This document shows, one piece after another, positions 1-64,000 of a stretch of 64,000 nt of DNA. A program made the translations under genes and the position numbers. Numbering within the stretch: the first letter of the stretch is position 1; every line of letters begins with the position of its first letter. The notes below the pieces were generated by a model. The model was not told where the DNA came from and did no database searches. It saw only the letters and a list, made by a program, of their open reading frames with translations. Origin of the DNA: a bacterium BMS3Abin06 (lineage in GTDB: Bacteria; Nitrospirota; Thermodesulfovibrionia; UBA6902); the NCBI GenBank assembly GCA_002897895.1, contig BDSY01000087.1, forward strand, positions 1-64,000, read 5' to 3'.

Positions 1-71
1 TCATGGGGCGGCATTAGATTGATTATCTTTTGATATATCCCGTACTGTCCTTTCCCTCCTGGATATTGCAT
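1..71 (-). CDS. DNA adenine methylase (D12 class), N-terminus only
   Basis: The reverse strand from the ATG at 71 reads MQYPGGKGQYGIYQKIINLM and runs off the window edge after 23 codons. This matches the N-terminus of Dam/D12-class N6-adenine methyltransferases, where the P-G-G-K segment opens the SAM-binding motif I and is followed by I-x-x-x-P-P-H. No Shine-Dalgarno sequence precedes the ATG, and a near-consensus promoter ends six bases before it, so the message may be leaderless. Only about a tenth of the protein is visible, so its specificity and intactness cannot be judged. It could belong to a restriction system or be a solitary or phage-type methylase. Confidence 0.6.
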   Translation of the reverse strand, partial: MQYPGGKGQYGIYQKIINLMPPH

Positions 72-77
72 GACAAC

Positions 78-106
78 ATTATCACATATGAAACAGAGGT
101 TGTCAA
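78..106 (-). promoter_or_regulatory. sigma-70 promoter of the adenine methylase gene
   Basis: On the minus strand a perfect TTGACA (-35, 101-106) is separated by exactly 17 bases from GATAAT (-10, 78-83). The expected start of transcription coincides with, or lies within a base or two of, the ATG at 71, which suggests a leaderless transcript. Confidence 0.65.
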
Positions 107-375
107 GTCGGAGATTAGATTTTCTAAGGATTCAGTTATGCGCTTCTCAGGGTTGTAAGGAATTAGATCCTTTTGCTTGAAAAATCGATCATGCCTGAAA
201 AAATGGAAATTGTGCGAAAAGTTTTTTTACTTATTCCTTAAACTCATTGTTTTTCAGAATAAAATAAGTTTACCGAGAATTGCTGAGAAAAAAAACAACA
301 GTGTCGTAACCATTCTCGCGGGTCTGAGCTCTTTTACCCGGCCCCGGTAAGTCAAGGATAGTATTATGCAAAGTT
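107..375. other. intergenic region, nothing recognised
   Basis: Between the divergent methylase and coaE promoters I see AT-rich DNA with short A and T runs (around 219-300) but no coding sequence, RNA gene or clear repeat. Confidence 0.5.
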
Positions 376-384
376 TGTTATAAT
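376..384 (+). promoter_or_regulatory. extended -10 promoter of coaE
   Basis: TGTTATAAT is a perfect extended -10 element (TGn plus TATAAT at 379-384). No good -35 is visible, as is usual for extended -10 promoters. The -10 ends six bases before the coaE ATG at 391 and no Shine-Dalgarno sequence fits in between, so coaE may be leaderless. Confidence 0.5.
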
Positions 385-390
385 TCCTGT

Positions 391-1044
391 ATGCCGACAG
401 TCGGGCTTACAGGCAATTTCGGGATGGGCAAATCTACTGTATTGCACCTGTTTAACGAATTAGGCGCATTCACTTATGATGTTGACGATTTTGTACATAA
501 TATACTTGAGAATCCTGAGACAATTGAAAGAATCGCAAAAGCCCTTGGCAGGAATGTTCTGGCAGGAAGCCCCGGGAATATCTCAATAAACAAAAAGCGG
601 GCAGCGGATATAATCTTTAATGATCCCCGCAAACGTAGTGCAGTCGAAAAAATAATCCATCCTGAAGTCCTCAAAAAAATAAAGCTCATTGAATCCGGGA
701 TGTTACATAAAGCCCCCCCTGCATTAATCATGTTTGAAGTGCCTCTGTTATTTGAGGCCGGTTATGAAAAAGTTTTCGACAGGATAATTGTCGTTTACTG
801 CAATCGTGATACTGCAATAAAAAGGCTTGCCGGAAAGGGCTTTTCAAGAGATGAAGCCATGAAGAGAATCCGCGCCCAGATGCCGGTGAGCGCCAAGAAA
901 AAACTCGCCGACTTTGTGATTAACAATAACGATGACCCTGAAAAAACAAGGCTTCAGGTAATGGAGATATATGATAAATTAGCAACATCCTGCAAGGCAC
1001 AAAGGCACAGAGTGGCAAAGGCACAAAGTAAAAGAAAAGGATAA
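391..1044 (+). CDS. coaE: dephospho-CoA kinase
   Basis: Phosphorylates the 3'-hydroxyl of dephospho-CoA, the last step of coenzyme A synthesis, in the cytoplasm. The start MPTVGLTGNFGMGKST carries the P-loop (residues 8-16) in the usual place. The lid and CoA-binding segments follow (IHPEVLKK near residue 90; FEVPLLFEAGYEK near 115), and D-x-x-I-x-N-N is seen at the end of the core fold. At 217 residues it is slightly longer than usual because the last 15-20 codons (repeats of K-A-Q/H-R) read into a palindromic repeat element (995-1111). That tail is very probably not native. Convergent with the HDOD gene. Confidence 0.93.
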   Translation: MPTVGLTGNFGMGKSTVLHLFNELGAFTYDVDDFVHNILENPETIERIAKALGRNVLAGSPGNISINKKRAADIIFNDPRKRSAVEKIIHPEVLKKIKLIESGMLHKAPPALIMFEVPLLFEAGYEKVFDRIIVVYCNRDTAIKRLAGKGFSRDEAMKRIRAQMPVSAKKKLADFVINNNDDPEKTRLQVMEIYDKLATSCKAQRHRVAKAQSKRKG

Positions 1045-1111
1045 AAACTTTCTTTATATTTTTTTAAACTTTGTGCCTATGTGCCTTTGCCCCTTTGTGC
1101 CTTCGCAGTTA
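995..1111. repeat. palindromic GCACAAAGGCA element, copy 1
   Basis: The left arm (about 995-1031, GCACAAAGGCACAGAGTGGC and on) is complementary to the right arm (about 1067-1108, CTTTGTGCCTATGTGCCTTT and on), giving a long stem with an AT-rich loop. It lies between convergent genes. It supplies the C-terminal codons of coaE on one strand and the TAA stop of the HDOD gene (1109-1111) on the other. Related copies lie at 4885-4981 and 63098-63140. As a large hairpin it may also end transcription from both sides. Confidence 0.7.
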
Positions 1112-1957
1112 CAATTTAAAAATCCCGCTTAAGAAGGAACCGTTCTTTACCTGTGTTTCTATGTCTGCAAAGTCACTATCCGACATGCCGAGTATCTCGA
1201 GGCATGAAGAATCAAAAGGATAACCGGGGTTTTTCCCGGTTACACTTAAAATGCTTCGGGTACTTATATAATCAGCAATATGAACGACGGCTAAATGCTG
1301 CAAATCATCTTTTGCAAGGGACGGTGTATGATGGTATAATGTCGTATTTAAAACAGTTTCAGGCAACTTCCATTGCTCAGCCAGCCAGGTTCCTATGTCG
1401 GCATGGGTAAAATCCAGGACTTCTTTTTCCGCCTCGATAAGAGGTTTTCCCTTATCAAACTCATTCAATACATTCAGGTAAGTCTCGGAAAAATATCTGC
1501 TCAGGACAAGAAAACCTATATCGTGCAACATACCGTTAATTAATATTCCTTCCGGAATAGCCAACTTGAGATGTTCAGACAGGAGGCTCGCAATAAATCC
1601 AACTGATACAGAGTGATTAAAAACTCTCTGGTAATCAAGCGCTCCCCCACGCTTTCCTTCCTCAAGCACTGTAATTAAAGATATTCCGATAGCTATGTTC
1701 TTAACATTATTAAAGCCTATCCTGATAATTGCATTATTAAGCGTTTTGGCAGGCATTCTGAATCCAAAAAAAGCCGAGTTGGCAACACTTAATATTTTTG
1801 CACTTATGGGAGGGTCGTTCTCTATGATCTTTTCGAGTTTATTGACAGGTGTTAAATCATCATCAATAATGGCTAATATTTCCCGGGCAATAACAGGCAG
1901 GGTCGGAAGTTTTGTAATCTTCCGAACATGAAGTTTTAAAGAATCATTCATAATCAT
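1109..1957 (-). CDS. HDOD domain protein
   Basis: 282 residues that are almost entirely one HDOD domain, a catalytically dead relative of HD phosphohydrolases found in bacterial signalling proteins linked to motility, surface attachment and stress. The N-terminal stretch LPTLPVIAREIL and the NDPPISAKILSVANSAFFG segment (residues 48-65) are typical. A partial HD pair (HDIG at 145-148) is kept, but the full metal-binding set is not evident. No CheY receiver or GGDEF domain is attached. The stop codon TAA is the terminal trinucleotide of a palindromic repeat. The ATG at 1951 is an alternative start. Confidence 0.8.
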   Translation of the reverse strand: MIMNDSLKLHVRKITKLPTLPVIAREILAIIDDDLTPVNKLEKIIENDPPISAKILSVANSAFFGFRMPAKTLNNAIIRIGFNNVKNIAIGISLITVLEEGKRGGALDYQRVFNHSVSVGFIASLLSEHLKLAIPEGILINGMLHDIGFLVLSRYFSETYLNVLNEFDKGKPLIEAEKEVLDFTHADIGTWLAEQWKLPETVLNTTLYHHTPSLAKDDLQHLAVVHIADYISTRSILSVTGKNPGYPFDSSCLEILGMSDSDFADIETQVKNGSFLSGIFKL

Positions 1958-2033
1958 GCCCCCAATTATAAATTTAATGAAACCACCGGGAAATACATCA
2001 GGAAATAAAAAGAATTTTACTATCCGGCCACTG

Positions 2034-2945
2034 TTATGTCAAGTCCTCAAAATGAGTCAATCTTTTGAACTCATTATAACGGCTTTCGATCTCCGGATAA
2101 TCAAGGCTTTTTATCTTATCAAGACTGAATGCCTCGACATTGTACGAGGCCATGACACTTCCGAATATTATAGCCTTGCGAATATTTGATTCTTCAAAAT
2201 TCATGGTATTGGAAAGATAGCCCATGAAGCCTCCGGCAAAACAGTCCCCTGCACCGGTAGGATCATAAACAGACTCAAGGGGATATGCAGGCGCCGAGAA
2301 TATCTTTTTATCCTTAAACATAAGGGCGCCGTATTCCCCGCGTTTTATAATCAGGGTCTTTGGGCCGTATGAATGTATGATATTCGCAGCCTTAACGAGA
2401 TTGGGCTCACCGGAAAGTTCCCTTGCCTCTCCGTCGTTAATAAGGAGTATATCAACCAATTTAAGTGTATCGAGAAGAGAATCCCTCTTTCCTTCTATCC
2501 AGAAGTTCATTGTATCACAGGCAACAAGGGCAGGTTTTTTTACCTGATTTAATACATCCCTTTGCAAATCCGGGTCAATATTTGCAAGAAAGACGATTTT
2601 TTTGTCCCTGTAACTTTCAGGCAGTCTGGGTTTGAATGACTGAAAGACATTGAGCTGCGTATCGAGTGTGCGTGCCTCGTTCAATTCATATCCATACTCA
2701 CCCTTCCACCTGAATGTCCGGCCTTCGATTCTCTCGATTCCCTCAATATCAATCTTGCGGCTTTTCAGAAATTTCAGGTGGGTATCAGGGAAATCAGTAC
2801 CCACAACAGCAACTACCGAGACATCTGTAAAATAACTTGCCGCCGTGGAAAAATATGTGGCGGAACCACCAAGAACTTCATCCACTTCACCAAACGGGGT
2901 CTTAACAGAATCAAATGCAACCGAGCCTACAACTACTAAAGACAT
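2034..2945 (-). CDS. PfkB-family carbohydrate kinase
   Basis: Ribokinase/PfkB-fold kinase, 303 residues, expected to phosphorylate a sugar or nucleoside with ATP. The first signature is the G-G-S-A-T-Y segment near residue 26. The second is DPTGAGDCFAGGF (residues 228-240) with D234 as catalytic base. The substrate cannot be read from the sequence; the family includes ribokinase, adenosine kinase and fructose kinases. It is the last gene of a same-strand trio with a zinc dehydrogenase and an LsrF-like aldolase, which suggests it acts on the same sugar pathway. Confidence 0.85.
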   Translation of the reverse strand: MSLVVVGSVAFDSVKTPFGEVDEVLGGSATYFSTAASYFTDVSVVAVVGTDFPDTHLKFLKSRKIDIEGIERIEGRTFRWKGEYGYELNEARTLDTQLNVFQSFKPRLPESYRDKKIVFLANIDPDLQRDVLNQVKKPALVACDTMNFWIEGKRDSLLDTLKLVDILLINDGEARELSGEPNLVKAANIIHSYGPKTLIIKRGEYGALMFKDKKIFSAPAYPLESVYDPTGAGDCFAGGFMGYLSNTMNFEESNIRKAIIFGSVMASYNVEAFSLDKIKSLDYPEIESRYNEFKRLTHFEDLT

Positions 2946-3001
2946 GTTTACCTCCGATATATAATTTTTTGACAGGATTTACAAGGAAAGTCTGATTTCT
3001 A

Positions 3002-4033
3002 CTATTTATTCTTATGTGGTTCAAAGATTACTTTGATAGATTCCTTTGCCTCAGCCACGAGCTGAAAACCCGCTCCGCCATCCTTGAAAGTTAATTTATG
3101 CGTAATCATTTCACTTAAATCAACCCTGTGGCTGCTTATTAGTTTTATGGCTGTCTCTAAGTCTAAAGGGCTTGCACCGTATGAAGTCATCAATGTTATC
3201 TCATTGCGCCAGAGATCATTCATCGGCACAGGAACCATGACTTCCGGTTCAGGAACGGCAAAATATAAAACCGTACCCCCGCGGTCAACACATTTCAATG
3301 CATCGGTTGAAGCTGAAAGCGCCCCTGCACAAACAATTACAAGATCGGCAAGCCTGTTTTCATTGATCTCCAGCAAACTTTTTTGAACATCGTCTTTTGC
3401 GTTTATCACGGCATCAGCTCCGAAACGCGCGGCTGCCTTCAGCCGGTATCCGGTAATATCCGTTGCTATAATCCGGCCTGCCCCCAGGGCGCGTGCAAGA
3501 TTTATATGGATCAAACCGGATATCCCGCTGCCGATGACCAGAACTGTCTGACCTGCTTTAAGACCGGCCAGCCTCTGTCCGCGCACTACGCAGGCTAAAG
3601 GCTCTATAAAAGTGCCTTCTTCATAAGACATTCCATCAGGAAGGATATATACACCGCTTTCCACATTTATCTGCGGGATACGAATGTATTCGGCAAACCC
3701 CCCGGGATCATAATTTGTCCTGTGAAGCGTATCACATGCAGTATGATAACCGTGGAGACAATAATGGCATGTATTACACGGCACGTGATGCGAGACAAAA
3801 ACCCTGTCGCCTTTTTTGTATTTTTTAACACCATCGCCGACCTCGACAATCTCGCCGGTTATTTCGTGTCCCAGCACCCGGGGGGCCTTTTTGATGCGAT
3901 ACCATTCCATAACGTCACTCCCGCAAATACCGCTCGCAAAGACCTTTACCAGAAGTTCACCCGGCCCTGTCTCCGGCACAGGCATTTCCTCGACCCTTAC
4001 ATCATTATTGTTGTAATACATTAAAACGCGCAT
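3002..4033 (-). CDS. zinc-dependent medium-chain dehydrogenase (sorbitol/threonine dehydrogenase type)
   Basis: NAD(P)-dependent oxidation of a polyol or secondary alcohol. The catalytic zinc site is visible as C37, the G-H-E triad (H56, E57) and a downstream E near 144. The structural zinc site is C86, C89, C92 and C100. A Rossmann motif (VLVIGSGISGLI, about 165-176) binds the dinucleotide and is followed by D192 at the end of beta-2, which favours NAD over NADP. 343 residues is normal. It sits 56 bases upstream of the PfkB kinase and 16 bases downstream of the LsrF-like gene, almost certainly in one operon. Confidence 0.87.
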   Translation of the reverse strand: MRVLMYYNNNDVRVEEMPVPETGPGELLVKVFASGICGSDVMEWYRIKKAPRVLGHEITGEIVEVGDGVKKYKKGDRVFVSHHVPCNTCHYCLHGYHTACDTLHRTNYDPGGFAEYIRIPQINVESGVYILPDGMSYEEGTFIEPLACVVRGQRLAGLKAGQTVLVIGSGISGLIHINLARALGAGRIIATDITGYRLKAAARFGADAVINAKDDVQKSLLEINENRLADLVIVCAGALSASTDALKCVDRGGTVLYFAVPEPEVMVPVPMNDLWRNEITLMTSYGASPLDLETAIKLISSHRVDLSEMITHKLTFKDGGAGFQLVAEAKESIKVIFEPHKNK

Positions 4034-4049
4034 AGTTCAGTAACCGGTC

Positions 4050-4850
4050 TTATTTCTTTTTTGTTTTGTTTTTCTCTTCCTCGAAAATCCCGTTTGCCTC
4101 TTGAGGCGTGGCTTTCTTATGAACAATTGCCCGTAATGCCTTCATCATCGCAACAGGATGCGGGTTCTGCCAGACATTCCTCCCCAGGTTTATACCGATA
4201 GCGCCTTTTTGTATGCCGTCATAGACGAACTCCATAACTTCAAGCTCTGTTTCACACTTCGGGCCGCCTGCCATAACCACCGGCACAGGACATCCATTAG
4301 TAACCCTTTCAAAATCTTCACACCAGTAAGTCTTCACTACCCTTGCGCCCAGTTCTGCGGCTATCCTGGAGCATAAGCCGAGATAACGGGCATCCCTCTT
4401 TTCAAGCTCCCTGCCGACTGCTGTCACCGCCATTACAGGAATTCCGTAATCTTCACATTCGTTAACAAGCTTTGCCAGGTTTAACAGGCTTTCCTTCTCG
4501 TACTTAGTTCCGATAAAGACAGACATGCCCACGGCATCGACGTTTAAACGAATGGCCTCCTTTACGGATGTGGTCAGTCCCTCATTTGCGAGATCTTCCC
4601 CAACCATGCTGGTGCCCCCGGATACCCTGAGAATAATCGGTTTGCTCTTTACCGGGTCTATTGCATTGCGTAATACCCCCCTTGTAACAAATAATGCATC
4701 GGCATAAGGCAGCAGGGGCTTAATGGTTTCACCCGGCCTCTCCAGACATCTGGTCGGCCCCTGAAAATATCCGTGGTCTATCGGAAGAAAGAAACAGTGA
4801 CCATCCGACGGAATAACTTTTGACAAACGGTTCTTCATTCCCCAATCCAT
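4050..4850 (-). CDS. LsrF-like class I aldolase/thiolase (DeoC/FbaB superfamily)
   Basis: A 266-residue TIM-barrel aldolase of the DhnA/FbaB group. The start LDWGM-like MDWGMKNRLS, then PIDHGYFQGPT and LER, KTYW and NGCPVPVVMAGG follow E. coli LsrF (3-hydroxy-2,4-pentanedione-5-phosphate thiolase of autoinducer-2 catabolism) closely from memory. K173 in the KTYW segment is the likely Schiff-base lysine. Other lsr genes (lsrK, lsrR, transporter) are absent; instead a dehydrogenase and a PfkB kinase follow in the operon, so the natural substrate may be a different phospho-sugar. AAAGGAGG precedes the ATG. Confidence 0.8.
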   Translation of the reverse strand: MDWGMKNRLSKVIPSDGHCFFLPIDHGYFQGPTRCLERPGETIKPLLPYADALFVTRGVLRNAIDPVKSKPIILRVSGGTSMVGEDLANEGLTTSVKEAIRLNVDAVGMSVFIGTKYEKESLLNLAKLVNECEDYGIPVMAVTAVGRELEKRDARYLGLCSRIAAELGARVVKTYWCEDFERVTNGCPVPVVMAGGPKCETELEVMEFVYDGIQKGAIGINLGRNVWQNPHPVAMMKALRAIVHKKATPQEANGIFEEEKNKTKKK

Positions 4851-4884
4851 AATAAATCCTCCTTTAATTTAAATGATAAATATA

Positions 4885-4981
4885 TAACTGCTCATGCAGG
4901 TACAAAGTAGCAAAGGGAAAAAAACTTCCCTTGTATTTCTTTTAAACTTTGTGCCTTTGTCACTTTGAGCCTGAGCAGTTA
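4885..4981. repeat. palindromic element, copy 2
   Basis: The left arm begins TAACTGCTCATGCAGGTACA (4885) and pairs imperfectly with the right arm ending GAGCCTGAGCAGTTA (4981); the inner part carries the same GTGCCTTTGTC-type sequence as copy 1. The terminal TTA (4979-4981) is, on the minus strand, the TAA stop of the YkgJ-type gene. The element lies between that gene and the LsrF-like gene. Confidence 0.7.
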
Positions 4982-5770
4982 GTTTTTCTTATACTTGTCA
5001 GCATCTTTTTTGAGGGTCAGGCTTTGCTCAAGCATCATTATAAATTTGATGTACTTTACCCCGAACTGTATCAGTTCAATATCATCCGTCCTGATTTTCT
5101 CCACGGTCTCTTCATCAATATCAAAAACATTCAGGAAATCGCTCTCGAATATATAATCCCTGAATTTATCCAGATTGTAACTCGCCATATAAAACTGTAT
5201 CTGTTTCTTGGGATCGAGCTCAGGGCTGCTGGGAAGATTTTTCCTTAACTGGAGGGGTTTCCAATCCCTGTTGACCCTGTCATAGTGATCAACCTCCTGA
5301 TCCTCTCTCCATGAAGCTATTGTCCACTCCTTTTTTTCATGAAATCCATAGCAGTGGGGTTCATTGATAAAGAAATAAAACTCCTCCAGTATCGGCCCGT
5401 CTTTCCCCGATTCCTTCTTAATCGTGCCCTGGCCCACGGGGTAATAGCGGCAGTTGGCCGGCCGGTCGGTATAAACCGTGCAGCCTTCATCAGTGACAAA
5501 GGGACATGTCCTTTCGTCATTGTCGGACATCTTCAGTATCGCAAAGGGATGTGAAGAATTTTCATCAATTTTCATGTAAGTATACATCCCGAGAAAATCA
5601 TCGGAAGACATCCCTAATCTTTTTTTCAATCTCACAACGTCATAAGGTGTCAAAAGTATCTCTATATTACTGCAGCAGCTGGTAAAACATTTTATGCCTT
5701 TGTGGCACCTGAATTTAAATTTAGCATCTAATGACAGTTTTGTCGGAACCACAGCATCCATCTTACTCAT
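4979..5770 (-). CDS. YkgJ-family cysteine cluster protein
   Basis: 263 residues with the CxCxCC-type zinc or iron-sulfur cluster domain: C22, C28, C32, C33 near the N-terminus, then TCPFVTDEGCTVYTDRPANC about 75 residues later. The family (PF03692) is widespread and mostly uncharacterised; a metal-binding role is inferred from the cysteines. There is no signal peptide, so it is probably cytoplasmic. The C-terminal 100 residues are acidic and amphipathic without a recognisable domain. The stop codon is contributed by a palindromic repeat. The gene stands alone, with its own upstream AT-rich gap. Confidence 0.75.
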   Translation of the reverse strand: MSKMDAVVPTKLSLDAKFKFRCHKGIKCFTSCCSNIEILLTPYDVVRLKKRLGMSSDDFLGMYTYMKIDENSSHPFAILKMSDNDERTCPFVTDEGCTVYTDRPANCRYYPVGQGTIKKESGKDGPILEEFYFFINEPHCYGFHEKKEWTIASWREDQEVDHYDRVNRDWKPLQLRKNLPSSPELDPKKQIQFYMASYNLDKFRDYIFESDFLNVFDIDEETVEKIRTDDIELIQFGVKYIKFIMMLEQSLTLKKDADKYKKN

Positions 5771-5868
5771 ATTTGTTCTCTCCTTGAAGGTTTAAGTCGA
5801 ATTTGAAATTATAACAATTTAGCGCTATTTAAATCCAAAAAAATTGAAGTACTGATCACCGTGACCGG

Positions 5869-6891
5869 CTATTTATTATGGCATTTCTGGCATAATTCAA
5901 ACAAGCTCTTGACATCGAACGCCCAGAGGTGAGGTGAGTTGGAGGCATGCGGTGAATGGCAGCTTGCACATGTGAGTTTCTTGCCTGTTCTTACAGGATC
6001 CGGCCTGTTCCGGGTAGGATGGCCTTCTGAAAAAAAATTGCCTGCAAGCACATGCTTGCCGTTTGCTTTTTCGGAGTGACAGTTCACGCACAGGTTCCAC
6101 GTTGGCTTATAAAGATTAAAAGGATATTCAGATGCATGAGGACTGTGGCATATAGTGCATTTACCGATAGTAACCGGGCCATGGGTGAATTTTTTTGAAT
6201 TCCAGTCGTTTTTTTGCTCAATATGGCATCCAAAGCATACAACAGAATCAGGCTTCCTGACGGAATATTTAGGTTCGGATCCTTTGTCGTGACAGCTCAG
6301 ACAGCTCCATACGGCAACAGGCCCATGAACATAGGGATAGGAAGCTATCTTGTTATGGCAGGAGTAGCATGTAGATGTGGCGGCAATTACTGTCTGCCGG
6401 TCAAAGGCTTCAGCAGCAAACGACATCGGACTTATGGGTTTTTTATCGAATTCCCTTGCCTTTAATATATGGCATTTAATGCATTGCTCATGATCTTTCA
6501 TATGAAAATAATTTTTCTGAAAACCGGGCGGTGCTTTCATATATTCACTTACAAGGTCTGAACGCCGGAAAACATTTAAATTGAGATCATAGACCCGGTT
6601 GCCCTCTCTTATCGCAGTGATATTTATTCTGTTTAAGCCTAAAGCCAGTGGGAGAGTAAAGCATTCATATCTCAGGCCGGGGATTATATTCAGTATGTCC
6701 TTGCCATTGACTTTTGCCTTTATCAATTCAGCGGAACCCTCCGGAACATACAGCGAAATGCCCAGAAGGCCGAATTCCATAATCGTATTATCCGAAGGGT
6801 AGCGGAGTGCAATAGATTCCCCTGCGGCTTCAGCAGTTAAACAGGATATAAAGAAAAACAGGATGATATAAAGGAAAATCCTTATTTGCAT
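5869..6891 (-). CDS. octahaem c-type cytochrome (doubled-CXXCH family)
   Basis: 340 residues with an N-terminal signal peptide ending near AEA (residues 20-22). About 110 residues of beta-rich, haem-free sequence follow, then eight CXXCH motifs: CIKCH, CYSCH, CLSCH, CFGCH, CTICH, CVNCH, CASCH, CQKCH. Spacers of the type H-G-P-V and C-H-x-P-H-A-S are those of doubled-CXXCH electron carriers. It should act in the periplasm or at the outer surface. It overlaps the end of the upstream redoxin gene by ten bases, so the two are translationally coupled in an operon that starts with the 15-motif cytochrome. Confidence 0.88.
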   Translation of the reverse strand: MQIRIFLYIILFFFISCLTAEAAGESIALRYPSDNTIMEFGLLGISLYVPEGSAELIKAKVNGKDILNIIPGLRYECFTLPLALGLNRINITAIREGNRVYDLNLNVFRRSDLVSEYMKAPPGFQKNYFHMKDHEQCIKCHILKAREFDKKPISPMSFAAEAFDRQTVIAATSTCYSCHNKIASYPYVHGPVAVWSCLSCHDKGSEPKYSVRKPDSVVCFGCHIEQKNDWNSKKFTHGPVTIGKCTICHSPHASEYPFNLYKPTWNLCVNCHSEKANGKHVLAGNFFSEGHPTRNRPDPVRTGKKLTCASCHSPHASNSPHLWAFDVKSLFELCQKCHNK

Positions 6892-7889
6892 CTGGATATG
6901 GATGAAGGAAGAATCTGCTTATCGATAATTTTTTTGATAGCTTTTTTATACATTTCTATGGATTTGTCTTTTTCACCTTTAAGTTCATAAGCCTTGCCGA
7001 GTTCATAGTATGTCATTTGCGGATATGGATTTACCGCAGCAGCAGCATTAAGAATTTCTATGGCCCTGTCAATATCCCCTTTTAAAATCAACGCTCCGCC
7101 GAGTCCTGTTTTCGCGTCATGTGATTGAGGGTCCAGTTCAATGGCCTTATTAAATGATTCAAGCGCATTATCGGCATCTTTCATCTCAAGGTACAGGAAG
7201 CCGAGAAGAATATGGGAATTGATCATTTCAGGTTTAGCCTCAACAGATTTGATTGCAGTATTTATCGCCAGGTCAAGCAATCCCGAGTCAGTAAATTTCA
7301 GCGCCAGGTTGTACAGTCTTACAGCCTCCAGAGCGGCCTGATCTTTTTTCTCTCTATGAGGGGATAAGGTTTCTTCAAGCTCGCGCTCATCTATCTCTCC
7401 AAGGGTTTTTTTGATGAATCCTCTAAGTCTTGTTTTATAACTAAGCGGATGGCCCGGAATAGCATAGGCGACTACGCCTTCCCTGTCAATAATGACCGTA
7501 GAAGGAAAAACCCTGATCCCGTAATCGCTGTATAACTGTCTGTCCGAATCGATAAGCAGGGGAAAGTCGAGTCTGTTTTTGCCGAATATATCCATTGCCT
7601 CTTCCCGGTTATCATTACCTGCAATTACACTTGCTATCTGCACATTCTTCCCTTTAAATTTTTTGAGAATATCATTAATGTTTTTTAATGCAAGGAGTGA
7701 CCGTTTCTGCCCGGTTCTCCAGTAAACCAGAACTACTGCCCGGCCTTTATATTCACTTAACGATATGGTTTTTCCTTCAACCGAGGTTAATGTAAAATCA
7801 GGAGCGCGTTCACCGCTGGAAATGCTGATCGCTTCTGCGGCTGGAGTAAACAGTAGAAAGACGGCAAGACTCATAATAAGAAATAGCAT
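6882..7889 (-). CDS. exported redoxin-fold protein with TPR repeats, no CXXC
   Basis: The signal peptide (residues 1-20) is followed by an AhpC/TlpA-type thioredoxin domain (about 25-165). The signature PDFTLTSVEGKTISLSEYKG is normal, but the active-site segment reads YWRTGQKRS, so the two cysteines of the usual W-C-x-x-C are replaced by Q61 and S64. TPR repeats occupy about 180-325 (A-L-E-S-F-N-K-A-I-E-L-D-P and similar). It cannot act as a dithiol reductase. A scaffold or chaperone role in assembling the two neighbouring cytochromes is an inference from the operon. Confidence 0.8.
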   Translation of the reverse strand: MLFLIMSLAVFLLFTPAAEAISISSGERAPDFTLTSVEGKTISLSEYKGRAVVLVYWRTGQKRSLLALKNINDILKKFKGKNVQIASVIAGNDNREEAMDIFGKNRLDFPLLIDSDRQLYSDYGIRVFPSTVIIDREGVVAYAIPGHPLSYKTRLRGFIKKTLGEIDERELEETLSPHREKKDQAALEAVRLYNLALKFTDSGLLDLAINTAIKSVEAKPEMINSHILLGFLYLEMKDADNALESFNKAIELDPQSHDAKTGLGGALILKGDIDRAIEILNAAAAVNPYPQMTYYELGKAYELKGEKDKSIEMYKKAIKKIIDKQILPSSISRCK

Positions 7890-7954
7890 TTGTTAATCTC
7901 CCCTTTCACTCCGCGAGACAGAAAGCTCCGCCTTCCGGAGAATGAGTTTAAATA

Positions 7955-9325
7955 TCAGCCCTGATTTTTGACCGGCTTTACCCTGTCGTATTTTTTAAGC
8001 TTGTGGCATCCCGGCATGCAGCTCCCACCTGTTTTTGTCTTCTGGTAGTTTAAGGGCAACTGCCAGGAACCGAAAGGAACGGCTTCCCTTATGTGTTTCG
8101 GGGAATTACTCGCATGAGTCTCATGACATGCGCGGCATGTCCTTCCCTTGATCGGTTTATTAACATGCTTGAAATGGAGATTTTCATTCCCGTTCCTGAA
8201 GTTGGTCAATTTGGTAGTCTCGGGATTGAGAACGATCGATTTTTCATGACAACTGAAACAGAGGTTGTAGTTTTCAACGGCAAACGGTTTATAAAAAGTA
8301 GGCGGATAAGGATTCCTGAGTATCCTGAAGTTATTCGAACCATGAGGATTATGACATCCGGAGCAATCTTTTTGTTTAATAGGTCCGTGATGATCTTTAT
8401 TTTCTGCCAGCCATTTTTTCATGTTCATGAGACTCTTGCCGACATCTCTTTTATATTCCCTGTCATGGCAGCTCAGGCATAAATCCATTGGCTCCATTAT
8501 GAGATTTTTTGCAATGTCCGACATATGTACATCATGACAATTAAGGCATGACTTTTTTGTTTCTATGGCCCCGTGTTTAACGGCTGCAGTGCTGAGTTGT
8601 TTTTTCTTGTCTTTATGGCAGTTCAAACATAGTTCGGGCGCATTGGATTCGAGCATAAATTGTTTTGCGGCAGAGTGGGGGTTATGGCACTTTGTACAAT
8701 TTTCCGAGACCGGCGTATGAACAAACTCCGCCTTCCGGATAGCTTCTGCCTTGTCCGTATGACACATAAAGCATAGATTCGGGGGCTCTGCCCTGAGATT
8801 TTTTGCATAATCCGCAGTGTGAGGGTCATGGCATGCCACACATCCGCCGACAGCAGCAGGTCCGTGCACGAATTTGCCCTCAACAAGCTCTTCGTCATGG
8901 CAGTTAAAACAGAGTTTACCTCCTTTGGCTAACAACTGGAACTTATTGGGTGACCCATGGGGACTGTGGCAGGATATACACTCACCTTCCGCAAAAGGAG
9001 TGTGAGTAAATTTTTTGGTCTTGAATTTTTCATGGCAGGAATAACATGCTCCGGCAACGTCTTTTATGGGGCTGAATTTATACTTTTCCGGCTTTTCCTT
9101 ATGTTTCGGAGACTTTCCGTGGCATACTGTACATTCAACAGCTGCGACAGGTCCATGAACGAATTTCTCTTTGCCCATTGCGGCATGGCATTCAGAGGTG
9201 ATACATGTATCCTTGAATTTTTTTGTTGTTTTCTCCTGCGCTGAAGCGGACCTTCCACTGAAGCCTGAGGCAATTAAAATGACAACTGCAAAAAGAAGTG
9301 GTAGGGTGATTGTTTTTCTTCGCAT
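7955..9325 (-). CDS. multihaem c-type cytochrome, 15 haem-like motifs
   Basis: 456 residues with an N-terminal signal peptide (cleavage near SASA, residue 29). I count 13 CXXCH motifs plus two non-standard ones: CITSECH (CX4CH) first and CMPGCH (CX3CH) last. The repeats F-V-H-G-P-V ... C-x-x-C-H-x-P-H are doubled-CXXCH modules. The protein should be an exported multi-haem electron conduit. The start is supported by GGAGG five bases before the ATG and by a 17-base-spaced promoter upstream. First gene of the operon with the redoxin-TPR and octahaem genes. Confidence 0.88.
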   Translation of the reverse strand: MRRKTITLPLLFAVVILIASGFSGRSASAQEKTTKKFKDTCITSECHAAMGKEKFVHGPVAAVECTVCHGKSPKHKEKPEKYKFSPIKDVAGACYSCHEKFKTKKFTHTPFAEGECISCHSPHGSPNKFQLLAKGGKLCFNCHDEELVEGKFVHGPAAVGGCVACHDPHTADYAKNLRAEPPNLCFMCHTDKAEAIRKAEFVHTPVSENCTKCHNPHSAAKQFMLESNAPELCLNCHKDKKKQLSTAAVKHGAIETKKSCLNCHDVHMSDIAKNLIMEPMDLCLSCHDREYKRDVGKSLMNMKKWLAENKDHHGPIKQKDCSGCHNPHGSNNFRILRNPYPPTFYKPFAVENYNLCFSCHEKSIVLNPETTKLTNFRNGNENLHFKHVNKPIKGRTCRACHETHASNSPKHIREAVPFGSWQLPLNYQKTKTGGSCMPGCHKLKKYDRVKPVKNQG

Positions 9326-9374
9326 GCAACCTCCGTTATCTTTAAATTAAAAATGCCGGGTTATAAAATTATGT

Positions 9375-9403
9375 AATATACCCATTATCCTTATTTTTAT
9401 CAA
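9375..9403 (-). promoter_or_regulatory. sigma-70 promoter of the cytochrome operon
   Basis: On the minus strand TTGATA (9398-9403) and TATATT (9375-9380) are separated by exactly 17 bases. They lie about 50 bases upstream of the ATG of the large cytochrome, and GGAGG lies at the proper distance from that start. Confidence 0.6.
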
Positions 9404-9443
9404 GTCAGGGATGCGTCCGGGCACGGTAAATTTGTTCTAAAGG

Positions 9444-9983
9444 TTAAGAATCTGAAAAGCAGCAACTATTCCGAGATAATTTCAAATAATCAAAGACAGC
9501 GCGAGTATTTTGGGTCAACTGCCGCATTTTCCGGGCAACGCTGCGTACGCCTTTGCTTTTAATAATTCCAACAGCAAATCGCCTGAGACGTGTTATATTT
9601 TCAGGACCATACCCTGTCCGTATACGGCTGCGGTCTTCGTCATAATTCCAGTCGATAATATAATGGCATTTGTTCTCTATACTCCAGTGGCCACGGTTAT
9701 CCTGAAGCACCTGTGCCGCACTGGCAACCTCCGATGTTTTGCTGCTTATACCATAGGCAACCTCTCTGCACTCTTTACCGTTTTTTTTGTTGATTGTAAT
9801 TCGTTCTATCATGAATGCCCGGCCTACATGAGGGAAATCAAGGTACTCATTAAGACATGTGGTTGACCATATCTTCCGTGTCTCTATTCTGCCATGCTCA
9901 ATACCATCAGTCGAAACGAGCAAGCGCATGTTGGCTAAGCGCCTTAGCCCAGTCGGCAATAGCGCTGTATCCGCGCATTCCAC
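9444..9983 (-). pseudogene. ISAs1-family transposase, C-terminal fragment
   Basis: 179 codons match the C-terminal half of ISAs1/H-repeat DDE transposases: DGIEHGRIETR, then GHWSIENKCHYIIDWNYDED with the catalytic glutamate, then I-T-R-L-R-R-F-A. The N-terminal half with the first two acidic residues is missing. Upstream sequence to about 10130 shows no continuation, so this is an IS relic. It lies just behind the promoter region of the cytochrome operon. Confidence 0.82.
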
Positions 9984-10197
9984 ATAATAATTGCAGCCGC
10001 TGCAATCGACACAACGGTTTCTATCCTGTGCCGCCTCCCCTGTGCTCTGCGAGGATCATTAATTCCTTTGAAAAAATAAAGGTTTGGATTTGTTCAGAAC
10101 TTTATGCAACTTCACGATTTTATAGCGAATAGTGGATAGAACAAAATCATCCTGGGTGTCCGGGATATACCCGCCCATGAAAAAAAGTCCATTGCCA

Positions 10198-10390
10198 TCA
10201 TGCCTTAACCCTTGTCAATCTTATCGAATTTAATATAACGGCAAGGTTAAGAACCCATATCTCCGACAGCTACGGCAACCCATAAATTAATAAATCCCAT
10301 CAGCGCCAGGATGGTAAAACTGCCTTTGATAAGGATGGATGCTATCACGTTCTGCTTAATAACACTCAGGGTTTTCCTGCCTGAATAAAT
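10198..10390 (-). pseudogene. heavy-metal P-type ATPase, C-terminal remnant
   Basis: Reading the minus strand from about 10390 gives IYSGRKTLSVIKQN, then a hydrophobic stretch ending INLWVAVAVGDMGS. After a frameshift near 10250 it continues LNLAVILNSIRLTRVKA and stops. This is the last transmembrane pair and tail of CadA/ZntA-type metal ATPases. Everything upstream of this piece is gone, and its first part overlaps the 3' end of aat in another frame. Confidence 0.65.
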
Positions 10391-11088
10391 GAAATATTGC
10401 AGTTGTCCTCAATCTTCCACTTCTCTTTTTTCGCAGGATGTTGCAAAGCCGACTTCAGGATTTCCAAAAAATTACTGCGGGGGATTTCGCGGGCGCCGAG
10501 GCCTGAGAGGTGAGGGGTGGTGATTTGACAATCAATTAACGAAAATTTCCATTTCACGAGCTGCTGTACAAGCGCTGCAAAAGCAACCTTTGAGGCATTG
10601 CTTTTTCTGGTAAACATGGATTCCCCGAAAAACGCAGAACCGAGAGATATGCCGTAAAGCCCGCCGGCAAGTTCTCCTTCTGCCCGGACTTCTACGGAGT
10701 GAGCAAAACCTGAATGATGGAGACGGATGTATGCATCCGCCATTTCATCTGTGATCCATGTGCCTCCGTCATCTTTCCGGTGTATTGCAGCGCAATTAGT
10801 GATAACCTCTTCAAATGCTGTATCCATTGTAGCCCTGAAAACCCCCTTTTTTATTGTCTGCCGCAGGCTTCTTGATATCTTCAGCTCTTTTGGAAATAAA
10901 ACAAGGCGTGGATCAGGAGACCACCATAGAATAGGGTCGCCTTCTGAATACCAGGGAAATATCCCCATGGAATAGGCAACCAAAAGACGGGATTCACTGA
11001 GGTCTCCTCCTACTGCAAGGAGTCCGTTGTCTTCTGCAAGATCAGGCGGCGGGAAAATGTGTTCATCAGGTAATTTAAAAACCGGCAT
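10366..11088 (-). CDS. aat: leucyl/phenylalanyl-tRNA--protein transferase
   Basis: Transfers Leu or Phe to proteins with N-terminal Lys or Arg, creating N-degrons for ClpS/ClpAP, encoded directly upstream on the same strand. Conserved features include G-L-L-A-V-G-G-D-L near the N-terminus, YSMGIFPWY, WWSPDPR, and the G-G-L-Y-G-I-S-L-G and G-E-S-M-F segments. I chose the ATG at 11088 (MPVFKLPDEHIFPPP), giving 240 residues, because the 29 codons before it are read out of a hairpin repeat. The last codons (QAGKP) run into a P-type ATPase remnant, so the native 3' end may have been replaced. Confidence 0.9.
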   Translation of the reverse strand: MPVFKLPDEHIFPPPDLAEDNGLLAVGGDLSESRLLVAYSMGIFPWYSEGDPILWWSPDPRLVLFPKELKISRSLRQTIKKGVFRATMDTAFEEVITNCAAIHRKDDGGTWITDEMADAYIRLHHSGFAHSVEVRAEGELAGGLYGISLGSAFFGESMFTRKSNASKVAFAALVQQLVKWKFSLIDCQITTPHLSGLGAREIPRSNFLEILKSALQHPAKKEKWKIEDNCNISFIQAGKP

Positions 11089-11105
11089 TAAAAAATCTCC
11101 CCTGA

Positions 11106-11155
11106 CCCCTCTTTTCCAAAGGGGGACAAAAAAATATCCCCCTTTGGAAAAGGGG
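11106..11155. repeat. hairpin repeat (CCCCTTTTCCAAAGGGGG type)
   Basis: Arms 11106-11125 and 11138-11155 are nearly perfect inverted copies around an A-rich loop. Read on the minus strand it encodes the FSKGGYFFVPLWKRG stretch just before aat, a typical dispersed-repeat translation rather than a protein. Confidence 0.65.
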
Positions 11156-11162
11156 ATGATGT

Positions 11163-11186
11163 AGGGGCAATTCATGAATTGCCCCT
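11163..11186. repeat. 24-bp perfect palindrome, copy 1
   Basis: A perfect palindrome with half-site AGGGGCAATTCA. The same sequence recurs at 42973-42996 and, with one mismatch, at 39509-39532. Here it lies between clpA and aat. Confidence 0.8.
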
Positions 11187-11211
11187 GCTTACCTGCATGG
11201 TTTTTACAACA

Positions 11212-13464
11212 TTAAGATGAATACTCAAAGGCCAGTTTTTCTTTATCCAGATCAATAAAAACTTTTCCGCCTTTAAAGAGTTTGCCGAACAGGACCTCCT
11301 CGGATAAAACATCTTTAATCTCTGTCTGGATAAGTCTTCCTAACGGTCTTGCTCCAAATTGAGAATCATAACCGTGTTCAGCAAGCCAATTTCTTGCATC
11401 TTCTGAGAGAGTTATAAGGACTTTTTTAGGTTTAAGCTGCTGTTTAAGTTCAGTTATAAATTTATCAACCACCTTTTTCATAATTTCCGGTGTGAGTGAA
11501 TTAAAGGTGATGGAAGAGTCAAGCCTGTTTCTGAATTCAGCGCTGAATAATTTATTAATTGCATCTTTCCCTTTGGCCCTTGTATCATTACCTCTGTCAC
11601 CAAAACCGATAGTGCTTTTACCCATCTCATTCGTGCCTGCATTTGATGTCATAATTAAAATAACATTTCTGAAGTCTGCTTTTTTACCGTTGTTATCAGT
11701 CAAGGTAGCGTAATCCATTACCTGAAGCAGAATGCTGAAAATATCCGGATGGGCCTTTTCTATCTCGTCCATCAAAAGGACGCTGTAAGGGTGTTTTCTG
11801 ACAGAGTCAGTCAGCAGGCCGCCCTGGTCAAATCCCACATAGCCTGGCGGTGCTCCGATTAAACGGGCAACAGTATGCTTTTCCATATATTCACTCATGT
11901 CAAAACGTATGAACTGTATACCAAGCACAGAAGCGATGGTTTTTGAGACCTCGGTCTTTCCAACACCAGTTGGGCCGGTAAAGAGAAATGAACCTGTGGG
12001 CTTTTCAGGCGATCCAAGTCCGGCGCGCGCCCTTTTGATTGAAGAGGCTAAGGAATGGATAGCTTCATCCTGGCCAAATACCGCCTTTTTCAATTCGTCT
12101 TCCAGCCTTTTCAGTTTATCCATATCAGAAGATGAGACATTGCGCTTTGGTATCTTTGCAATTTTAGCGACAACAGATTCAACCTCAGGCTGGCCCACTG
12201 TCTTTTTACGTTCGAAGCGGGGCGAGAGCTTTAATAACGCTCCTGCTTCATCAATAACATCTATTGCCTTATCAGGAAGGTATTTATCATTAATGTATTT
12301 TGCAGAGAGATCAGCTGCGGCCCTGAGGGCAGTATCAGTGTACTTCACCCCGTGGTGTTCTTCATAGTAGGACTTTAAGCCTTTAAGTATCCGGAATGTT
12401 TCTTGTGCATCAGGCTCATAAACCTCAATTTTCTGAAAACGCCTTGAAAGCGCCCTGTCTTTTTCAAAATAATTTTTATATTCCTCATAAGTGCTTGCGC
12501 CGATACAGCGTAACTTGCCTGTATTTAAAATGGGTTTTAAAATATTGGAGGCATCCATGGACCCGCCGCTTGTTGCTCCTGCGCCGACAACAGTGTGTAT
12601 CTCATCAATAAACAGGATTGCATCCGGAATAGATTCAAGAGTTTTTAAGGTAGATTTCAGACGCGCCTCAAAATCACCCCTGTATTTTGTGCCGGCAAGC
12701 AGTCCGCCCATATCAAGCAAAAAAATGCGGGAATTTTTCAGAAGCCGGGGAACCTCGCGTTTATGGATTTTCAAAGCGAGACCTTCAACGATTGCAGTCT
12801 TGCCCACTCCCGGTTCGCCTACAAATACAACATTATTTTTTCTGCGCCTGCCAAGCACCTGAAGTGTTCTTTTTAATTCATTATCACGGCCCACAAGGGG
12901 GTCAATTCCGCCGTCAGCCGCTTTCTGTACCAGGTCAATCGTAAATTGTGTCAAAGCGTCCCTTCTGGGAATATCTTTTTTGCCTGGAGTGCTTTTTGTC
13001 TCAAGAGGGGTTTCTCCCAGGGGCTCGCCTACTGCTTTTGATATCCCGTGAGAGACATAATTCAATACATCAAGGCGTGTTATGCCTTCTGATAAAAGAG
13101 AATGTACGGCGTGTGAATCTTTTTCAAGAAAAATGGCAGAAAGAATATCACCGGCATCCGCCTCGGGTTTTTCAGCGGACCTGATATGATTTACCGCTGT
13201 CTGGAACACCCGCCTGAAGGCAATGGTGGGTTCAGGATAGCCCCCGGAATTTCCGTGCAGCTTCGGGATTTTTTCCTCAAAAAAACTTTCTATCACTGAC
13301 TTGAGTTTTGCAACATTGCCTCCGCAGGCGGCAATTATCTCAATGCCCCATTCATCATGGAGGATGGCAAACAGGATGTGTTCTACTGTAAGGTATTCAT
13401 GACGCCGGGCTTCTGCATCCCTTACAGTAGCCTCAATGGTTATTTCCAGTTCTTTATTAATCAT
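11212..13464 (-). CDS. clpA: ATP-dependent Clp protease ATP-binding subunit ClpA
   Basis: AAA+ unfoldase that feeds substrates to ClpP. About 750 residues: double Clp_N repeat (1-145), AAA-1 with Walker A GEPGVGKT and Walker B LFIDEIHT, then AAA-2 with Walker A GPTGVGKT, Walker B LLMDEIEKAHPD, and a C-terminal D2-small domain (SQFGARPLGR). There is no long middle coiled coil, which separates it from ClpB and ClpC. The start MINKELE at 13464 overlaps the clpS stop as ATGA, so the genes are translationally coupled. clpP is not in the window. Confidence 0.94.
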   Translation of the reverse strand: MINKELEITIEATVRDAEARRHEYLTVEHILFAILHDEWGIEIIAACGGNVAKLKSVIESFFEEKIPKLHGNSGGYPEPTIAFRRVFQTAVNHIRSAEKPEADAGDILSAIFLEKDSHAVHSLLSEGITRLDVLNYVSHGISKAVGEPLGETPLETKSTPGKKDIPRRDALTQFTIDLVQKAADGGIDPLVGRDNELKRTLQVLGRRRKNNVVFVGEPGVGKTAIVEGLALKIHKREVPRLLKNSRIFLLDMGGLLAGTKYRGDFEARLKSTLKTLESIPDAILFIDEIHTVVGAGATSGGSMDASNILKPILNTGKLRCIGASTYEEYKNYFEKDRALSRRFQKIEVYEPDAQETFRILKGLKSYYEEHHGVKYTDTALRAAADLSAKYINDKYLPDKAIDVIDEAGALLKLSPRFERKKTVGQPEVESVVAKIAKIPKRNVSSSDMDKLKRLEDELKKAVFGQDEAIHSLASSIKRARAGLGSPEKPTGSFLFTGPTGVGKTEVSKTIASVLGIQFIRFDMSEYMEKHTVARLIGAPPGYVGFDQGGLLTDSVRKHPYSVLLMDEIEKAHPDIFSILLQVMDYATLTDNNGKKADFRNVILIMTSNAGTNEMGKSTIGFGDRGNDTRAKGKDAINKLFSAEFRNRLDSSITFNSLTPEIMKKVVDKFITELKQQLKPKKVLITLSEDARNWLAEHGYDSQFGARPLGRLIQTEIKDVLSEEVLFGKLFKGGKVFIDLDKEKLAFEYSS

Positions 13465-13775
13465 TCCTTCTCCATAGTGCATTTAAGCGGAAAGCTGTTC
13501 CTGAGGGCAAGCTCATGTACTGCGGCTATTTTTGTTTCGGCAATCTCATGGCTGTAAACACCCGCAAGTCCCTTCCCGTTTTTGTGGACATGAAGCATTA
13601 TCTGTGCGGCTTCTACAGGTGGCTTGTGAAAAACCTTTTCAAGAATATGAACAACAAACTCCATTGTCGTATAATCATCATTGAGAAGAAAAACCTTATA
13701 AAGCGGAGGTGATTTTACCTCCCCTTTCTCTTCTGCCTCAAGCTCTTCACCTAAGTTCAGTTCAAATTCATCCAT
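13461..13775 (-). CDS. clpS: ClpS adaptor protein
   Basis: A 104-residue adaptor that recognises N-degrons and delivers them to ClpA. The core PPLYKVFLLNDDYTTMEFVV holds the N-D-D residues that bind the alpha-amino group. H-K-x-G-x-G-x-A-G-x-Y and the E-I-A-E-T-K helix are conserved. The acidic N-terminal 20 residues are the flexible extension. With clpA (4-base overlap) and aat it forms a complete N-end-rule module in the order clpS-clpA-aat. Confidence 0.94.
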   Translation of the reverse strand: MDEFELNLGEELEAEEKGEVKSPPLYKVFLLNDDYTTMEFVVHILEKVFHKPPVEAAQIMLHVHKNGKGLAGVYSHEIAETKIAAVHELALRNSFPLKCTMEKE

Positions 13776-13782
13776 CGTTCTG

Positions 13783-13920
13783 TTACCTTATGAATACTTT
13801 AACCACAGTCCCGCCCTCACCGCAGCAGATGGTCTTTTCTCCACGGTGTTTCATTTCAGATATGGTGAATCCGGACATAGCAGGAAGATCATGGACTGCC
13901 TCCTGCATACCCCGGTTCAT
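13783..13920 (-). pseudogene. CCG-domain (heterodisulfide reductase/GlcF-like) C-terminal remnant
   Basis: An orphan 45-codon frame reads MNRGMQEAVHDLP near its start and MKHRGEKTICCGEGGTVVK at its end. The C-C-G-x-G-G motif after a P-x-M-x-G-F-x-I-x-E-M segment is the end of a second CCG domain, as in HdrB/HdrD and glycolate oxidase iron-sulfur subunits. A stop lies just upstream and the rest of such a protein (about 300 residues) is missing. It lies eight bases upstream of clpS. Confidence 0.5.
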
Positions 13921-14006
13921 CTGCCATATTTATGTAACATTAAAGTATATTACCACAGCTTACAAAAAAACAGACCCGTCAACCGGAACTTATCTCCGCT
14001 GGATCA

Positions 14007-16043
14007 TTACCCTGTGTCATAAGGATTCAGGCAGAAAGCGCATCCGTTATATCCGCGTGCAAGACCGTCTGCTATTGTCTCGAATGGAATCTTGTTCTTT
14101 TGGCTGATCCTGCTCCAGAAAGGACATTTCACCGTGTGCAGCTCCATACTGCGTGGGTTGCCGAACACAAAGTCCCCGGTTTCCTTGACGGCAGTTATCT
14201 CTATCGTGTACCGCCCAGCCACCCTGCTGTTTCTTTCCTGGGTCGCCTGAAGAGAGTAGACCTGCTTGTCTACAGCGTTGTATGAGAAATCAACCGTCAT
14301 GGAAACACTCCCTCTTTCTTCTGCCTGAAGAGGGAAGTCCCTGATCGTTCCGGTCTCACCGCCGGCCAGTGCAAGATAGACCCATCGCGAGTTCATGCGA
14401 AGGACTCTGAACCCCGGAACCTGCTCTGCCCGCCCAACGAAGAACCGGGGGACACGTACCTGAATGCGGGTATCCGGGGGGAAAGCCGAAGCATCTATGG
14501 AAACGCTGTTTGACGACGGAATAGTATCACCATAAACCAGAAACATTGCTTTTGTCTTGCCTCCCGGCACCGAGTTTTGCGGTGCGACATTCCTTTGTCC
14601 TACATTATTGTCATAACGGACCAGCAGACTGTGATCAAGCCTGCTGTTGTAGATGTCGGTAATTGCATGGTCTTCAGTTGCCGAGGCTATTGCAAAAAGA
14701 CATTCATGGTCCACTATGTGTGGTGTCCAGACAAATGGTCCCACACGGATGGAATCGTTGGGCAAAATTGATTCGGATAAAATGATTTCTCCCATGAATT
14801 CAAAATGATCCGGCCATATCAGACCGGTTGCAGGATTGCAATGATAAGCCTTCACCGTTACTTCCGAGGCAGGTTGACCCCCTTTGTTATTAATCCGGGT
14901 GTAAAGATAATTAGGCTGGTTATTGATGGGAGGCTGATGCCCCCCTTCAGGATCTTCTCCTTCTGTATCCGGCGGGTTATTCCGCACCCATATATCGGGT
15001 GATTTCCAATGGGGATATGAGCTCGGCTGGTCTCCTGTATCGCTGGTGTTATCCCGTATATAGATGTCAGTTGCTGAAGCGGCTTCGTCTGTGACTGATG
15101 CCGTTTCCCACAGCAGAGTCCCTATGACCATACGGGCAATATCGGTTATGTAAGAATAGCCGACTGTGGCGGGTATATCACTGCCGGTGTGGTAGTTCGG
15201 ATTGTCTCCGGCCTCATAAGCGCCTATAACCACATATCCCCGAGCCTCAAAAGGCATATAGTCACTTCCGTATGTAGGACCAAGTTGAACCGGCATATTT
15301 GTATAGTCGGCAGCCATCTGAGCCATAACAGTACCGAATTCCTCTGAAGGCAGGTTGTTATCGGGCAAGTTTCCCATATCCCGTTCAACAATTACCGAAT
15401 TATCTGATGGCGGATACCCCACTTGGTCGAGGTTTATAAGACGCACCAGGTTAATATCGTTGTCTTGAATATATTGCGCATAGGCCATTGACCCCCAATA
15501 TCCCTGTTCTTCACCTGAAAATGCTGCAAATTGAATATCGTCCTCAAGCTCAACCGACCTTAAAATACGAGCAAGCTCTAAAAGTACGGCTACACCGCTT
15601 GCGTTGTCGTCAGCACCCGGCGCCCTGGCATCGGCATTCTCCAGATTCTCCATCCGGCAATCGTAGTGACTGCACACTATGATCGTCTGACCTGTATTGA
15701 CGCTGCCGGACTTGGTGCATATTATATTTTTCAGGTTGTATCCCTGTTGAGTATATTCGTGGGCAAATATATCGGTATACCCGAATTCCACAAAGCGGTC
15801 GTTCAACCAGGCGGCAACCTGATTGATGTAGTTGGATTTTGTATGTCGTGTATGAAAGGAACATAGTTCATTTACCCATTGGGTGATATTGCTCTGAGAG
15901 ACCTGTTCGGTTAATGCAGCAATGTATTTATCCGGCAGTGTTCCGGACCATTTGCGCTTGACGACCCTTGATTTGACGAGAGGGATATCCGGTTTCTTAC
16001 GCTTATCCGGTGGTGGATAAAACTCCTGCGATAAATTTTTCAT
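14007..16043 (-). CDS. M28-family metallopeptidase with shared C-terminal module
   Basis: About 678 residues. After a lysine-rich N-terminus without a signal peptide comes an M28 aminopeptidase domain: SHYDCR (first zinc ligand H), APGADDNASG (bridging D), FSGEEQGYWG (catalytic E), INLDQVG and YHTGSD. The C-terminal 350 residues repeat the architecture of the upstream peptidase: YIRDNTSDTGDQPSS with SPDIWVRNN, a CARDB/Ig-like region (GHQPPINN, AYHCNP), GQRNVAP, and a terminal ELHTVKCPFW ... GYNGCAFC. The last part resembles the Ada-like HxxxC/CxxC zinc site. The start at 16043 is chosen for its AAAGGA site; further upstream codons overlap the preceding gene. Confidence 0.82.
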   Translation of the reverse strand: MKNLSQEFYPPPDKRKKPDIPLVKSRVVKRKWSGTLPDKYIAALTEQVSQSNITQWVNELCSFHTRHTKSNYINQVAAWLNDRFVEFGYTDIFAHEYTQQGYNLKNIICTKSGSVNTGQTIIVCSHYDCRMENLENADARAPGADDNASGVAVLLELARILRSVELEDDIQFAAFSGEEQGYWGSMAYAQYIQDNDINLVRLINLDQVGYPPSDNSVIVERDMGNLPDNNLPSEEFGTVMAQMAADYTNMPVQLGPTYGSDYMPFEARGYVVIGAYEAGDNPNYHTGSDIPATVGYSYITDIARMVIGTLLWETASVTDEAASATDIYIRDNTSDTGDQPSSYPHWKSPDIWVRNNPPDTEGEDPEGGHQPPINNQPNYLYTRINNKGGQPASEVTVKAYHCNPATGLIWPDHFEFMGEIILSESILPNDSIRVGPFVWTPHIVDHECLFAIASATEDHAITDIYNSRLDHSLLVRYDNNVGQRNVAPQNSVPGGKTKAMFLVYGDTIPSSNSVSIDASAFPPDTRIQVRVPRFFVGRAEQVPGFRVLRMNSRWVYLALAGGETGTIRDFPLQAEERGSVSMTVDFSYNAVDKQVYSLQATQERNSRVAGRYTIEITAVKETGDFVFGNPRSMELHTVKCPFWSRISQKNKIPFETIADGLARGYNGCAFCLNPYDTG

Positions 16044-16085
16044 TCTATAAAACGAGTCCTTTCTCCGAGATTCCCTGCAATAGAT

Positions 16086-16114
16086 ATGCGGGACTGATTT
16101 GATCGGTCCCGCAT
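16086..16114. other. intercistronic stem-loop
   Basis: A nine-base perfect stem, ATGCGGGAC (16086-16094) and GTCCCGCAT (16106-16114), lies in the 100-base gap between the two metallopeptidase genes. No T-run follows on either strand, so it is more likely an mRNA processing or stability element than a terminator. Confidence 0.45.
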
Positions 16115-16143
16115 CAGCATCTGCAAGTAATATATGACCGGGC

Positions 16144-18867
16144 TTAGCCGGTGTTGTATTCAGAAAGACAGAACGCACATCCATCGTATCCCCTGGCAAG
16201 CCCGTCCTGCACTGACTGGAACGGTATCTTGTTCCAGGGGCTGATCCTGTTCCAGAAGGGGCAGTGAATGGTATGAAGCTCTTTGCTCCGGGGGTTGGCG
16301 TATACGTAATCCTCACTCTCCTTGACTGCCGTTATCTCGATGGTCATTCTGCCGGCTACCTGATCATCCTGTATCTGGGTTGCGATAAGGTTATAACGTT
16401 TCAGGTGTTTGGCTTTGTAAGAGAAGTCGATGGTAATCGTGACATTTATGTCATCATGTGCAGCAAGATCAAAGCCGTTTATTTCTCCGACGGTACCCCC
16501 TGTGAGTTGCAACGTTGCGTATCGGGAGTTGGCTTTCAACAGGTTCAGGCCGGAAATGACGGCGTTGTCATTGACGCTTTTTGGAATACGCACCTCAATT
16601 GTTGTGTCATCCGGGAACGCAGATGCATCCAGCGCCAGGGTATTTGTTGATTTGTGGGAAGTGCCGTGCACCACGAATGTGGTCTTTGTCTTCCCCCCCG
16701 GACTCGAAAATGCGGGAGCAACATTGCGCTGCCCGGCATTGTTGTCAAAACGGACTATCTTCCAGTGCTCTACTGATCCGATTAATGTGTCGGAAATCGC
16801 CGGATCGTCTGCGCCACGAACAATTGCAAGCAGGCACTCATGGTCCTCTATTTCAGGGGTCCAGATAAAAGGCCCTACCCTGATGCTGCTGCCGGATGCA
16901 ATGGAGTCGGTTATATCCAGAGAGCCCATGAGTTCGAAATGATCAGGCCAGATCATTCCAGTGCCGGGGTTGCAATGATATGCATCCACGGTAAAGTTTT
17001 CAGCCACTTCGGCCCCTTTGTTATGTACGCGTACATACATATAATTCGGCACATTGTTGATAGGAGGCTGATGCCCGGCGTCCGGATTTTCGCCCTCTTC
17101 ATCAGGGCCATTATTGCGCACCCAGATATCAGGTGAAGTCCAGTGTGGTACAGGACTCGGATGGTCGCCTGTGTCGGCTGCACTGTCTCTGATATAGACG
17201 TCTACTTCCCTTTCCGGAAACAGCCCTCTCCTTACAAACGTATCGTACATGACGTTACTGTAAAGTCCGCCTGTAAGGGCGGTGTCGGCGGTAATACAGC
17301 CCTCGGCCATACTTCGTGCATGCGCCAGACCCGTTGAATTGTCGTCCGGGACAATTAGAAGCATTTCCATCAAAGTACGCGTCATCGCGTCTGCCGCAGC
17401 ATTTCTGACATGAACATGCGGAGACTCGCCTCCCATGCCGATATAGCACTCCCAGAATGCTGTTCCGAGCATCGAATTGCGGAGATTAGAACTGTAAGTG
17501 TTGAAATTCAGGTCATCAAATCGCTCAGCCCGATCGAGAGTACGTTCCGTACTCCATCGATCGGTGGCGTTGTTGTCCCACGGAAACACCTCTGTCCGCC
17601 TGTTGCCGTTCGGGTTGAAACGGTCCCTGTAACTACAGGCCAGCACATCACAAACGCTGTGTTCATATGAGCCGCTCCCCCCATGGTTACTTCCTAAATA
17701 AAAGAAAACCGCATGACCGTATTCATGGACAATAACACCCATATCCGCTGCGTCAGGCACACCTCCTTCGCCGTGTTTAATCTGCGGTGGATTTGTCCAG
17801 TCAACGAATGAGCTCTGATCCTGGCCATTCCACGCCTGTGCGTCTACCTCTATCACCCCGTTCACGGCATTGTTAAATTCATCTACACCGAGGGTCCTGA
17901 GATATCGAATCAAACTATCAAGCCAGTAATAGGCATTGCAGCTCAGGAATTTTCTGTCCTTGGCGCCATATTTGAATACCGCAGAATTTTCTTCAGGCTG
18001 GCTAAAACCCGGAGCTTCAACATCGGCACAGCGAACCCAGTCTCCCTGCAAACGGTATTTGCCTCCGGAGGCCGGATATACCTCAACAGGCACTTCCACA
18101 CGCTCCGGATTGAGCTGGTTTTGCGGCGTACCTGAATTGAGTGAACCATCATCCGTGGAGGTGACGGGATCAGGCATATATACATATAGCTGAGCGTTTG
18201 CCTTGCGGGTTCTAAGGCGTATATAAAGAATTCTTCCCGTGACTGCATCCGCAACAACCTGAAAACCGTCTGATGGGTCGCTGGTTACAACAAGTGTGTT
18301 ATAAACCAGATGCAGCTTTCCATCCGGCTTCTTACCTGCACTCAGAACCGACACAGGAGCATTTCCGGGTCTGTCTTCAAGCAGTGGCGGACGATCAGTA
18401 TACAGGAGATATGCCAACTCAGTCTCTCTAATCTCTGCTGCCCCGTAATCACTGCTGAATGGAGTCAGAATTGCCCTGGTGACTTTTTCGACCGGTTTCG
18501 CCGACTCTTTGGAGGGGGCATCTTTCAAATCATAGACCAACTTGTTTACGGATTGAATAACAGCAGCACGGCGACGATCTACTATTATCCGCAATTCAGC
18601 GCCAATTACCTTCAAACCGTTCAGATACTGTTGATACCGTCTCCGCTGAATACTTGCACCCTTTGCGTCTTTCTCCTTCTTGAGGTCCACCTTTCCCGTC
18701 TTGAGTTTACTTTTCTCCTTCTCAAGAAATGTCTCAAAAGCCTTCTCAACACTCCTGGCCTTGTATCTGGTTCCTGCGGGGTCAGCAAACGACCTGAGGA
18801 TTCCATCTTCAATCAAGTCTTTGCCGACACTGGGTGTCATACGAAGCAGCCCGCTCTTCTTTTTCAT
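16144..18867 (-). CDS. M36/M4-like zinc metallopeptidase with shared C-terminal module
   Basis: 907 residues. The N-terminal 230 residues look like the FTP/PepSY propeptide of fungalysin and thermolysin (GLKVIGAELRIIVD; VADAVTGRILYI). The catalytic domain has HEYGH at 381-385 and a candidate third zinc ligand E402 in YEHSVCD, as in the gluzincin N-E-x-x-S-D. A C-terminal module (from about residue 560) with RDSAADTGDHPS, SPDIWVRNN, GHQPPINN, GQRNVAP and a cysteine-containing tail (ELHTIHCPFW ... GCAFC) closely matches that of the downstream M28 gene. No signal peptide is visible despite the propeptide. A strong purine-rich site (GGAGG) precedes the ATG. Confidence 0.8.
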   Translation of the reverse strand: MKKKSGLLRMTPSVGKDLIEDGILRSFADPAGTRYKARSVEKAFETFLEKEKSKLKTGKVDLKKEKDAKGASIQRRRYQQYLNGLKVIGAELRIIVDRRRAAVIQSVNKLVYDLKDAPSKESAKPVEKVTRAILTPFSSDYGAAEIRETELAYLLYTDRPPLLEDRPGNAPVSVLSAGKKPDGKLHLVYNTLVVTSDPSDGFQVVADAVTGRILYIRLRTRKANAQLYVYMPDPVTSTDDGSLNSGTPQNQLNPERVEVPVEVYPASGGKYRLQGDWVRCADVEAPGFSQPEENSAVFKYGAKDRKFLSCNAYYWLDSLIRYLRTLGVDEFNNAVNGVIEVDAQAWNGQDQSSFVDWTNPPQIKHGEGGVPDAADMGVIVHEYGHAVFFYLGSNHGGSGSYEHSVCDVLACSYRDRFNPNGNRRTEVFPWDNNATDRWSTERTLDRAERFDDLNFNTYSSNLRNSMLGTAFWECYIGMGGESPHVHVRNAAADAMTRTLMEMLLIVPDDNSTGLAHARSMAEGCITADTALTGGLYSNVMYDTFVRRGLFPEREVDVYIRDSAADTGDHPSPVPHWTSPDIWVRNNGPDEEGENPDAGHQPPINNVPNYMYVRVHNKGAEVAENFTVDAYHCNPGTGMIWPDHFELMGSLDITDSIASGSSIRVGPFIWTPEIEDHECLLAIVRGADDPAISDTLIGSVEHWKIVRFDNNAGQRNVAPAFSSPGGKTKTTFVVHGTSHKSTNTLALDASAFPDDTTIEVRIPKSVNDNAVISGLNLLKANSRYATLQLTGGTVGEINGFDLAAHDDINVTITIDFSYKAKHLKRYNLIATQIQDDQVAGRMTIEITAVKESEDYVYANPRSKELHTIHCPFWNRISPWNKIPFQSVQDGLARGYDGCAFCLSEYNTG

Positions 18868-18927
18868 TTATTTCCTCCTTTTGTTTTTTTAGGGCTATGG
18901 ACACTTACATTATTTTCCCGCCGGCTT

Positions 18928-19047
18928 TCAGCTTCCGGGGCTTATAACTTCATCCAAACTGCTTATGAAGTGCCCTGATAGTTGAGCCCTTTAATTTGAG
19001 GGAAGTCGGTGGACTTCTTCCTTAATCTCTTTTATTTTTGACGGCAT
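18928..19047 (-). pseudogene. addiction-module antitoxin-like relic
   Basis: From the ATG at 19047 (GGAGGT six bases upstream) the frame reads MPSKIKEIKEEVHRLPSN, then a TAA, then RAQLSGHFISSLDEVISPGS and a stop. This resembles the short antitoxin family PF09720/TIGR02574 (L-P-x-E-E-R-A-x-L-x-x-x-L-I-x-S-L-D-E), with one nonsense codon where E-E is expected. No toxin gene is adjacent. The match is from memory and short, hence modest confidence. Confidence 0.45.
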
Positions 19048-19235
19048 ACAAATACCTCCAACCACGCTGCTGCTTTATCTTAGCGTGACATGCGGGTTAA
19101 TGCAAGCTATTTTCCGGGTAATATATGCGGATCATACAGGGCCCTCCCCGCCGTCTTTCAGCAGAGATGCTTGATTCGGAGAAAAAATAAGGGATGCGTC
19201 CCGGGTTATGCCGAATAGGATAGTATTTTCAACTG

Positions 19236-19470
19236 TTACGCTGCTTTTTTATTTGCGTAATACTGCTGGATAATGCCGAGGATGTTGTTTACGCCAGTAG
19301 AGAACCAGCCCTGCGGCGAATTGCAGGAACATAAACGTAAATACTATCGGCATAAGCATCATCATCTTTGCCTGCTTGGGATCCATTGCCGTAGGTGTTA
19401 TCTTCTGTTAAATTACCATGGTGATTCCCATAATAATCGGAAGCATATAATAAGAAAGCAACGACAGGGT
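19236..19470 (-). pseudogene. yidC: yidC C-terminal remnant
   Basis: Minus-strand translation from 19470 gives LLSYYMLPIIMGITMVI, a TAA, then [20 protein letters not shown] and [19 protein letters not shown] two-base deletion follows, and the frame continues [18 protein letters not shown] to a stop at 19236. This is the last part of the YidC membrane insertase with a nonsense codon and a frameshift. Its upstream end abuts a transposase element, whose insertion probably separated it from the rest of the gene. A functional yidC must lie elsewhere. Confidence 0.75.
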
Positions 19471-20384
19471 CTTTACTTTTGCTGTTTTCTTGTCATTATT
19501 CTGCTTATTGTTGAATAATGCATCTTCAGATATTGCGATACCTCTTTCTGACTGTAGCCATACTTCTCTACCACTTCTTTTATCTTATCATCTCTTCTTC
19601 TCTTGTTTAGAAGCGTATCTTCATTGAATATCTCTTTCAACTCAGGCCTGTTCAAGTATCTCTGACTTTTGGGTATCTCTTCTATCTCGTCATAACCTTT
19701 TACATAATTTATCAGACCTTCTGCAAAATCCTCTTCTCCTAATAAGCTCTGACCCTTTAGATCCTTCCAGATGCTTTCTTCTGTAACTCCTGCGGCTACA
19801 AATTCTCTGTACTTCTTCTGGGCTGTCATCTTCCTTATTGCAAACTGTCCTGTTATCCAATCAGTTGTTAAAGATGAGTGAGGTTTCTCCATTCCTGCTG
19901 TTGCCCTGTAGCTGCTCCACTTCCAGTCTTCAGGCCTCTTTACCGCTTTTGCCCTTACAGGATTTAATACAACATATCTGCATACTTCTATCAGATGGCT
20001 CTCTTTCTGTATCAATATCGCTTTGTATCTGCCCTGAAATACATGGCCTGCTTTATTATGCTGTCTATTGAAGCTCTGTGTATATACACCGTTTATCTGT
20101 CTCATTCCTTTTGAAAGGTTCCCGTCCGGGGTCTCTATGATAAGGTGATAATGGTTGTTCATCAGGCAATATGCATGGCACAGAAGGTTATGCCTTTTGT
20201 TTGCTTTGTGGAGTGTTTCAAGAAAGATGCTCCGGTCAAGGTTATCTTTGAAGATGGGCTTTCCTGCATTGCCTCTGGAGGTTACATGATATACTGCTCC
20301 GTCGTATTCTATCCTTAACGGTCTTGCCATAAAAGTTATTATACATGCTTAAAAACAAAAGAGCAAAAGTAAAGACCTGACCCC
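19466..20384 (-). mobile_element. REP-associated tyrosine transposase element
   Basis: The transposase gene 19473-20330 is bounded by inverted copies of GCAAAAGTAAAGACC, at 19468-19482 and at 20363-20377. The right copy continues TGACCCC and the left copy CTG. The left end interrupts a yidC remnant. I did not find target duplications. Confidence 0.6.
19473..20330 (-). CDS. REP-associated tyrosine transposase (Y1_Tnp/TnpA_REP)
   Basis: 285 residues beginning MARPLRIEYDGAVYHVTSRG. The HUH motif is in MNNHYHLIIET (residues 57-67) and the catalytic tyrosine in the ICRYVVLNPVRA-like helix (EVCRYVVLNPVRAK). The C-terminal part holds a helix-turn-helix (YGYSQKEVSQYLKMHYSTIS), as in the longer members of this family. 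The frame is open and complete. It is inserted next to yidC debris, between the metallopeptidase block and ftsZ. Confidence 0.88.
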   Translation of the reverse strand: MARPLRIEYDGAVYHVTSRGNAGKPIFKDNLDRSIFLETLHKANKRHNLLCHAYCLMNNHYHLIIETPDGNLSKGMRQINGVYTQSFNRQHNKAGHVFQGRYKAILIQKESHLIEVCRYVVLNPVRAKAVKRPEDWKWSSYRATAGMEKPHSSLTTDWITGQFAIRKMTAQKKYREFVAAGVTEESIWKDLKGQSLLGEEDFAEGLINYVKGYDEIEEIPKSQRYLNRPELKEIFNEDTLLNKRRRDDKIKEVVEKYGYSQKEVSQYLKMHYSTISRIMTRKQQK

Positions 20385-20397
20385 AGCACTATTTGAG

Positions 20398-20433
20398 CGG
20401 GAATCCGGCCCCCCTGTTTTCTCCGGGTTCCCG
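20398..20433. other. stem-loop downstream of ftsZ
   Basis: CGGGAATCCGG (20398-20408) pairs with CCGGGTTCCCG (20423-20433) with one G:T pair. It is about 50 bases beyond the end of the dcw cluster but has no T-run, so a rho-independent terminator is not proven. Confidence 0.35.
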
Positions 20434-20484
20434 TTCTCACGCCGATAACGACATAACTAAAAAATCGCTCAATTCACATTTCCA

Positions 20485-21642
20485 TTAAACCGTCTTTACA
20501 TCCCCCTTATCATTAAGGCCGCTCTTTCTCATAAAGGTCGGGACATCGAGGTAGTTTTCATCATTTTTATTTACATCGTCTTTGATTGCGGCCTTTGACA
20601 AAAGCCTGCTTGAGCCCTTCAGGGTATTCATATCTCTTGATGGTCTCCACTTGTCATATGAGGGCATAACGGCCTTGGGCTTCTCTTCAAATCCCGTTGC
20701 AATTACAGTAATCACTATCCTGTCGTCAAGGTCGGGATCAATGACTGAACCGAAAATTATCTCCGCATTATCATCAGCGGCATCGCTTATGAGGCTGGCT
20801 GCCTCGTGAACCTCGTGAAATGAAAGGGAGGAGCCTCCGGTAATGTTTATTAAGACACCCCTGGCTCCGTCAATGGAGGTCTCTTCCAGCAGGGGGCTTT
20901 TGATTGCCATCTTGGCTGCAGTAATTGCCCTGTTTTCACCATCCGCATTGCCAATACCCATGAGGGCCTTTCCGCTGTCTGAAAGTATAGTCTTTATATC
21001 CGCAAAATCCTGGTTAATCAGACCGGGCACAAGAATCAGGTCGGAAATTCCTTTTACGGCCTGTCTTAATACATCATTTGCAAGATTCAATGCCTGCAGC
21101 CACGGCGTATGCTTTTCGGTAATATCCAGGAGCCTGTTATTATGAACAATGATAATTGCATCTACATGTTTTTTTAATTCCTTGATTCCCTGTTCGGCAT
21201 TCCTTCCTCTTTTATTGCCCTCAAAAAGAAAAGGCCGGGTGACCACGGCCGCAGTAAGAATACCCTGCTCCCTGGCAGCCTCTGCAACAACCGGAGATGC
21301 CCCGGTTCCTGTCCCGCCGCCCATGCCGGCTGTTATGAAGACCATGTCTGACCCTTTTACTGCGTCTTCTATTAAATCCTTATCGTCTAAGGCCGCCTGC
21401 CTTCCGATTTCAGGGTTGGCCCCAGCGCCAAGCCCCTTGGTTAATGAGTTGCCTATTTGCAGGCACTGGTGCGCAAGGGATGATTCAAGGGCCTGGGCAT
21501 CTGTATTAACAGCTACAAATTCAACACCCTGCAGGCTTGATGCTATCATACTGTTTACTGCATTGCTTCCCCCGCCTCCGACTCCGACTATTTTGATCTT
21601 TGCAGCCTTGTTCTGTATCTCCTCCATTTCAAAAATCTTCAT
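20485..21642 (-). CDS. ftsZ: cell division protein FtsZ
   Basis: Tubulin-like GTPase that forms the Z-ring. 385 residues. The N-terminal GTP-binding loop VGGGGSNAVN, the tubulin signature GGGTGTG (108-114), and the NxDFADIKTI T7-loop (NQDFADIKTILSD) are present. The conserved C-terminal peptide LDVPTFMRKSG, which binds FtsA, is intact, followed by ten extra residues. Last gene of the dcw cluster, 51 bases after ftsA. Confidence 0.97.
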   Translation of the reverse strand: MKIFEMEEIQNKAAKIKIVGVGGGGSNAVNSMIASSLQGVEFVAVNTDAQALESSLAHQCLQIGNSLTKGLGAGANPEIGRQAALDDKDLIEDAVKGSDMVFITAGMGGGTGTGASPVVAEAAREQGILTAAVVTRPFLFEGNKRGRNAEQGIKELKKHVDAIIIVHNNRLLDITEKHTPWLQALNLANDVLRQAVKGISDLILVPGLINQDFADIKTILSDSGKALMGIGNADGENRAITAAKMAIKSPLLEETSIDGARGVLINITGGSSLSFHEVHEAASLISDAADDNAEIIFGSVIDPDLDDRIVITVIATGFEEKPKAVMPSYDKWRPSRDMNTLKGSSRLLSKAAIKDDVNKNDENYLDVPTFMRKSGLNDKGDVKTV

Positions 21643-21693
21643 GCCATTCTCCTTTCTCTTATAAAATTGTCTATTTATAATTTCAGTTTCATC

Positions 21694-22986
21694 TCAATTT
21701 CTTAATCTCAGTACATCACTGAACCATGCCCTCACCTTTGTCCTGATGTCCGGGAATATGCTCCCGTTATCGGTCACCTGTTCCGCCATATCTTCTTCCG
21801 CCCCGTGAAGCGCCAGTCCGACTCCTGTTGCAAAGGCAGGATCGTTTTTCACATCTTCAACCCCTTCAATACCTGCAGGGCTTCCGATCCTCACAGGGAG
21901 CTCAAGTATGTTCTCAGCCATTACATCCATTCCTTCCATCAGGACCGCCCCGCCTGTAAGCACAACTCCCGAATTCATGATCTTCTGAAAGCCTTTGCCT
22001 GTAATCTCATCTTTCAATAAACCAAAGAGTTCTTCTGCGCGGGGCTGAAGGATCTCGACGAGGTAACGTCTCGGGATCTTTCTGAATAATTTTCCGTCTG
22101 CAAAACCGACCTCTATCTCCTCATCACCTTTAATGCAGGAGAGCATTGTGCAGCCGTGATTTTTCTTTATCCGCTCGGCCTCCCTGGTAGGAGTTCTCAA
22201 TCCTACAGCAATATCATTTGTAAAATTGCCGCCGCCTATGGCCAGGACTGCGGAATGGTAAATATTACCCTCATGAAAAAGCGCAATATCCGTTGTACCG
22301 CCGCCGATATCAATAACAGCAACTCCGAGATCCTTTTCATCCTGTGTCAAAACCGCTTCAGCAGAGGCAAGGGGTTGAAAAACAATATCAATCACATCAA
22401 GTCCCGCCTTCCGGCAGCTCTTTACCAAATTCTGTATTGAAGTTGCCGCTGCCGTAATAATCCGGACATTGGTCTCAAGCCTCACGCCACTCATCCCGCG
22501 CGGATCGGTAATACCGTTTTGTCCATTCACCTTAAATCCTGCCGGAATTACATGAAGCATCTCTATATCAAATGGAATTGCCACTGCCTTTGCCGCATCT
22601 ATGACATTATCAACTTCTTTCTGGCCGATCTCTTTTTCTTTTACAGCTATTACGCCGTGGCTTGAAAGACAACCTATGTGTCCGCCTGTAATGCCTATAT
22701 GAACGGCCTTTATCTCAACGCCTGCCGCTCTCTCTGCTTCCTGCACCGCTTCCATAATTGCCCCGGCTGTATGCTCGATATTCGTTATTACACCCTTTTT
22801 AATGCCTCTGGAAAAGGCCCTGCCTGTTCCGATAATGTTTAACCCGCCAGGGAAAATCCCTTCATCCGTTTCCTTAGCCGGATTAATCTCACCCACAACA
22901 GCGCAAATCTTCGTGGTCCCCACATCAAGGCCCACAACAAGCCTGCCGCTCTTCTCAGACAGATTTTTTAAAAAACCAAGATGCAT
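21694..22986 (-). CDS. ftsA: cell division protein FtsA
   Basis: Actin-like ATPase that tethers FtsZ to the membrane. 430 residues with phosphate-1 motif GLDVGTTKICAVVGEI near residue 19, phosphate-2 VIDIGGGTTDIALF, and the SHS2/1C insert between. The C-terminal amphipathic tail (RTKVRAWFSDVLRLRN) is the membrane-targeting sequence. It starts one base after ftsQ stops. Confidence 0.95.
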   Translation of the reverse strand: MHLGFLKNLSEKSGRLVVGLDVGTTKICAVVGEINPAKETDEGIFPGGLNIIGTGRAFSRGIKKGVITNIEHTAGAIMEAVQEAERAAGVEIKAVHIGITGGHIGCLSSHGVIAVKEKEIGQKEVDNVIDAAKAVAIPFDIEMLHVIPAGFKVNGQNGITDPRGMSGVRLETNVRIITAAATSIQNLVKSCRKAGLDVIDIVFQPLASAEAVLTQDEKDLGVAVIDIGGGTTDIALFHEGNIYHSAVLAIGGGNFTNDIAVGLRTPTREAERIKKNHGCTMLSCIKGDEEIEVGFADGKLFRKIPRRYLVEILQPRAEELFGLLKDEITGKGFQKIMNSGVVLTGGAVLMEGMDVMAENILELPVRIGSPAGIEGVEDVKNDPAFATGVGLALHGAEEDMAEQVTDNGSIFPDIRTKVRAWFSDVLRLRN

Positions 22987-22987
22987 G

Positions 22988-23776
22988 TTAAGAAGATTTA
23001 TCTCCTTTGATTTTTTTCATTGGTTTAACGATAACCGAGTCCTTGAATCTCAAATCTACATACTTGACCGGCACACCTCTTTTTCTTATCTCCGGTTCAA
23101 GCTCTATCCACCTCTCAAATTTTTCCGAATATCTTCCGTAACCGACCTTTATAAACTCACCATCAATACTTATGGTAAGCCCGTATGACTCAAGTCCTAT
23201 TTCTATGTATCCCCTGTCAATAAAGCCATTCTTTTCAGAGAGGGCTTTAACCAGCTTCAATGCCTCGGCAATACCCTTGCTGTTCTCCGGGTCAATATCC
23301 TTTATTACCGGGAGAAATGGTGTGGTTTCACCTTTTATCCGCTCTAATATCCTGCCATCTTCATCGATAAGATATAACCGCTTTTTAAGGCTCAGCAGGG
23401 CCTTTGGAACAGCCTCTTTAACTTTTATCACAACGGTCCCGGGGAACTGTTTCCTCAATGCCACATTTTTAATCCATGCATTCTGTTTAAGACCCTCACC
23501 AATATCTTTGAAATCAAGCCTCAAAAGGGACTCACCCTTCTTTATTTTCAAGGCGCTTAAAATGTCTTTTTTGTCAAGATGATAGTTTCCGGAAACTACA
23601 ATTTCCTTTACACTGAATTGTTGTGCAAACATTTTCAAACCCAGCACAAGCGCTGCAGCGAGGACGACAAAGAGGAGGAAAACCGTTCCCCTTTTGAAAA
23701 ATATCGCCAGTTTCTCACCGCGGCGGTATGCGGATTTGCGTTTTTTATTCTTTTTCTTTGACCGCAAGCCGGACAA
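22988..23776 (-). CDS. ftsQ: cell division protein FtsQ/DivIB
   Basis: Bitopic divisome protein. A basic cytoplasmic N-terminus (RSKKKNKKRKSAYRRGEK) is followed by one transmembrane segment (about 30-50), a POTRA domain (VKEIVVSGNYHLDKKDIL) and the FtsQ beta domain (YLIDEDGRILE ... YVDLRF). 262 residues. It overlaps the end of ddl by 32 bases. Confidence 0.92.
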   Translation of the reverse strand: MSGLRSKKKNKKRKSAYRRGEKLAIFFKRGTVFLLFVVLAAALVLGLKMFAQQFSVKEIVVSGNYHLDKKDILSALKIKKGESLLRLDFKDIGEGLKQNAWIKNVALRKQFPGTVVIKVKEAVPKALLSLKKRLYLIDEDGRILERIKGETTPFLPVIKDIDPENSKGIAEALKLVKALSEKNGFIDRGYIEIGLESYGLTISIDGEFIKVGYGRYSEKFERWIELEPEIRKRGVPVKYVDLRFKDSVIVKPMKKIKGDKSS

Positions 23777-24728
23777 TCTCCTCTATAAGATCATTAAAGC
23801 TCAAGCCAACAGACCCTGCGATTTTCGGAAGCAGGCTCGTTGTAGTCATGCCGGGCAATGTATTCACCTCAAGGATATACGGTGTATTATTCCCGTCTAC
23901 CATAAAATCCACCCTTGTCGCACCGGAACATCCAATGGCCAGATGGGCTTTGAGGGCCATATTTTTTGTATTTTCATAAGTCTTTTCATCGACCTCCGGC
24001 GGCATTATATATTCAGTCAGTCCAGAGGTATACTTGGCCTCATAATTGTAAAACTCCAGTGACGGCCTTACTTCCACTCCGCCGAGGATTTTATCACCGA
24101 GTATCGCTATGTGGAGCTCCTTGCCTTCAATGAATTTTTCGACAATCACCCTCCGGCCTAATGAAAAGGTCTTTTCCAGACAGGCATTCAGACCGGTTTC
24201 TTCCTTAACTATGCTGACCCCGATGCTGGAGCCCTCTGCAGCCGGCTTGACAACCCACGGCAATTCAAAGGCCGGATTCGGGAAATCAGGGAATGTGTAT
24301 ACACCTTCAGTCTCTGTTTCCACGTTTTTTGATTTTCCTTTTTTCGTACTCTTTGCCTTCCTCACTATGATAAACGGCGCAACATGCAGACCGTGATATG
24401 AGAATATTTTCTTTGACGCCTCTTTGTCCATGGCAAGTGCCGATGCCAGAACAGAGGAACCTGTATAAGGTATGCCCAACACTTCGAGCAATCCCTGAAT
24501 TGCACCGTTTTCACCTGTTCCGCCATGCAATGCAAGGAATGCAATTTTCACCTTATCTTTCTTAAGGACGTTAACTATATCTTTATTAACATCTATAAGA
24601 ACAGAATTATAGCCGAGCTCCTGCAGACTCTGATATATTGCAAGGCCGCTCCTTACAGAAATGTCCCTCTCAGAGGAAAACCCTCCCATCAGAACTCCAA
24701 TCCGCTTTTTCGTAATCAGTTTAGTCAT
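23745..24728 (-). CDS. ddl: D-alanine--D-alanine ligase
   Basis: ATP-grasp ligase making D-Ala-D-Ala for the peptidoglycan stem. 327 residues. GGFSSERDIS near the N-terminus, VKPAAEGSSIGVS, E-x-F-I-E-G-K-E and EVNTLPGMTTTSLLP give the substrate and metal sites. A lysine/threonine-rich insertion of about 25 residues (around KAKSTKKGKSK) lies before the ATP-binding VVKP strand and is longer than usual. Confidence 0.94.
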   Translation of the reverse strand: MTKLITKKRIGVLMGGFSSERDISVRSGLAIYQSLQELGYNSVLIDVNKDIVNVLKKDKVKIAFLALHGGTGENGAIQGLLEVLGIPYTGSSVLASALAMDKEASKKIFSYHGLHVAPFIIVRKAKSTKKGKSKNVETETEGVYTFPDFPNPAFELPWVVKPAAEGSSIGVSIVKEETGLNACLEKTFSLGRRVIVEKFIEGKELHIAILGDKILGGVEVRPSLEFYNYEAKYTSGLTEYIMPPEVDEKTYENTKNMALKAHLAIGCSGATRVDFMVDGNNTPYILEVNTLPGMTTTSLLPKIAGSVGLSFNDLIEEIVRLAVKEKE

Positions 24729-24780
24729 TTAAATATTCCTTTTTCTCTTTCCAGCCAAATACCTCTGAATTCCAAAGCAA

Positions 24781-25698
24781 CTAATTGCTCCCAATAATCT
24801 TCACCTCAGGCTCAAGTTCAATTCCGCTGTATTCTTTAACCTTTAACTTTACCGTTTCCATGAGTTTAATGAAGTCCCTGCAGGTAGCCTTGCCTTTATT
24901 AATAAAATAATTTGCATGCATCGAACTTACTTCCAGATCACCGGCCCTCATGCCTTTGCAACCAACGGCATCTATCAGCCGGCCGGCGGCATCGCCTGCC
25001 GGGTTCTTGAAGACACACCCGGCTGAAAATTCTCCGAGGGGTTGCACGGCTTTTTTCTTTTTCAGGAATTCTTCAGTGCGTTTTCCAACTTCAACAGGGT
25101 CGTCTCTTTTGAGAACAAAATTGGCGCTGAGTATGATCGAACCTTCGGGAAGGTTTGCGCTCCTGTATGAAAAACAGAGTTTATCATTTTCCATAATAGT
25201 AATATCTCCGTGCGTGTTCATGATTGCAACAGAGACAACCACGTCTCTGATCTCCGTGCCAAACGAGCCTGCATTCATATAAACAGCACCGCCGATGTAC
25301 CCCGGTATCCCGGCAAGGGCCTCGATTCCTGAATATCCGTTTTTTCGCGCAAGATTGACAAGCAAAGCAAGGGGTACGCCTGAACCCACATATAAAACAA
25401 GATGGTTGTCGTCGGTCTCCCTGGTAAGCTCCATATTTCTAAATGCCCTCAAAGAGACGGCTATGCCCTCAATCTTTCCGTCTCCGGCAAGGAGGTTAGT
25501 TCCTGCCCCGAATACAAACACCGGTATATTTTCTTTCTCTGCAGCCAGTAGAATATTTTTTAACGATACCGGGTCCTCAGGGAATACCATAATCTCAACA
25601 GGCCCGCCTATTTTCAGCGAAGTATGCGCGGACATGGGTTCATCGAATTTTATTTCACCCTTAATAAGCTCTTTGATTTCAGATTTCATATCTTTCAT
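24781..25698 (-). CDS. murB: UDP-N-acetylenolpyruvoylglucosamine reductase
   Basis: FAD-dependent reductase forming UDP-MurNAc. 305 residues with the FAD_binding_4 segment GAGTNLLAGDGKIEG, AGIPGYIGGAVYMNAGSFG, the S-Y-R proton-donor region (CFSYRSANL) and AGCVFKNP, followed by the C-terminal MurB domain. The ORF overlaps the murC end by 20 bases; an internal ATG at 25689 is an alternative start with less overlap. Confidence 0.95.
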   Translation of the reverse strand: MKDMKSEIKELIKGEIKFDEPMSAHTSLKIGGPVEIMVFPEDPVSLKNILLAAEKENIPVFVFGAGTNLLAGDGKIEGIAVSLRAFRNMELTRETDDNHLVLYVGSGVPLALLVNLARKNGYSGIEALAGIPGYIGGAVYMNAGSFGTEIRDVVVSVAIMNTHGDITIMENDKLCFSYRSANLPEGSIILSANFVLKRDDPVEVGKRTEEFLKKKKAVQPLGEFSAGCVFKNPAGDAAGRLIDAVGCKGMRAGDLEVSSMHANYFINKGKATCRDFIKLMETVKLKVKEYSGIELEPEVKIIGSN

Positions 25699-27136
25699 TC
25701 TTCATCCTTAAAAACTCTTCGCCAATCTTCCATACATTACCCGCACCCAGGGTCAGCAGCGTATCAGCTTCCTTTACTTCCGCCTCAAGATAGCTTAGTA
25801 TCACATCCCTCTCCCCGATATATTCAATGTCTTTACCCGTATCCTTTATTCCCCTGTACAAGAGTTCCGAATTTACTCCCGGCAGCGGTTTTTCTCCTGC
25901 AGGATATATGTCCATCAAAACCACCTTGTCCGCATCAATAAAGGCGTCGATAAATTCACCAAGCAGATCTCTTGTCCTCGTATATCTGTGCGGCTGAAAA
26001 AGAACGATCAACCTTCCGTGTTCCGTAGTCTGTGTTTTGAGTTCTGAGTTCTGAGTTCTGACTCCTGACTCCTGACTCCTGACTTCTGTCTTCTGTAGCA
26101 TCGCTTCTTTTACCGCTTTCAACGTCGCTGCTATCTCTGTAGGATGGTGGCCGTAATCATCTATAACATTGATTCCGGATACCATCCCTTTCAGCTCAAA
26201 CCTCCTCTGGACACCGCTGAAATTCTTAAGCGACTCTCTTATGATGTCAATGTTGACCTTGAGCTCATTGGCAACTGCAATTGCAGCAAGACAATTGCAT
26301 ACATTATGGGAGCCTATAAGCGGCACTTCAAATAAGCCGAGTGATCTGCCGTTTAAAACAGCCTCAAATCCTGATCTGAGACCCTCTATCCTGATATCTT
26401 TTGCCACAAGGTCCATGCCTTCACTCAGTCCATATGTAATAAACCTTCTCTGAACCTTTGGCAAAAGTTCTTTTATATGTTCATTATCGCCGCACAAAAT
26501 AGAGAGTCCGTAAAACGGCACTTTATTTATAAATGAAAGAAAGGCGGCTTTTATCTCATCAATGTTCTTGAAGAAATCCATATGCTCATTATCGATATTT
26601 GTTACAACAGCAATCGTCGGCGTAAGTTTCAGGAATGAACCGTCGCTTTCATCTGCCTCAGCTACAAGGAACTCACCCCAGCCGAGTCTTGCGTTGCTTC
26701 CCATGCCTTTGAGTTTCCCTCCTATTACAACAGTCGGGTCCAGCTTGCCATCGCCGAGAAGACCGGCAATCAGAGATGTTGTTGTTGTCTTTCCGTGTGC
26801 TCCTGCAACCAGCACTCCATATTTAAGTCTTGCAAGCTCTGCAAGCATTTCAGCCCTCGGTATGACCGGGATTAAGAGCTTTCTTGCAGCCTCCACTTCC
26901 GGGTTGCCGGAAGAAACCGCTGAAGATATAACTACAACATCCGCCTTTTTAATATTCTCTTCTTTATGCCCTATGTTAATATTGATTCCCAGTTCCCTTA
27001 AGCGTTTAGTTGTCTCCGACTCTTTTAAATCCGAGCCGCCGACTTCATAACCGAGATTATTCAGAACCTCGGCAATACCGCTCATGCCGATACCTCCGAT
27101 ACCTACAAAGTGCACTCTTTCAAATCTTTTGTACAT
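25679..27136 (-). CDS. murC: UDP-N-acetylmuramate--L-alanine ligase
   Basis: Adds L-Ala to UDP-MurNAc. 485 residues: N-terminal VGIGGIGMSGIAEVL, ATP loop GAHGKTTTTSLIAG, and the E-A-D-E-S-D-G-S-F motif. Between the central and C-terminal domains a stretch of about 27 residues made of R-S-Q-E-S-G-V-R-T-Q-N-S-E-type units is inserted (26016-26098). It is a translated dispersed repeat, and the frame remains open. The C-terminal LFQPHRYTRT motif follows directly. Confidence 0.95.
   Translation of the reverse strand: MYKRFERVHFVGIGGIGMSGIAEVLNNLGYEVGGSDLKESETTKRLRELGININIGHKEENIKKADVVVISSAVSSGNPEVEAARKLLIPVIPRAEMLAELARLKYGVLVAGAHGKTTTTSLIAGLLGDGKLDPTVVIGGKLKGMGSNARLGWGEFLVAEADESDGSFLKLTPTIAVVTNIDNEHMDFFKNIDEIKAAFLSFINKVPFYGLSILCGDNEHIKELLPKVQRRFITYGLSEGMDLVAKDIRIEGLRSGFEAVLNGRSLGLFEVPLIGSHNVCNCLAAIAVANELKVNIDIIRESLKNFSGVQRRFELKGMVSGINVIDDYGHHPTEIAATLKAVKEAMLQKTEVRSQESGVRTQNSELKTQTTEHGRLIVLFQPHRYTRTRDLLGEFIDAFIDADKVVLMDIYPAGEKPLPGVNSELLYRGIKDTGKDIEYIGERDVILSYLEAEVKEADTLLTLGAGNVWKIGEEFLRMKNERYEI
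26016..26098. repeat. short tandem repeat inserted inside murC
   Basis: Units of GAGTTCTGA and GACTCCTGA, repeated about eight times, read in frame as a polar Q/S/E/R-rich linker in MurC. Similar units reappear at the 3' end of murG (about 27280-27315) and inside murD (about 30530-30565). Confidence 0.7.
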
Positions 27137-27187
27137 ATATTAAAATCCTTCTCCGTTGTTTAAATAATTTGTATCTGTTCAAAGGGT

Positions 27188-27259
27188 ACAGTTGTCAGGG
27201 TGCAGGGTGCAGGAAAGACCGGGCCTGTTTTTTTCTGCACCCTGCACCCTGACAACTGT
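27188..27259. repeat. perfect 25-bp inverted repeat between murG and murC
   Basis: Left arm 27188-27212 (ACAGTTGTCAGGGTGCAGGG and on) is perfectly complementary to right arm 27235-27259, with a 22-base loop that contains a T-run. It sits inside the dcw operon, so it is unlikely to be a full terminator. A related GGGTGCAGG motif occurs at 63672-63686. Confidence 0.75.
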
Positions 27260-27260
27260 C

Positions 27261-28406
27261 TCAATTAATTTTCCTGATCATCTGATGTCTGTGTTCTGTG
27301 CTCTGTGTTCTCTTTTTTTTTAAAAGCCCCATCATAAGTTCGATAATTTTTCTTGTTGCTTCGCAGCTGCCGAGAGACTTGCTGGTCCTCTCCATTTCTC
27401 CAATGGCATCAGGATCCTCAAGCATGTATTTAATAAGATCGGACAGTGTTTTTCCGTTAAGGTCCCTGTCAAGTATCATTTGCGCTGCACCCATATCCCA
27501 GAGTTTTCTTGCATTGGCTTCCTGATGATTGCCTGCTGCATATGGATACGGCACAAGGATCGCAGCTTTTCCACATGCCGTTAATTCAGCAAGTGTAGTT
27601 GCGCCGGCCCTTGAGATAATAAGGTCTGCCACTGCATAAGCATCAGCCATTTCATATGCAAAGGGTATCACAGAGCCTTTAAATCCTCTCGAACGGTAAA
27701 TTTCTTTCATGGGGTCAAAATCCCTGTCACCCGTTTGATGTAAAAACTGGATTTTTCCCCTGAGCGGTTCGAGATATACCAGGGCCTCACCGACTGCATG
27801 GTTGATATTGCTTGCGCCTGAACTGCCGCCGAATACAAATATCGTAAAACGGTCCTTATCAAGACTGAAGTTTCTGCATCCTCTCTCTCTATCACCTTTT
27901 AATATCTCTTCCCTTACAGGGTTGCCGGTCAGATAGGTCCTGTCCTGTGGAAAGAATTTTATGCTTTCATGGTACGTAACTGCTACGGTATCAACAAATT
28001 TCCCGAGCACCTTATTTGCAAAACCGGGGACACTATTCTGTTCATGGATAATTGCGGGAATACCCATCATCTTTGCGCAGAAAACCAGAGGGCCTGAACT
28101 GTAACCTCCGACACCCAGAACAAGAGCCGGTTCAATTTCTTTCAGTATCCTGCGGGAATCCTTTAAAGACAGAGGTATCTTTAAAAGCGACCGGAAGGTA
28201 CTGAAAACATTTTTACCCACAAGGCCCTCCGACCTTATGAACCTTATGTCATATCCTTCTTTAGGGACAATCCTGGCCTCTAAACCCTTTGCAGTCCCGG
28301 CAAAGATAATTTTCAGATCCTCAATTGCCTTTTTCATTTCCCCGGCAATCGCCAATGCCGGGAAAACGTGCCCTCCGGTCCCTCCTCCTGCAATAACAAT
28401 ATTCAT
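27261..28406 (-). CDS. murG: undecaprenyl-PP-MurNAc-pentapeptide GlcNAc transferase
   Basis: Makes lipid II from lipid I at the inner face of the membrane (glycosyltransferase family 28). 381 residues. The N-terminal GGGTGGHVFPALAIA loop, GVGGYSSGP, HEQNSVPG and, in the donor domain, FGGSSGA and SRAGATTLAELTACGKAAILVPYP are conserved. The final residues (RTQSTEHRHQ) derive from a dispersed repeat. The start overlaps the ftsW stop by four bases. Confidence 0.95.
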   Translation of the reverse strand: MNIVIAGGGTGGHVFPALAIAGEMKKAIEDLKIIFAGTAKGLEARIVPKEGYDIRFIRSEGLVGKNVFSTFRSLLKIPLSLKDSRRILKEIEPALVLGVGGYSSGPLVFCAKMMGIPAIIHEQNSVPGFANKVLGKFVDTVAVTYHESIKFFPQDRTYLTGNPVREEILKGDRERGCRNFSLDKDRFTIFVFGGSSGASNINHAVGEALVYLEPLRGKIQFLHQTGDRDFDPMKEIYRSRGFKGSVIPFAYEMADAYAVADLIISRAGATTLAELTACGKAAILVPYPYAAGNHQEANARKLWDMGAAQMILDRDLNGKTLSDLIKYMLEDPDAIGEMERTSKSLGSCEATRKIIELMMGLLKKKRTQSTEHRHQMIRKIN

Positions 28407-29569
28407 TTTCGCCTCTTCATATAAGGCGACCGGCGCAGCAGGTTATCAGCATATGCTCCGCTTTCCATTGCCCTCTTCTCATTTCGTGTTGATATATTTA
28501 TTAGTATTCCGACAGATGCCATATTTATAAGAAGTGCTGACCCGCCGTAACTTATAAAGGGTAATGGCAGCCCCTTTGTCGGCATCAGTCCCGTTGATAC
28601 GGCAAAATTTATAACTGCCTGAACCCCTATCATCATTGTCAATCCAAGTGTCAGGAAGTAGCTGAAGGGATCTTTTGTCCGCGTGGATACCTGAACCCCC
28701 TTTATAAAAAGCCAGACAAAAATGCCTAACACCAGCAGAGCCCCTGCCAGGCCCAGTTCTTCACCAATCAGGGAGAAAATGAAATCAGTGTGGGCCTCCG
28801 GCAAAAAATAGAGTTTTTGCTTGCTGCCTCCAAGGCCGAGGCCGAAAATATTTCCGCTTCCAAATGCAATAAAGGACTGCACAAGTTGAAATCCGCAGCC
28901 AAACGGTTCCTTCCATGGATCAAGAAAACACATAAATCTCTTTGCCCTGTATGGAGAAGACATAATAAGCACATAAACGGCCGGAAGTGAGAGAAGGAGC
29001 AGCGCTCCTATGTGGCTTAATCTTGCGCCTCCCAATATTAAAAGACCTGCAGTAAGAATCCCGAGGCTCATTACAGCTCCGAAATCAGGCTGGAGGATAA
29101 TAATGGCCTGAAAAACGAGCATAACACCAACCGGGATCATAATGCCGTAACGGAACTCCCTCATCCTCTGAATGTTTTTATCCATATAATCCGCAAGAAA
29201 TATGACCATGACCACCTTTACCAGCTCCGAAGGCTGAAATGTAGTAGGCCAGAGCCTGAGCCATCTCCTGGCGCCGTTGGCGGAAATTCCGATACCCGGC
29301 ATAAATACCAGGACCAGCAATATCAAAGAAACTGCCAACAGGACATAAACCAGCGGCCTGAATTTTTGATAATCGGCTTTAGACAGAGTGACCATTACTA
29401 TAGCTCCGACACATACCGTAAAAAGATGTTTCCCCAGATAATAAAAACCGCTCCCATTGCTCCTCATTGACATAAGGGCGGTTGAGCTGTATACCATGAG
29501 AGTTCCTATTCCTGCAAGTATCATTACAGATATGACAATGCTGCGTGTGTCTCTGATATTTAAATGCAT
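28403..29569 (-). CDS. ftsW: lipid II polymerase FtsW (SEDS family)
   Basis: Multi-pass peptidoglycan glycosyltransferase of the septum. 388 residues with about ten hydrophobic segments. Conserved SEDS stretches are NGARRWLRLWPTTFQPSELVK, where the first loop meets the membrane, FLPEAHTDFIFSLIGEELG in the large periplasmic loop with its catalytic aspartate, and GLPLPFISYGGSALL near the end. It sits between murD and murG, as in most dcw clusters, and pairs with the FtsI encoded upstream. Confidence 0.94.
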   Translation of the reverse strand: MHLNIRDTRSIVISVMILAGIGTLMVYSSTALMSMRSNGSGFYYLGKHLFTVCVGAIVMVTLSKADYQKFRPLVYVLLAVSLILLVLVFMPGIGISANGARRWLRLWPTTFQPSELVKVVMVIFLADYMDKNIQRMREFRYGIMIPVGVMLVFQAIIILQPDFGAVMSLGILTAGLLILGGARLSHIGALLLLSLPAVYVLIMSSPYRAKRFMCFLDPWKEPFGCGFQLVQSFIAFGSGNIFGLGLGGSKQKLYFLPEAHTDFIFSLIGEELGLAGALLVLGIFVWLFIKGVQVSTRTKDPFSYFLTLGLTMMIGVQAVINFAVSTGLMPTKGLPLPFISYGGSALLINMASVGILINISTRNEKRAMESGAYADNLLRRSPYMKRRK

Positions 29570-31074
29570 TTCAATCTGTCCTTTTCATTTGATATTCCTT
29601 TTACCGCATCCTTAAACTTCCTGCCCCTGTCTTCAAAGTCTGCAAACATATCAAAGCTTGCACAGCCCGGAGAGAGCAGTACAACATCACCTGCAGAGGC
29701 CTTTGAGATTGATAAATTAATCGCCTCCTTAAGATCACGGACTTTACGTATTTCCGCTGCCCCCCCTATTGCCTGCGCAATTTTTTCTTTTGCCTCGCCA
29801 AGCAAAATTAATAGCTTGACCTTTTTTCGTATCAGATTTCTTAACACACTGAAATCACTGCCCTTATCCATTCCGCCCATAATCAGAAACACATTTTCAA
29901 AACCTTCCAGGGACTTTGCAACAGCCCCTGCATTTGTGCCTTTTGAATCATTAATGAATTTGACTCCATTAACCTCACCGGCAAATTCGAGCCTGTGCTC
30001 AAGCCCTGGAAAATCCCTCAGCACCTTTTTTACAGCCTCATATGAGCACCCTGAAATTATGGCCACCAGAGAAGCTGCCATTGTATTTTCAAGGTTATGG
30101 ACTCCCTTGATCCTGATTTCATCAACCCCGATAAGTTCAGAGTTAAGAGTTTGGAGTCCCGGGTTATGAAAATTACAGTAAATTTTTCCGCCTTTGAAAT
30201 ATACCCCTTCAACCTCTTTCTCGCGACTGAAGTAAGCTATGCGCGGCAGTTCTTTGTTTCGCATTTTCAATTTCTCATTTGCCATTTTCATAATTACCGG
30301 ATCGTCAGCATTAAGTACCAGATAATCTTCAGATGTCTGATTCTCAAAGATCCTTGCCTTGGCATTTATGTAATCATTCATACTGTCATACCTGTCAAGA
30401 TGGTCGGGAGTTATATTAAGGATTGCTCCGATTCCCGGTCTGAATTCCTTTATTGCCTCAAGCTGGAAGCTTGAAATCTCCGCCACAATATAGTCGGCAT
30501 TTAGCTGACAGCCTTCAGTTACCGGTATTTCACTGACCGCTGACTGCTGACCGCTGACCGCTTTCAAAAGTTCTTCTGTCAACGCAGTGCCGATGTTGCC
30601 GCCCAGCAGAGTTTTAAGACCGGATTTTTTCAGCATAAGATCAACAAGCGTAGTTGTGGTTGACTTGCCGTTAGTGCCTGTCACTCCGATGAAGGCAGGT
30701 GTTGCGAGTTCTGAATTTCGAGTTTCACCCGTAACTACCTGATAAGCTAACTCAAGCTCACCGATTACGGGTATGCCTTTTGCCCTTGCCCTGATAAGGG
30801 GCGGGATGTCAAGAGGAACGCCGGGGCTCACCACTATCATGCCCGAAACATCAAAAACTTCCTCCTGGTTTCCGTCTGTTATGACTTTAACGGAAGGCCA
30901 TAATTTCCTTATTTGATCTTCCAAAGAACTTCGCGATTTCCGGTCTGTAACGGTTACACTGACGCCTGATGATGAAAGAAGATTAGCCGCCCCAATGCCG
31001 CTCCTTGCAAGACCGACTACCAGTATCTTTTTGTCTTTAAAATTATTCTTCTTTTTTTCGTCCATCACTATCAT
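29560..31074 (-). CDS. murD: UDP-N-acetylmuramoylalanine--D-glutamate ligase
   Basis: Adds D-Glu to UDP-MurNAc-L-Ala. 504 residues, about 50 longer than most MurD. The N-terminal Rossmann segment VVGLARSGIGAANLL, ATP loop GVTGTNGKSTTTTLVD, N-I-T-P-D-H-L-D-R and FINDSKGTNAGA are present. Part of the extra length is a repeat-derived stretch SGQQSAVSE near residue 175, immediately before the YIVAEISSFQLE segment. It overlaps ftsW by ten bases. Confidence 0.94.
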   Translation of the reverse strand: MIVMDEKKKNNFKDKKILVVGLARSGIGAANLLSSSGVSVTVTDRKSRSSLEDQIRKLWPSVKVITDGNQEEVFDVSGMIVVSPGVPLDIPPLIRARAKGIPVIGELELAYQVVTGETRNSELATPAFIGVTGTNGKSTTTTLVDLMLKKSGLKTLLGGNIGTALTEELLKAVSGQQSAVSEIPVTEGCQLNADYIVAEISSFQLEAIKEFRPGIGAILNITPDHLDRYDSMNDYINAKARIFENQTSEDYLVLNADDPVIMKMANEKLKMRNKELPRIAYFSREKEVEGVYFKGGKIYCNFHNPGLQTLNSELIGVDEIRIKGVHNLENTMAASLVAIISGCSYEAVKKVLRDFPGLEHRLEFAGEVNGVKFINDSKGTNAGAVAKSLEGFENVFLIMGGMDKGSDFSVLRNLIRKKVKLLILLGEAKEKIAQAIGGAAEIRKVRDLKEAINLSISKASAGDVVLLSPGCASFDMFADFEDRGRKFKDAVKGISNEKDRLKCI

Positions 31075-31125
31075 CTTCTTATTTTGTTTCTCAGTCTGTT
31101 TTCTCTGCTCTTAGTTCTGTTTTTT

Positions 31126-32208
31126 TCATCTCAGCTTCAGGCTCGCCAAACCTAAAAGGGCAAGGATAATCCCCATGATCCAGAACCTTACTATCACCTT
31201 TGGCTCCGGCCATCCCTTTTCTTCAAAATGATGATGAATGGGGGCCATCTTAAAAACCCTTTTTCCGGTTAATTTGAACGAAGAGACCTGAATAATTACT
31301 GAAAAGGTCTCAATAACAAAAATACCGCCGACAACAGCGAGTATTATTTCCTGTTTGGTTATTACTGCAAGCGTTCCAAGCGCCCCTCCAAGCCCGAGTG
31401 AGCCGACATCTCCCATAAATATCTCGGCAGGATAACTGTTGAACCAGAGAAACCCGAGGGCCGCGCCAAACATGGCGCCGCAGAAAACAGTAAGCTCTCC
31501 TGTGCCGGGCAGGTACAGGACATGCAGGTATTCTGAAAAAACCGCGTTCCCCGATACATAGACAAGTGCGCCGTTTGCAAGACATGCAATGCCAACCAGG
31601 CCGATGGCGAGTCCGTCTATGCCGTCCGTCAGGTTAACCGCATTTGAAGCCCCGACAATTACAAGGATGGAAAAAGGGATATAAAACCACCCCAGGTCTA
31701 TCAATAATTTCTTGAAAAAGGGTATGCTTAATTTCGCAACATACAAGTCATTCGGATCATGGTAAAATAACAGCCCGATCCCGAGGGCGAGCACAATCTG
31801 TGCGCCGAATTTATACCATCCCTTTAATCCCCTGGAATCCTTCTTTATTGTCTTGAGATAATCATCCGCCAATCCTATAAGACCGAAACCGGCTATTGCC
31901 AGTATCATTATTAATATGTATTTATTGCCCAGGTCTCCCCACATCAGAACACTGATGATTACGGATAAAATAATCAAAATACCGCCCATTGTCGGGGTAC
32001 CTGTCTTATAAATATGTGTCTTTGGCCCATCATCCCTGACATACTGGGTACAACTGAATTTCCTGAGCTTTTCAATCACCCACGGGGCGAATATAACAGT
32101 TATCAGCAATGCCGTGATAACTGCAAGCGCTGTCCTGAATGTTATGTATCTGAATACATTGAACGGGGAATAATATTCGTTTAAAGAATAAAAGAGTTTA
32201 TACAGCAT
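31126..32208 (-). CDS. mraY: phospho-MurNAc-pentapeptide transferase
   Basis: Integral membrane transferase producing lipid I on undecaprenyl phosphate. 360 residues, about ten transmembrane helices. The catalytic DDYLKTIKKDSRGL, NAVNLTDGIDGLA and the HHHFEEKGWPE cytoplasmic loop are all intact. It overlaps the upstream murF by 11 bases. Confidence 0.96.
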   Translation of the reverse strand: MLYKLFYSLNEYYSPFNVFRYITFRTALAVITALLITVIFAPWVIEKLRKFSCTQYVRDDGPKTHIYKTGTPTMGGILIILSVIISVLMWGDLGNKYILIMILAIAGFGLIGLADDYLKTIKKDSRGLKGWYKFGAQIVLALGIGLLFYHDPNDLYVAKLSIPFFKKLLIDLGWFYIPFSILVIVGASNAVNLTDGIDGLAIGLVGIACLANGALVYVSGNAVFSEYLHVLYLPGTGELTVFCGAMFGAALGFLWFNSYPAEIFMGDVGSLGLGGALGTLAVITKQEIILAVVGGIFVIETFSVIIQVSSFKLTGKRVFKMAPIHHHFEEKGWPEPKVIVRFWIMGIILALLGLASLKLR

Positions 32209-33586
32209 CAGTTATACCCTCGATAATCCTTTCCATAGCCATTGTTCGCGAGCCCTTTATCAAAACAGTATCCCCCTGCTTCAGAATTTCCATAATATTT
32301 TTTTTAGCAATATCAATATCCCTGAAACTGAATGCCTGCGGCCCTCTTTTATCTCCCACGGCCTTCATGCTTTCCTTGGCTGCCAGATTCATCATGTCTC
32401 CTACTGCAATAAAAATATCTATACCTATCCCGGACACTGTTTTCCCTGTATTTCGATGTTCATCTTCGGAGAATTCACGCAGCTCGCGCATGTCGCCGAG
32501 TATGGCCACCGCTCTCCCCCCGGCAGCAAGCCGGATCAGCTCTTTCAGTGATTCTTCCACTGAAGAGGGATTTGCATTATAGGAGTCATTTATTACTGTG
32601 ATTCCATTTTTCCTGAGGACCTCAAATCTCATGGGGAATGCCCTGTAAGTTTCAATGGCGGTTTTAATTTCATCAATGCTCATACCGAGTGAAAAGCTTA
32701 CAGCCGAAGCAGCAAGGGCATTATATACATTAAAAAGGCCGTGAACATTCAGGCTGACCGGCATGCTTCCCCTGTCTCCGGCCTCCAATATAAAATCACT
32801 GCCCCTTTCTGTAATTCGGACATCTTTAGCCATGACATGGGCCTCATTGTTTACTCCGAATGTAATTATCCGCCCATCAAAATGTTTTATATTTTCAATA
32901 CCCTGCATCAAATAACTGTCATCTGCATTCACAATTGCAACACCCGGTCCCTCAAGAATTTCAAGTTTTGCATCTCTTATCGCATCATAGCTGCCGAGCC
33001 TGCCGACATGCGCGGACCCGATATTTGTAATTACGCCGTGGCTTGGGGCAGCTATTTCACATAATCTTCTTATTTCCCCTGCTGCGTTCATGCCCATCTC
33101 AAGAACGATCACTTCATCATCAGGACTGAGCCGCATAAGGCTTAACGGCAAACCGATATGGTTATTGAGGTTGCCTTCGTTTTTCAAGGTCTTATATTTC
33201 TTTGAAAGAATCTCATAAATCATTTCTTTTGTTGTTGTCTTCCCGTTGCTCCCTGTAACAGCCACCACCGGGATATCGCGCTTCATCCGTAAAAAACGGG
33301 CCAGATTCTGCAAAGACCTGAGTGTGTCGTTTACGTAAATAATAACCTTGCCTTTTGGCAGGGGCTCCGGCCTTGTATCCACAATTGCGCCACTGCCTTT
33401 CACAAGGGCGCTTTCAAGAAAGTCATGCCCATTAAATCTTTCTCCCCTGATGGCAAAAAATACCTCTTCATCTGCAATAGTACGGGAATCTATGGAGACC
33501 CCTTTAAAAGTCTTCGAGTTTTCTGATAGCAACTCTCCACCTGTTGCCTCGATAATTTCCTCTACTCTCAAAATAGCCATATTCAT
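32198..33586 (-). CDS. murF: UDP-MurNAc-tripeptide--D-alanyl-D-alanine ligase
   Basis: Adds the D-Ala-D-Ala dipeptide made by Ddl. 462 residues: N-terminal Mur-ligase catalytic domain (SIDSRTI, FFAIRGERFNGHDF), ATP loop VTGSNGKTTTKEMI, EMGMNAAGEI, INDSYNANPSS and the C-terminal domain with GDMRELREFS. The gene order murE-murF-mraY is standard. Confidence 0.95.
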   Translation of the reverse strand: MNMAILRVEEIIEATGGELLSENSKTFKGVSIDSRTIADEEVFFAIRGERFNGHDFLESALVKGSGAIVDTRPEPLPKGKVIIYVNDTLRSLQNLARFLRMKRDIPVVAVTGSNGKTTTKEMIYEILSKKYKTLKNEGNLNNHIGLPLSLMRLSPDDEVIVLEMGMNAAGEIRRLCEIAAPSHGVITNIGSAHVGRLGSYDAIRDAKLEILEGPGVAIVNADDSYLMQGIENIKHFDGRIITFGVNNEAHVMAKDVRITERGSDFILEAGDRGSMPVSLNVHGLFNVYNALAASAVSFSLGMSIDEIKTAIETYRAFPMRFEVLRKNGITVINDSYNANPSSVEESLKELIRLAAGGRAVAILGDMRELREFSEDEHRNTGKTVSGIGIDIFIAVGDMMNLAAKESMKAVGDKRGPQAFSFRDIDIAKKNIMEILKQGDTVLIKGSRTMAMERIIEGITDAV

Positions 33587-33589
33587 TAA

Positions 33590-33670
33590 CCAGCTTTCAG
33601 CTATTAGCTGTCAGCAATCAGCTTTAAGGAAAATTTCTTTAAATACTGATCCGCTAATTGCTAATCGCTG
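33590..33670. repeat. GCTGACAG/TTAGC dispersed repeat between murE and murF
   Basis: The 67-base gap and the murE 3' end hold several copies of AGCTATTAGCTGTCAGCAATC-type and GCTAATCGCTGACCGC-type sequence in inverted arrangement. The last codons of murE (KRSAISN) are read from it. Confidence 0.5.
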
Positions 33671-35174
33671 ACCGCTTCAAAATTGCCTTTCTTAAAATCT
33701 CCCTGTCACTGAAGTGCCGCCTTACTCCTTTAATCTCCTGGTAATCCTCATGCCCCTTGCCCGCAACAAGCACTATATCTCCTTCTCTTGCCATTGATAC
33801 TGCTTGCATAATAGCCTCTTCCCTGTCAGGGATAAGTGTATAATTATTTCTCTTCATACCCGGAACTATCTCTTCCATTATCAGCAAAGGGTCTTCCGAG
33901 CGCGGGTTGTCCGAGGTAACAACAACAAAATCACTCAATTCAGATGCAGCTGCGCCCATCAAAGGTCTTTTTGTCCTGTCCCTGTCACCGCCGCAGCCGA
34001 AGACGGTTATAACCCTTCCCCTTGATACAGACCTTGCTTCTTCTATGAGTTTTCTCAGGGCGTCATCAGTATGTGCATAATCAACTATACAGAGAAAATC
34101 CCGGCCTTCATCTATTTTTTCAAAACGCCCTTCAACAGGCATTGTGTTTCTTATCCCCTGTTGTATCACATCTTCACCGATACCCAATGCATAAGCAATC
34201 CCCACAGACATGAGAATATTATAAACGTTAAAACGCCCGATAAGCCCGGAACTTACTGTAAATCCGCCTTCAGGAGTACGGACATCAAAAGATAACCCGT
34301 ATGGCAGACTATTTCCATGCTCTCTATTCTCTGCTCCCTGCTCTGATATATTCTCCGCCCTTATCATTGCCCCTTTATCGATTCCACACGTTATGACATT
34401 GCAATCCAGTTTTTTTGCCAATGGCCCGATCACTGGATCATCTATGTTTAATACAGCGGTTCCTCCGGTATCGAGACAGGAAAAAAGTTTGCTCTTGGTC
34501 CTGAAATACTCATCCATTGTGCCGTGGAAATCAAGGTGGTCCTGGGAGAAATTAGTAAACGCAGCTACCTTAAAAAAACAGCCTTCAACTCTCTTTAAAG
34601 CAAGGGCATGTGAAGAAACCTCCAGAACAGCATACTGCACTTTATTGTACACCATTTCGCTTAAATAGCTCTGCAGGTCCAGTGACTCCGGGGTCGTATT
34701 AAAAGCAGCCGTTGTCCTGTCTCCTGTCATATAACGGATTGTCCCTAACAGACCGGTTTTTTCACCGCCTGCGTCAATAATATTTTTTGTAATAAAGCTT
34801 GTTGTTGTCTTTCCGTTGGTGCCGGTTATCCCGATCAGCGACAAACGTCTGGAGGGATGTCCGTAAAAAGCAGCCGATATAAGAGCTAAGGCTTCCCTGC
34901 TGTCGGGAACCTCGATAAGTGCGGCCCTGTTTTGAATGGCAGATTGTCCTGCACCTGTTATTTCTACTGCATGCTCTGCAATAACTGCAGCAGCCCCCCT
35001 GTTTACTGCATCCTCTATATAATCATGGCCGTCCACGGAAAATCCTTTAACAGCCACGAAAAGAAAATCCTTTTCAACCGCCCTCGAATCATAAGCAATA
35101 CCTTTTATTTCTGCATCAGGAACTCCGTTCCTGCATTTTACTTTCACATTTTCCAGAAGTTTTAAAACAGTCAT
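33654..35174 (-). CDS. murE: UDP-MurNAc-L-alanyl-D-glutamate--2,6-diaminopimelate ligase
   Basis: Adds the third stem residue. 506 residues, ATP loop GITGTNGKTTTSF, carbamylated-lysine region and the DNPRSEDP motif near residue 415. That motif is the meso-diaminopimelate signature (lysine enzymes have a different motif), so the peptidoglycan is of the Gram-negative A1gamma type. The C-terminal residues after VLVAGKGHEDYQE are partly repeat-derived. Confidence 0.96.
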   Translation of the reverse strand: MTVLKLLENVKVKCRNGVPDAEIKGIAYDSRAVEKDFLFVAVKGFSVDGHDYIEDAVNRGAAAVIAEHAVEITGAGQSAIQNRAALIEVPDSREALALISAAFYGHPSRRLSLIGITGTNGKTTTSFITKNIIDAGGEKTGLLGTIRYMTGDRTTAAFNTTPESLDLQSYLSEMVYNKVQYAVLEVSSHALALKRVEGCFFKVAAFTNFSQDHLDFHGTMDEYFRTKSKLFSCLDTGGTAVLNIDDPVIGPLAKKLDCNVITCGIDKGAMIRAENISEQGAENREHGNSLPYGLSFDVRTPEGGFTVSSGLIGRFNVYNILMSVGIAYALGIGEDVIQQGIRNTMPVEGRFEKIDEGRDFLCIVDYAHTDDALRKLIEEARSVSRGRVITVFGCGGDRDRTKRPLMGAAASELSDFVVVTSDNPRSEDPLLIMEEIVPGMKRNNYTLIPDREEAIMQAVSMAREGDIVLVAGKGHEDYQEIKGVRRHFSDREILRKAILKRSAISN

Positions 35175-35179
35175 TTATC

Positions 35180-35236
35180 ATTAGAGAAAACCGGCGGTTA
35201 TTTAACGCCGCTGTTGCCCGCAGAGAAGATTCTCTA
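35180..35236. repeat. TTAGAGAA inverted repeat between ftsI and murE
   Basis: TTAGAGAAAACCGG (35180) and AAGATTCTCTAACGGGG (35225) form an inverted repeat flanking a GGCGGTTATTTAACGCCGC hairpin. It fills the 59-base gap between two dcw genes. Confidence 0.5.
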
Positions 35237-37042
35237 ACGGGGTTTACTGACAAGAATAATCCGGTTCTCATCTCTTTCCATTGGTATATCAAGATAAGCA
35301 AATGTATCTTCAATGATTTTTTTAAATACAGGAGCGGCAACCACCCCCCCGTATGCAGACCCCTCCGCCTCATATACAACCACTATAAGCGCTATCCTCG
35401 GGTTATCCGCCGGCACAAAGCCGACAAAAGAACTCACATATTTATCCCTGGAATAACGTCCTGTCTCAGGATCAAATATCTGGGCAGTGCCTGTTTTGCC
35501 CGCTACCAGGTTCCCCCTTATATAAGCCCGCTGCGCGGTACCTCCTTCTTCAACAACCATTTTGAGTATATCCCTGACTGTTTCAGCAGTATCGACGGAG
35601 ACAACGCGCCTCTCTCTTTTAGGGGCAACCCTCTTTACAACATCTCCCTGAGGCGAGATAATGTCGGAGACAATATAAGGCTTCATTAATACGCCGTCAT
35701 TTGCAATGGCAGCGTATGCCCTGAGAAGCTGCAAAGGTGTAACCCCTATTTCCTGTCCTATTGATAAAGCCGCCAGTGATGTGCCTGACCAGTCTTTTAT
35801 TTGTCTGAGAATACCCCTCACCTCTCCAGGGAAATCTATGCCTGTCTTTTCTCCGAAACCAAAGCTCCTCAAATAACTGTAATACTTTTCCTCACCGAGC
35901 TTAAGGCCTATCTGCACTGCCCCGACATTCGATGATTTCTGAATAACTTCCTGAAACGTGATGACCTCATGTGGATGGACATCACGAATCGCCTTTCCGC
36001 CGACTACAATATATCCTTTTGATACATCAAACTCCTCATCGAGCTCAACTACTTCCTCTTCTAATGCGGCCGCAGCCAGGACTGTTTTCAATGTTGAACC
36101 GGGCTCATAAAGATCGGTTATCGCCCTGTTGCGCCTCGCATAATCACGGGATTTGCCCGCATGGTTGGGGTTATAAGCCGGCATGTTGGCCATTGCCAGG
36201 ATTTCCCCGGTCCCCGGATCCATCATTACTGCAACAGCAGCCTTTGACTTCCATTCCGTCATGGCATTTGAGAGTTCTCTCTCTACGATATACTGGATGC
36301 CCTCATCGATAGTAAGCAGGAGATTATTTCCTGAAACAGCATCCTTAATATCACTGGAAAGTCTGTTCCCACGGGCATCCGTACCTATAGAGACATTTCT
36401 TACTTCGCCTTTCAGGTATTCATTGTACATAAGTTCAATGCCGGCTATCCCTTTATTGTCGATGTCAGTAAAACCCAGAATATGTGATGCTGTCCGGCCT
36501 TTGGGATAAAAACGCCGGGACTCCGGCACAAGACCTAATGCGCCGTACCCGAGCTTATCCAGCAGCATGCGAATATCACGCGCTGTTTCCATATCCATTT
36601 TTCTGTCAATCCAGATAAAATCCTTGCGTTTTTTTTTCAGGAGCCTCATGTTAAGCTGTTTTGACGATACATGCACTAACGGAGCCAGGTCTCTCGATAA
36701 ATTTCGTGTATCCTTCATCTTCGACGGCACGCCATACAGAGAATCAGCTTCTACATTTGTGGCCATTTCTCTCATCTGTCTGTCCCAGATCACGCCCCTT
36801 TGAGGTTCCAGTACTTTCTCGCGTATATATTGCTGTTCAGCCCTTTCAGATAATTTTTCATGACTGAGGATCATGAGATCGACCAGGCGCAGCAGAATGA
36901 CCGCAAAACCAAAAAAAATAATTGTATTGAGTACCACAGCCCGTTTTCTGCTTTTCTTAAACGGTATCTCTTTGGGGTCTTCATCCCATAGTTTTCTGAT
37001 TTCAGGTTTTTGTTTTTTTCTTCCGGCCATCTTATCTGTCAA
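35234..37042 (-). CDS. ftsI: septal peptidoglycan transpeptidase FtsI (PBP3 type)
   Basis: Bitopic class B penicillin-binding protein, 602 residues. Lysine-rich cytoplasmic start, one transmembrane helix (about 34-54), dimerisation domain (RGVIWDRQMREMA; GRTASHILGFTD), then the transpeptidase domain with S-x-x-K in EPGSTLKT, S-x-N in SSNVG and K-T-G in AGKTGTAQ. No PASTA domains. Works with FtsW. Confidence 0.95.
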   Translation of the reverse strand: MTDKMAGRKKQKPEIRKLWDEDPKEIPFKKSRKRAVVLNTIIFFGFAVILLRLVDLMILSHEKLSERAEQQYIREKVLEPQRGVIWDRQMREMATNVEADSLYGVPSKMKDTRNLSRDLAPLVHVSSKQLNMRLLKKKRKDFIWIDRKMDMETARDIRMLLDKLGYGALGLVPESRRFYPKGRTASHILGFTDIDNKGIAGIELMYNEYLKGEVRNVSIGTDARGNRLSSDIKDAVSGNNLLLTIDEGIQYIVERELSNAMTEWKSKAAVAVMMDPGTGEILAMANMPAYNPNHAGKSRDYARRNRAITDLYEPGSTLKTVLAAAALEEEVVELDEEFDVSKGYIVVGGKAIRDVHPHEVITFQEVIQKSSNVGAVQIGLKLGEEKYYSYLRSFGFGEKTGIDFPGEVRGILRQIKDWSGTSLAALSIGQEIGVTPLQLLRAYAAIANDGVLMKPYIVSDIISPQGDVVKRVAPKRERRVVSVDTAETVRDILKMVVEEGGTAQRAYIRGNLVAGKTGTAQIFDPETGRYSRDKYVSSFVGFVPADNPRIALIVVVYEAEGSAYGGVVAAPVFKKIIEDTFAYLDIPMERDENRIILVSKPR

Positions 37043-37146
37043 TTCCTGTTTTTTCTTTGGTCATCCCTGTTCCATGCCTCGTCTATGGAGATAATTATTC
37101 TCACAAGATGCAGCTCATTCTCAATCAAACCGGACCGTATCCGGCT

Positions 37147-37479
37147 TTATCTTGTTGATGCCCTGTAAGCACCGGCAGCACGGGTACTTTTAACAAAAAA
37201 TATATTTTCCCTTTCAGCACGGCTCATGCCTAGACGGTTTATCGCAACATTTTCCACATTCCCCACTGAGAAAAAACTTGCCCTTTGTGCTGCCACCATT
37301 TTCCTCTCACTTATGAGTTCCGCCCTCTGATTCTCAAGTTCCCCGAGTTCGTATTCCAGATTGAAAACAGCAGTCCTCAGCCATACGATGGTAAACAGGC
37401 AAAGGCCGAGGTAAAGGAAAAAGCCAAACTTGAGGAGAGTCCCCTTCTTTTTATTATTTCTTGTTCTTCTACTGCTCAT
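37147..37479 (-). CDS. ftsL: FtsL-like cell division protein
   Basis: 110 residues: basic N-terminus (SSRRTRNNKKK), one transmembrane helix (about 17-36) and a leucine/glutamate-rich coiled coil (LEYELGELENQRAELISERK), as expected of FtsL in the FtsQLB complex. Primary sequence is poorly conserved in this family, so the call rests on size, topology and its place between rsmH and ftsI. The start overlaps the rsmH stop by four bases (ATGA). Confidence 0.82.
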   Translation of the reverse strand: MSSRRTRNNKKKGTLLKFGFFLYLGLCLFTIVWLRTAVFNLEYELGELENQRAELISERKMVAAQRASFFSVGNVENVAINRLGMSRAERENIFFVKSTRAAGAYRASTR

Positions 37480-38351
37480 ATCTTTTCCCCCACTCTTAGT
37501 TTTGCACTCCTTGACGAAGGGTTTAATTGTTGTTCCTCCCTGCCCGGGACTAGAGGTTTCTTTGTTATAATGTTAAAAAGACCGTCCTTTGCCAGTTTTT
37601 TGAAGGCGTTTTTTACTATCCGGTCTTCGAGTGAATGATAGGAAATAACACAGAACCTGCCTTCCGGTGCAAGCAGTCCTGCACCTGCGTCAATAGCTGC
37701 CGGCAGTTCTTCGAGTTCCTTATTCACCTCGATCCTGAGGGCCTGAAATGTCCTCGTTGCCGGGTGGATCCTGCCTCTTCTCCTGATTGCCTTCTCAATG
37801 ATGCCTGCAAGTTCCATGCATGACCGGATCCTTTCTCTGCGGCGGGCGTTAACTATTGCCTTTGCTATCTTTCTGCTGAACCTCTCTTCTCCGTATTGCC
37901 AGATTACCGTGGCCAGGTCCTTCTCGGGATATCTGTTTATCACATCCTCTGCCGTAAAGCTCTGCCTTTGATCCATTCTCATATCGAGAGCCTCATCTTT
38001 TAAAAAGCTGAATCCCCTGCCTTCTGACTTCAGATGCAGTGCAGAAACACCCAGGTCAAGGAGAATCCCGTTCACCCTGTCATAGCCCAGACTGTTAACA
38101 GCAGCCTTAATATTTGAAAAGCTGTCCCTTATAAGGTGAATGTTCCTGTAATTCTTTAACCGTTCCTTAGCCCTCTCAATAGCCTTTTCATCTCTGTCAA
38201 TACCGATTAAAGTGCAATTTCCTGCACACTGAAGAATACCTTCTGCATGCCCTCCCGGACCTATTGTTGCGTCAACGTATATTCCATCCTGTTCCGGGCG
38301 AAGCATCTCTGTCACCTCCCTTAAAAGTACCGGAATATGTTCAACATTCAT
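37476..38351 (-). CDS. rsmH: 16S rRNA (cytosine(1402)-N4)-methyltransferase
   Basis: SAM-dependent methyltransferase of the 16S rRNA P-site. 291 residues with HIPVLLREVTEML at the start, motif I DATIGPGGHAEGIL, LLDLGVSALHL and the C-terminal ISYHSLEDRIVKNAF. Second gene of the dcw cluster. Confidence 0.96.
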   Translation of the reverse strand: MNVEHIPVLLREVTEMLRPEQDGIYVDATIGPGGHAEGILQCAGNCTLIGIDRDEKAIERAKERLKNYRNIHLIRDSFSNIKAAVNSLGYDRVNGILLDLGVSALHLKSEGRGFSFLKDEALDMRMDQRQSFTAEDVINRYPEKDLATVIWQYGEERFSRKIAKAIVNARRRERIRSCMELAGIIEKAIRRRGRIHPATRTFQALRIEVNKELEELPAAIDAGAGLLAPEGRFCVISYHSLEDRIVKNAFKKLAKDGLFNIITKKPLVPGREEQQLNPSSRSAKLRVGEKI

Positions 38352-38369
38352 TCTTTTCCTTCAACGCGG

Positions 38370-38822
38370 TTAAAGGCCGTAACCCGCAAGCTTTTCCTCC
38401 ACAGCTTCCTGATCAACTTCCGAAAGATCCACAACAGCATCCCACTCTTTTCTGTTCCAGAGTTCTATTTTTTCTATCTGGCCTACTATTGCAATGTCTC
38501 CATTAATTCCGGCATCCTCCCTTAGCGCAGCCGGTATCAGAATCCTTCCCTGTTTATCAAGTTCACACTCTGCTGCGGATGCAATGACTCTTCTTTTAAA
38601 AAGCTTTATATCCTTATCCATCCTGGGTAATTCCCTTACTTTTTCTTCAAGCCTGTTCCATTCTTCCTGAGGATATATGTGCAGGCAGCGGTCAAAAAGT
38701 GCGTTTGCAACATAAAGCTTTGTGTTATAATGGGCGGAAATAGTTTTTCTGAACGGAGACGGAATGATTATTCTGCCCTTGGGGTCGACATTATAATAAT
38801 ATTTACCTGAAAAAGCAGGCAT
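38370..38822 (-). CDS. mraZ: transcriptional regulator MraZ
   Basis: About 150 residues with two SpoVT/AbrB-like repeats: YYYNVDPKGRIIIPSPFR and CELDKQGRILIPAALR. MraZ forms a ring-shaped oligomer and represses its own dcw operon. The start MPAFSGKYYY at 38822 is preferred over the longer frame because it matches the family start and has GGAGAG upstream. Three GTGGA repeats at ten-base spacing lie directly in front of it. Confidence 0.95.
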   Translation of the reverse strand: MPAFSGKYYYNVDPKGRIIIPSPFRKTISAHYNTKLYVANALFDRCLHIYPQEEWNRLEEKVRELPRMDKDIKLFKRRVIASAAECELDKQGRILIPAALREDAGINGDIAIVGQIEKIELWNRKEWDAVVDLSEVDQEAVEEKLAGYGL

Positions 38823-38824
38823 CT

Positions 38825-38849
38825 TCCACTCTCCTCCACATTCTTCCAC
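38825..38849 (-). promoter_or_regulatory. MraZ operator
   Basis: On the minus strand GTGGA occurs three times, at 38845-38849, 38835-38839 and 38825-38829, with exactly ten bases per repeat. Known MraZ sites are TGGGN-type direct repeats with five-base spacers. The site begins close to the predicted transcription start and overlaps the ribosome binding site of mraZ. Confidence 0.65.
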
Positions 38850-38857
38850 TTCTAACC

Positions 38858-38886
38858 AGTATATGAGGCTTATCGGCCCATGTCAA
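38858..38886 (-). promoter_or_regulatory. sigma-70 promoter of the dcw cluster
   Basis: Consensus TTGACA (38881-38886), 17-base spacer, TATACT (38858-38863) on the minus strand. The expected start lies near 38851, immediately before the three MraZ repeats. Confidence 0.75.
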
Positions 38887-38968
38887 GGAAAAAATAAATA
38901 TTTTTTATACTTACTATATTTTGTGGCCTTATAACATTGAAGGCACTATTTGTAGTATAAAAGAGTAA

Positions 38969-39511
38969 ATGGAAATCCAAAGGGGGAGACCTGAGCAGTT
39001 ACCCTTACTGTTTAATTCAAGAGCATTAGCAGATAAAAAAATCGTTTATGTCGGTGAAGTCCATGACGTATCTGCTCATCATGCTGTCTATCTTGAGATT
39101 ATCGCCGGGATATACAGGAGACACCGGAAGATCGCTATCGGCATGGAGATGTTTCAGAAACCTTTTCAGGGCATACTTGACGGTTTTATCGCAGGCAGGC
39201 AGGATGATACCGGAACGAATACAGGGAGTGGCTTAAAAAGATTTTCAGCACGCATAAGAACGCCGATAAAAAGAACTTTGATTATTTCTGTTAATCACAA
39301 GTTCTGCGGGATGAGACCATGTCTCAATCCATCGCAGAGTTTCTTCAGAAAAGTCCGGACTATCAAATAATTGTGCTTGCGGGACAGGGACATCTGAGGT
39401 TTGGTTCGGGCATTCCCAAAAGGACTTTCAGAAGAACCGGGCATGATTATGCGATTGTTCAAGATTGAAAAAGGTATTGCCGATTATGTTATATTCTCTA
39501 AAACCCGTAGG
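38969..39511 (+). pseudogene. ChaN-family (haem-binding uptake, PF04187) pseudogene
   Basis: The first part reads KKIVYVGEVHDVSAHHAV, then GMEMFQKPFQGILDGFIAG, the usual ChaN start with the E-x-H-D motif. The frame then breaks near 39215. In another frame further on, DETMSQSIAEFLQKSP, IIVLAGQGHLRFGSGIPKR and RRTGHDYAIVQ give the C-terminal half. The middle is missing and the reading frame is broken, so the gene is dead. No signal peptide is left. Confidence 0.7.
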
Positions 39512-39532
39512 GGCAATTCATGAACTGCCCCT
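39509..39532. repeat. 24-bp palindrome, copy 2 (one mismatch)
   Basis: Same AGGGGCAATTCA half-site as at 11163 and 42973, with one C for T in the second half. It lies 28 bases upstream of the molybdopterin/cysteine-desulfurase fusion. Confidence 0.8.
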
Positions 39533-39560
39533 ACATCTTGCCGCTTAAGGAAACGGAGTT

Positions 39561-42500
39561 GTGAATATGGCAAAAGCAAATACTGAAAACAATGAACGGC
39601 GCGCTCTATGCGGCGTCTGCCCTGCCGGTTGCGGAGTGATAGTCTCATATGATGATAGGGGAAGAATTGATAAAGTCCGCCCTGATGAAGGCTCAGGTTT
39701 CAGTGCTATCTGCAAGCTCGGTGAACACTCTGCTGAAATTGTGTATTCCAGAGACCGGCTTTTATATCCGATGCGGAGGAAGGGCCCAAAGGGAACATAT
39801 GATTTTGAGCGGATATCATGGGACAATGCCTATGAGATTATTGCTGACAGGCTGAATAAGATCAAGGCAGAGTACGGGCCTGAGGCGGCTTCCATTTATA
39901 CGGGAAGGGGCAGCTTTGAGCTTGCAATGTGCGATGTATTTCAGCCTGAAGGCGTTGCCGTGTCATCTGCTTCCAGTGTTCTGTTCCCGTTCGGTTCTCC
40001 GAACACTATGGGTGTGGGCGCGCTCTGTTATGTCTCCTTTGCCATGATCGCTCCGCATGTGACCATGGGCGGTATGCTGATTAACATGTTTTCAGATATT
40101 GAAAATGCAAGGCTCATTGTGGTCTGGGGCGCCAACCCGGCTACGGACTGTCCCCCTCATGATCTTGACCGGATAATCAGGGCGCATAAACGCGGGGCTG
40201 AGGTAGTTGTAATTGATCCCCGGAAGACCGTGACTGCAAAACTGGCCGGTGCTGAATGGATACCCATTCGTCCGGGGACAGACGGCGCACTTGCATTGGG
40301 CATCTGCAATGTAATCATTAATGAAGAGATTTATGACGACGCATTTGTGAGAGACTGGACGCTGGGCTTTGAAGAGTTTTCCAGGTATGTGCAGCATTTC
40401 AGGCCTGATGTTGTAGAGAAGATTACGGGCCTTCCTTCTGAGACAGTAATATCCCTTGCAAGACGCATTGCCGGAGCTGACGGGGCATCGCCAATCATGT
40501 ACAGCGGCCTTGAATACAGTGACAGCGGGGTGCAGGCAATACGCGCAACGCATGTGCTCTGGGCGATTGCAGGCCAGCTTGACGTGCCCGGCGGCAGATG
40601 CTTTTCAATGAAGGAAAACACCTTCCCGATAAACAGGCAAGGCCATGTTGCAAATCCTGATGTACGCAAGGCACTGGGACGCGACCGCTTTCCGGTCTAC
40701 AGCGCATACCGCGGAGAATCACATGCAATAGCCCTCCCGGATGCGGTTTTAAACAGCAAGCCTTACCCGGTCCGTTCACTTATTATCCTGGGCGGTTCCA
40801 TGATAACTGCATGGCCTCAACCTTCTGTCTGGCGCAAAACACTGAACGCGCTTGATTTTCTCGTCTGTATAGACCGCCAGTTTACTGCTGATGCGGCATA
40901 TGCGGATATTGTCCTTCCGGGTACGACAATGTATGAGATTGAATCATATATGATCCATGGGCCTGTCTTCCGGATTCGTGAGAAAGTAATTGATCCGGTG
41001 GGTGAGGCGCGCAATGATTTTTTCATTATGGCGGAACTGGCCGACCGCCTGGGTTACGGACATCTTTACCCGCAAAACGAGGATGAACTCCTCAGGCATG
41101 TTTTAAAGGGCTCCGGTTTTTCCATTGAAGACGTGCGTGCAGCAGGGGGGAGCGTACGGCTGCCGTCCGTGCTCATGCAGTACAAGAAATGGGAAAAGGG
41201 TTTATTAAGACCTGACAACAAGGCGGGATTTGATACACCTACCGGGAAATTCGAGATTGCCTCCACAATTCTCGAAGAACACGGATATGACCCGCTGCCT
41301 GTTTATACCGAACCACAGGAAGGCCCGATGTCCCGGCCTGAGATTGCAAAACAGTTCCCACTGGTCTTCAACTCAGGCGCGCGCGTGACCACTGACTTCC
41401 GGTCACAGCATCACGGCATCCCCGGTCTGAATAAGGAACGTCCTGAGCCGGCGGTTACAATAAACAAGTCTGACGCCGAAGAACGGGGCATTGCCACAGG
41501 CGATCTTGTGAGGATAAAGACATCAAGGGGCGAGATTACTATGAGGGCATTTGTTACGGATGACATTGTCCGGGGTGCAATCGATGCCAACATGGGTGGG
41601 GGAGGGCCGGTCGGTCCCGTGGCCTGGCAGAAATGCAATATAAATGAACTGACCGACTTAAAACGATATGATCCCATTTCAGGGTTTCCTGTATACAAAG
41701 CGCTTTTATGTGACGTGGTTAAAGTTGTTAAGGGAGAGGGAAGATTAACAATAGACTCGGGCGAGTACGGCATTGCCGAAAGCATGGTGGGGACTGAATA
41801 TCCGGCTCCTTATGGCAAGCGCATCTATCTTGACCATAATGCTACAACTCCGCTCGATCCGGAGGTCTGCGAGGCCATGTTGTCTTGTATGGAGAGTAAT
41901 TATGGAAACCCGTCGAGCATATACAGCGAAGGTAAAAACGCCGGAATCCTAATTGAATCAGCACGCAGGAGCGTGGCTCAAATGCTCAATTGCACTGCCC
42001 GCCGCATCGTATTTACAGGCGGGGGGTCTGAGGCCAATAATCTTGTTTTGAAAGGAATTGCCTTTGGCGAGAAGAATAAGAGAGATCACATTATTACTTC
42101 ATCCATTGAACATCCATCTGTATTGGCAGCATGCGCCTGGCTGGAAAAATATGGATTTCAGATAACCCGCCTTGATGTGGATGAGACCGGAACACTCAAT
42201 CCCGGGGAATTGGAATCAGCAATTAATGGCAAAACCTGTCTCGTGAGTATCATGCTTGCCAACAATGAAACAGGCTCTCTGCAGCCGGTGGCTGAAATGG
42301 CGCGCATCTGCAGACAACGCGGTGTACTGTTTCATACTGACGCTACTCAGGCAGCCGGTAAAATCCCCCTGGATGTCGGGGAACTTGGGGTTGATCTGCT
42401 GACTTTATCCGGTCACAAGTTGTATGGGCCCAAGGGAGTCGGCGCCTTGTATGTGAGGAAGGGTGTGCGTTTAGAGCCCCTTATACACGGAGGCAAGCAG

Positions 42501-42974
42501 GAAGGTTCGCTCCGCGCTGGAACGGAAAACTCGATCGGAATTGCCGGACTCGGCAAAGCAGCCGAACTTGCGATACAGCGGCTTCCTGAGATGAAGAGAA
42601 TAAGGGCACTGCGGGATAAACTTGAAAAGGGTATCAGGGAATTATTTCCTGAAGCCGGACTGAACGGGAAAGAGAGTGAACGGCTTCCGAATACTCTGAA
42701 CATCTGTCTGCCGGGCCTCAGGGGCGAATCAATTGTGATGGCAATGGATCAGAAAGGTATCGCACTTTCATCCGGCTCTGCCTGCCGTTCCGGTTCACCG
42801 AAACCATCTCATGCCCTGCTTGCAATGGGCTTGTCTGAGGAAGAGGCGCATTGTTCGATCAGGCTTTCCCTGGGGCTTCAAAATACGGAAGAAGAGATTG
42901 AGCGCACTGTTTCAATATTTAAACAGGTAATAAAAGAGGCGGGCAGCACTGTGCGGTTTGTTCCGTGCAGGTAG
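39561..42974 (+). CDS. molybdopterin oxidoreductase-cysteine desulfurase fusion (probable metallopterin-dependent ergothioneine synthase)
   Basis: 1137 codons (GTG at 39561 after GGAG; ATG at 39567 is the alternative). Residues 1-740 form a DMSO-reductase-family enzyme: a 4Fe-4S site (C17, C20, C24, C51), Molybdopterin domain (VVWGANPATDCPPHD; VIDPRKT) and the dinucleotide-binding domain (SGARVTTDFRSQHH; GDLVRIKTSRGE). No Cys or Sec stands where the metal ligand is expected; serines of VSSASS near 130 are candidates. Residues 755-1137 form a complete NifS/IscS cysteine desulfurase with YLDHNATTPLDP, HTDATQAAGK, PLP lysine K953 in SGHK and active-site C1075 in SGSACRSGS. An EgtD gene follows directly. 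This matches, from memory, the Caldithrix abyssi enzyme that turns trimethylhistidine into ergothioneine without oxygen. Confidence 0.8.
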   Translation: MNMAKANTENNERRALCGVCPAGCGVIVSYDDRGRIDKVRPDEGSGFSAICKLGEHSAEIVYSRDRLLYPMRRKGPKGTYDFERISWDNAYEIIADRLNKIKAEYGPEAASIYTGRGSFELAMCDVFQPEGVAVSSASSVLFPFGSPNTMGVGALCYVSFAMIAPHVTMGGMLINMFSDIENARLIVVWGANPATDCPPHDLDRIIRAHKRGAEVVVIDPRKTVTAKLAGAEWIPIRPGTDGALALGICNVIINEEIYDDAFVRDWTLGFEEFSRYVQHFRPDVVEKITGLPSETVISLARRIAGADGASPIMYSGLEYSDSGVQAIRATHVLWAIAGQLDVPGGRCFSMKENTFPINRQGHVANPDVRKALGRDRFPVYSAYRGESHAIALPDAVLNSKPYPVRSLIILGGSMITAWPQPSVWRKTLNALDFLVCIDRQFTADAAYADIVLPGTTMYEIESYMIHGPVFRIREKVIDPVGEARNDFFIMAELADRLGYGHLYPQNEDELLRHVLKGSGFSIEDVRAAGGSVRLPSVLMQYKKWEKGLLRPDNKAGFDTPTGKFEIASTILEEHGYDPLPVYTEPQEGPMSRPEIAKQFPLVFNSGARVTTDFRSQHHGIPGLNKERPEPAVTINKSDAEERGIATGDLVRIKTSRGEITMRAFVTDDIVRGAIDANMGGGGPVGPVAWQKCNINELTDLKRYDPISGFPVYKALLCDVVKVVKGEGRLTIDSGEYGIAESMVGTEYPAPYGKRIYLDHNATTPLDPEVCEAMLSCMESNYGNPSSIYSEGKNAGILIESARRSVAQMLNCTARRIVFTGGGSEANNLVLKGIAFGEKNKRDHIITSSIEHPSVLAACAWLEKYGFQITRLDVDETGTLNPGELESAINGKTCLVSIMLANNETGSLQPVAEMARICRQRGVLFHTDATQAAGKIPLDVGELGVDLLTLSGHKLYGPKGVGALYVRKGVRLEPLIHGGKQEGSLRAGTENSIGIAGLGKAAELAIQRLPEMKRIRALRDKLEKGIRELFPEAGLNGKESERLPNTLNICLPGLRGESIVMAMDQKGIALSSGSACRSGSPKPSHALLAMGLSEEEAHCSIRLSLGLQNTEEEIERTVSIFKQVIKEAGSTVRFVPCR

Positions 42975-42996
42975 GGGCAATTCATGAATTGCCCCT
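42973..42996. repeat. 24-bp perfect palindrome, copy 3
   Basis: Identical to the copy at 11163-11186. Its first two bases are part of the TAG stop codon (42972-42974) of the fusion gene. Together with the copy at 39509 it brackets that gene. Confidence 0.8.
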
Positions 42997-43054
42997 GCAT
43001 CGCTATTTTAATGCAACTGTAAGGTAAATATCTGCTCAGGAAAGGATATCGTAC

Positions 43055-44065
43055 ATGGAATTTGATTTAGTGCAGCAACAAGGCATCGAAGTTCAAAATC
43101 ATATGGTTGGCTCGTTCCGCAAAGAGATAGCCGGAGACGTTTCAATCGGACTGACTTCATCCCGGAAGTTTATCCCGAGTAAATACTTTTATGATGCCCG
43201 CGGATCACGGCTGTTTGAAGAAATATGCTCTTTGCCCGAGTACTATCCTACAAGGACTGAAATATCAATATTAAGATATGCCGCACCGGAGATCATGGGA
43301 CCTTTTGAGAGCGGGGACATTGTGGAATTGGGGTCAGGCGCGAATAAAAAAATACGCATGCTCCTTGATTCAGCCGGTGCATCGAGGCTCCAGTACCTGC
43401 GCTACGTGCCTGTGGATGTGAGTAAGACAGCGCTGATTGCGGCCTCAGAGGAATTAGTTGAATTGTATCCGGGCTTAAGTGTGCTTGGAATTGTGGCTGA
43501 TTTTACCCTCCACCTGGATGCGATCCCGGGCGACCGTCCGAGGATGTTCATTTTTTTCGGCAGCACTATCGGCAACTTTGATGAGGAATCACGCATGAGA
43601 TTTTTAAGGCATGTGGCTGATACGATGAATCCGGGGGACAGATTCATTGCAGGTTTTGATATGCTGAAGCCTAAGGAGGCATTGGAGTCAGCCTACAATG
43701 ATTCCCGCGGAATTACTTCCGAATTCAACAAGAATGTCCTGCATGTTTTGAACCGCGAATTAAATGCGGATTTCAGACAGTCGCATTTCGATCATATGGC
43801 CTTTTTTAATGAGGAAAAAGGGAGGGTGGAGATGCATTTGCGGGCAAACAGGGAGATATCGGTCAGGATAGGCGCCCTGGACCTGGATGTAAGCCTGGAA
43901 AAGGGAGAGACCATTCATACCGAAGTATGCGCTAAATTCAGCGAGGAAGATGTTGAGCAGATAGTCAGCAAGGCTGGCCTGTACATTGAACAGTGGTTTT
44001 TTGATTCCCGGAAGTGGTTTTCCATAGTCGAACTTGCAAAAGGTTACAGGAAAGAAATTTCTTGA
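43055..44065 (+). CDS. egtD: L-histidine N-alpha-methyltransferase
   Basis: SAM-dependent trimethylation of the histidine amino group to hercynine (trimethylhistidine), the first step of ergothioneine synthesis. 336 residues, the usual length for EgtD. FIPSKYFYDARGSRLFEEI and the L-P-E-Y-Y-P-T-R-T-E motif open the protein; IVELGSGANKKIRMLLD is SAM motif I; FIFFGSTIGNF and LHVLNRELNADF follow, and the C-terminal EVCAKFSEEDVE matches the family. AAAGGA precedes the ATG. Lies 80 bases after the Mo/cysteine-desulfurase fusion on the same strand; no egtB or egtC is nearby. Confidence 0.9.
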   Translation: MEFDLVQQQGIEVQNHMVGSFRKEIAGDVSIGLTSSRKFIPSKYFYDARGSRLFEEICSLPEYYPTRTEISILRYAAPEIMGPFESGDIVELGSGANKKIRMLLDSAGASRLQYLRYVPVDVSKTALIAASEELVELYPGLSVLGIVADFTLHLDAIPGDRPRMFIFFGSTIGNFDEESRMRFLRHVADTMNPGDRFIAGFDMLKPKEALESAYNDSRGITSEFNKNVLHVLNRELNADFRQSHFDHMAFFNEEKGRVEMHLRANREISVRIGALDLDVSLEKGETIHTEVCAKFSEEDVEQIVSKAGLYIEQWFFDSRKWFSIVELAKGYRKEIS

Positions 44066-44168
44066 CGGATATATATCCGAAGGCGTTACGGTTTTTGCCG
44101 TTGATAATCTTCCTGCTGAATTGCCAAACGATGCTTATGTAATTAAAAACCCTTCCTCCTGCATCTGA
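44061..44168 (+). pseudogene. saccharopine/lysine-ketoglutarate reductase-like fragment
   Basis: In the frame starting at 44061 the DNA reads LDGYISEGVTVFAVDNLPAE and then LPNDAYVIKNPSSCI before a stop. The V-x-V-F-A-V-D-N-L-P-x-E-L-P-x-x-A motif is typical of the alanine dehydrogenase/LOR-SDH family. No other part of such a gene is present. It is a small relic overlapping the egtD end. Confidence 0.4.
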
Positions 44169-44171
44169 ATG

Positions 44172-45623
44172 TTACAGGTTCTTTCCCTCTTTTTTAACAG
44201 GAAGGCTGATCTTGAAGGTGGCTCCTCCGCCCGGGTTGTTTTCCGCACTGATGGCTCCTCCATGTTGCTCGATGAGCCGTTTAGTAATAGCTAACCCCAA
44301 TCCGGTGCCTTTGGGCTTGGTTGTGAAAAACGGCTGGAAGATTTTATCTATTGCATTTTCGTCTATTCCCTTGCCTGTATCGGAAATCTCTATCTGCACG
44401 GTATTTTCCCCTGCATCATAAGAAGTCTTTACAAATAATGTTCCACCGTCCTGCATGGTGTCTATTGCATTGAGCAGCAGATTCAGGAATACCTGCTGCA
44501 GCTGCATGGGGTCAGCCATCAGTTCAGGAAGGCTTTTATCAAAATGCTTCAAAACATTTATTGATGTTGAGGTTTTCGATGAGAGAGATGGATGTTTCAG
44601 CGAGAAGGTAACTGTATCATTGAGTATCTCATTCAGATCTGAAACAGCGAGGTTGGGTTTAGGCGGCCTGGCAAACTTGAGGAGGCTTTTTATTAATGAA
44701 TCGATTCGTTTGATTTCATCAATTATTTTTAATATAAATTCTCTGTCTTCTTCTGATGTGAATGTTTTTTCAGAGAGCACTTCCATTGATAATTTGATGC
44801 CGGTAAGCGGGTTTTTGATTTCGTGTGCCAGTCCTGCCGCTAACTCTCCGAGCACCACCATTTGTTCAGTGCGCTGCATTTTATACATCTGTTCCTTCAG
44901 TGAAGCCGCCATATTGTTAAAGGATGCCGCCACTTCTTCAAACTCGTCCTTCAAACCTTCTATCCTGTAATCCAGGTTGCCCTCTTTTAAGCTCCGCGTT
45001 GCTTCCAGAAGCACATTGACCTGTCTTGTAAAACCTCTCATAAAGATAAAGGCTATGCCTGCGGCTAAGGGGGGGCCTATAGCCAGAAGTATGTAGAGAA
45101 CGGTTTTTGTGTCAGCTATATTCCCGAGAGCGGATTGAGTTTTTTTCTCAAGCTTGCTGCTTGCTATGCTGATCATGTTATTGACTTTTGTGATCAGATT
45201 TTCACCTGTCCTGAAGGCGCTGTCCTCTTCCGCCTTTAACCTGCCCGTATTTGCCCTTATGGTAAAGACCCTGCTTAATGCATCCTTATACTTATCAATA
45301 TCATTCCGTAACTCGGAGAGTCTTTCCAGCACATCTTCGGAGTGGTGGCACTCAAAACACTTGTCCGCCATCTTCTCCATATTTCTCACATTAAGGATAA
45401 CCGTATCAATACTCCTTGCAAAGCGTGTGCTTTTCAGGTTGAGGTCGGATTGCACTCTCTTGATATTTATTAACAGATGCTCCCTCAGTATTTCGACCTG
45501 GTGGAGTGTTATCAGGTTATCTAATTTTGCTGTTGCTGTTTCAATGGTGGTAATTATATATATGCCGGCCAGAAGGAAAATCAGGGAAAAGATGCTTAAA
45601 CCTATAATTATTTTCTTCTTCAT
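44172..45623 (-). CDS. membrane histidine kinase with periplasmic haem-c motif
   Basis: 483 residues: transmembrane helix 1 (5-28), a helical periplasmic domain, transmembrane helix 2 (about 172-195), HAMP, HisKA with H-box ELAAGLAHEIKNPLTG, and HATPase_c with NLLLNAIDTM, DTGKGI and GTGLGLAI. The periplasmic domain carries CFECHH at 89-94, a single CXXCH expected to bind haem c covalently. The ATG overlaps the stop of the upstream PhnD-like gene (TAATG), so the two are coupled. No response regulator is adjacent. Likely senses redox state, a gaseous ligand, or the partner binding protein. Confidence 0.88.
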   Translation of the reverse strand: MKKKIIIGLSIFSLIFLLAGIYIITTIETATAKLDNLITLHQVEILREHLLINIKRVQSDLNLKSTRFARSIDTVILNVRNMEKMADKCFECHHSEDVLERLSELRNDIDKYKDALSRVFTIRANTGRLKAEEDSAFRTGENLITKVNNMISIASSKLEKKTQSALGNIADTKTVLYILLAIGPPLAAGIAFIFMRGFTRQVNVLLEATRSLKEGNLDYRIEGLKDEFEEVAASFNNMAASLKEQMYKMQRTEQMVVLGELAAGLAHEIKNPLTGIKLSMEVLSEKTFTSEEDREFILKIIDEIKRIDSLIKSLLKFARPPKPNLAVSDLNEILNDTVTFSLKHPSLSSKTSTSINVLKHFDKSLPELMADPMQLQQVFLNLLLNAIDTMQDGGTLFVKTSYDAGENTVQIEISDTGKGIDENAIDKIFQPFFTTKPKGTGLGLAITKRLIEQHGGAISAENNPGGGATFKISLPVKKEGKNL

Positions 45624-46534
45624 TACTCATTTATGTAATCATAGGTGGCAAGATCGAGATTTATCTCTTTTGTATATTTATACACGTTTGCGTAATCATT
45701 ATCTGTTGTCTCGATGAATTTCTCAGCGCCGAAATCTCTCAATGCACTTTTGCCGGCAGGATCATTATGCATATTCAAGAGCGCCTCTTTCAGATTGTTC
45801 TTAATAGATACATCAAGGTCTTTTCTGACAGCCAGGCCATTTTCGGGCACATCAAGAAATTCTTCGAGTATAACCAGTTCTTTTGTAATTCTTTTGTCGA
45901 CATCTGCAAGCCTCCGGTATACGGTGTTTTTTGCAGCGCCTATATCCGCCTTCTTATTCAGAACATCATAGATTGCATCCTGGTGAGTGCCGGTAAAATA
46001 AGTCTCTTTAAAATAAGTCCTGTAATTGTCAATTCCGTGTTCCTTAAAGTAGAAAAGGGGAACGAGATAACCGGCTGTTGTTGCCTTGTCCACAAAGGCA
46101 AATATTTTCCCCTTCATCTCTTTTACGGTTTTAATGCCGCTGTCTCTCCTCACAAAGATTAAACCATGGTATGTAGATGTACCGTCAATGTACTGTGGTC
46201 TTGCAAGGACTTCAACGCCTAATTTTGCATGTGCCAGCGTATAGGTGAAGCTTCCGAAAAAAGCGCCGTCCAGACCTGCAGAGACAAAGTTATCAATAAT
46301 ATTTCCATACCGGGTCAGAACCTTCAGCTTTATATTTACTCCGGTCTTTTCTGCGACATAACCGGTAATGGGTTCATACCGTTCAATCTGGTTAAATATA
46401 TTACGCTCGGGGATAAGCCCTATGACAAGTGTCGTATCTATGGTTGACGGCGTTGTCTCATCGGGTGATGTTGTTTCCTGCTTGCTGCAGCCTGATATGA
46501 TGATTACACAGATTAATATAAATACCTTCACCAT
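45623..46534 (-). CDS. PhnD-like periplasmic substrate-binding lipoprotein
   Basis: 303 residues. Lipobox IISGC puts the mature lipid-anchored cysteine at 16. The rest is a phosphate/phosphonate-type binding fold (PF12974): LIPERNIFNQIERYEPITGYV, the GAFFGSFTY segment that usually contacts the ligand, FVDKATTAGYLVP and ENGLAVRKDL. No ABC permease or ATPase gene is nearby. Coupled by overlapping codons to a histidine kinase, it probably serves as a sensing subunit rather than a transporter part. Confidence 0.82.
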   Translation of the reverse strand: MVKVFILICVIIISGCSKQETTSPDETTPSTIDTTLVIGLIPERNIFNQIERYEPITGYVAEKTGVNIKLKVLTRYGNIIDNFVSAGLDGAFFGSFTYTLAHAKLGVEVLARPQYIDGTSTYHGLIFVRRDSGIKTVKEMKGKIFAFVDKATTAGYLVPLFYFKEHGIDNYRTYFKETYFTGTHQDAIYDVLNKKADIGAAKNTVYRRLADVDKRITKELVILEEFLDVPENGLAVRKDLDVSIKNNLKEALLNMHNDPAGKSALRDFGAEKFIETTDNDYANVYKYTKEINLDLATYDYINE

Positions 46535-46743
46535 ATTTAATTTTACCTTTTCTCCGGAGCAGATAACAATCTTACTAACCGTAAAATAACTCTTTATGCG
46601 TGAAATAACTCAAAAAAGAGAGACAACATTCAGGAGTTAATTACAGAGCCGGATAATTCTCAATAGGAGAAAGCGGGCAATAATTCAAAAAAATTACGGA
46701 GTTATATCTATAACAGATAATGAAGGGCAACTTTTAATAAAAC

Positions 46744-46759
46744 CGGTATGATACTTGCT
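46744..46759 (+). promoter_or_regulatory. candidate sigma-54 promoter of the OmcS-like cytochrome
   Basis: CGGTATGATACTTGCT keeps the invariant GG and GC at the correct 10-base separation, plus the TTGCT of the -12 box. The upstream box departs from TGGCAC at three positions. It lies about 100 bases before the ATG at 46860. The remainder of the 325-base gap holds nothing else that I recognise. Confidence 0.4.
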
Positions 46760-46859
46760 TATATTTAAATTTGCCGGCGTGATGGGCTTTGCTGCCGGCA
46801 AGCATCTATTGAATTTCGGATTATGCGCTCGATCAATCGGACAGAAAGTCAGGTGAAAG

Positions 46860-48044
46860 ATGAATTACAGCTTTATTTCATTATTACTTGTTTGTTTTCT
46901 GGCTGTTAATCCGCATTCGGTTTTGGCCAAAGTAAAAGGAATGTGCAGCAATTGTCACACCATGCATAACTCCCAGAATGGACAACCGGCAGAGGACCGG
47001 AATGATGCAGCCTTTACCCCGGCTGATGTGCAGAATTATCAGGTAGTAAATCTTTTAGTCAATACCTGCATAGGGTGTCATAGTTCCACGAGCGCTTCCA
47101 CTATTATAGACCTGGGGGGCGGCACAAGAATCCCGATTGTCTTTAACACGGTCGAGCCCGGCACACCCCTCGCAGGAGGTAACTTCTATTGGGTCGAAGC
47201 CAATGGCGATGCATACGGTCATAATGTCAGGACAGTAGACGGAACCCTTAATGAGGCCCCTGGCGGGAATACATCATTCGGGGTAGTGCCTAACAGTTGT
47301 GGTTTTGACGGTTGCCACAAATCCCTGGCATCTATTCGCTATGGCCCCGGACCCGGCCCGCTCTTCAACCCCATTATAGGAAACGGATGTATCGGATGTC
47401 ATGATCCCGCTCATCATGCGGATGATGAACAAAACATGCTTTCAGGCGGATACAAATATGTAGATGAGTCAGGCGGCGGTTACAGGTTTATTAACAAGGC
47501 AGGGAAAAACTACTGGGATATCCCGCCTCACAATCCCCCTGCAGTAGCCGGCATTGAAGACCCTGACTGGGAGCAAAACCCGGGGCCTGCCGCTCATAAT
47601 GAATATCAGGATTCCCCCAAGCCTTTTGCCCCCCTGGCATATGGAAGCGCCAGTCAGGGCATAAGTGACTTCTGTGCAGGGTGCCATAATGATTTTCATT
47701 CCTGGCCTGCCGGAGGTTCGCCCAACGGCGGCAACGGAGACCCATGGTTGAGACACCCGGCTTCTGTTGAATTGCCTGCAAGCGGCGAGTATACCGCCTA
47801 TACTACATATAACCCCGATGTGCCGGTTGCCCGGAAAGATGCCGCGGCCTTAAGCGCCTACTCAGGGCCTTCCAATACTGTTACCGCAGGGGCGGATAAG
47901 GTCATGTGTTTATCCTGTCACCGGGCCCACGCCAGTCCTTATAAAGATATGTTGCGCTGGGATTATAATACTATGATCGCAGGCGGTGGTTCCAACAGCA
48001 ACGGCTGCTTTGTCTGTCATTCTACAAAAGACACCGGCCAGTAA
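46860..48044 (+). CDS. OmcS-like multihaem c-type cytochrome
   Basis: 394 residues with a signal peptide (about 1-23). Six CXXCH motifs (CSNCH, CIGCH, CIGCH, CAGCH, CLSCH, CFVCH) and one CGFDGCH (CX4CH). The order and context, C-H-T-M-H-N-S first, G-G-N-F-Y-W-V, a C-H-N-D-F-H, then CLSCHRAHAS and a last C-H close to the C-terminus, resemble the Geobacter nanowire cytochrome OmcS. I infer an exported, possibly filament-forming electron carrier; overall similarity is from memory and should be verified. The preceding GGTGAAAG fits a ribosome site. Confidence 0.75.
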   Translation: MNYSFISLLLVCFLAVNPHSVLAKVKGMCSNCHTMHNSQNGQPAEDRNDAAFTPADVQNYQVVNLLVNTCIGCHSSTSASTIIDLGGGTRIPIVFNTVEPGTPLAGGNFYWVEANGDAYGHNVRTVDGTLNEAPGGNTSFGVVPNSCGFDGCHKSLASIRYGPGPGPLFNPIIGNGCIGCHDPAHHADDEQNMLSGGYKYVDESGGGYRFINKAGKNYWDIPPHNPPAVAGIEDPDWEQNPGPAAHNEYQDSPKPFAPLAYGSASQGISDFCAGCHNDFHSWPAGGSPNGGNGDPWLRHPASVELPASGEYTAYTTYNPDVPVARKDAAALSAYSGPSNTVTAGADKVMCLSCHRAHASPYKDMLRWDYNTMIAGGGSNSNGCFVCHSTKDTGQ

Positions 48045-48068
48045 ACATTCTTTGCCTATATGCTGCTT

Positions 48069-48512
48069 TTATATTGTCAGCAGATATTCATCAACCTCTG
48101 AGCGGATTTGCGCAACAACATCTTTCAGCGCTTCAACCAGTGACTTCATGTCTTCCCATTTAATGTTGAAGATATATGAATATATAAAGTAGTTCCTGAA
48201 AGAGAGATACCTGGAGAGCAATTGAAAAAGCTCAGGGGGTAGAATGCCGATCTCACCGGCTTTTCTGAGCACCTTCTCATGCCATCCCGGAGAATCATCT
48301 ATATCAAGCCTGTCAAATATGAGCATTTGCTTTAAGATACTTTCAATGCCGCTGTAAATATTTATTACAAAGGCTGCTATTGCCGCCTGCTCGGCAAGGC
48401 TGTATCCGGATTTTTCGGGTTTGTAAACAGAAAAGAGTTCATTCATTATTTTATCAATATTTTGAAACTCTCCTTTGTGGTATTCTTTTAATTCATCTAA
48501 TGTCATATTCAC
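48069..48512 (-). CDS. HEPN/HepT-like protein with degenerate motif
   Basis: 147 residues, all-helical, with features of HepT-like HEPN proteins: I-Y-S-G-I-E-S-I-L-K in the second helix and SFRNYFIYSYIFNIKW in the last. Active HEPN RNases have R-x4-6-H here; this one has R-N-Y-F-I-Y-S-Y, so the histidine is replaced. No MNT-type antitoxin gene is adjacent. Probably a non-toxic or decayed homologue. The ATG is preceded by TAGGAGGTGTG six bases upstream. Confidence 0.6.
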   Translation of the reverse strand: MNMTLDELKEYHKGEFQNIDKIMNELFSVYKPEKSGYSLAEQAAIAAFVINIYSGIESILKQMLIFDRLDIDDSPGWHEKVLRKAGEIGILPPELFQLLSRYLSFRNYFIYSYIFNIKWEDMKSLVEALKDVVAQIRSEVDEYLLTI

Positions 48513-48517
48513 ACCTC

Positions 48518-50224
48518 CTAAAGACGTCCTGATTTTATAATAGATAAAAGAAGACGCAGACCGAGCAGAAAGGCAACCAGAAACCCGCTCACTCCTATTG
48601 TTGATAATCCGAATATCTTGCCGCCGATATCGGCCTGCACAAGCATTGATGAAGCCACTATCGTGGCAGCAACCACTATGCTGAACGCAAGGCGGTTGCT
48701 TGAACGGTCAATATCTTTTATCAGGTCTCCCATCCCGATGGGATCTATTTTAAAACTCACTTCATCCCTCAGCGCCTTTTTCAAGAGCCTGTTCAACTGC
48801 CTCGGCGTATCAATGATCATATCTCCGATCTCCGTCACATTCTCTTTTGTCTTATCAAGTAACCTTTGAGGACTCAGCCGTTTTTTAACAAGTTTTGCAG
48901 CATAAGGCTCAGCAGCTGATACGGCATTGAAACCCGGATCAAGCTGTCTGCCGATGTTATCGAGTATCAATATGGTTTTATTCATCAACAGCAGGTCCGA
49001 AGGAACTTTGAGCCCGTATTTTATGACAAGGTGTGTAAGGGCCTCAAGATATTCAGGGAAATTGATCTCGGATATCGTAATGTCATAAAGGGGTTCGAGG
49101 AGATAGGCCAGGTCCGCCCTGAACTCCCGCCTGAAGGAGACCATATCGATTTCGTCGGCCACAAGTCCGATATCCAGATATACATCAATAAGACGGTCGA
49201 AATCCCTTTTCAGAACCGCCAGGAAGGCATTCGCAATATTTTCCATCATATCAGGCGTCAGCCACCCCACTATTCCAAAGTCCACCAGGCCTATCTTGCC
49301 GTCAGGCATCACAAAGATGTTGCCGGGATGAGGGTCTGCATGAAAAAAACCGTCTTCGAAAATCATCTTGAAGTAAGCATTTACCCCCCTTCTCGCCAGA
49401 TCACTCCTGTCAATTCCAAAGGCATCTATTGCCCTGATATCATCTATCCTTACCCCTTCGAGCCTCTCCATAACAATAGCTTTACCGGATAACAAATCAG
49501 GGTAAATTGCGGGAATACAGATATCCTCGTTCTCTGCAAAATTCCTTCTGAATCGCTGCAGGTTCTTGGCTTCTGCAATAAAATCAAGCTCCTTTTTTAC
49601 AGACCGGGCAAATTCATTGACAATCCCTTCAGGGTCGAAGAATTTACTCTCCGGGATATACTTCAGCATGAGGCGGGCGATAGCGTTCAAGACAGCTATG
49701 TCGGTCTCTATGGTGTTACGTATATCCGGACGTTGAATCTTTACAATGACTTTTTCACCGGTCTTGAGTACGGCATTATGTACCTGGGCAATAGAAGCGG
49801 CAGCAACAGGGACATCATCAAAATCTGCAAATATATCTTCAAGTGAGATTTTGAATTCGGATTCAATCATTCGCCTGGCTTTTTCCGATGAAAACGGCGG
49901 GACCCTGTCCTGGAGCTTTTTGAATTCATCTGCATACCGGTTTGTTATGAGGTCGGGTCTCGATGAGAGAATCTGGGCAAGTTTAATAAAAGAGGGGCCT
50001 AATTCACTGAAGGCCATCCTCAATCTCTGGGGAATGGTGTGCCTTTCGACTTCCTGCCACCGGGCAAAATATTTTATTCTTTTCCTGAGAGGAATAAACC
50101 GCTGAAGATTTACCTGTTCGATAAACTGGCCCAGACCGTGTTTGAGTAAAATATTGACAATCTGCCCTATGCGGTTAATATTTTTATATGTGTGCCAGAA
50201 TCTTAAGAGCCTTGTGATAGCCAT
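48518..50224 (-). CDS. ABC1/UbiB-family atypical kinase
   Basis: 568 residues. The N-terminal KxGQ-type helix is represented by SFIKLAQILSSRPDLI; the alanine-rich loop VAAASIAQVH replaces the glycine loop; EKVIVKIQRP carries the ATP lysine; FHADPHPGNIF and LVDFGIVGWL are the catalytic and metal loops. Two hydrophobic segments at the C-terminus anchor it in the membrane. UbiB proteins support quinone or other lipid metabolism; in a menaquinone organism the client is unknown. The stop of the gene is just upstream of the HepT-like gene. Confidence 0.9.
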   Translation of the reverse strand: MAITRLLRFWHTYKNINRIGQIVNILLKHGLGQFIEQVNLQRFIPLRKRIKYFARWQEVERHTIPQRLRMAFSELGPSFIKLAQILSSRPDLITNRYADEFKKLQDRVPPFSSEKARRMIESEFKISLEDIFADFDDVPVAAASIAQVHNAVLKTGEKVIVKIQRPDIRNTIETDIAVLNAIARLMLKYIPESKFFDPEGIVNEFARSVKKELDFIAEAKNLQRFRRNFAENEDICIPAIYPDLLSGKAIVMERLEGVRIDDIRAIDAFGIDRSDLARRGVNAYFKMIFEDGFFHADPHPGNIFVMPDGKIGLVDFGIVGWLTPDMMENIANAFLAVLKRDFDRLIDVYLDIGLVADEIDMVSFRREFRADLAYLLEPLYDITISEINFPEYLEALTHLVIKYGLKVPSDLLLMNKTILILDNIGRQLDPGFNAVSAAEPYAAKLVKKRLSPQRLLDKTKENVTEIGDMIIDTPRQLNRLLKKALRDEVSFKIDPIGMGDLIKDIDRSSNRLAFSIVVAATIVASSMLVQADIGGKIFGLSTIGVSGFLVAFLLGLRLLLSIIKSGRL

Positions 50225-50268
50225 TGTATTTTATTGTTCGGCAACCGTTAACTGTGAACGGTTACAAC

Positions 50269-50589
50269 TCATGATTCTTCAGACCGGGATGATCCCTCAA
50301 GCTTTTTGACTCTTGCGGAAAGGGCGGTCAATTTTTTTTGTATCTTTTCGACCTCTTCCTTTGTCGGAATATTCATTTTCTCAAGGGCCTTGTTTACAAG
50401 CTCTGATATATTCCTGTTCAGCTCCTCCCCGGATTTACCGACCTTTTCCGAACATTCTTTCACAAGCCTTGCACCCTGGCTTTCACTCAGCTCTCCCTTT
50501 TTAATGAGTTCATCAACCAGCTCCTTAAGTTTTTCCGGTACGCCGATTCCCACCATTAATGCCTTGTATACTATTTCATTGATAGACAT
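50269..50589 (-). CDS. phasin-like coiled-coil protein
   Basis: 106 residues from the ATG at 50589 (MSINEIVYKALMVGIG; GGGAGGG-like site upstream); the longer frame to 50619 has no ribosome site. An N-terminal helix with V-P-E-K-L is followed by a long charged helix and a C-terminal heptad region (KLTALSARVKKLE). It resembles small polyhydroxyalkanoate granule-associated or phasin-family proteins often found next to UbiB genes. Its function is unknown. Confidence 0.65.
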   Translation of the reverse strand: MSINEIVYKALMVGIGVPEKLKELVDELIKKGELSESQGARLVKECSEKVGKSGEELNRNISELVNKALEKMNIPTKEEVEKIQKKLTALSARVKKLEGSSRSEES

Positions 50590-50645
50590 AATCAAACCCT
50601 CCCTTTCAAATCTGTGCAAAAATAATTTATAAAAAACACCCGGAA

Positions 50646-53273
50646 TTATTTCATCCTGTCCTGAATTATACCGGTTACGCTGGAAAGCGCCTTATCTATT
50701 CCTTCGGTGTCTTTGGTACCGCCCTGTGCCATGTCCGGCCTGCCGCCGCCCTTTCCACCGGTAACAGCCTTTAAAATTTCTCCTGCATTAAGGCGTGGAA
50801 CAAGGTCTTTCGTGACAGCAGAGACATAATATGCCTGCCCGTCAAGCGCAGATCCGAGGACAATAACACCGGAGCCGATTTTATCTTTCAGCTTATCCGC
50901 AAAATTCCTCAATGATTTCATGTCAAGGCCGGCAAGCTTATGGGCAAGAACCTTTACATCTCCGATTTCCACTATTTCATCCAGTACCGTATCCGCACCG
51001 CGGGTTACGGTCTTCTGTTTTATCTTCTCAAGTTCTTTTTCATACTGCCTCAGGTCGCCGAGTATCTTTTCCACCTTGGTGGAAACTTTCAGGTCATTTA
51101 CCTTCAGCAGGGCGGCTGCTTTTCTCAGTTCCTTCTCCCTTGCCTTATTGTACTCAAGGGCGGAAAAGCCTGTTAGAGCCTCTATGCGTCTTATGCCCGA
51201 CGCTACACTGCTTTCCGAGATTATCCTGAAAGGCCCTATATCTCCTGTTGCACGGCAGTGTGTTCCACCGCATAATTCAGCAGAAAAATCACCTGCCCTG
51301 ACAACCCTTACCTCGTCTCCATACTTCTCTCCAAAAAGAGCCGTAACTCCGCTGTTAACAGCGTCATCAAGGGATGTCTCTGTTACATTAACGGGCAGGT
51401 TCCCGATTATCTTTTCATTGACAATATCCTCTACTTCGTTCAACTCCCTTTCATCCATTGCAAAGAAATGAGTGAAGTCAAACCTCAGCCTGTCGGGAGC
51501 AACAAGCGAGCCTGCCTGTTTGATATGGTCTCCGAGTACGGCCTTCAATGCAGCATGCAGCAGGTGTGTGGCTGTGTGATTCCGCATAATGGATTTTCTT
51601 CTCTCTTCTTCCACTGATGCCTGAACAGCCATTCCTCTCCTGATTATCCCTTTTCTTACAACGCCGATATGAATAAGTATATCATTGATTCTCTTTGTAT
51701 CCCGCACCTCAACCTTCAGGTTCCCTGATTTAAGAATTCCCGCATCTCCGACCTGCCCCCCGGACTCGCCGTAAAAGGGACTCCGGTCAAGCACTATTTC
51801 CACTTCTTCACCTTCATCAACTTCCTCTACAAGGGAATTGTATTTTATCAGTGCATTAATTACAGAGTCTGTTTGCAGCGTGTCGTAGCCTGAAAATTCC
51901 GTTGGGGGAAACATCTCTTTAACTTTCCTGTACACTGCCGGGATTTCTTCTTCTGCCCCGGTCCATGACGCCCTTGCCCGTTTTCTCTGAAGCTCCATCT
52001 CCTCATTAAACCCGTGCCGGTCTATCCCGAGGCTGTTGTCCTCTGCAATGTCCTGTGCGAGGTCAAGGGGGAAACCGTATGTATCATATAATTTAAAGAG
52101 CTCCGAACCCGGTATCGTATCTTTACCGGCGGATTTGATCTCATCTATAAGTTTGTCTAAAATAAGCATGCCGGAAGAAAGTGTATACGCAAATCTCTTC
52201 TCCTCGAACTTAAGCACTTTTCTGCTGTTGTCTGCATCTTCCGCCAGTTCAGGATAGGGTTCCGTCATTATTTCGTAAACCGCATCCAGTACCTTATAAA
52301 GGAACGGTTCTTTAATGCCAAGCATAAAACCGTGTCTTGCAGCCCTCCTTATAATCCTTCTCAGCACATAGCCCCTGCCTTCATTTGATGGAGTCAGTCC
52401 CTCTGAAAGCACAAAGGCCGCTGACCGGATATGATCCGCTATTACACGCATGGAGACATTTGTTGAAGGGTCTGCACCGTATTTCTTCCCGGAAATCTCT
52501 TCTATATTTTTAATGATCGGGATAAAAAGGTCTGAGTCAAAATTATTAACCTTGCCCTGAAGCACTGCCGCAAGTCTTTCAAGCCCCATGCCCGTATCTA
52601 TGCTTGGATGAGGCAGAGGCGATAATTCACCTGATGAATCCCTGTTATACTGCATGAATACGAGATTCCATATCTCCAGATACCTGTCGCAGTCACATCC
52701 GGGCATGCAGCCGGGTTTTCCACAGCCCAGACCGGCCCCCTGGTCGATAAGTATCTCGGAGCACGGCCCGCACGGCCCGGTATCTCCCATTTGCCAGAAA
52801 TTATCTTTTTCACCAAGCCTGAAGATTCTTTCAGCCGGCACATCCGCATCCTTTTCCCATATTTCTGCGGCTTCATCATCCTTTTCATATACAGTAATCC
52901 GGAGTTTATCCGCCGGTAGTTTAAGCCGCTCTGTCAAAAACTCCCATGCCCACTCAATTGCCTCTTTTTTAAAGTAGTCGCCAAAGGAAAAATTGCCAAG
53001 CATCTCAAAAAAGGTATGGTGCCTTGCCGTCCTGCCGACATTTTCAAGGTCATTGTGCTTACCGCCGGCCCTGAGACACTTCTGCACGGTCACTGCCCTT
53101 CTGTGCCGGCTCTCCTCAACTCCTAAAAATACGGACTTAAACTGAACCATGCCTGCATTGGTAAAGAGAAGTGTGGGGTCATCCTTCGGCAGGAGGGGGG
53201 AACCCGGAAGTATCTCGTGCCCTTTTTCCTTAAAAAAATCGAGAAATAACTGTCTTATCTTTTTACTTTCCAT
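50646..53273 (-). CDS. alaS: alanyl-tRNA synthetase
   Basis: Class II synthetase charging tRNA-Ala, about 875 residues. Motif 1 and 2 regions (LFTNAGMVQFK; ARHHTFFEMLGNFSFGDYFK), the editing domain zinc site (HTATHLLHAAL and CGGTHCRATGDIG) and the C-Ala tail with GKGGGRPDMAQGG are all present. The start MESKKIRQLFLDFF at 53273 agrees with family starts and is six codons inside the longest frame. Confidence 0.96.
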   Translation of the reverse strand: MESKKIRQLFLDFFKEKGHEILPGSPLLPKDDPTLLFTNAGMVQFKSVFLGVEESRHRRAVTVQKCLRAGGKHNDLENVGRTARHHTFFEMLGNFSFGDYFKKEAIEWAWEFLTERLKLPADKLRITVYEKDDEAAEIWEKDADVPAERIFRLGEKDNFWQMGDTGPCGPCSEILIDQGAGLGCGKPGCMPGCDCDRYLEIWNLVFMQYNRDSSGELSPLPHPSIDTGMGLERLAAVLQGKVNNFDSDLFIPIIKNIEEISGKKYGADPSTNVSMRVIADHIRSAAFVLSEGLTPSNEGRGYVLRRIIRRAARHGFMLGIKEPFLYKVLDAVYEIMTEPYPELAEDADNSRKVLKFEEKRFAYTLSSGMLILDKLIDEIKSAGKDTIPGSELFKLYDTYGFPLDLAQDIAEDNSLGIDRHGFNEEMELQRKRARASWTGAEEEIPAVYRKVKEMFPPTEFSGYDTLQTDSVINALIKYNSLVEEVDEGEEVEIVLDRSPFYGESGGQVGDAGILKSGNLKVEVRDTKRINDILIHIGVVRKGIIRRGMAVQASVEEERRKSIMRNHTATHLLHAALKAVLGDHIKQAGSLVAPDRLRFDFTHFFAMDERELNEVEDIVNEKIIGNLPVNVTETSLDDAVNSGVTALFGEKYGDEVRVVRAGDFSAELCGGTHCRATGDIGPFRIISESSVASGIRRIEALTGFSALEYNKAREKELRKAAALLKVNDLKVSTKVEKILGDLRQYEKELEKIKQKTVTRGADTVLDEIVEIGDVKVLAHKLAGLDMKSLRNFADKLKDKIGSGVIVLGSALDGQAYYVSAVTKDLVPRLNAGEILKAVTGGKGGGRPDMAQGGTKDTEGIDKALSSVTGIIQDRMK

Positions 53274-53360
53274 GTAGCTCTGAAAATGCACATAAATATC
53301 GAGGCTTATATATTAAGGTATATAATATACTGTAATTATATCAATTTTAGGTATATATTT

Positions 53361-53822
53361 TTAAGAACGAATTGAATTAACAGCCCTTCTGATTATATCA
53401 ATTGAAAAACCCCTGCGCTGAAGCATTCCCCATAGTCTCCGCTTAACAACATCTTCAGGATAGTTCTTCAGATATCTTAATTTTCTTTCTGCAAATTCGA
53501 GTGCGGCTTTTTCTTCCATTTCAGTCGTATGGGTTGAGAGGGTTTCCTCGATAAGTTCATTATCGATCCCGCGTTTTGTGAGAAAAATCCTGATGCCTCT
53601 TTTGCCAAGGGATTTTCTTTCTGAGGAATATTTAAAAAGATATGATGCAAGGGCCTTATCGTTTATTAAATCCGTGTCTTCAAGAAATTTTATTGCAGCA
53701 TCAATCTGCCCGCTCTCAAAGCCTTTCCTCTTCAGCTTTTCGAGCATTTCCTTTTTGCTTCTGGAGCGGTAACCGAGGAGTTTTAATGCATAGGCCTTTG
53801 CGTCAGCGCGAGAACCTTTCAA
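53361..53822 (-). CDS. recX: regulatory protein RecX
   Basis: Inhibitor or modulator of RecA filaments, made of three-helix repeats: AYALKLLGYRSRSKKEMLEKL, then IDAAIKFLEDTDLINDKALA and the C-terminal YLKNYPEDVVKRRLWGMLQRRGFS. The frame extends upstream to 53927 but that part overlaps pilT. I place the start at a TTG at 53822 (or slightly later), since RecX proteins begin just before the A-x-x-Y-A-L-x-L-L segment; the true start is uncertain. recA lies one gene upstream on the same strand. Confidence 0.85.
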   Translation of the reverse strand: MKGSRADAKAYALKLLGYRSRSKKEMLEKLKRKGFESGQIDAAIKFLEDTDLINDKALASYLFKYSSERKSLGKRGIRIFLTKRGIDNELIEETLSTHTTEMEEKAALEFAERKLRYLKNYPEDVVKRRLWGMLQRRGFSIDIIRRAVNSIRS

Positions 53823-54969
53823 TCTCCGGGCCCTCTTGGGTGCCTGACGAATCTCCGGAGATATCACCGCCTGCACCCCATATATCCCTTGTCGATGTAA
53901 TCCCTTTAATCCTGAGCACGAAATCATCGGGATTACTGGCTCTGCTCAATGCCTCTTCATAAGTTATAAGGCCTTTCTGCAAGAGGCCGAAAAGGGATTG
54001 ATCAAATGTCTGCATCCCGTACTGGCTGACTCCTTCGGCTATATATTCGTTGATAAGCCTTGTCTTGTCCATATCTTCAATACAGGCCTTTATAGTAGCA
54101 GTTGCAATAAGCACTTCAGCAGCCGGTACCCGGCCCTTCTCATCAGCCCTCGGGACAAGTCTCATGGATATTATGGCCCTGAGGACAGAAGCAAGTTGTG
54201 TCCTTACCTGGTTATGCTGATAGGGGGGGAAAACCGATATAATCCTGTTTACTGTCTCAACAGCGTCAGTTGTATGAAGCGTGCTGAGAACCAGGTGCCC
54301 GGTTTCTGCAGCGAGCAGCGCTGTCTTGATAGTTTCAAAATCACGCATTTCTCCAACAAGGATAATATCCGGGTCCTGTCTCAATGCCGCCCTCAATGCT
54401 TTACTGAAAGATATTGTATCATTGCCGATTTCTCTCTGGCTTATAATGCTTTTTTTGTCCCTGTGCAGGTATTCAATAGGATCTTCGATAGTTATAATAT
54501 TATACGTTTTCTGGGCATTTATGTAATCAATCATTGATGCCAGAGTTGTAGATTTACCGCTTCCGGTTGTCCCTGTCACCAGAATCAACCCCCTCGGTTC
54601 CAGGGCAATCTTTTTCAGGACAACAGGCAGGTTCAATTCCTCTATCTCCAGTACATTTGTGGGGATAACCCTGAAAACTATGCCTGCCGAGCCTCTCTGT
54701 ACAAAACAGTTGCATCTGAATCTGCCGCTGCCCGGAACACCGTGAGCTATGTCGATATCATGATTCTTTTCGAATTGATCCTTCTGATATTCATTCATAA
54801 GTGAGAAAGCTATGTCCGCGGTCTCCTCAGGGGTAAATTTTTTTTCATCCTTTAATACGGAAATTACCCCGTCAATCCGGACAATCGGATAGCTCCCTGC
54901 CTTTACATGCAGGTCCGAAGCTCTCATTTTAACAACTCTTTTAAGAAGTGCATCAATGTCTGCTTTCAT
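53803..54969 (-). CDS. pilT: PilT-type twitching motility ATPase
   Basis: Type IV pilus retraction ATPase, 388 residues. Walker A GTTGSGKSTTLASMI, Asp box IITIEDPIEYLH, Walker B LVGEMRDFETI and His box TGHLVLSTLHTTDA are present. The usual A-I-R-N-L-I-R-E retraction motif is replaced by ATIKACIEDMDKTRLINEYI, so it may be a PilT variant or PilU-like. The C-terminus ends in a non-conserved, acidic 30-residue tail that overlaps recX. Confidence 0.9.
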   Translation of the reverse strand: MKADIDALLKRVVKMRASDLHVKAGSYPIVRIDGVISVLKDEKKFTPEETADIAFSLMNEYQKDQFEKNHDIDIAHGVPGSGRFRCNCFVQRGSAGIVFRVIPTNVLEIEELNLPVVLKKIALEPRGLILVTGTTGSGKSTTLASMIDYINAQKTYNIITIEDPIEYLHRDKKSIISQREIGNDTISFSKALRAALRQDPDIILVGEMRDFETIKTALLAAETGHLVLSTLHTTDAVETVNRIISVFPPYQHNQVRTQLASVLRAIISMRLVPRADEKGRVPAAEVLIATATIKACIEDMDKTRLINEYIAEGVSQYGMQTFDQSLFGLLQKGLITYEEALSRASNPDDFVLRIKGITSTRDIWGAGGDISGDSSGTQEGPEIERFSR

Positions 54970-54972
54970 AAA

Positions 54973-55968
54973 TTACCTCTTGAATTCATATTCCTCAAGT
55001 ATTTTCGACTCAATCTCCTGAGTCACATTCGGATTTGACCTGAGATACTGTTTTGCATTTTCTCTCCCCTGTCCTATCCGGGTTCCGCTGTATGAATACC
55101 ATGCTCCCGCTCTTTCCACTATTTTTTTCTCCAGGCCGAGATCGATAAGCTCGCCGACCTTTGAAATTCCTTCATTAAAGTATATATCAAATTCAGCCTG
55201 TTTAAAAGGCGGGGCAACTTTATTCTTGACCACCTTGACCCGCACCCTGTTGCCGACTGATTCCTGTGCGTTTTTAAGCTGTTCAATCCTCCTGATGTCA
55301 AGTCTGACAGATGAATAAAACTTGAGAGCATTACCTCCTGTTGTGGTTTCAGGATTCCCGAACATAACGCCGATTTTTATTCTGATCTGGTTGATGAAGA
55401 TAATGGTTGCCTGCCCCTTTGAGATTGCGCCTGTCAGTTTTCTCAATGCCTGGCTCATAAGCCTTGCCTGAAGGCCGGGGAGACTGTCGCCCATTTCACC
55501 CTCGATCTCCGCCCTCGGGACAAGGGCTGCCACGGAATCTATAACAATTATGTCAAGGGCGCCGCTGCGGACAAGCGTTTCAGTAACTTCCAATGCCTGT
55601 TCCCCTGTATCCGGCTGGCTGATGAGCAAATCATTAACTTTGACTCCGAGTTTTTCTGCATAGGATACATCCAGCGCATGTTCGGCATCAATAAAGGCTG
55701 CGGTGCCGCCTGCTTTCTGTGCCTGTGCAATTGCGCTGAGGGCAAGGGTTGTTTTACCGGAGGATTCAGGGCCGTAAATTTCGACTACCCTGCCCCTTGG
55801 GAAACCCCCGATTCCGAGCGCTGCATCAAGGCCTATAGAGCCGGTCGAAATAGCCGGTATTTCAACTACTCCCTCAGAGCCCAGGCGCATTATGGCCCCT
55901 TTTCCAAACTGTTTTTCTATCTGCGATATAGCGACCTCAAGCGCCTTGGTACGGTCTTTGTCAGACAT
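54973..55968 (-). CDS. recA: recombinase RecA
   Basis: DNA strand-exchange ATPase. 331 residues from the ATG at 55968 ([20 protein letters not shown]), which has AGGAGG in front; the longer frame lacks this and is rejected. Walker [13 protein letters not shown]-binding loops [12 protein letters not shown] and [19 protein letters not shown], and the N-terminal polymerisation helix are all present. It lies between thpR and pilT. Confidence 0.97.
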
Positions 55969-55999
55969 TTTGCCTCCTTCTAACCCTTTTAATAATAAT

Positions 56000-56566
56000 C
56001 TAAATTTTGTTTTTGCCCAGAAATATCTCTGCAATTACAGAATGCCTTGCTCCTGACGGGCTCAGATCGCTTCTCATCAAGGCTACAGCCCCGACATTTA
56101 TTAAACCATATTTGCGATTTTTGAATAACTCTATTTTTTCCAACAAGGGGCCTTTGCCCTGGGAAGACCTGAATCTGCCGAGAGTTAAGTGAGGAGTATA
56201 TTTTCTGTTCTCCCTTTCAAATCCTAAAGAAGTCATCCCTGCTTCGATTTCATTTTGAAGTGCGGCAATATCCGCATTACTGTTGACGCCGACCCATAAG
56301 ACACTGGGAGACCTTAAATTCGGAAAAGTGCCTGTTCCTTTGATCTCGAGGTCAAACGCCCTGAATTTTTTGCATCTGCTCTCTATTATTTTCAGAACAT
56401 CATCAACAATTTCATTCTCGATATTGCCGAGGAATTTAAGTGTCAGATGAATGTTTTCCGGTTTAACCCACCTTATATCAGCCCCGCACTTTTTCAACTC
56501 CTGTTGAAGCTCTGCCAGGGCGGATTTAGCTGTTTCAGATAATTCTATGGCAATAAAACTTCTCAA
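56000..56566 (-). CDS. thpR: RNA 2',3'-cyclic phosphodiesterase (2H family)
   Basis: 188 residues beginning MRSFIAIEL. Two H-x-T-x motifs, HLTLKFLG (near 42) and HLTLGRFR (near 127), form the 2H active site that opens 2',3'-cyclic phosphates and, in vitro, ligates some tRNA halves. The gene lies 31 bases upstream of recA on the same strand. Confidence 0.92.
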
Positions 56567-56694
56567 TGCCTTATGTATCCCGTCAAATCACTTTCCTCTG
56601 CCGAAAATCATCGTTAGAATAGAATACCACAGAAACCCTAAAATGAAAATCCAAAGACGGAACCCGGAAGTAAGCTCTCCTTTATTAACAGGAT

Positions 56695-56837
56695 GAGGCT
56701 CTTGCAAAAGTCTTGTTTTGTCATTCCCGAGGTAGTAATCGGGAATCCAGTTTCTTTAAAAAACAAAGACTTCTGGATACCCGTTTTCACGGGTATGACG
56801 GCACAGGTCGTTTTGCAGGGACTTTTGCAAGAGCCTC
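56695..56837. mobile_element. MITE-like element with 18-bp terminal inverted repeats
   Basis: Perfect ends GAGGCTCTTGCAAAAGTC (56695-56712) and its complement (56820-56837) enclose a second imperfect hairpin with TCATTCCCGAGGTAGTAATC and GGATACCCGTTTTCACGGG. No transposase is inside. It occupies the gap between thpR and the PAS kinase; the rest of that gap (56567-56694, 56838-56956) shows nothing else. Confidence 0.7.
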
Positions 56838-56956
56838 AAGATGTAAAAGCTATTGTATTGATACAAGACAATTTTGCAAATTGTGTAAAAAAATTATTTA
56901 AGGTAAAATAAAATAGTTCTCTGTTAAGAATTCCTGACAACTTTCTTCGAATATTT

Positions 56957-58960
56957 ATGGCAGTTAAATCTGAACTAAAAGAATCCTTTTATGAAAGCTA
57001 CGAGCAATTCCGCCAGCTTGTGGAAACGTCCCCTTTTGCGATCGGCGCTGAATGTGATGATGAAATCGTATTGATGAATAGTGCCGGTGCAAGGCTTTTG
57101 GGTGCAACCGGCCCTGAACAGGTCACCGGGAAATCCATCCTTGATTTCATACATCCGGATTATAAGGAAATCGTCAAACGTCAATTTCAACAAGTCAGAG
57201 AAGTGAAAACAGCAGTCAACCCCTTTGATCTGAAAATCAATCGCGCAGACGGCACGAATATTGATATCGAGATAGCGGCAACTCATTTTACCTGCAAAAA
57301 TAAAACGGCAGTGCAATTTACATTTCATGAAATAAGCGAACGCAAGAAAATGGAAGAGCTGCTTTTTCAGTCAAAGCAGGATTGGGAGGATATTTTCCAC
57401 ACAATCACAGATATGATTACCGTCCATGACAGGGATTTCAATATAATTTATGCCAACAGGGCGGCCCGTGAAATACTCAAGATGCCCCCGGATGGCAGGA
57501 ATATCGACCTCAAATGCTTTAAGTATTACCACGGGGCAGGATGTCCCCCTGACGGATGTCCAAGCTGCGATAGTCTCAAAAGCGGGGAGCCCGCAAACTC
57601 TGAAATATTTGAACCGCACTTGAATATGTTTATTGAAATAAGATCAATGCCCCGTTTTGACAGTAATAATCAGTTGATAGGATTAATTCATATTGCAAGA
57701 GATGTTTCTGAACGCAAGCGGGCGGAAAAGGCAATTAAACTATCCAGGGATGAGCTCGAATTAAGGGTGGAAGAACGCACGTCCGCACTGATAATTGCCA
57801 ATGAGCATTTAAAAGACGAGATTGCCGAGCGTAAGACGGCTGTTGAAGCGCTGCAAAAGAGTGAAAAGAAATACCGGGACCTTTCACGGGAATTTGATAC
57901 CTTACTCAACGGAATCCCGGACAATTTAATTCTCCTCTCCCCTGATCTGAAAATAATGTGGGCGAATAATGCCGCTGCCTCCGTAATTCAAAACAACGAT
58001 TCCGGACTCAAAGGACAATACTGTTACAGTATGTGCTGCAATATTCTTTCTCCCTGTGAAAACTGCCCGACGTTAAGGAGCTTTTCATCCGGGAAAGAGG
58101 AGACCGCCGAGATTTCAACATCAAAAGATAAGATATGGGATATAAGGGCATTTCCTATCAAAGATGAGACCGGCAGGGTTAAAAGCGTTATAGAGTTAGC
58201 CAGGGACATCACTGAAAAGGTAAATTTACAGGCCGGGGCAACCCGCACCCGGCACCTTGCCTCGCTCGGCGAACTGGCAGCCGGTGTGGCTCACGAAATC
58301 AACAACCCCGTCAATAATGTAATCAACTATGCACAGATATTGATTGATGAATTCGAAAAAGAAAACAGGGACGACGATATTGCCCGCAGAATTGTTAAGG
58401 ACGGTGAACGTATTGCCGCCATTGTTAAAAGCCTTCTCTCCTTTGCCCGGATCAGAAAAGAAGAAAAGTGTTTAATGTACCTTCATGAAATATTCTCGGA
58501 AACACTCTCCCTGGCATCAGCCCAGATAAAAAAAGACGGCATTCATTTAAAAGTCGGCATTCCCCGGGAATTTATTAAAATTTCCGTACATCCTCAACAG
58601 ATACAGCAGGTTTTTTTAAATATTATCAGTAATTCCCGGTTTGCCCTGAATCAAAAATACCCTGGGACACATGAAGATAAAATACTCGAAATTACATGTG
58701 AAAAGATAATGATTGAGAATGACCCGTATGTGCGGATCGTATTCCATGACCACGGAACAGGTATTCCGGCCGGCGTAATCGATAAGGTAGTAAATCCTTT
58801 TTTCTCAACCAAACCCGATCAAATGGGAACCGGCCTTGGGTTGAGCATAAGCCACGGCATTATAAGTGAGCACGGCGGCAAGTTTTTAATAAACAGTGTC
58901 GAAGGCAAGTTTACAAAAACAACCATTAATTTACCGATAGATACTTACAGCGAAGAATGA
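56957..58960 (+). CDS. PAS-domain histidine kinase with cysteine clusters
   Basis: 667 residues with no transmembrane segments, so a soluble sensor. PAS-1 (about 15-135), PAS-2 (about 140-255), a coiled coil (E-L-R-V-E-E-R-T), PAS-3 (about 310-430), then HisKA (ASLGELAAGVAHEINNPVNN) and HATPase (NIISNSRFALN, DHGTGIP, GTGLGLSIS). PAS-2 and PAS-3 each contain a cysteine group, CFKYYHGAGCPPDGCPSC and CYSMCCNILSPCENCP, suggesting a metal or iron-sulfur redox sensor. It overlaps the response regulator by four bases. Confidence 0.9.
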   Translation: MAVKSELKESFYESYEQFRQLVETSPFAIGAECDDEIVLMNSAGARLLGATGPEQVTGKSILDFIHPDYKEIVKRQFQQVREVKTAVNPFDLKINRADGTNIDIEIAATHFTCKNKTAVQFTFHEISERKKMEELLFQSKQDWEDIFHTITDMITVHDRDFNIIYANRAAREILKMPPDGRNIDLKCFKYYHGAGCPPDGCPSCDSLKSGEPANSEIFEPHLNMFIEIRSMPRFDSNNQLIGLIHIARDVSERKRAEKAIKLSRDELELRVEERTSALIIANEHLKDEIAERKTAVEALQKSEKKYRDLSREFDTLLNGIPDNLILLSPDLKIMWANNAAASVIQNNDSGLKGQYCYSMCCNILSPCENCPTLRSFSSGKEETAEISTSKDKIWDIRAFPIKDETGRVKSVIELARDITEKVNLQAGATRTRHLASLGELAAGVAHEINNPVNNVINYAQILIDEFEKENRDDDIARRIVKDGERIAAIVKSLLSFARIRKEEKCLMYLHEIFSETLSLASAQIKKDGIHLKVGIPREFIKISVHPQQIQQVFLNIISNSRFALNQKYPGTHEDKILEITCEKIMIENDPYVRIVFHDHGTGIPAGVIDKVVNPFFSTKPDQMGTGLGLSISHGIISEHGGKFLINSVEGKFTKTTINLPIDTYSEE

Positions 58961-60660
58961 GCGCCAGAATACTGATAATTGATGACGAAGAAGGTATACG
59001 GTTTACCTTCAGGAAATTCCTTTCAGCCGAAGGATATGAGGTATCTGCTGCCGAGAGTTTCGATCAGGCGGTGGACTGCATTTCCACGACGGATTTTGAT
59101 CTGATATTTGCGGACATTATCCTCAAGGGCAAAACAGGGATAGATGTCTTGCGGGAAATAAAGAAAAGGAATATCAACTGCCCGGTTATTATGATCACCG
59201 GATATCCTAATATTGATACTGCTTCAGAAGCTGTTCGCCTCGGAGCATTTGACTATATCCCCAAGCCCATTCAAAAGGATGCCCTCTTTCATGCTATTGA
59301 CGTGGCTTTGCAGCATAAAAAGGTAATTGACGAAAAAGATAAATACCGGTCGAATCTTGAGGCTATTTTCAGAAGTGTCAAAGATGCGATTATCACTGTA
59401 GACAAGGACCTGGTTCTGCTTGAGATTAACGAAGCAGCCGGGGACATCTGTGGTTTTACCCGTAATGCAATCGGGAAGGTTTTCAGTTCTCTTCACCATG
59501 GCTGCAAAGGTAAGTGTCTTGAAGCGCTGGTGGAGACCGTCAATACAAAACAACCCGCGGAATTAAACCGCATTGAATGCCGGGTTAATAACCGCAAGGG
59601 GCAGATTGCAGCAGTGACTACTTCCCCCCTCTTAAACAGTCAGGGGATATTTTCCGGGGCAGTTATGGTCGTAAAGGATGAAACCCGGTTGACCGGCCTG
59701 GAACGGGAACTGAACGAACGCCGGCAATTCCACAGGATTATCGGGAAAAGCGAAAGAATGCAGGAAGTCTATTCCATGATTGACTTGCTGACCGATGTAG
59801 AGACAACTGTCCTGATTACAGGCGAAAGCGGAACAGGGAAGGAGCTGGTTGCAGAAGCGCTGCATTACAAAGGCAACCGCAGTCCGAATTCATTAGTTAA
59901 GGTAAACTGTTCCGCCCTGTCTGAAAACCTGCTTGAGAGTGAATTGTTCGGACATGTGAGGGGTTCTTTTACGGGTGCGATTAAAGATAAAACAGGGCGC
60001 TTCCAGTTAGCTGACGGCGGAACCATTTTTTTAGATGAAATTGCCGATATATCCCCCAAGATCCAGATAGAGCTGCTCAGGATCCTCGAGGAAAAAGAAT
60101 TTGAACGCGTTGGAGATTCAACTACAATCAAGGTTGATGTCAGGGTTGTGACGGCAACGAATCAGGATCTCTCAAATAAGGTCAAACTCGGCGAATTCCG
60201 TGAAGATCTGTACTATCGCCTGAATGTCATGAAAATAATGCTGCCGCCGCTGAGGGAGCGTCGTGACGACATCCCTCTTCTTATAAATTATTTTCTGAAG
60301 AAATTCAATAAGAAGTTTGATAAGGAAATCAGAGCAGTCTCTACAGATGTTGAAAAAATATTCATGCAGTATCCCTGGCCGGGCAATATCAGGGAACTGG
60401 AGCATTCATTGGAACATGCCTTTATTCTTTGCAGACAGCTTACCCTTGCTATTGAGCATCTTCCCATAGAATTGCAGACATATCAGCCGGATAATATCCC
60501 CTCCCCCAATAACGGAAATGCAGACGACCCGCAGGCAATACTTCAGGCCCTGGAAAAAACCGGCTGGAACAAAACAAAGGCAGCCTCACTGCTGGGAATA
60601 AGCCGCCGCTCTATCTACAGGAAAATCAAAGAGTTCAATATTACACCCCAAAAGAGATAA
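58957..60660 (+). CDS. sigma-54-dependent response regulator (NtrC type) with PAS domain
   Basis: 567 residues. Receiver domain (1-120; IIDDEEGIRFTF, phospho-acceptor D in FADIILKG, ITGYPN, PKPIQK), PAS domain with cysteines (about 125-250; GCKGKC), AAA+ domain with Walker A TGESGTGKE, GSFTGA (GAFTGA loop with Ser), Walker B GGTIFLDEIAD, and a Fis-type helix-turn-helix at the C-terminus (KTKAASLLGISRRSIYRKI). Cognate partner of the preceding kinase. A likely target is the small gene behind a -24/-12 promoter downstream. Confidence 0.93.
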   Translation: MSARILIIDDEEGIRFTFRKFLSAEGYEVSAAESFDQAVDCISTTDFDLIFADIILKGKTGIDVLREIKKRNINCPVIMITGYPNIDTASEAVRLGAFDYIPKPIQKDALFHAIDVALQHKKVIDEKDKYRSNLEAIFRSVKDAIITVDKDLVLLEINEAAGDICGFTRNAIGKVFSSLHHGCKGKCLEALVETVNTKQPAELNRIECRVNNRKGQIAAVTTSPLLNSQGIFSGAVMVVKDETRLTGLERELNERRQFHRIIGKSERMQEVYSMIDLLTDVETTVLITGESGTGKELVAEALHYKGNRSPNSLVKVNCSALSENLLESELFGHVRGSFTGAIKDKTGRFQLADGGTIFLDEIADISPKIQIELLRILEEKEFERVGDSTTIKVDVRVVTATNQDLSNKVKLGEFREDLYYRLNVMKIMLPPLRERRDDIPLLINYFLKKFNKKFDKEIRAVSTDVEKIFMQYPWPGNIRELEHSLEHAFILCRQLTLAIEHLPIELQTYQPDNIPSPNNGNADDPQAILQALEKTGWNKTKAASLLGISRRSIYRKIKEFNITPQKR

Positions 60661-60723
60661 CCCCTCTTCAGAGATCCGAAATGATGTGGACAGGCAAGGC
60701 TTATTTTAAAAGCGGCAAAGTGC

Positions 60724-60752
60724 GACATGGCACATATTTGTGTCACCATGTC
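60724..60752 (+). promoter_or_regulatory. inverted repeat, candidate enhancer for the NtrC-type regulator
   Basis: GACATGGCACA and TGTGTCACCATGTC form an imperfect dyad (outer GACATGG/CCATGTC perfect) about 115 bases upstream of the -24 element. This is a common position for activator sites of sigma-54 promoters. Binding by the adjacent regulator is inferred. Confidence 0.5.
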
Positions 60753-60866
60753 TCTGTGCAATATCAGCTTTATGGTGATATTAACAAATTAAATTTCACC
60801 TCTCTTTCTTCCATAACCATATAGTTTATAAGCGAAAAACAACAACTGATCTTTTCTTGTTTTTTT

Positions 60867-60882
60867 TGGCATATATCTTGCG
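60867..60882 (+). promoter_or_regulatory. sigma-54 (-24/-12) promoter
   Basis: TGGCATATATCTTGCG matches TGGCAC-N5-TTGCW, with the GG and GC at exact spacing. The ATG of the small Cys protein at 60921 is about 39 bases downstream. Confidence 0.75.
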
Positions 60883-60920
60883 TTTTAACTATAAATTATC
60901 TCTTGCTTATGAGGAACTAC

Positions 60921-61130
60921 ATGTTAAGACTATCTACAAACAAAAGACTTTGCCCTTTTTTACAGGAACCTTTTGATGACTGTTACTGTGCAAAAATGAG
61001 CAGTCAGGACATTGAGAGAACAGTATATTTATGCAGTAAAAATTTTGAAACATGTGAGATTTATAAAAGCGGCAATGGTCACATTAAAAAGAATGAAAAC
61101 AGCAGTGATCAGGATTCCGTCACATGTTGA
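60921..61130 (+). CDS. small cysteine-rich protein under sigma-54 control
   Basis: 69 residues from the ATG at 60921, which has GAGGA at the right spacing; a TTG at 60903 and an ATG at 60909 are less likely starts. Cysteines at 11, 21, 23, 38, 45 and 69 in a C-P-F-L-x-E-P-F-D-D-C-Y-C and L-C-S-K-N-F-x-x-C arrangement suggest metal or iron-sulfur binding. The tail (GNGHIKKNENSSDQD) is polar and probably disordered. Family not recognised. A consensus -24/-12 promoter directly precedes it. Confidence 0.68.
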   Translation: MLRLSTNKRLCPFLQEPFDDCYCAKMSSQDIERTVYLCSKNFETCEIYKSGNGHIKKNENSSDQDSVTC

Positions 61131-61177
61131 ATATCCGATAGGCCCATCACAAAAAACACCTTCTTTGCATCAGGGAT

Positions 61178-63067
61178 TCAAATTAGTGTCTTACCTTCCA
61201 TATCTTCAGCTGACATCCCGAAACAGGATAAAACAGTAGGGGCAATATCTATAAGACCTGGATTATTATTGTTTGTCCCAAAGTTAGTCAGCAATATCCC
61301 GGGCACGATTGAAGGGTCTATAATGTGATCACCGCTCCACTTTTTCAGATTATCTTCAATGATCTCAGGCGGTGCCCCCCCGATAGCCGTCTGCCAGGAC
61401 GACCTGTAACCATCCTGAAATCCGACAACGAGATCCGGAGCATTATTGGCCTGGCTTCCGGAATAAATAGTGTTTTGCCTATAAACATCTTTTACAGCCG
61501 ACTGCCCGTCTTTGGGATCCGTCAACTTAACAAGTTCATTGACGATTTTATCTGCAACAGCCTCGGCATTTGAGCCGGCTTCAACAATGCCATGTTTTTC
61601 TCTTCCTCTGATATTTAAATAAATGCTGCCGAACCCGAGGGCATATGCCTGGGTTTTCTTCCAGTCCACATACTGGAAGAGGCCGCCCCCATCCCTGTCA
61701 TCCTTTGAAACTTTTTGGGTCAATGTCATAAGACCGTTTTGTACAAGCCATGAATTAATATGCACGGTTCTTCTGAAGCTGGAAAAACCATGGTCGGAAA
61801 AGACCATCAGCGCAGTCTTATCATCAACTTCCTTCATAACCTCTCCAAGAATCCTGTCCATTTTCCGGTAATAATCATCAATTACATGCCCGTATTTTTC
61901 AGCATATGCCTTATCATAAAGGGGATGTGCCGGATCCCTCGTTACCCAGAAAATATGCTGTATCCTGTCTGTTGAAAAGAAAGCGCAAGCCAGTAATCCC
62001 TCTTTGAATTTATTCAGCTCATACCAGAGCATTTTTTCCTGCTCTTCCACAATTTCATCGCACATGGCAATAAAGGCCTCTTCATCCGTTCTTCCTTCCT
62101 CAATGGCCTTTGTATCTTCAGGCATGCCGAGCGTATAGAAATTTCCCACTTCATTTGCAAGCTCCTGTATATACTCATCCGGGCTTGAAATCACAAATGC
62201 AGGATCTTTCGGGTTTATCTGCACCGGCGTCATATAAAGTTCAAACTCGGGACTGACCTGATTTAAATAAAACTTGACGATCCCCGTGGTCGTCTTCATG
62301 AATCCCAGCTTAAATTTCACTTCAACCCACTCACTCCATTGGCCTTTATTAGCAGTCACTCTTTTGCCGTCTATATTTATTTCAATATTCGGGTCACCAG
62401 CAAGATTGATATTGAGATCGACTTTTGCCGCTTCCCTGGCCCTGAGTTTTGCGACATTAGGGCCTGAGACATGCGTCTTTATCTTCTGCCCGTCTTTTCT
62501 TACTTTTATGATCTTTTCAGCGCCTTCTTCATTTTCAGAAATATCCATAGTTGTATAAAATGCGTATCTTCCGAGACCGCCTTTAATATCAGGCACCCCA
62601 AGGCCGGAGAATAGTTTTGCCCGGTTCTGTTTCGGCTGAAATGTCATCGGCCATTTTAAAATAGTTGACGGGATATTGTTGGCGGATGTATGGTCCCAAA
62701 AGGCATTTCCCTGCATCACAGGCAAAAACATTGCTTCCCTCTTGCCAAATACATTTTTGGGGTTCATTTTTAATATAGCCAGCACAGGCATATAGTCCGA
62801 AACCCTGCGGCCCAGAAAATCAAAAACCCCATGATGTCCGGGGTTATTACCAGTAGCAATTGACGCCCATGCCACCGGGCTCTGGGCAGGATTGCTCGTG
62901 GCTAATTGAGAAAAGACGCCCATCCGGCTGAGCCTGGTAAAATTAGGTAAATCTCCTTTCTCCATTAAGGAAGATACGATCTTCGGGTCCAGGCCGTCCA
63001 TCCCCAGCAGTATTACCCGGCTGTATTTTGGATTTCCGGTTACTTTTACAGAGCTTTCATTTGTCAT
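61178..63067 (-). CDS. alkaline phosphatase superfamily phosphodiesterase
   Basis: 629 residues, type I phosphodiesterase/nucleotide pyrophosphatase fold. GMDGLDPKIV with the first metal D24; candidate nucleophile S63 in AQSPVAWASIATG (most relatives have Thr); TDRIQHIFW and FSDHGFSSFRRTVHIN give the second metal site. A beta-rich insert (about 225-290) interrupts the domain. No signal peptide. Substrate unknown; relatives act on phosphodiesters or phospholipid head groups. Confidence 0.82.
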   Translation of the reverse strand: MTNESSVKVTGNPKYSRVILLGMDGLDPKIVSSLMEKGDLPNFTRLSRMGVFSQLATSNPAQSPVAWASIATGNNPGHHGVFDFLGRRVSDYMPVLAILKMNPKNVFGKREAMFLPVMQGNAFWDHTSANNIPSTILKWPMTFQPKQNRAKLFSGLGVPDIKGGLGRYAFYTTMDISENEEGAEKIIKVRKDGQKIKTHVSGPNVAKLRAREAAKVDLNINLAGDPNIEINIDGKRVTANKGQWSEWVEVKFKLGFMKTTTGIVKFYLNQVSPEFELYMTPVQINPKDPAFVISSPDEYIQELANEVGNFYTLGMPEDTKAIEEGRTDEEAFIAMCDEIVEEQEKMLWYELNKFKEGLLACAFFSTDRIQHIFWVTRDPAHPLYDKAYAEKYGHVIDDYYRKMDRILGEVMKEVDDKTALMVFSDHGFSSFRRTVHINSWLVQNGLMTLTQKVSKDDRDGGGLFQYVDWKKTQAYALGFGSIYLNIRGREKHGIVEAGSNAEAVADKIVNELVKLTDPKDGQSAVKDVYRQNTIYSGSQANNAPDLVVGFQDGYRSSWQTAIGGAPPEIIEDNLKKWSGDHIIDPSIVPGILLTNFGTNNNNPGLIDIAPTVLSCFGMSAEDMEGKTLI

Positions 63068-63097
63068 ATGTTTTCACCTTTTCTTATTAAGTTTTTG

Positions 63098-63140
63098 GTA
63101 ACTACTCAGGTGCAAAGCGGCAAAGGCACATACGGCAAAA
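63098..63140. repeat. palindromic element, partial copy 3
   Basis: GTAACTACTCAGGTGCAAAG and GGCAAAGGCACATACGGC match one arm of the elements at 995 and 4885. It supplies the last residues (FCRMCLCRFAPE) and the TAG stop of the truncated integrase. Confidence 0.6.
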
Positions 63141-63839
63141 AGTCTGGAATTGTCTTATCCACCTGGTATATGCCTTCAATGTTTTTGGTGAATACTGTCT
63201 TGTTTTTATTTCAGTACACAGATTAGTATAAGCCAATTCCCAACTCTTGTCATAAACTGCGTTATCTTTGATAACAGGTTCCGCTTTATTCTTTTCAGCA
63301 TCCCGCTGTTTCTGCGGATGTTCCTTATAATTCCCCTTTTGGAAACCCTTGCCTGATGATGCCCTGTTTGCTTGCGGCCGGGAGTCTTCATTTACTATTT
63401 CAGCGCCGGATTTAACAAGTTCATGATAAAGAGATACAGGATGGGATGCCTGCTTTTGCTGCTCTTGAGTTTGATTTTTCCCCTGTAATTTCTTGATGAA
63501 ATGAAGGAGACTTTCCTGTTGAGACTCCTGGAAATGATATTTACGACAAAAATCCAGATAATACCGCAGCCAATTCCTGTATTCATAATGGCATTTCTCA
63601 GGGATTGCCTTTTTTACCAAAAGCGCATTAAAACGAGTTTTTATGACAGGAGAAATATCGTAACCGTTTACAGGGTGCAGGGGGCAGTTATCAGTTTTCC
63701 CCTCTTGAGAGGGGATTAAGGGGTGTGTGTCTTTATCCAGTCTAATCTCTTTCATGTTTTGTGCTGTTGTTTCCCGGATGGCGAACCCTTTTACTTCAGC
63801 AGGATATTCATTGTAAACACACCCCTGCACCCCTCTCAA
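63102..63839 (-). pseudogene. tyrosine recombinase/integrase, N-terminal part only
   Basis: Two SAM-like core-binding domains are visible: one at about residues 65-130 (RFNALLVKKAIPEKCHYEYR; WLRYYLDFC) and one at about 195-235 (LCTEIKTRQYSPKTLKAYTR). The second resembles integron integrases. The catalytic domain with its R-H-R-Y residues is absent; the frame ends inside a palindromic repeat. The first 60 codons are largely repeat-derived (HPLIPSQEGK), so the original start is uncertain. Nonfunctional as a recombinase. Confidence 0.7.
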
Positions 63840-63850
63840 GAGGGGATTTC
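63699..63850. repeat. CCCCTCTTGAGAGGGG inverted repeat pair
   Basis: CCCCTCTTGAGAGGGGATTA with AAGGGGTGTGTG (63699-63730) is matched in inverted order by CACACCCCTGCACCCCTCTC and AAGAGGGGATTTC (63818-63850). The pair overlaps the 5' part of the integrase frame. Confidence 0.6.
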
Positions 63851-63922
63851 AGTCTTTCCGTTGCAGTGTTTAATGTTGAATACTGACAAATATAACCCGT
63901 GAACGGTTACGAAATATCAAGC

Positions 63923-64000
63923 ATGGTGGATATCCAGTTTTCTGTATATCATTACAAAACGGGTGATATACAACTACTTAAACATAGTAAGTACATAGAA
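63923..64000 (+). CDS. possible start of an unidentified gene (partial)
   Basis: From the ATG at 63923 an open frame of 26 codons (MVDIQFSVYHYKTGDIQLLK and on) continues to the window edge. No clear ribosome site precedes it and I do not recognise the sequence. It may be a chance frame. Confidence 0.2.
   Translation, partial: MVDIQFSVYHYKTGDIQLLKHSKYIE

Follow-up and report, generated by a model that had tools for sequence, protein, structure and literature searches.

A probable metallopterin-dependent ergothioneine synthase encoded beside EgtD in a Nitrospirota genome, and relatives that lack the desulfurase module

The window considered here is a 64,000-nucleotide stretch of contig BDSY01000087.1 from the uncultured Nitrospirota bacterium BMS3Abin06 (assembly GCA_002897895.1). 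It carries a long fused gene whose product, judged by alignment, is very probably a metallopterin-dependent ergothioneine synthase (MES); with EgtD, encoded by the next gene, it would make up a two-gene, oxygen-independent pathway to the antioxidant ergothioneine. MES was described in 2022 by Beliaeva and Seebeck from Caldithrix abyssi (PMC9516567). Of more interest than the MES-EgtD pair itself are relatives of the enzyme that lack the desulfurase, which offer a natural test of the route by which sulfur reaches the metal centre.

Gene Structure

The two genes and the residues discussed below, the latter placed by alignment, are the following (CaMES is the Caldithrix enzyme).

39561..42974, + strand: MES gene, with a Mo/W-bis-MGD module (about residues 1-735) and a NifS-type cysteine desulfurase (about residues 750-1137)
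39609..39713, + strand: codons of the 4Fe-4S cysteines C17, C20, C24 and C51 (CaMES C14, C17, C21 and C48)
40026..40028, + strand: C156, predicted Mo/W ligand (CaMES C153, acetylene hydratase Cys141)
42417..42419, + strand: K953, PLP lysine (CaMES K952)
42783..42785, + strand: C1075, desulfurase persulfide cysteine (CaMES C1074), in a low-confidence, possibly mobile loop of the structure model
42966..42968, + strand: C1136, penultimate residue and putative second relay cysteine (CaMES C1135)
43055..44065, + strand: EgtD, L-histidine N-alpha-methyltransferase, 336 aa, recognized by profile TIGR03438

The MES gene is a single unbroken reading frame of 1137 codons counted from GTG. An ATG at 39567, two codons after the GTG, has a better-spaced GGAG, so that a protein of 1135 residues is the likelier product. 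Pfam matches are Molybdopterin at residues 66-496 (6.8e-43), Molydop_binding at 608-714 and Aminotran_5 at 755-1115 (2.4e-83). Profile and structure matches assign the first module to the DMSO-reductase family of Mo/W-pterin enzymes and the C-terminal module to the NifS/IscS-type cysteine desulfurases, the latter half scoring 494.6 with the NCBIfam NifS equivalog, under its cut-off of 530.75. The preliminary description had reported a Mo-enzyme joined to a desulfurase in one 1137-codon gene, and this stands, with the frame intact and both Pfam modules present. It had also named a stop or frameshift between the two halves as a finding that would undo the reading. Against this are 62 complete fused relatives; since they come from independent assemblies, faulty assembly does not explain the fusion, and a frameshifted or chimeric origin is ruled out.

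Comparison with CaMES and Other Enzymes

CaMES has 1136 residues, with Fe4S4 cysteines at 14, 17, 21 and 48, the metal ligand C153, and K952, C1074, C1097 and C1135 (PMC9516567). The variants K952A, C1074S, C1135S and C153S no longer gave ergothioneine in E. coli, whereas mutation of C1097 reduced its formation by only half (PMC9516567). A MAG named Caldithrix abyssi (L093) encodes a protein of 1136 residues in which all nine of these Cys and Lys residues stand at the exact CaMES numbers. The length and numbering of this protein, rather than a published accession, suggest that it is CaMES or nearly identical to it.

Between the window protein and the L093 protein, identity is 70% over the full 1137 residues, with no break at the domain joint. 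All nine residues have counterparts at the expected places, among them C1098 for C1097 and those for all four residues whose mutation abolished activity. This alignment had been proposed beforehand as a check on the suggested resemblance to a Caldithrix abyssi synthase, and it bears the resemblance out. Domain order, length (1137 vs 1136 aa), the nine residues and the association with egtD are thus shared with CaMES; the differences are that the host is a member of the Nitrospirota and that egtD lies immediately downstream in the window.

The four 4Fe-4S cysteines are invariant in 84 of 84 aligned relatives, and K953, C1075 and C1136 are kept in nearly all alignment rows that reach the desulfurase region. 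The cluster cysteines, K953 and C1075 had been singled out from the first inspection of the sequence and are found in the translation under those numbers. That inspection was mistaken in one respect, the "lack of an obvious Cys/Sec metal ligand". A missing ligand is ruled out by C156, which is Cys in all 84 sequences (local motif GALCYVS), corresponds to Cys153 of CaMES and is predicted to bind the Mo or W. It also aligns with the cysteine at chain position 138 of acetylene hydratase (2e7z), which we take, with an offset of three residues, to be the tungsten ligand Cys141. The description of CaMES likewise notes ligation of the metal by cysteine (PMC9516567).

Acetylene hydratase is the best PDB match by both sequence and fold, sharing the fold of the Mo module and the position of the Cys ligand; it differs in being only 26% identical, in having no desulfurase, and in catalyzing hydration rather than C-S bond formation. 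The C-terminal half shares the PLP lysine and loop cysteine with NifS/IscS desulfurases and is 44-45% identical to Nfs1/IscS. Unlike these, it is fused, falls under the NifS equivalog cut-off, and has an extra conserved tail with a Cys-Arg end. An AlphaFold2 model of MES (mean pLDDT 86) gives the same picture, with acetylene hydratase as the best fold match of the Mo module and Nfs1/IscS as that of the C-terminal module. Confidence is low at residues 154-156, 1074-1079 and 1128-1137, a pattern that fits, without proving, loops that move in the relay and a site dependent on its cofactor.

EgtD and the Remainder of the Pathway

The egtD gene starts 80 bases past the MES stop codon. Its product scores 352.5 bits with TIGR03438 (NCBIfam cut-off 290.9), in keeping with the full-length EgtD first described. 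The substrate-contact positions of mycobacterial EgtD are Y56, N166, Y206, M252, E282 and S284 in M. smegmatis numbering. Five of the six are kept in the window protein (Y63, N174, Y214, M260 and E290), and the sixth, S284, is replaced by C292. Cys at this position is found in 13 of 54 MES-linked EgtDs, and Ser in 39.

EgtB had been reported as absent, and no match to TIGR03440 is found in the bacterium's own genome assembly, which is about 92% complete. EgtB and EanB, a rhodanese-type anaerobic ergothioneine synthase, have their pathway step in common with MES; their folds are unrelated to it. A search of the same genome for rhodanese domains in general gave five, spread over three open reading frames that lie on contigs other than that of MES. 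The best MobA-like match in the genome is under the NCBIfam cut-off, as it is in 13 of 14 control genomes. This match and the Ser-to-Cys change in EgtD are among the points that weigh against the identification as MES.

Proposed Route of Sulfur and Possible Alternatives

The preliminary description had sulfur passing from cysteine to the metallopterin and on to trimethylhistidine (TMH), and this fits every sequence test made. EgtD would methylate histidine three times to give TMH. The MES desulfurase would take the sulfur of cysteine as a persulfide on C1075. Probably relayed by C1136 on the C-terminal tail, the sulfur would next reach a Mo/W bis-MGD centre held by C156 and occupy the terminal position there. 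The imidazole carbon of TMH would then take up the metal-bound sulfur to form ergothioneine. The order of the relay, the metal-sulfido chemistry and the product are modeled on CaMES.

Another product can be imagined, with the enzyme sulfurating a different histidine-derived or heterocyclic substrate and EgtD making another methylated amino acid. The Cys at EgtD position S284 would be compatible with this. There are also a few MES genomes in which no egtD was detected (L104, L078 and L125, discussed below), so that the substrate of some MES may be a different one. For the window enzyme this is very unlikely, given that it adjoins an EgtD with the Y, N, Y, M and E contact positions in place, that it has 70% identity to the CaMES-like protein, and that four divergent MES yielded ergothioneine in E. 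coli (PMC9516567). Scarcely credible is a Mo/W oxidoreductase (of FDH or reductase type) in which the fused desulfurase serves only to sulfurate the enzyme's own cofactor, like the dedicated desulfurases of other Mo enzymes: the module does fall within the DMSO-reductase family, and sulfuration of the cofactor by a desulfurase is common (PMC9516567), but the close match to the CaMES-like protein from end to end, the best solved match (acetylene hydratase, not FDH) and the conserved egtD linkage across MES loci all oppose it.

Distribution of MES

MES appears to be widespread among anaerobes. A sample of 396 Nitrospirota genomes contains ten with a single-frame, full-length fused MES, plus one short, one broken by an N gap and one degraded. 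In a scan of named genomes the Mo module had 358 relatives, of which the best 80 come from many phyla and mostly from anaerobic organisms, including anammox Planctomycetota, methanogens, ANME-type archaea, purple sulfur bacteria and Desulfobacterota. Flanks of 1.4 kb or more on both sides are available for 51 of the best 80, and 43 of these 51 loci have egtD next to the gene or nearby. Fourteen MES genomes without an adjacent egtD were searched; the gene lies elsewhere in 11 and was not found in L104 (Magnetocorallium), L078 and L125. In a tree, the window MES groups with other Nitrospirota and with anammox sequences, and the mixture of phyla suggests, but does not prove, transfer.

The occurrence in this lineage had been put forward as new. 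As a detail for Nitrospirota it is, and the window gives that phylum a well-supported case of anaerobic ergothioneine synthesis; because it is one occurrence among hundreds, it is a new example of a described class and not a new system. MES was reported from 55 genomes in 2022 (PMC9516567), and the 358 Mo-module relatives indicate that it is far more widespread. What role ergothioneine plays in the absence of oxygen is therefore a sharper question. No later papers bearing on MES, or on ergothioneine in ANME archaea or Nitrospirota, were found in the open-access literature.

Two irregular forms are artefacts. At the joint of the split MES of genome G382 there is a string of N together with a duplicated segment, and in the very long reading frame of L090 a run of N (read as X) precedes unrelated sequence.

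The genome of Candidatus Magnetocorallium paracelense (L104; MES at L036:7308-10703) has a full fused MES and, at 99% completeness, no egtD that could be found. Just upstream of this MES is a protein of 444 residues with no Pfam match; none of the remaining loci among the 80 has it, and it is ruled out as a general MES partner. The same genome has a stand-alone desulfurase of 387 residues (L046:6741-7904), which is 61% identical to the MES desulfurase and ends, as MES does, in Pro-Cys-Arg. Similar stand-alone desulfurases (58-62%) are seen in three genomes (L014, L015 and L016) from a single genus of the family to which the host belongs, and egtD was not found in those genomes. Another genome with a full MES contains in addition, at L047:278-2479, a stand-alone Mo-enzyme that shares 40% identity with the Mo module of MES.

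Relatives Without a Desulfurase

Several relatives consist of the Mo module only. In four of these egtD follows at once, and in two it is elsewhere in the genome.

L097:5962-8148: egtD follows at once; ANME-type or methanogen MAG (archaeal)
L098:1918-4107: egtD follows at once; ANME-type or methanogen MAG (archaeal)
L099:3123-5312: egtD follows at once; ANME-type or methanogen MAG (archaeal)
L100 (genome G362; same contig as L040:485-2758): egtD follows at once; Nitrospirota MAG
L151:5965-8151: egtD elsewhere; Rhabdochromatium marinum, an isolate
L109:374-2536: egtD elsewhere; Deltaproteobacteria MAG

The short sequences in L097-L100 stop at the domain joint, and the short-MES stretches contain no N. 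In the tree the short forms are placed among the fused ones, an arrangement that requires four changes. Nothing in the three archaeal genomes exceeds 33% identity to the MES desulfurase. The R. marinum genome has nothing above 24% and no close desulfurase of the NifS/IscS type. Ordinary desulfurases, 42-51% identical to that of MES, are present in G362 and in the genome of L109.

Because CaMES needs its own desulfurase in cis, the short enzymes probably draw their sulfur from a different source, unless they have another function. The scatter of short forms among fused ones, together with the lack of a close NifS/IscS-type enzyme in the archaeal and R. marinum genomes, suggests that the desulfurase, essential in cis in CaMES, has perhaps been lost several times. 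The chances are about even that this happened and that sulfide, polysulfide or another carrier feeds the metal centre directly. No reports of desulfurase-free MES were found in open-access papers.

Surroundings of the Locus

The MES gene is flanked on both sides by a palindrome, GTAGGGGCAATTCATGAATTGCCCCTAC, at 39507-39534 and 42971-42998, the second copy overlapping the MES stop codon; a further copy is at 11161-11188. With 14 near-exact copies in the genome, it is a REP-like element. Upstream, at 38969-39370, is a ChaN-like (heme-binding uptake) reading frame that matches only the first third of the Pfam profile. It is probably frameshifted or decayed, since related-looking sequence seems to continue in another frame.
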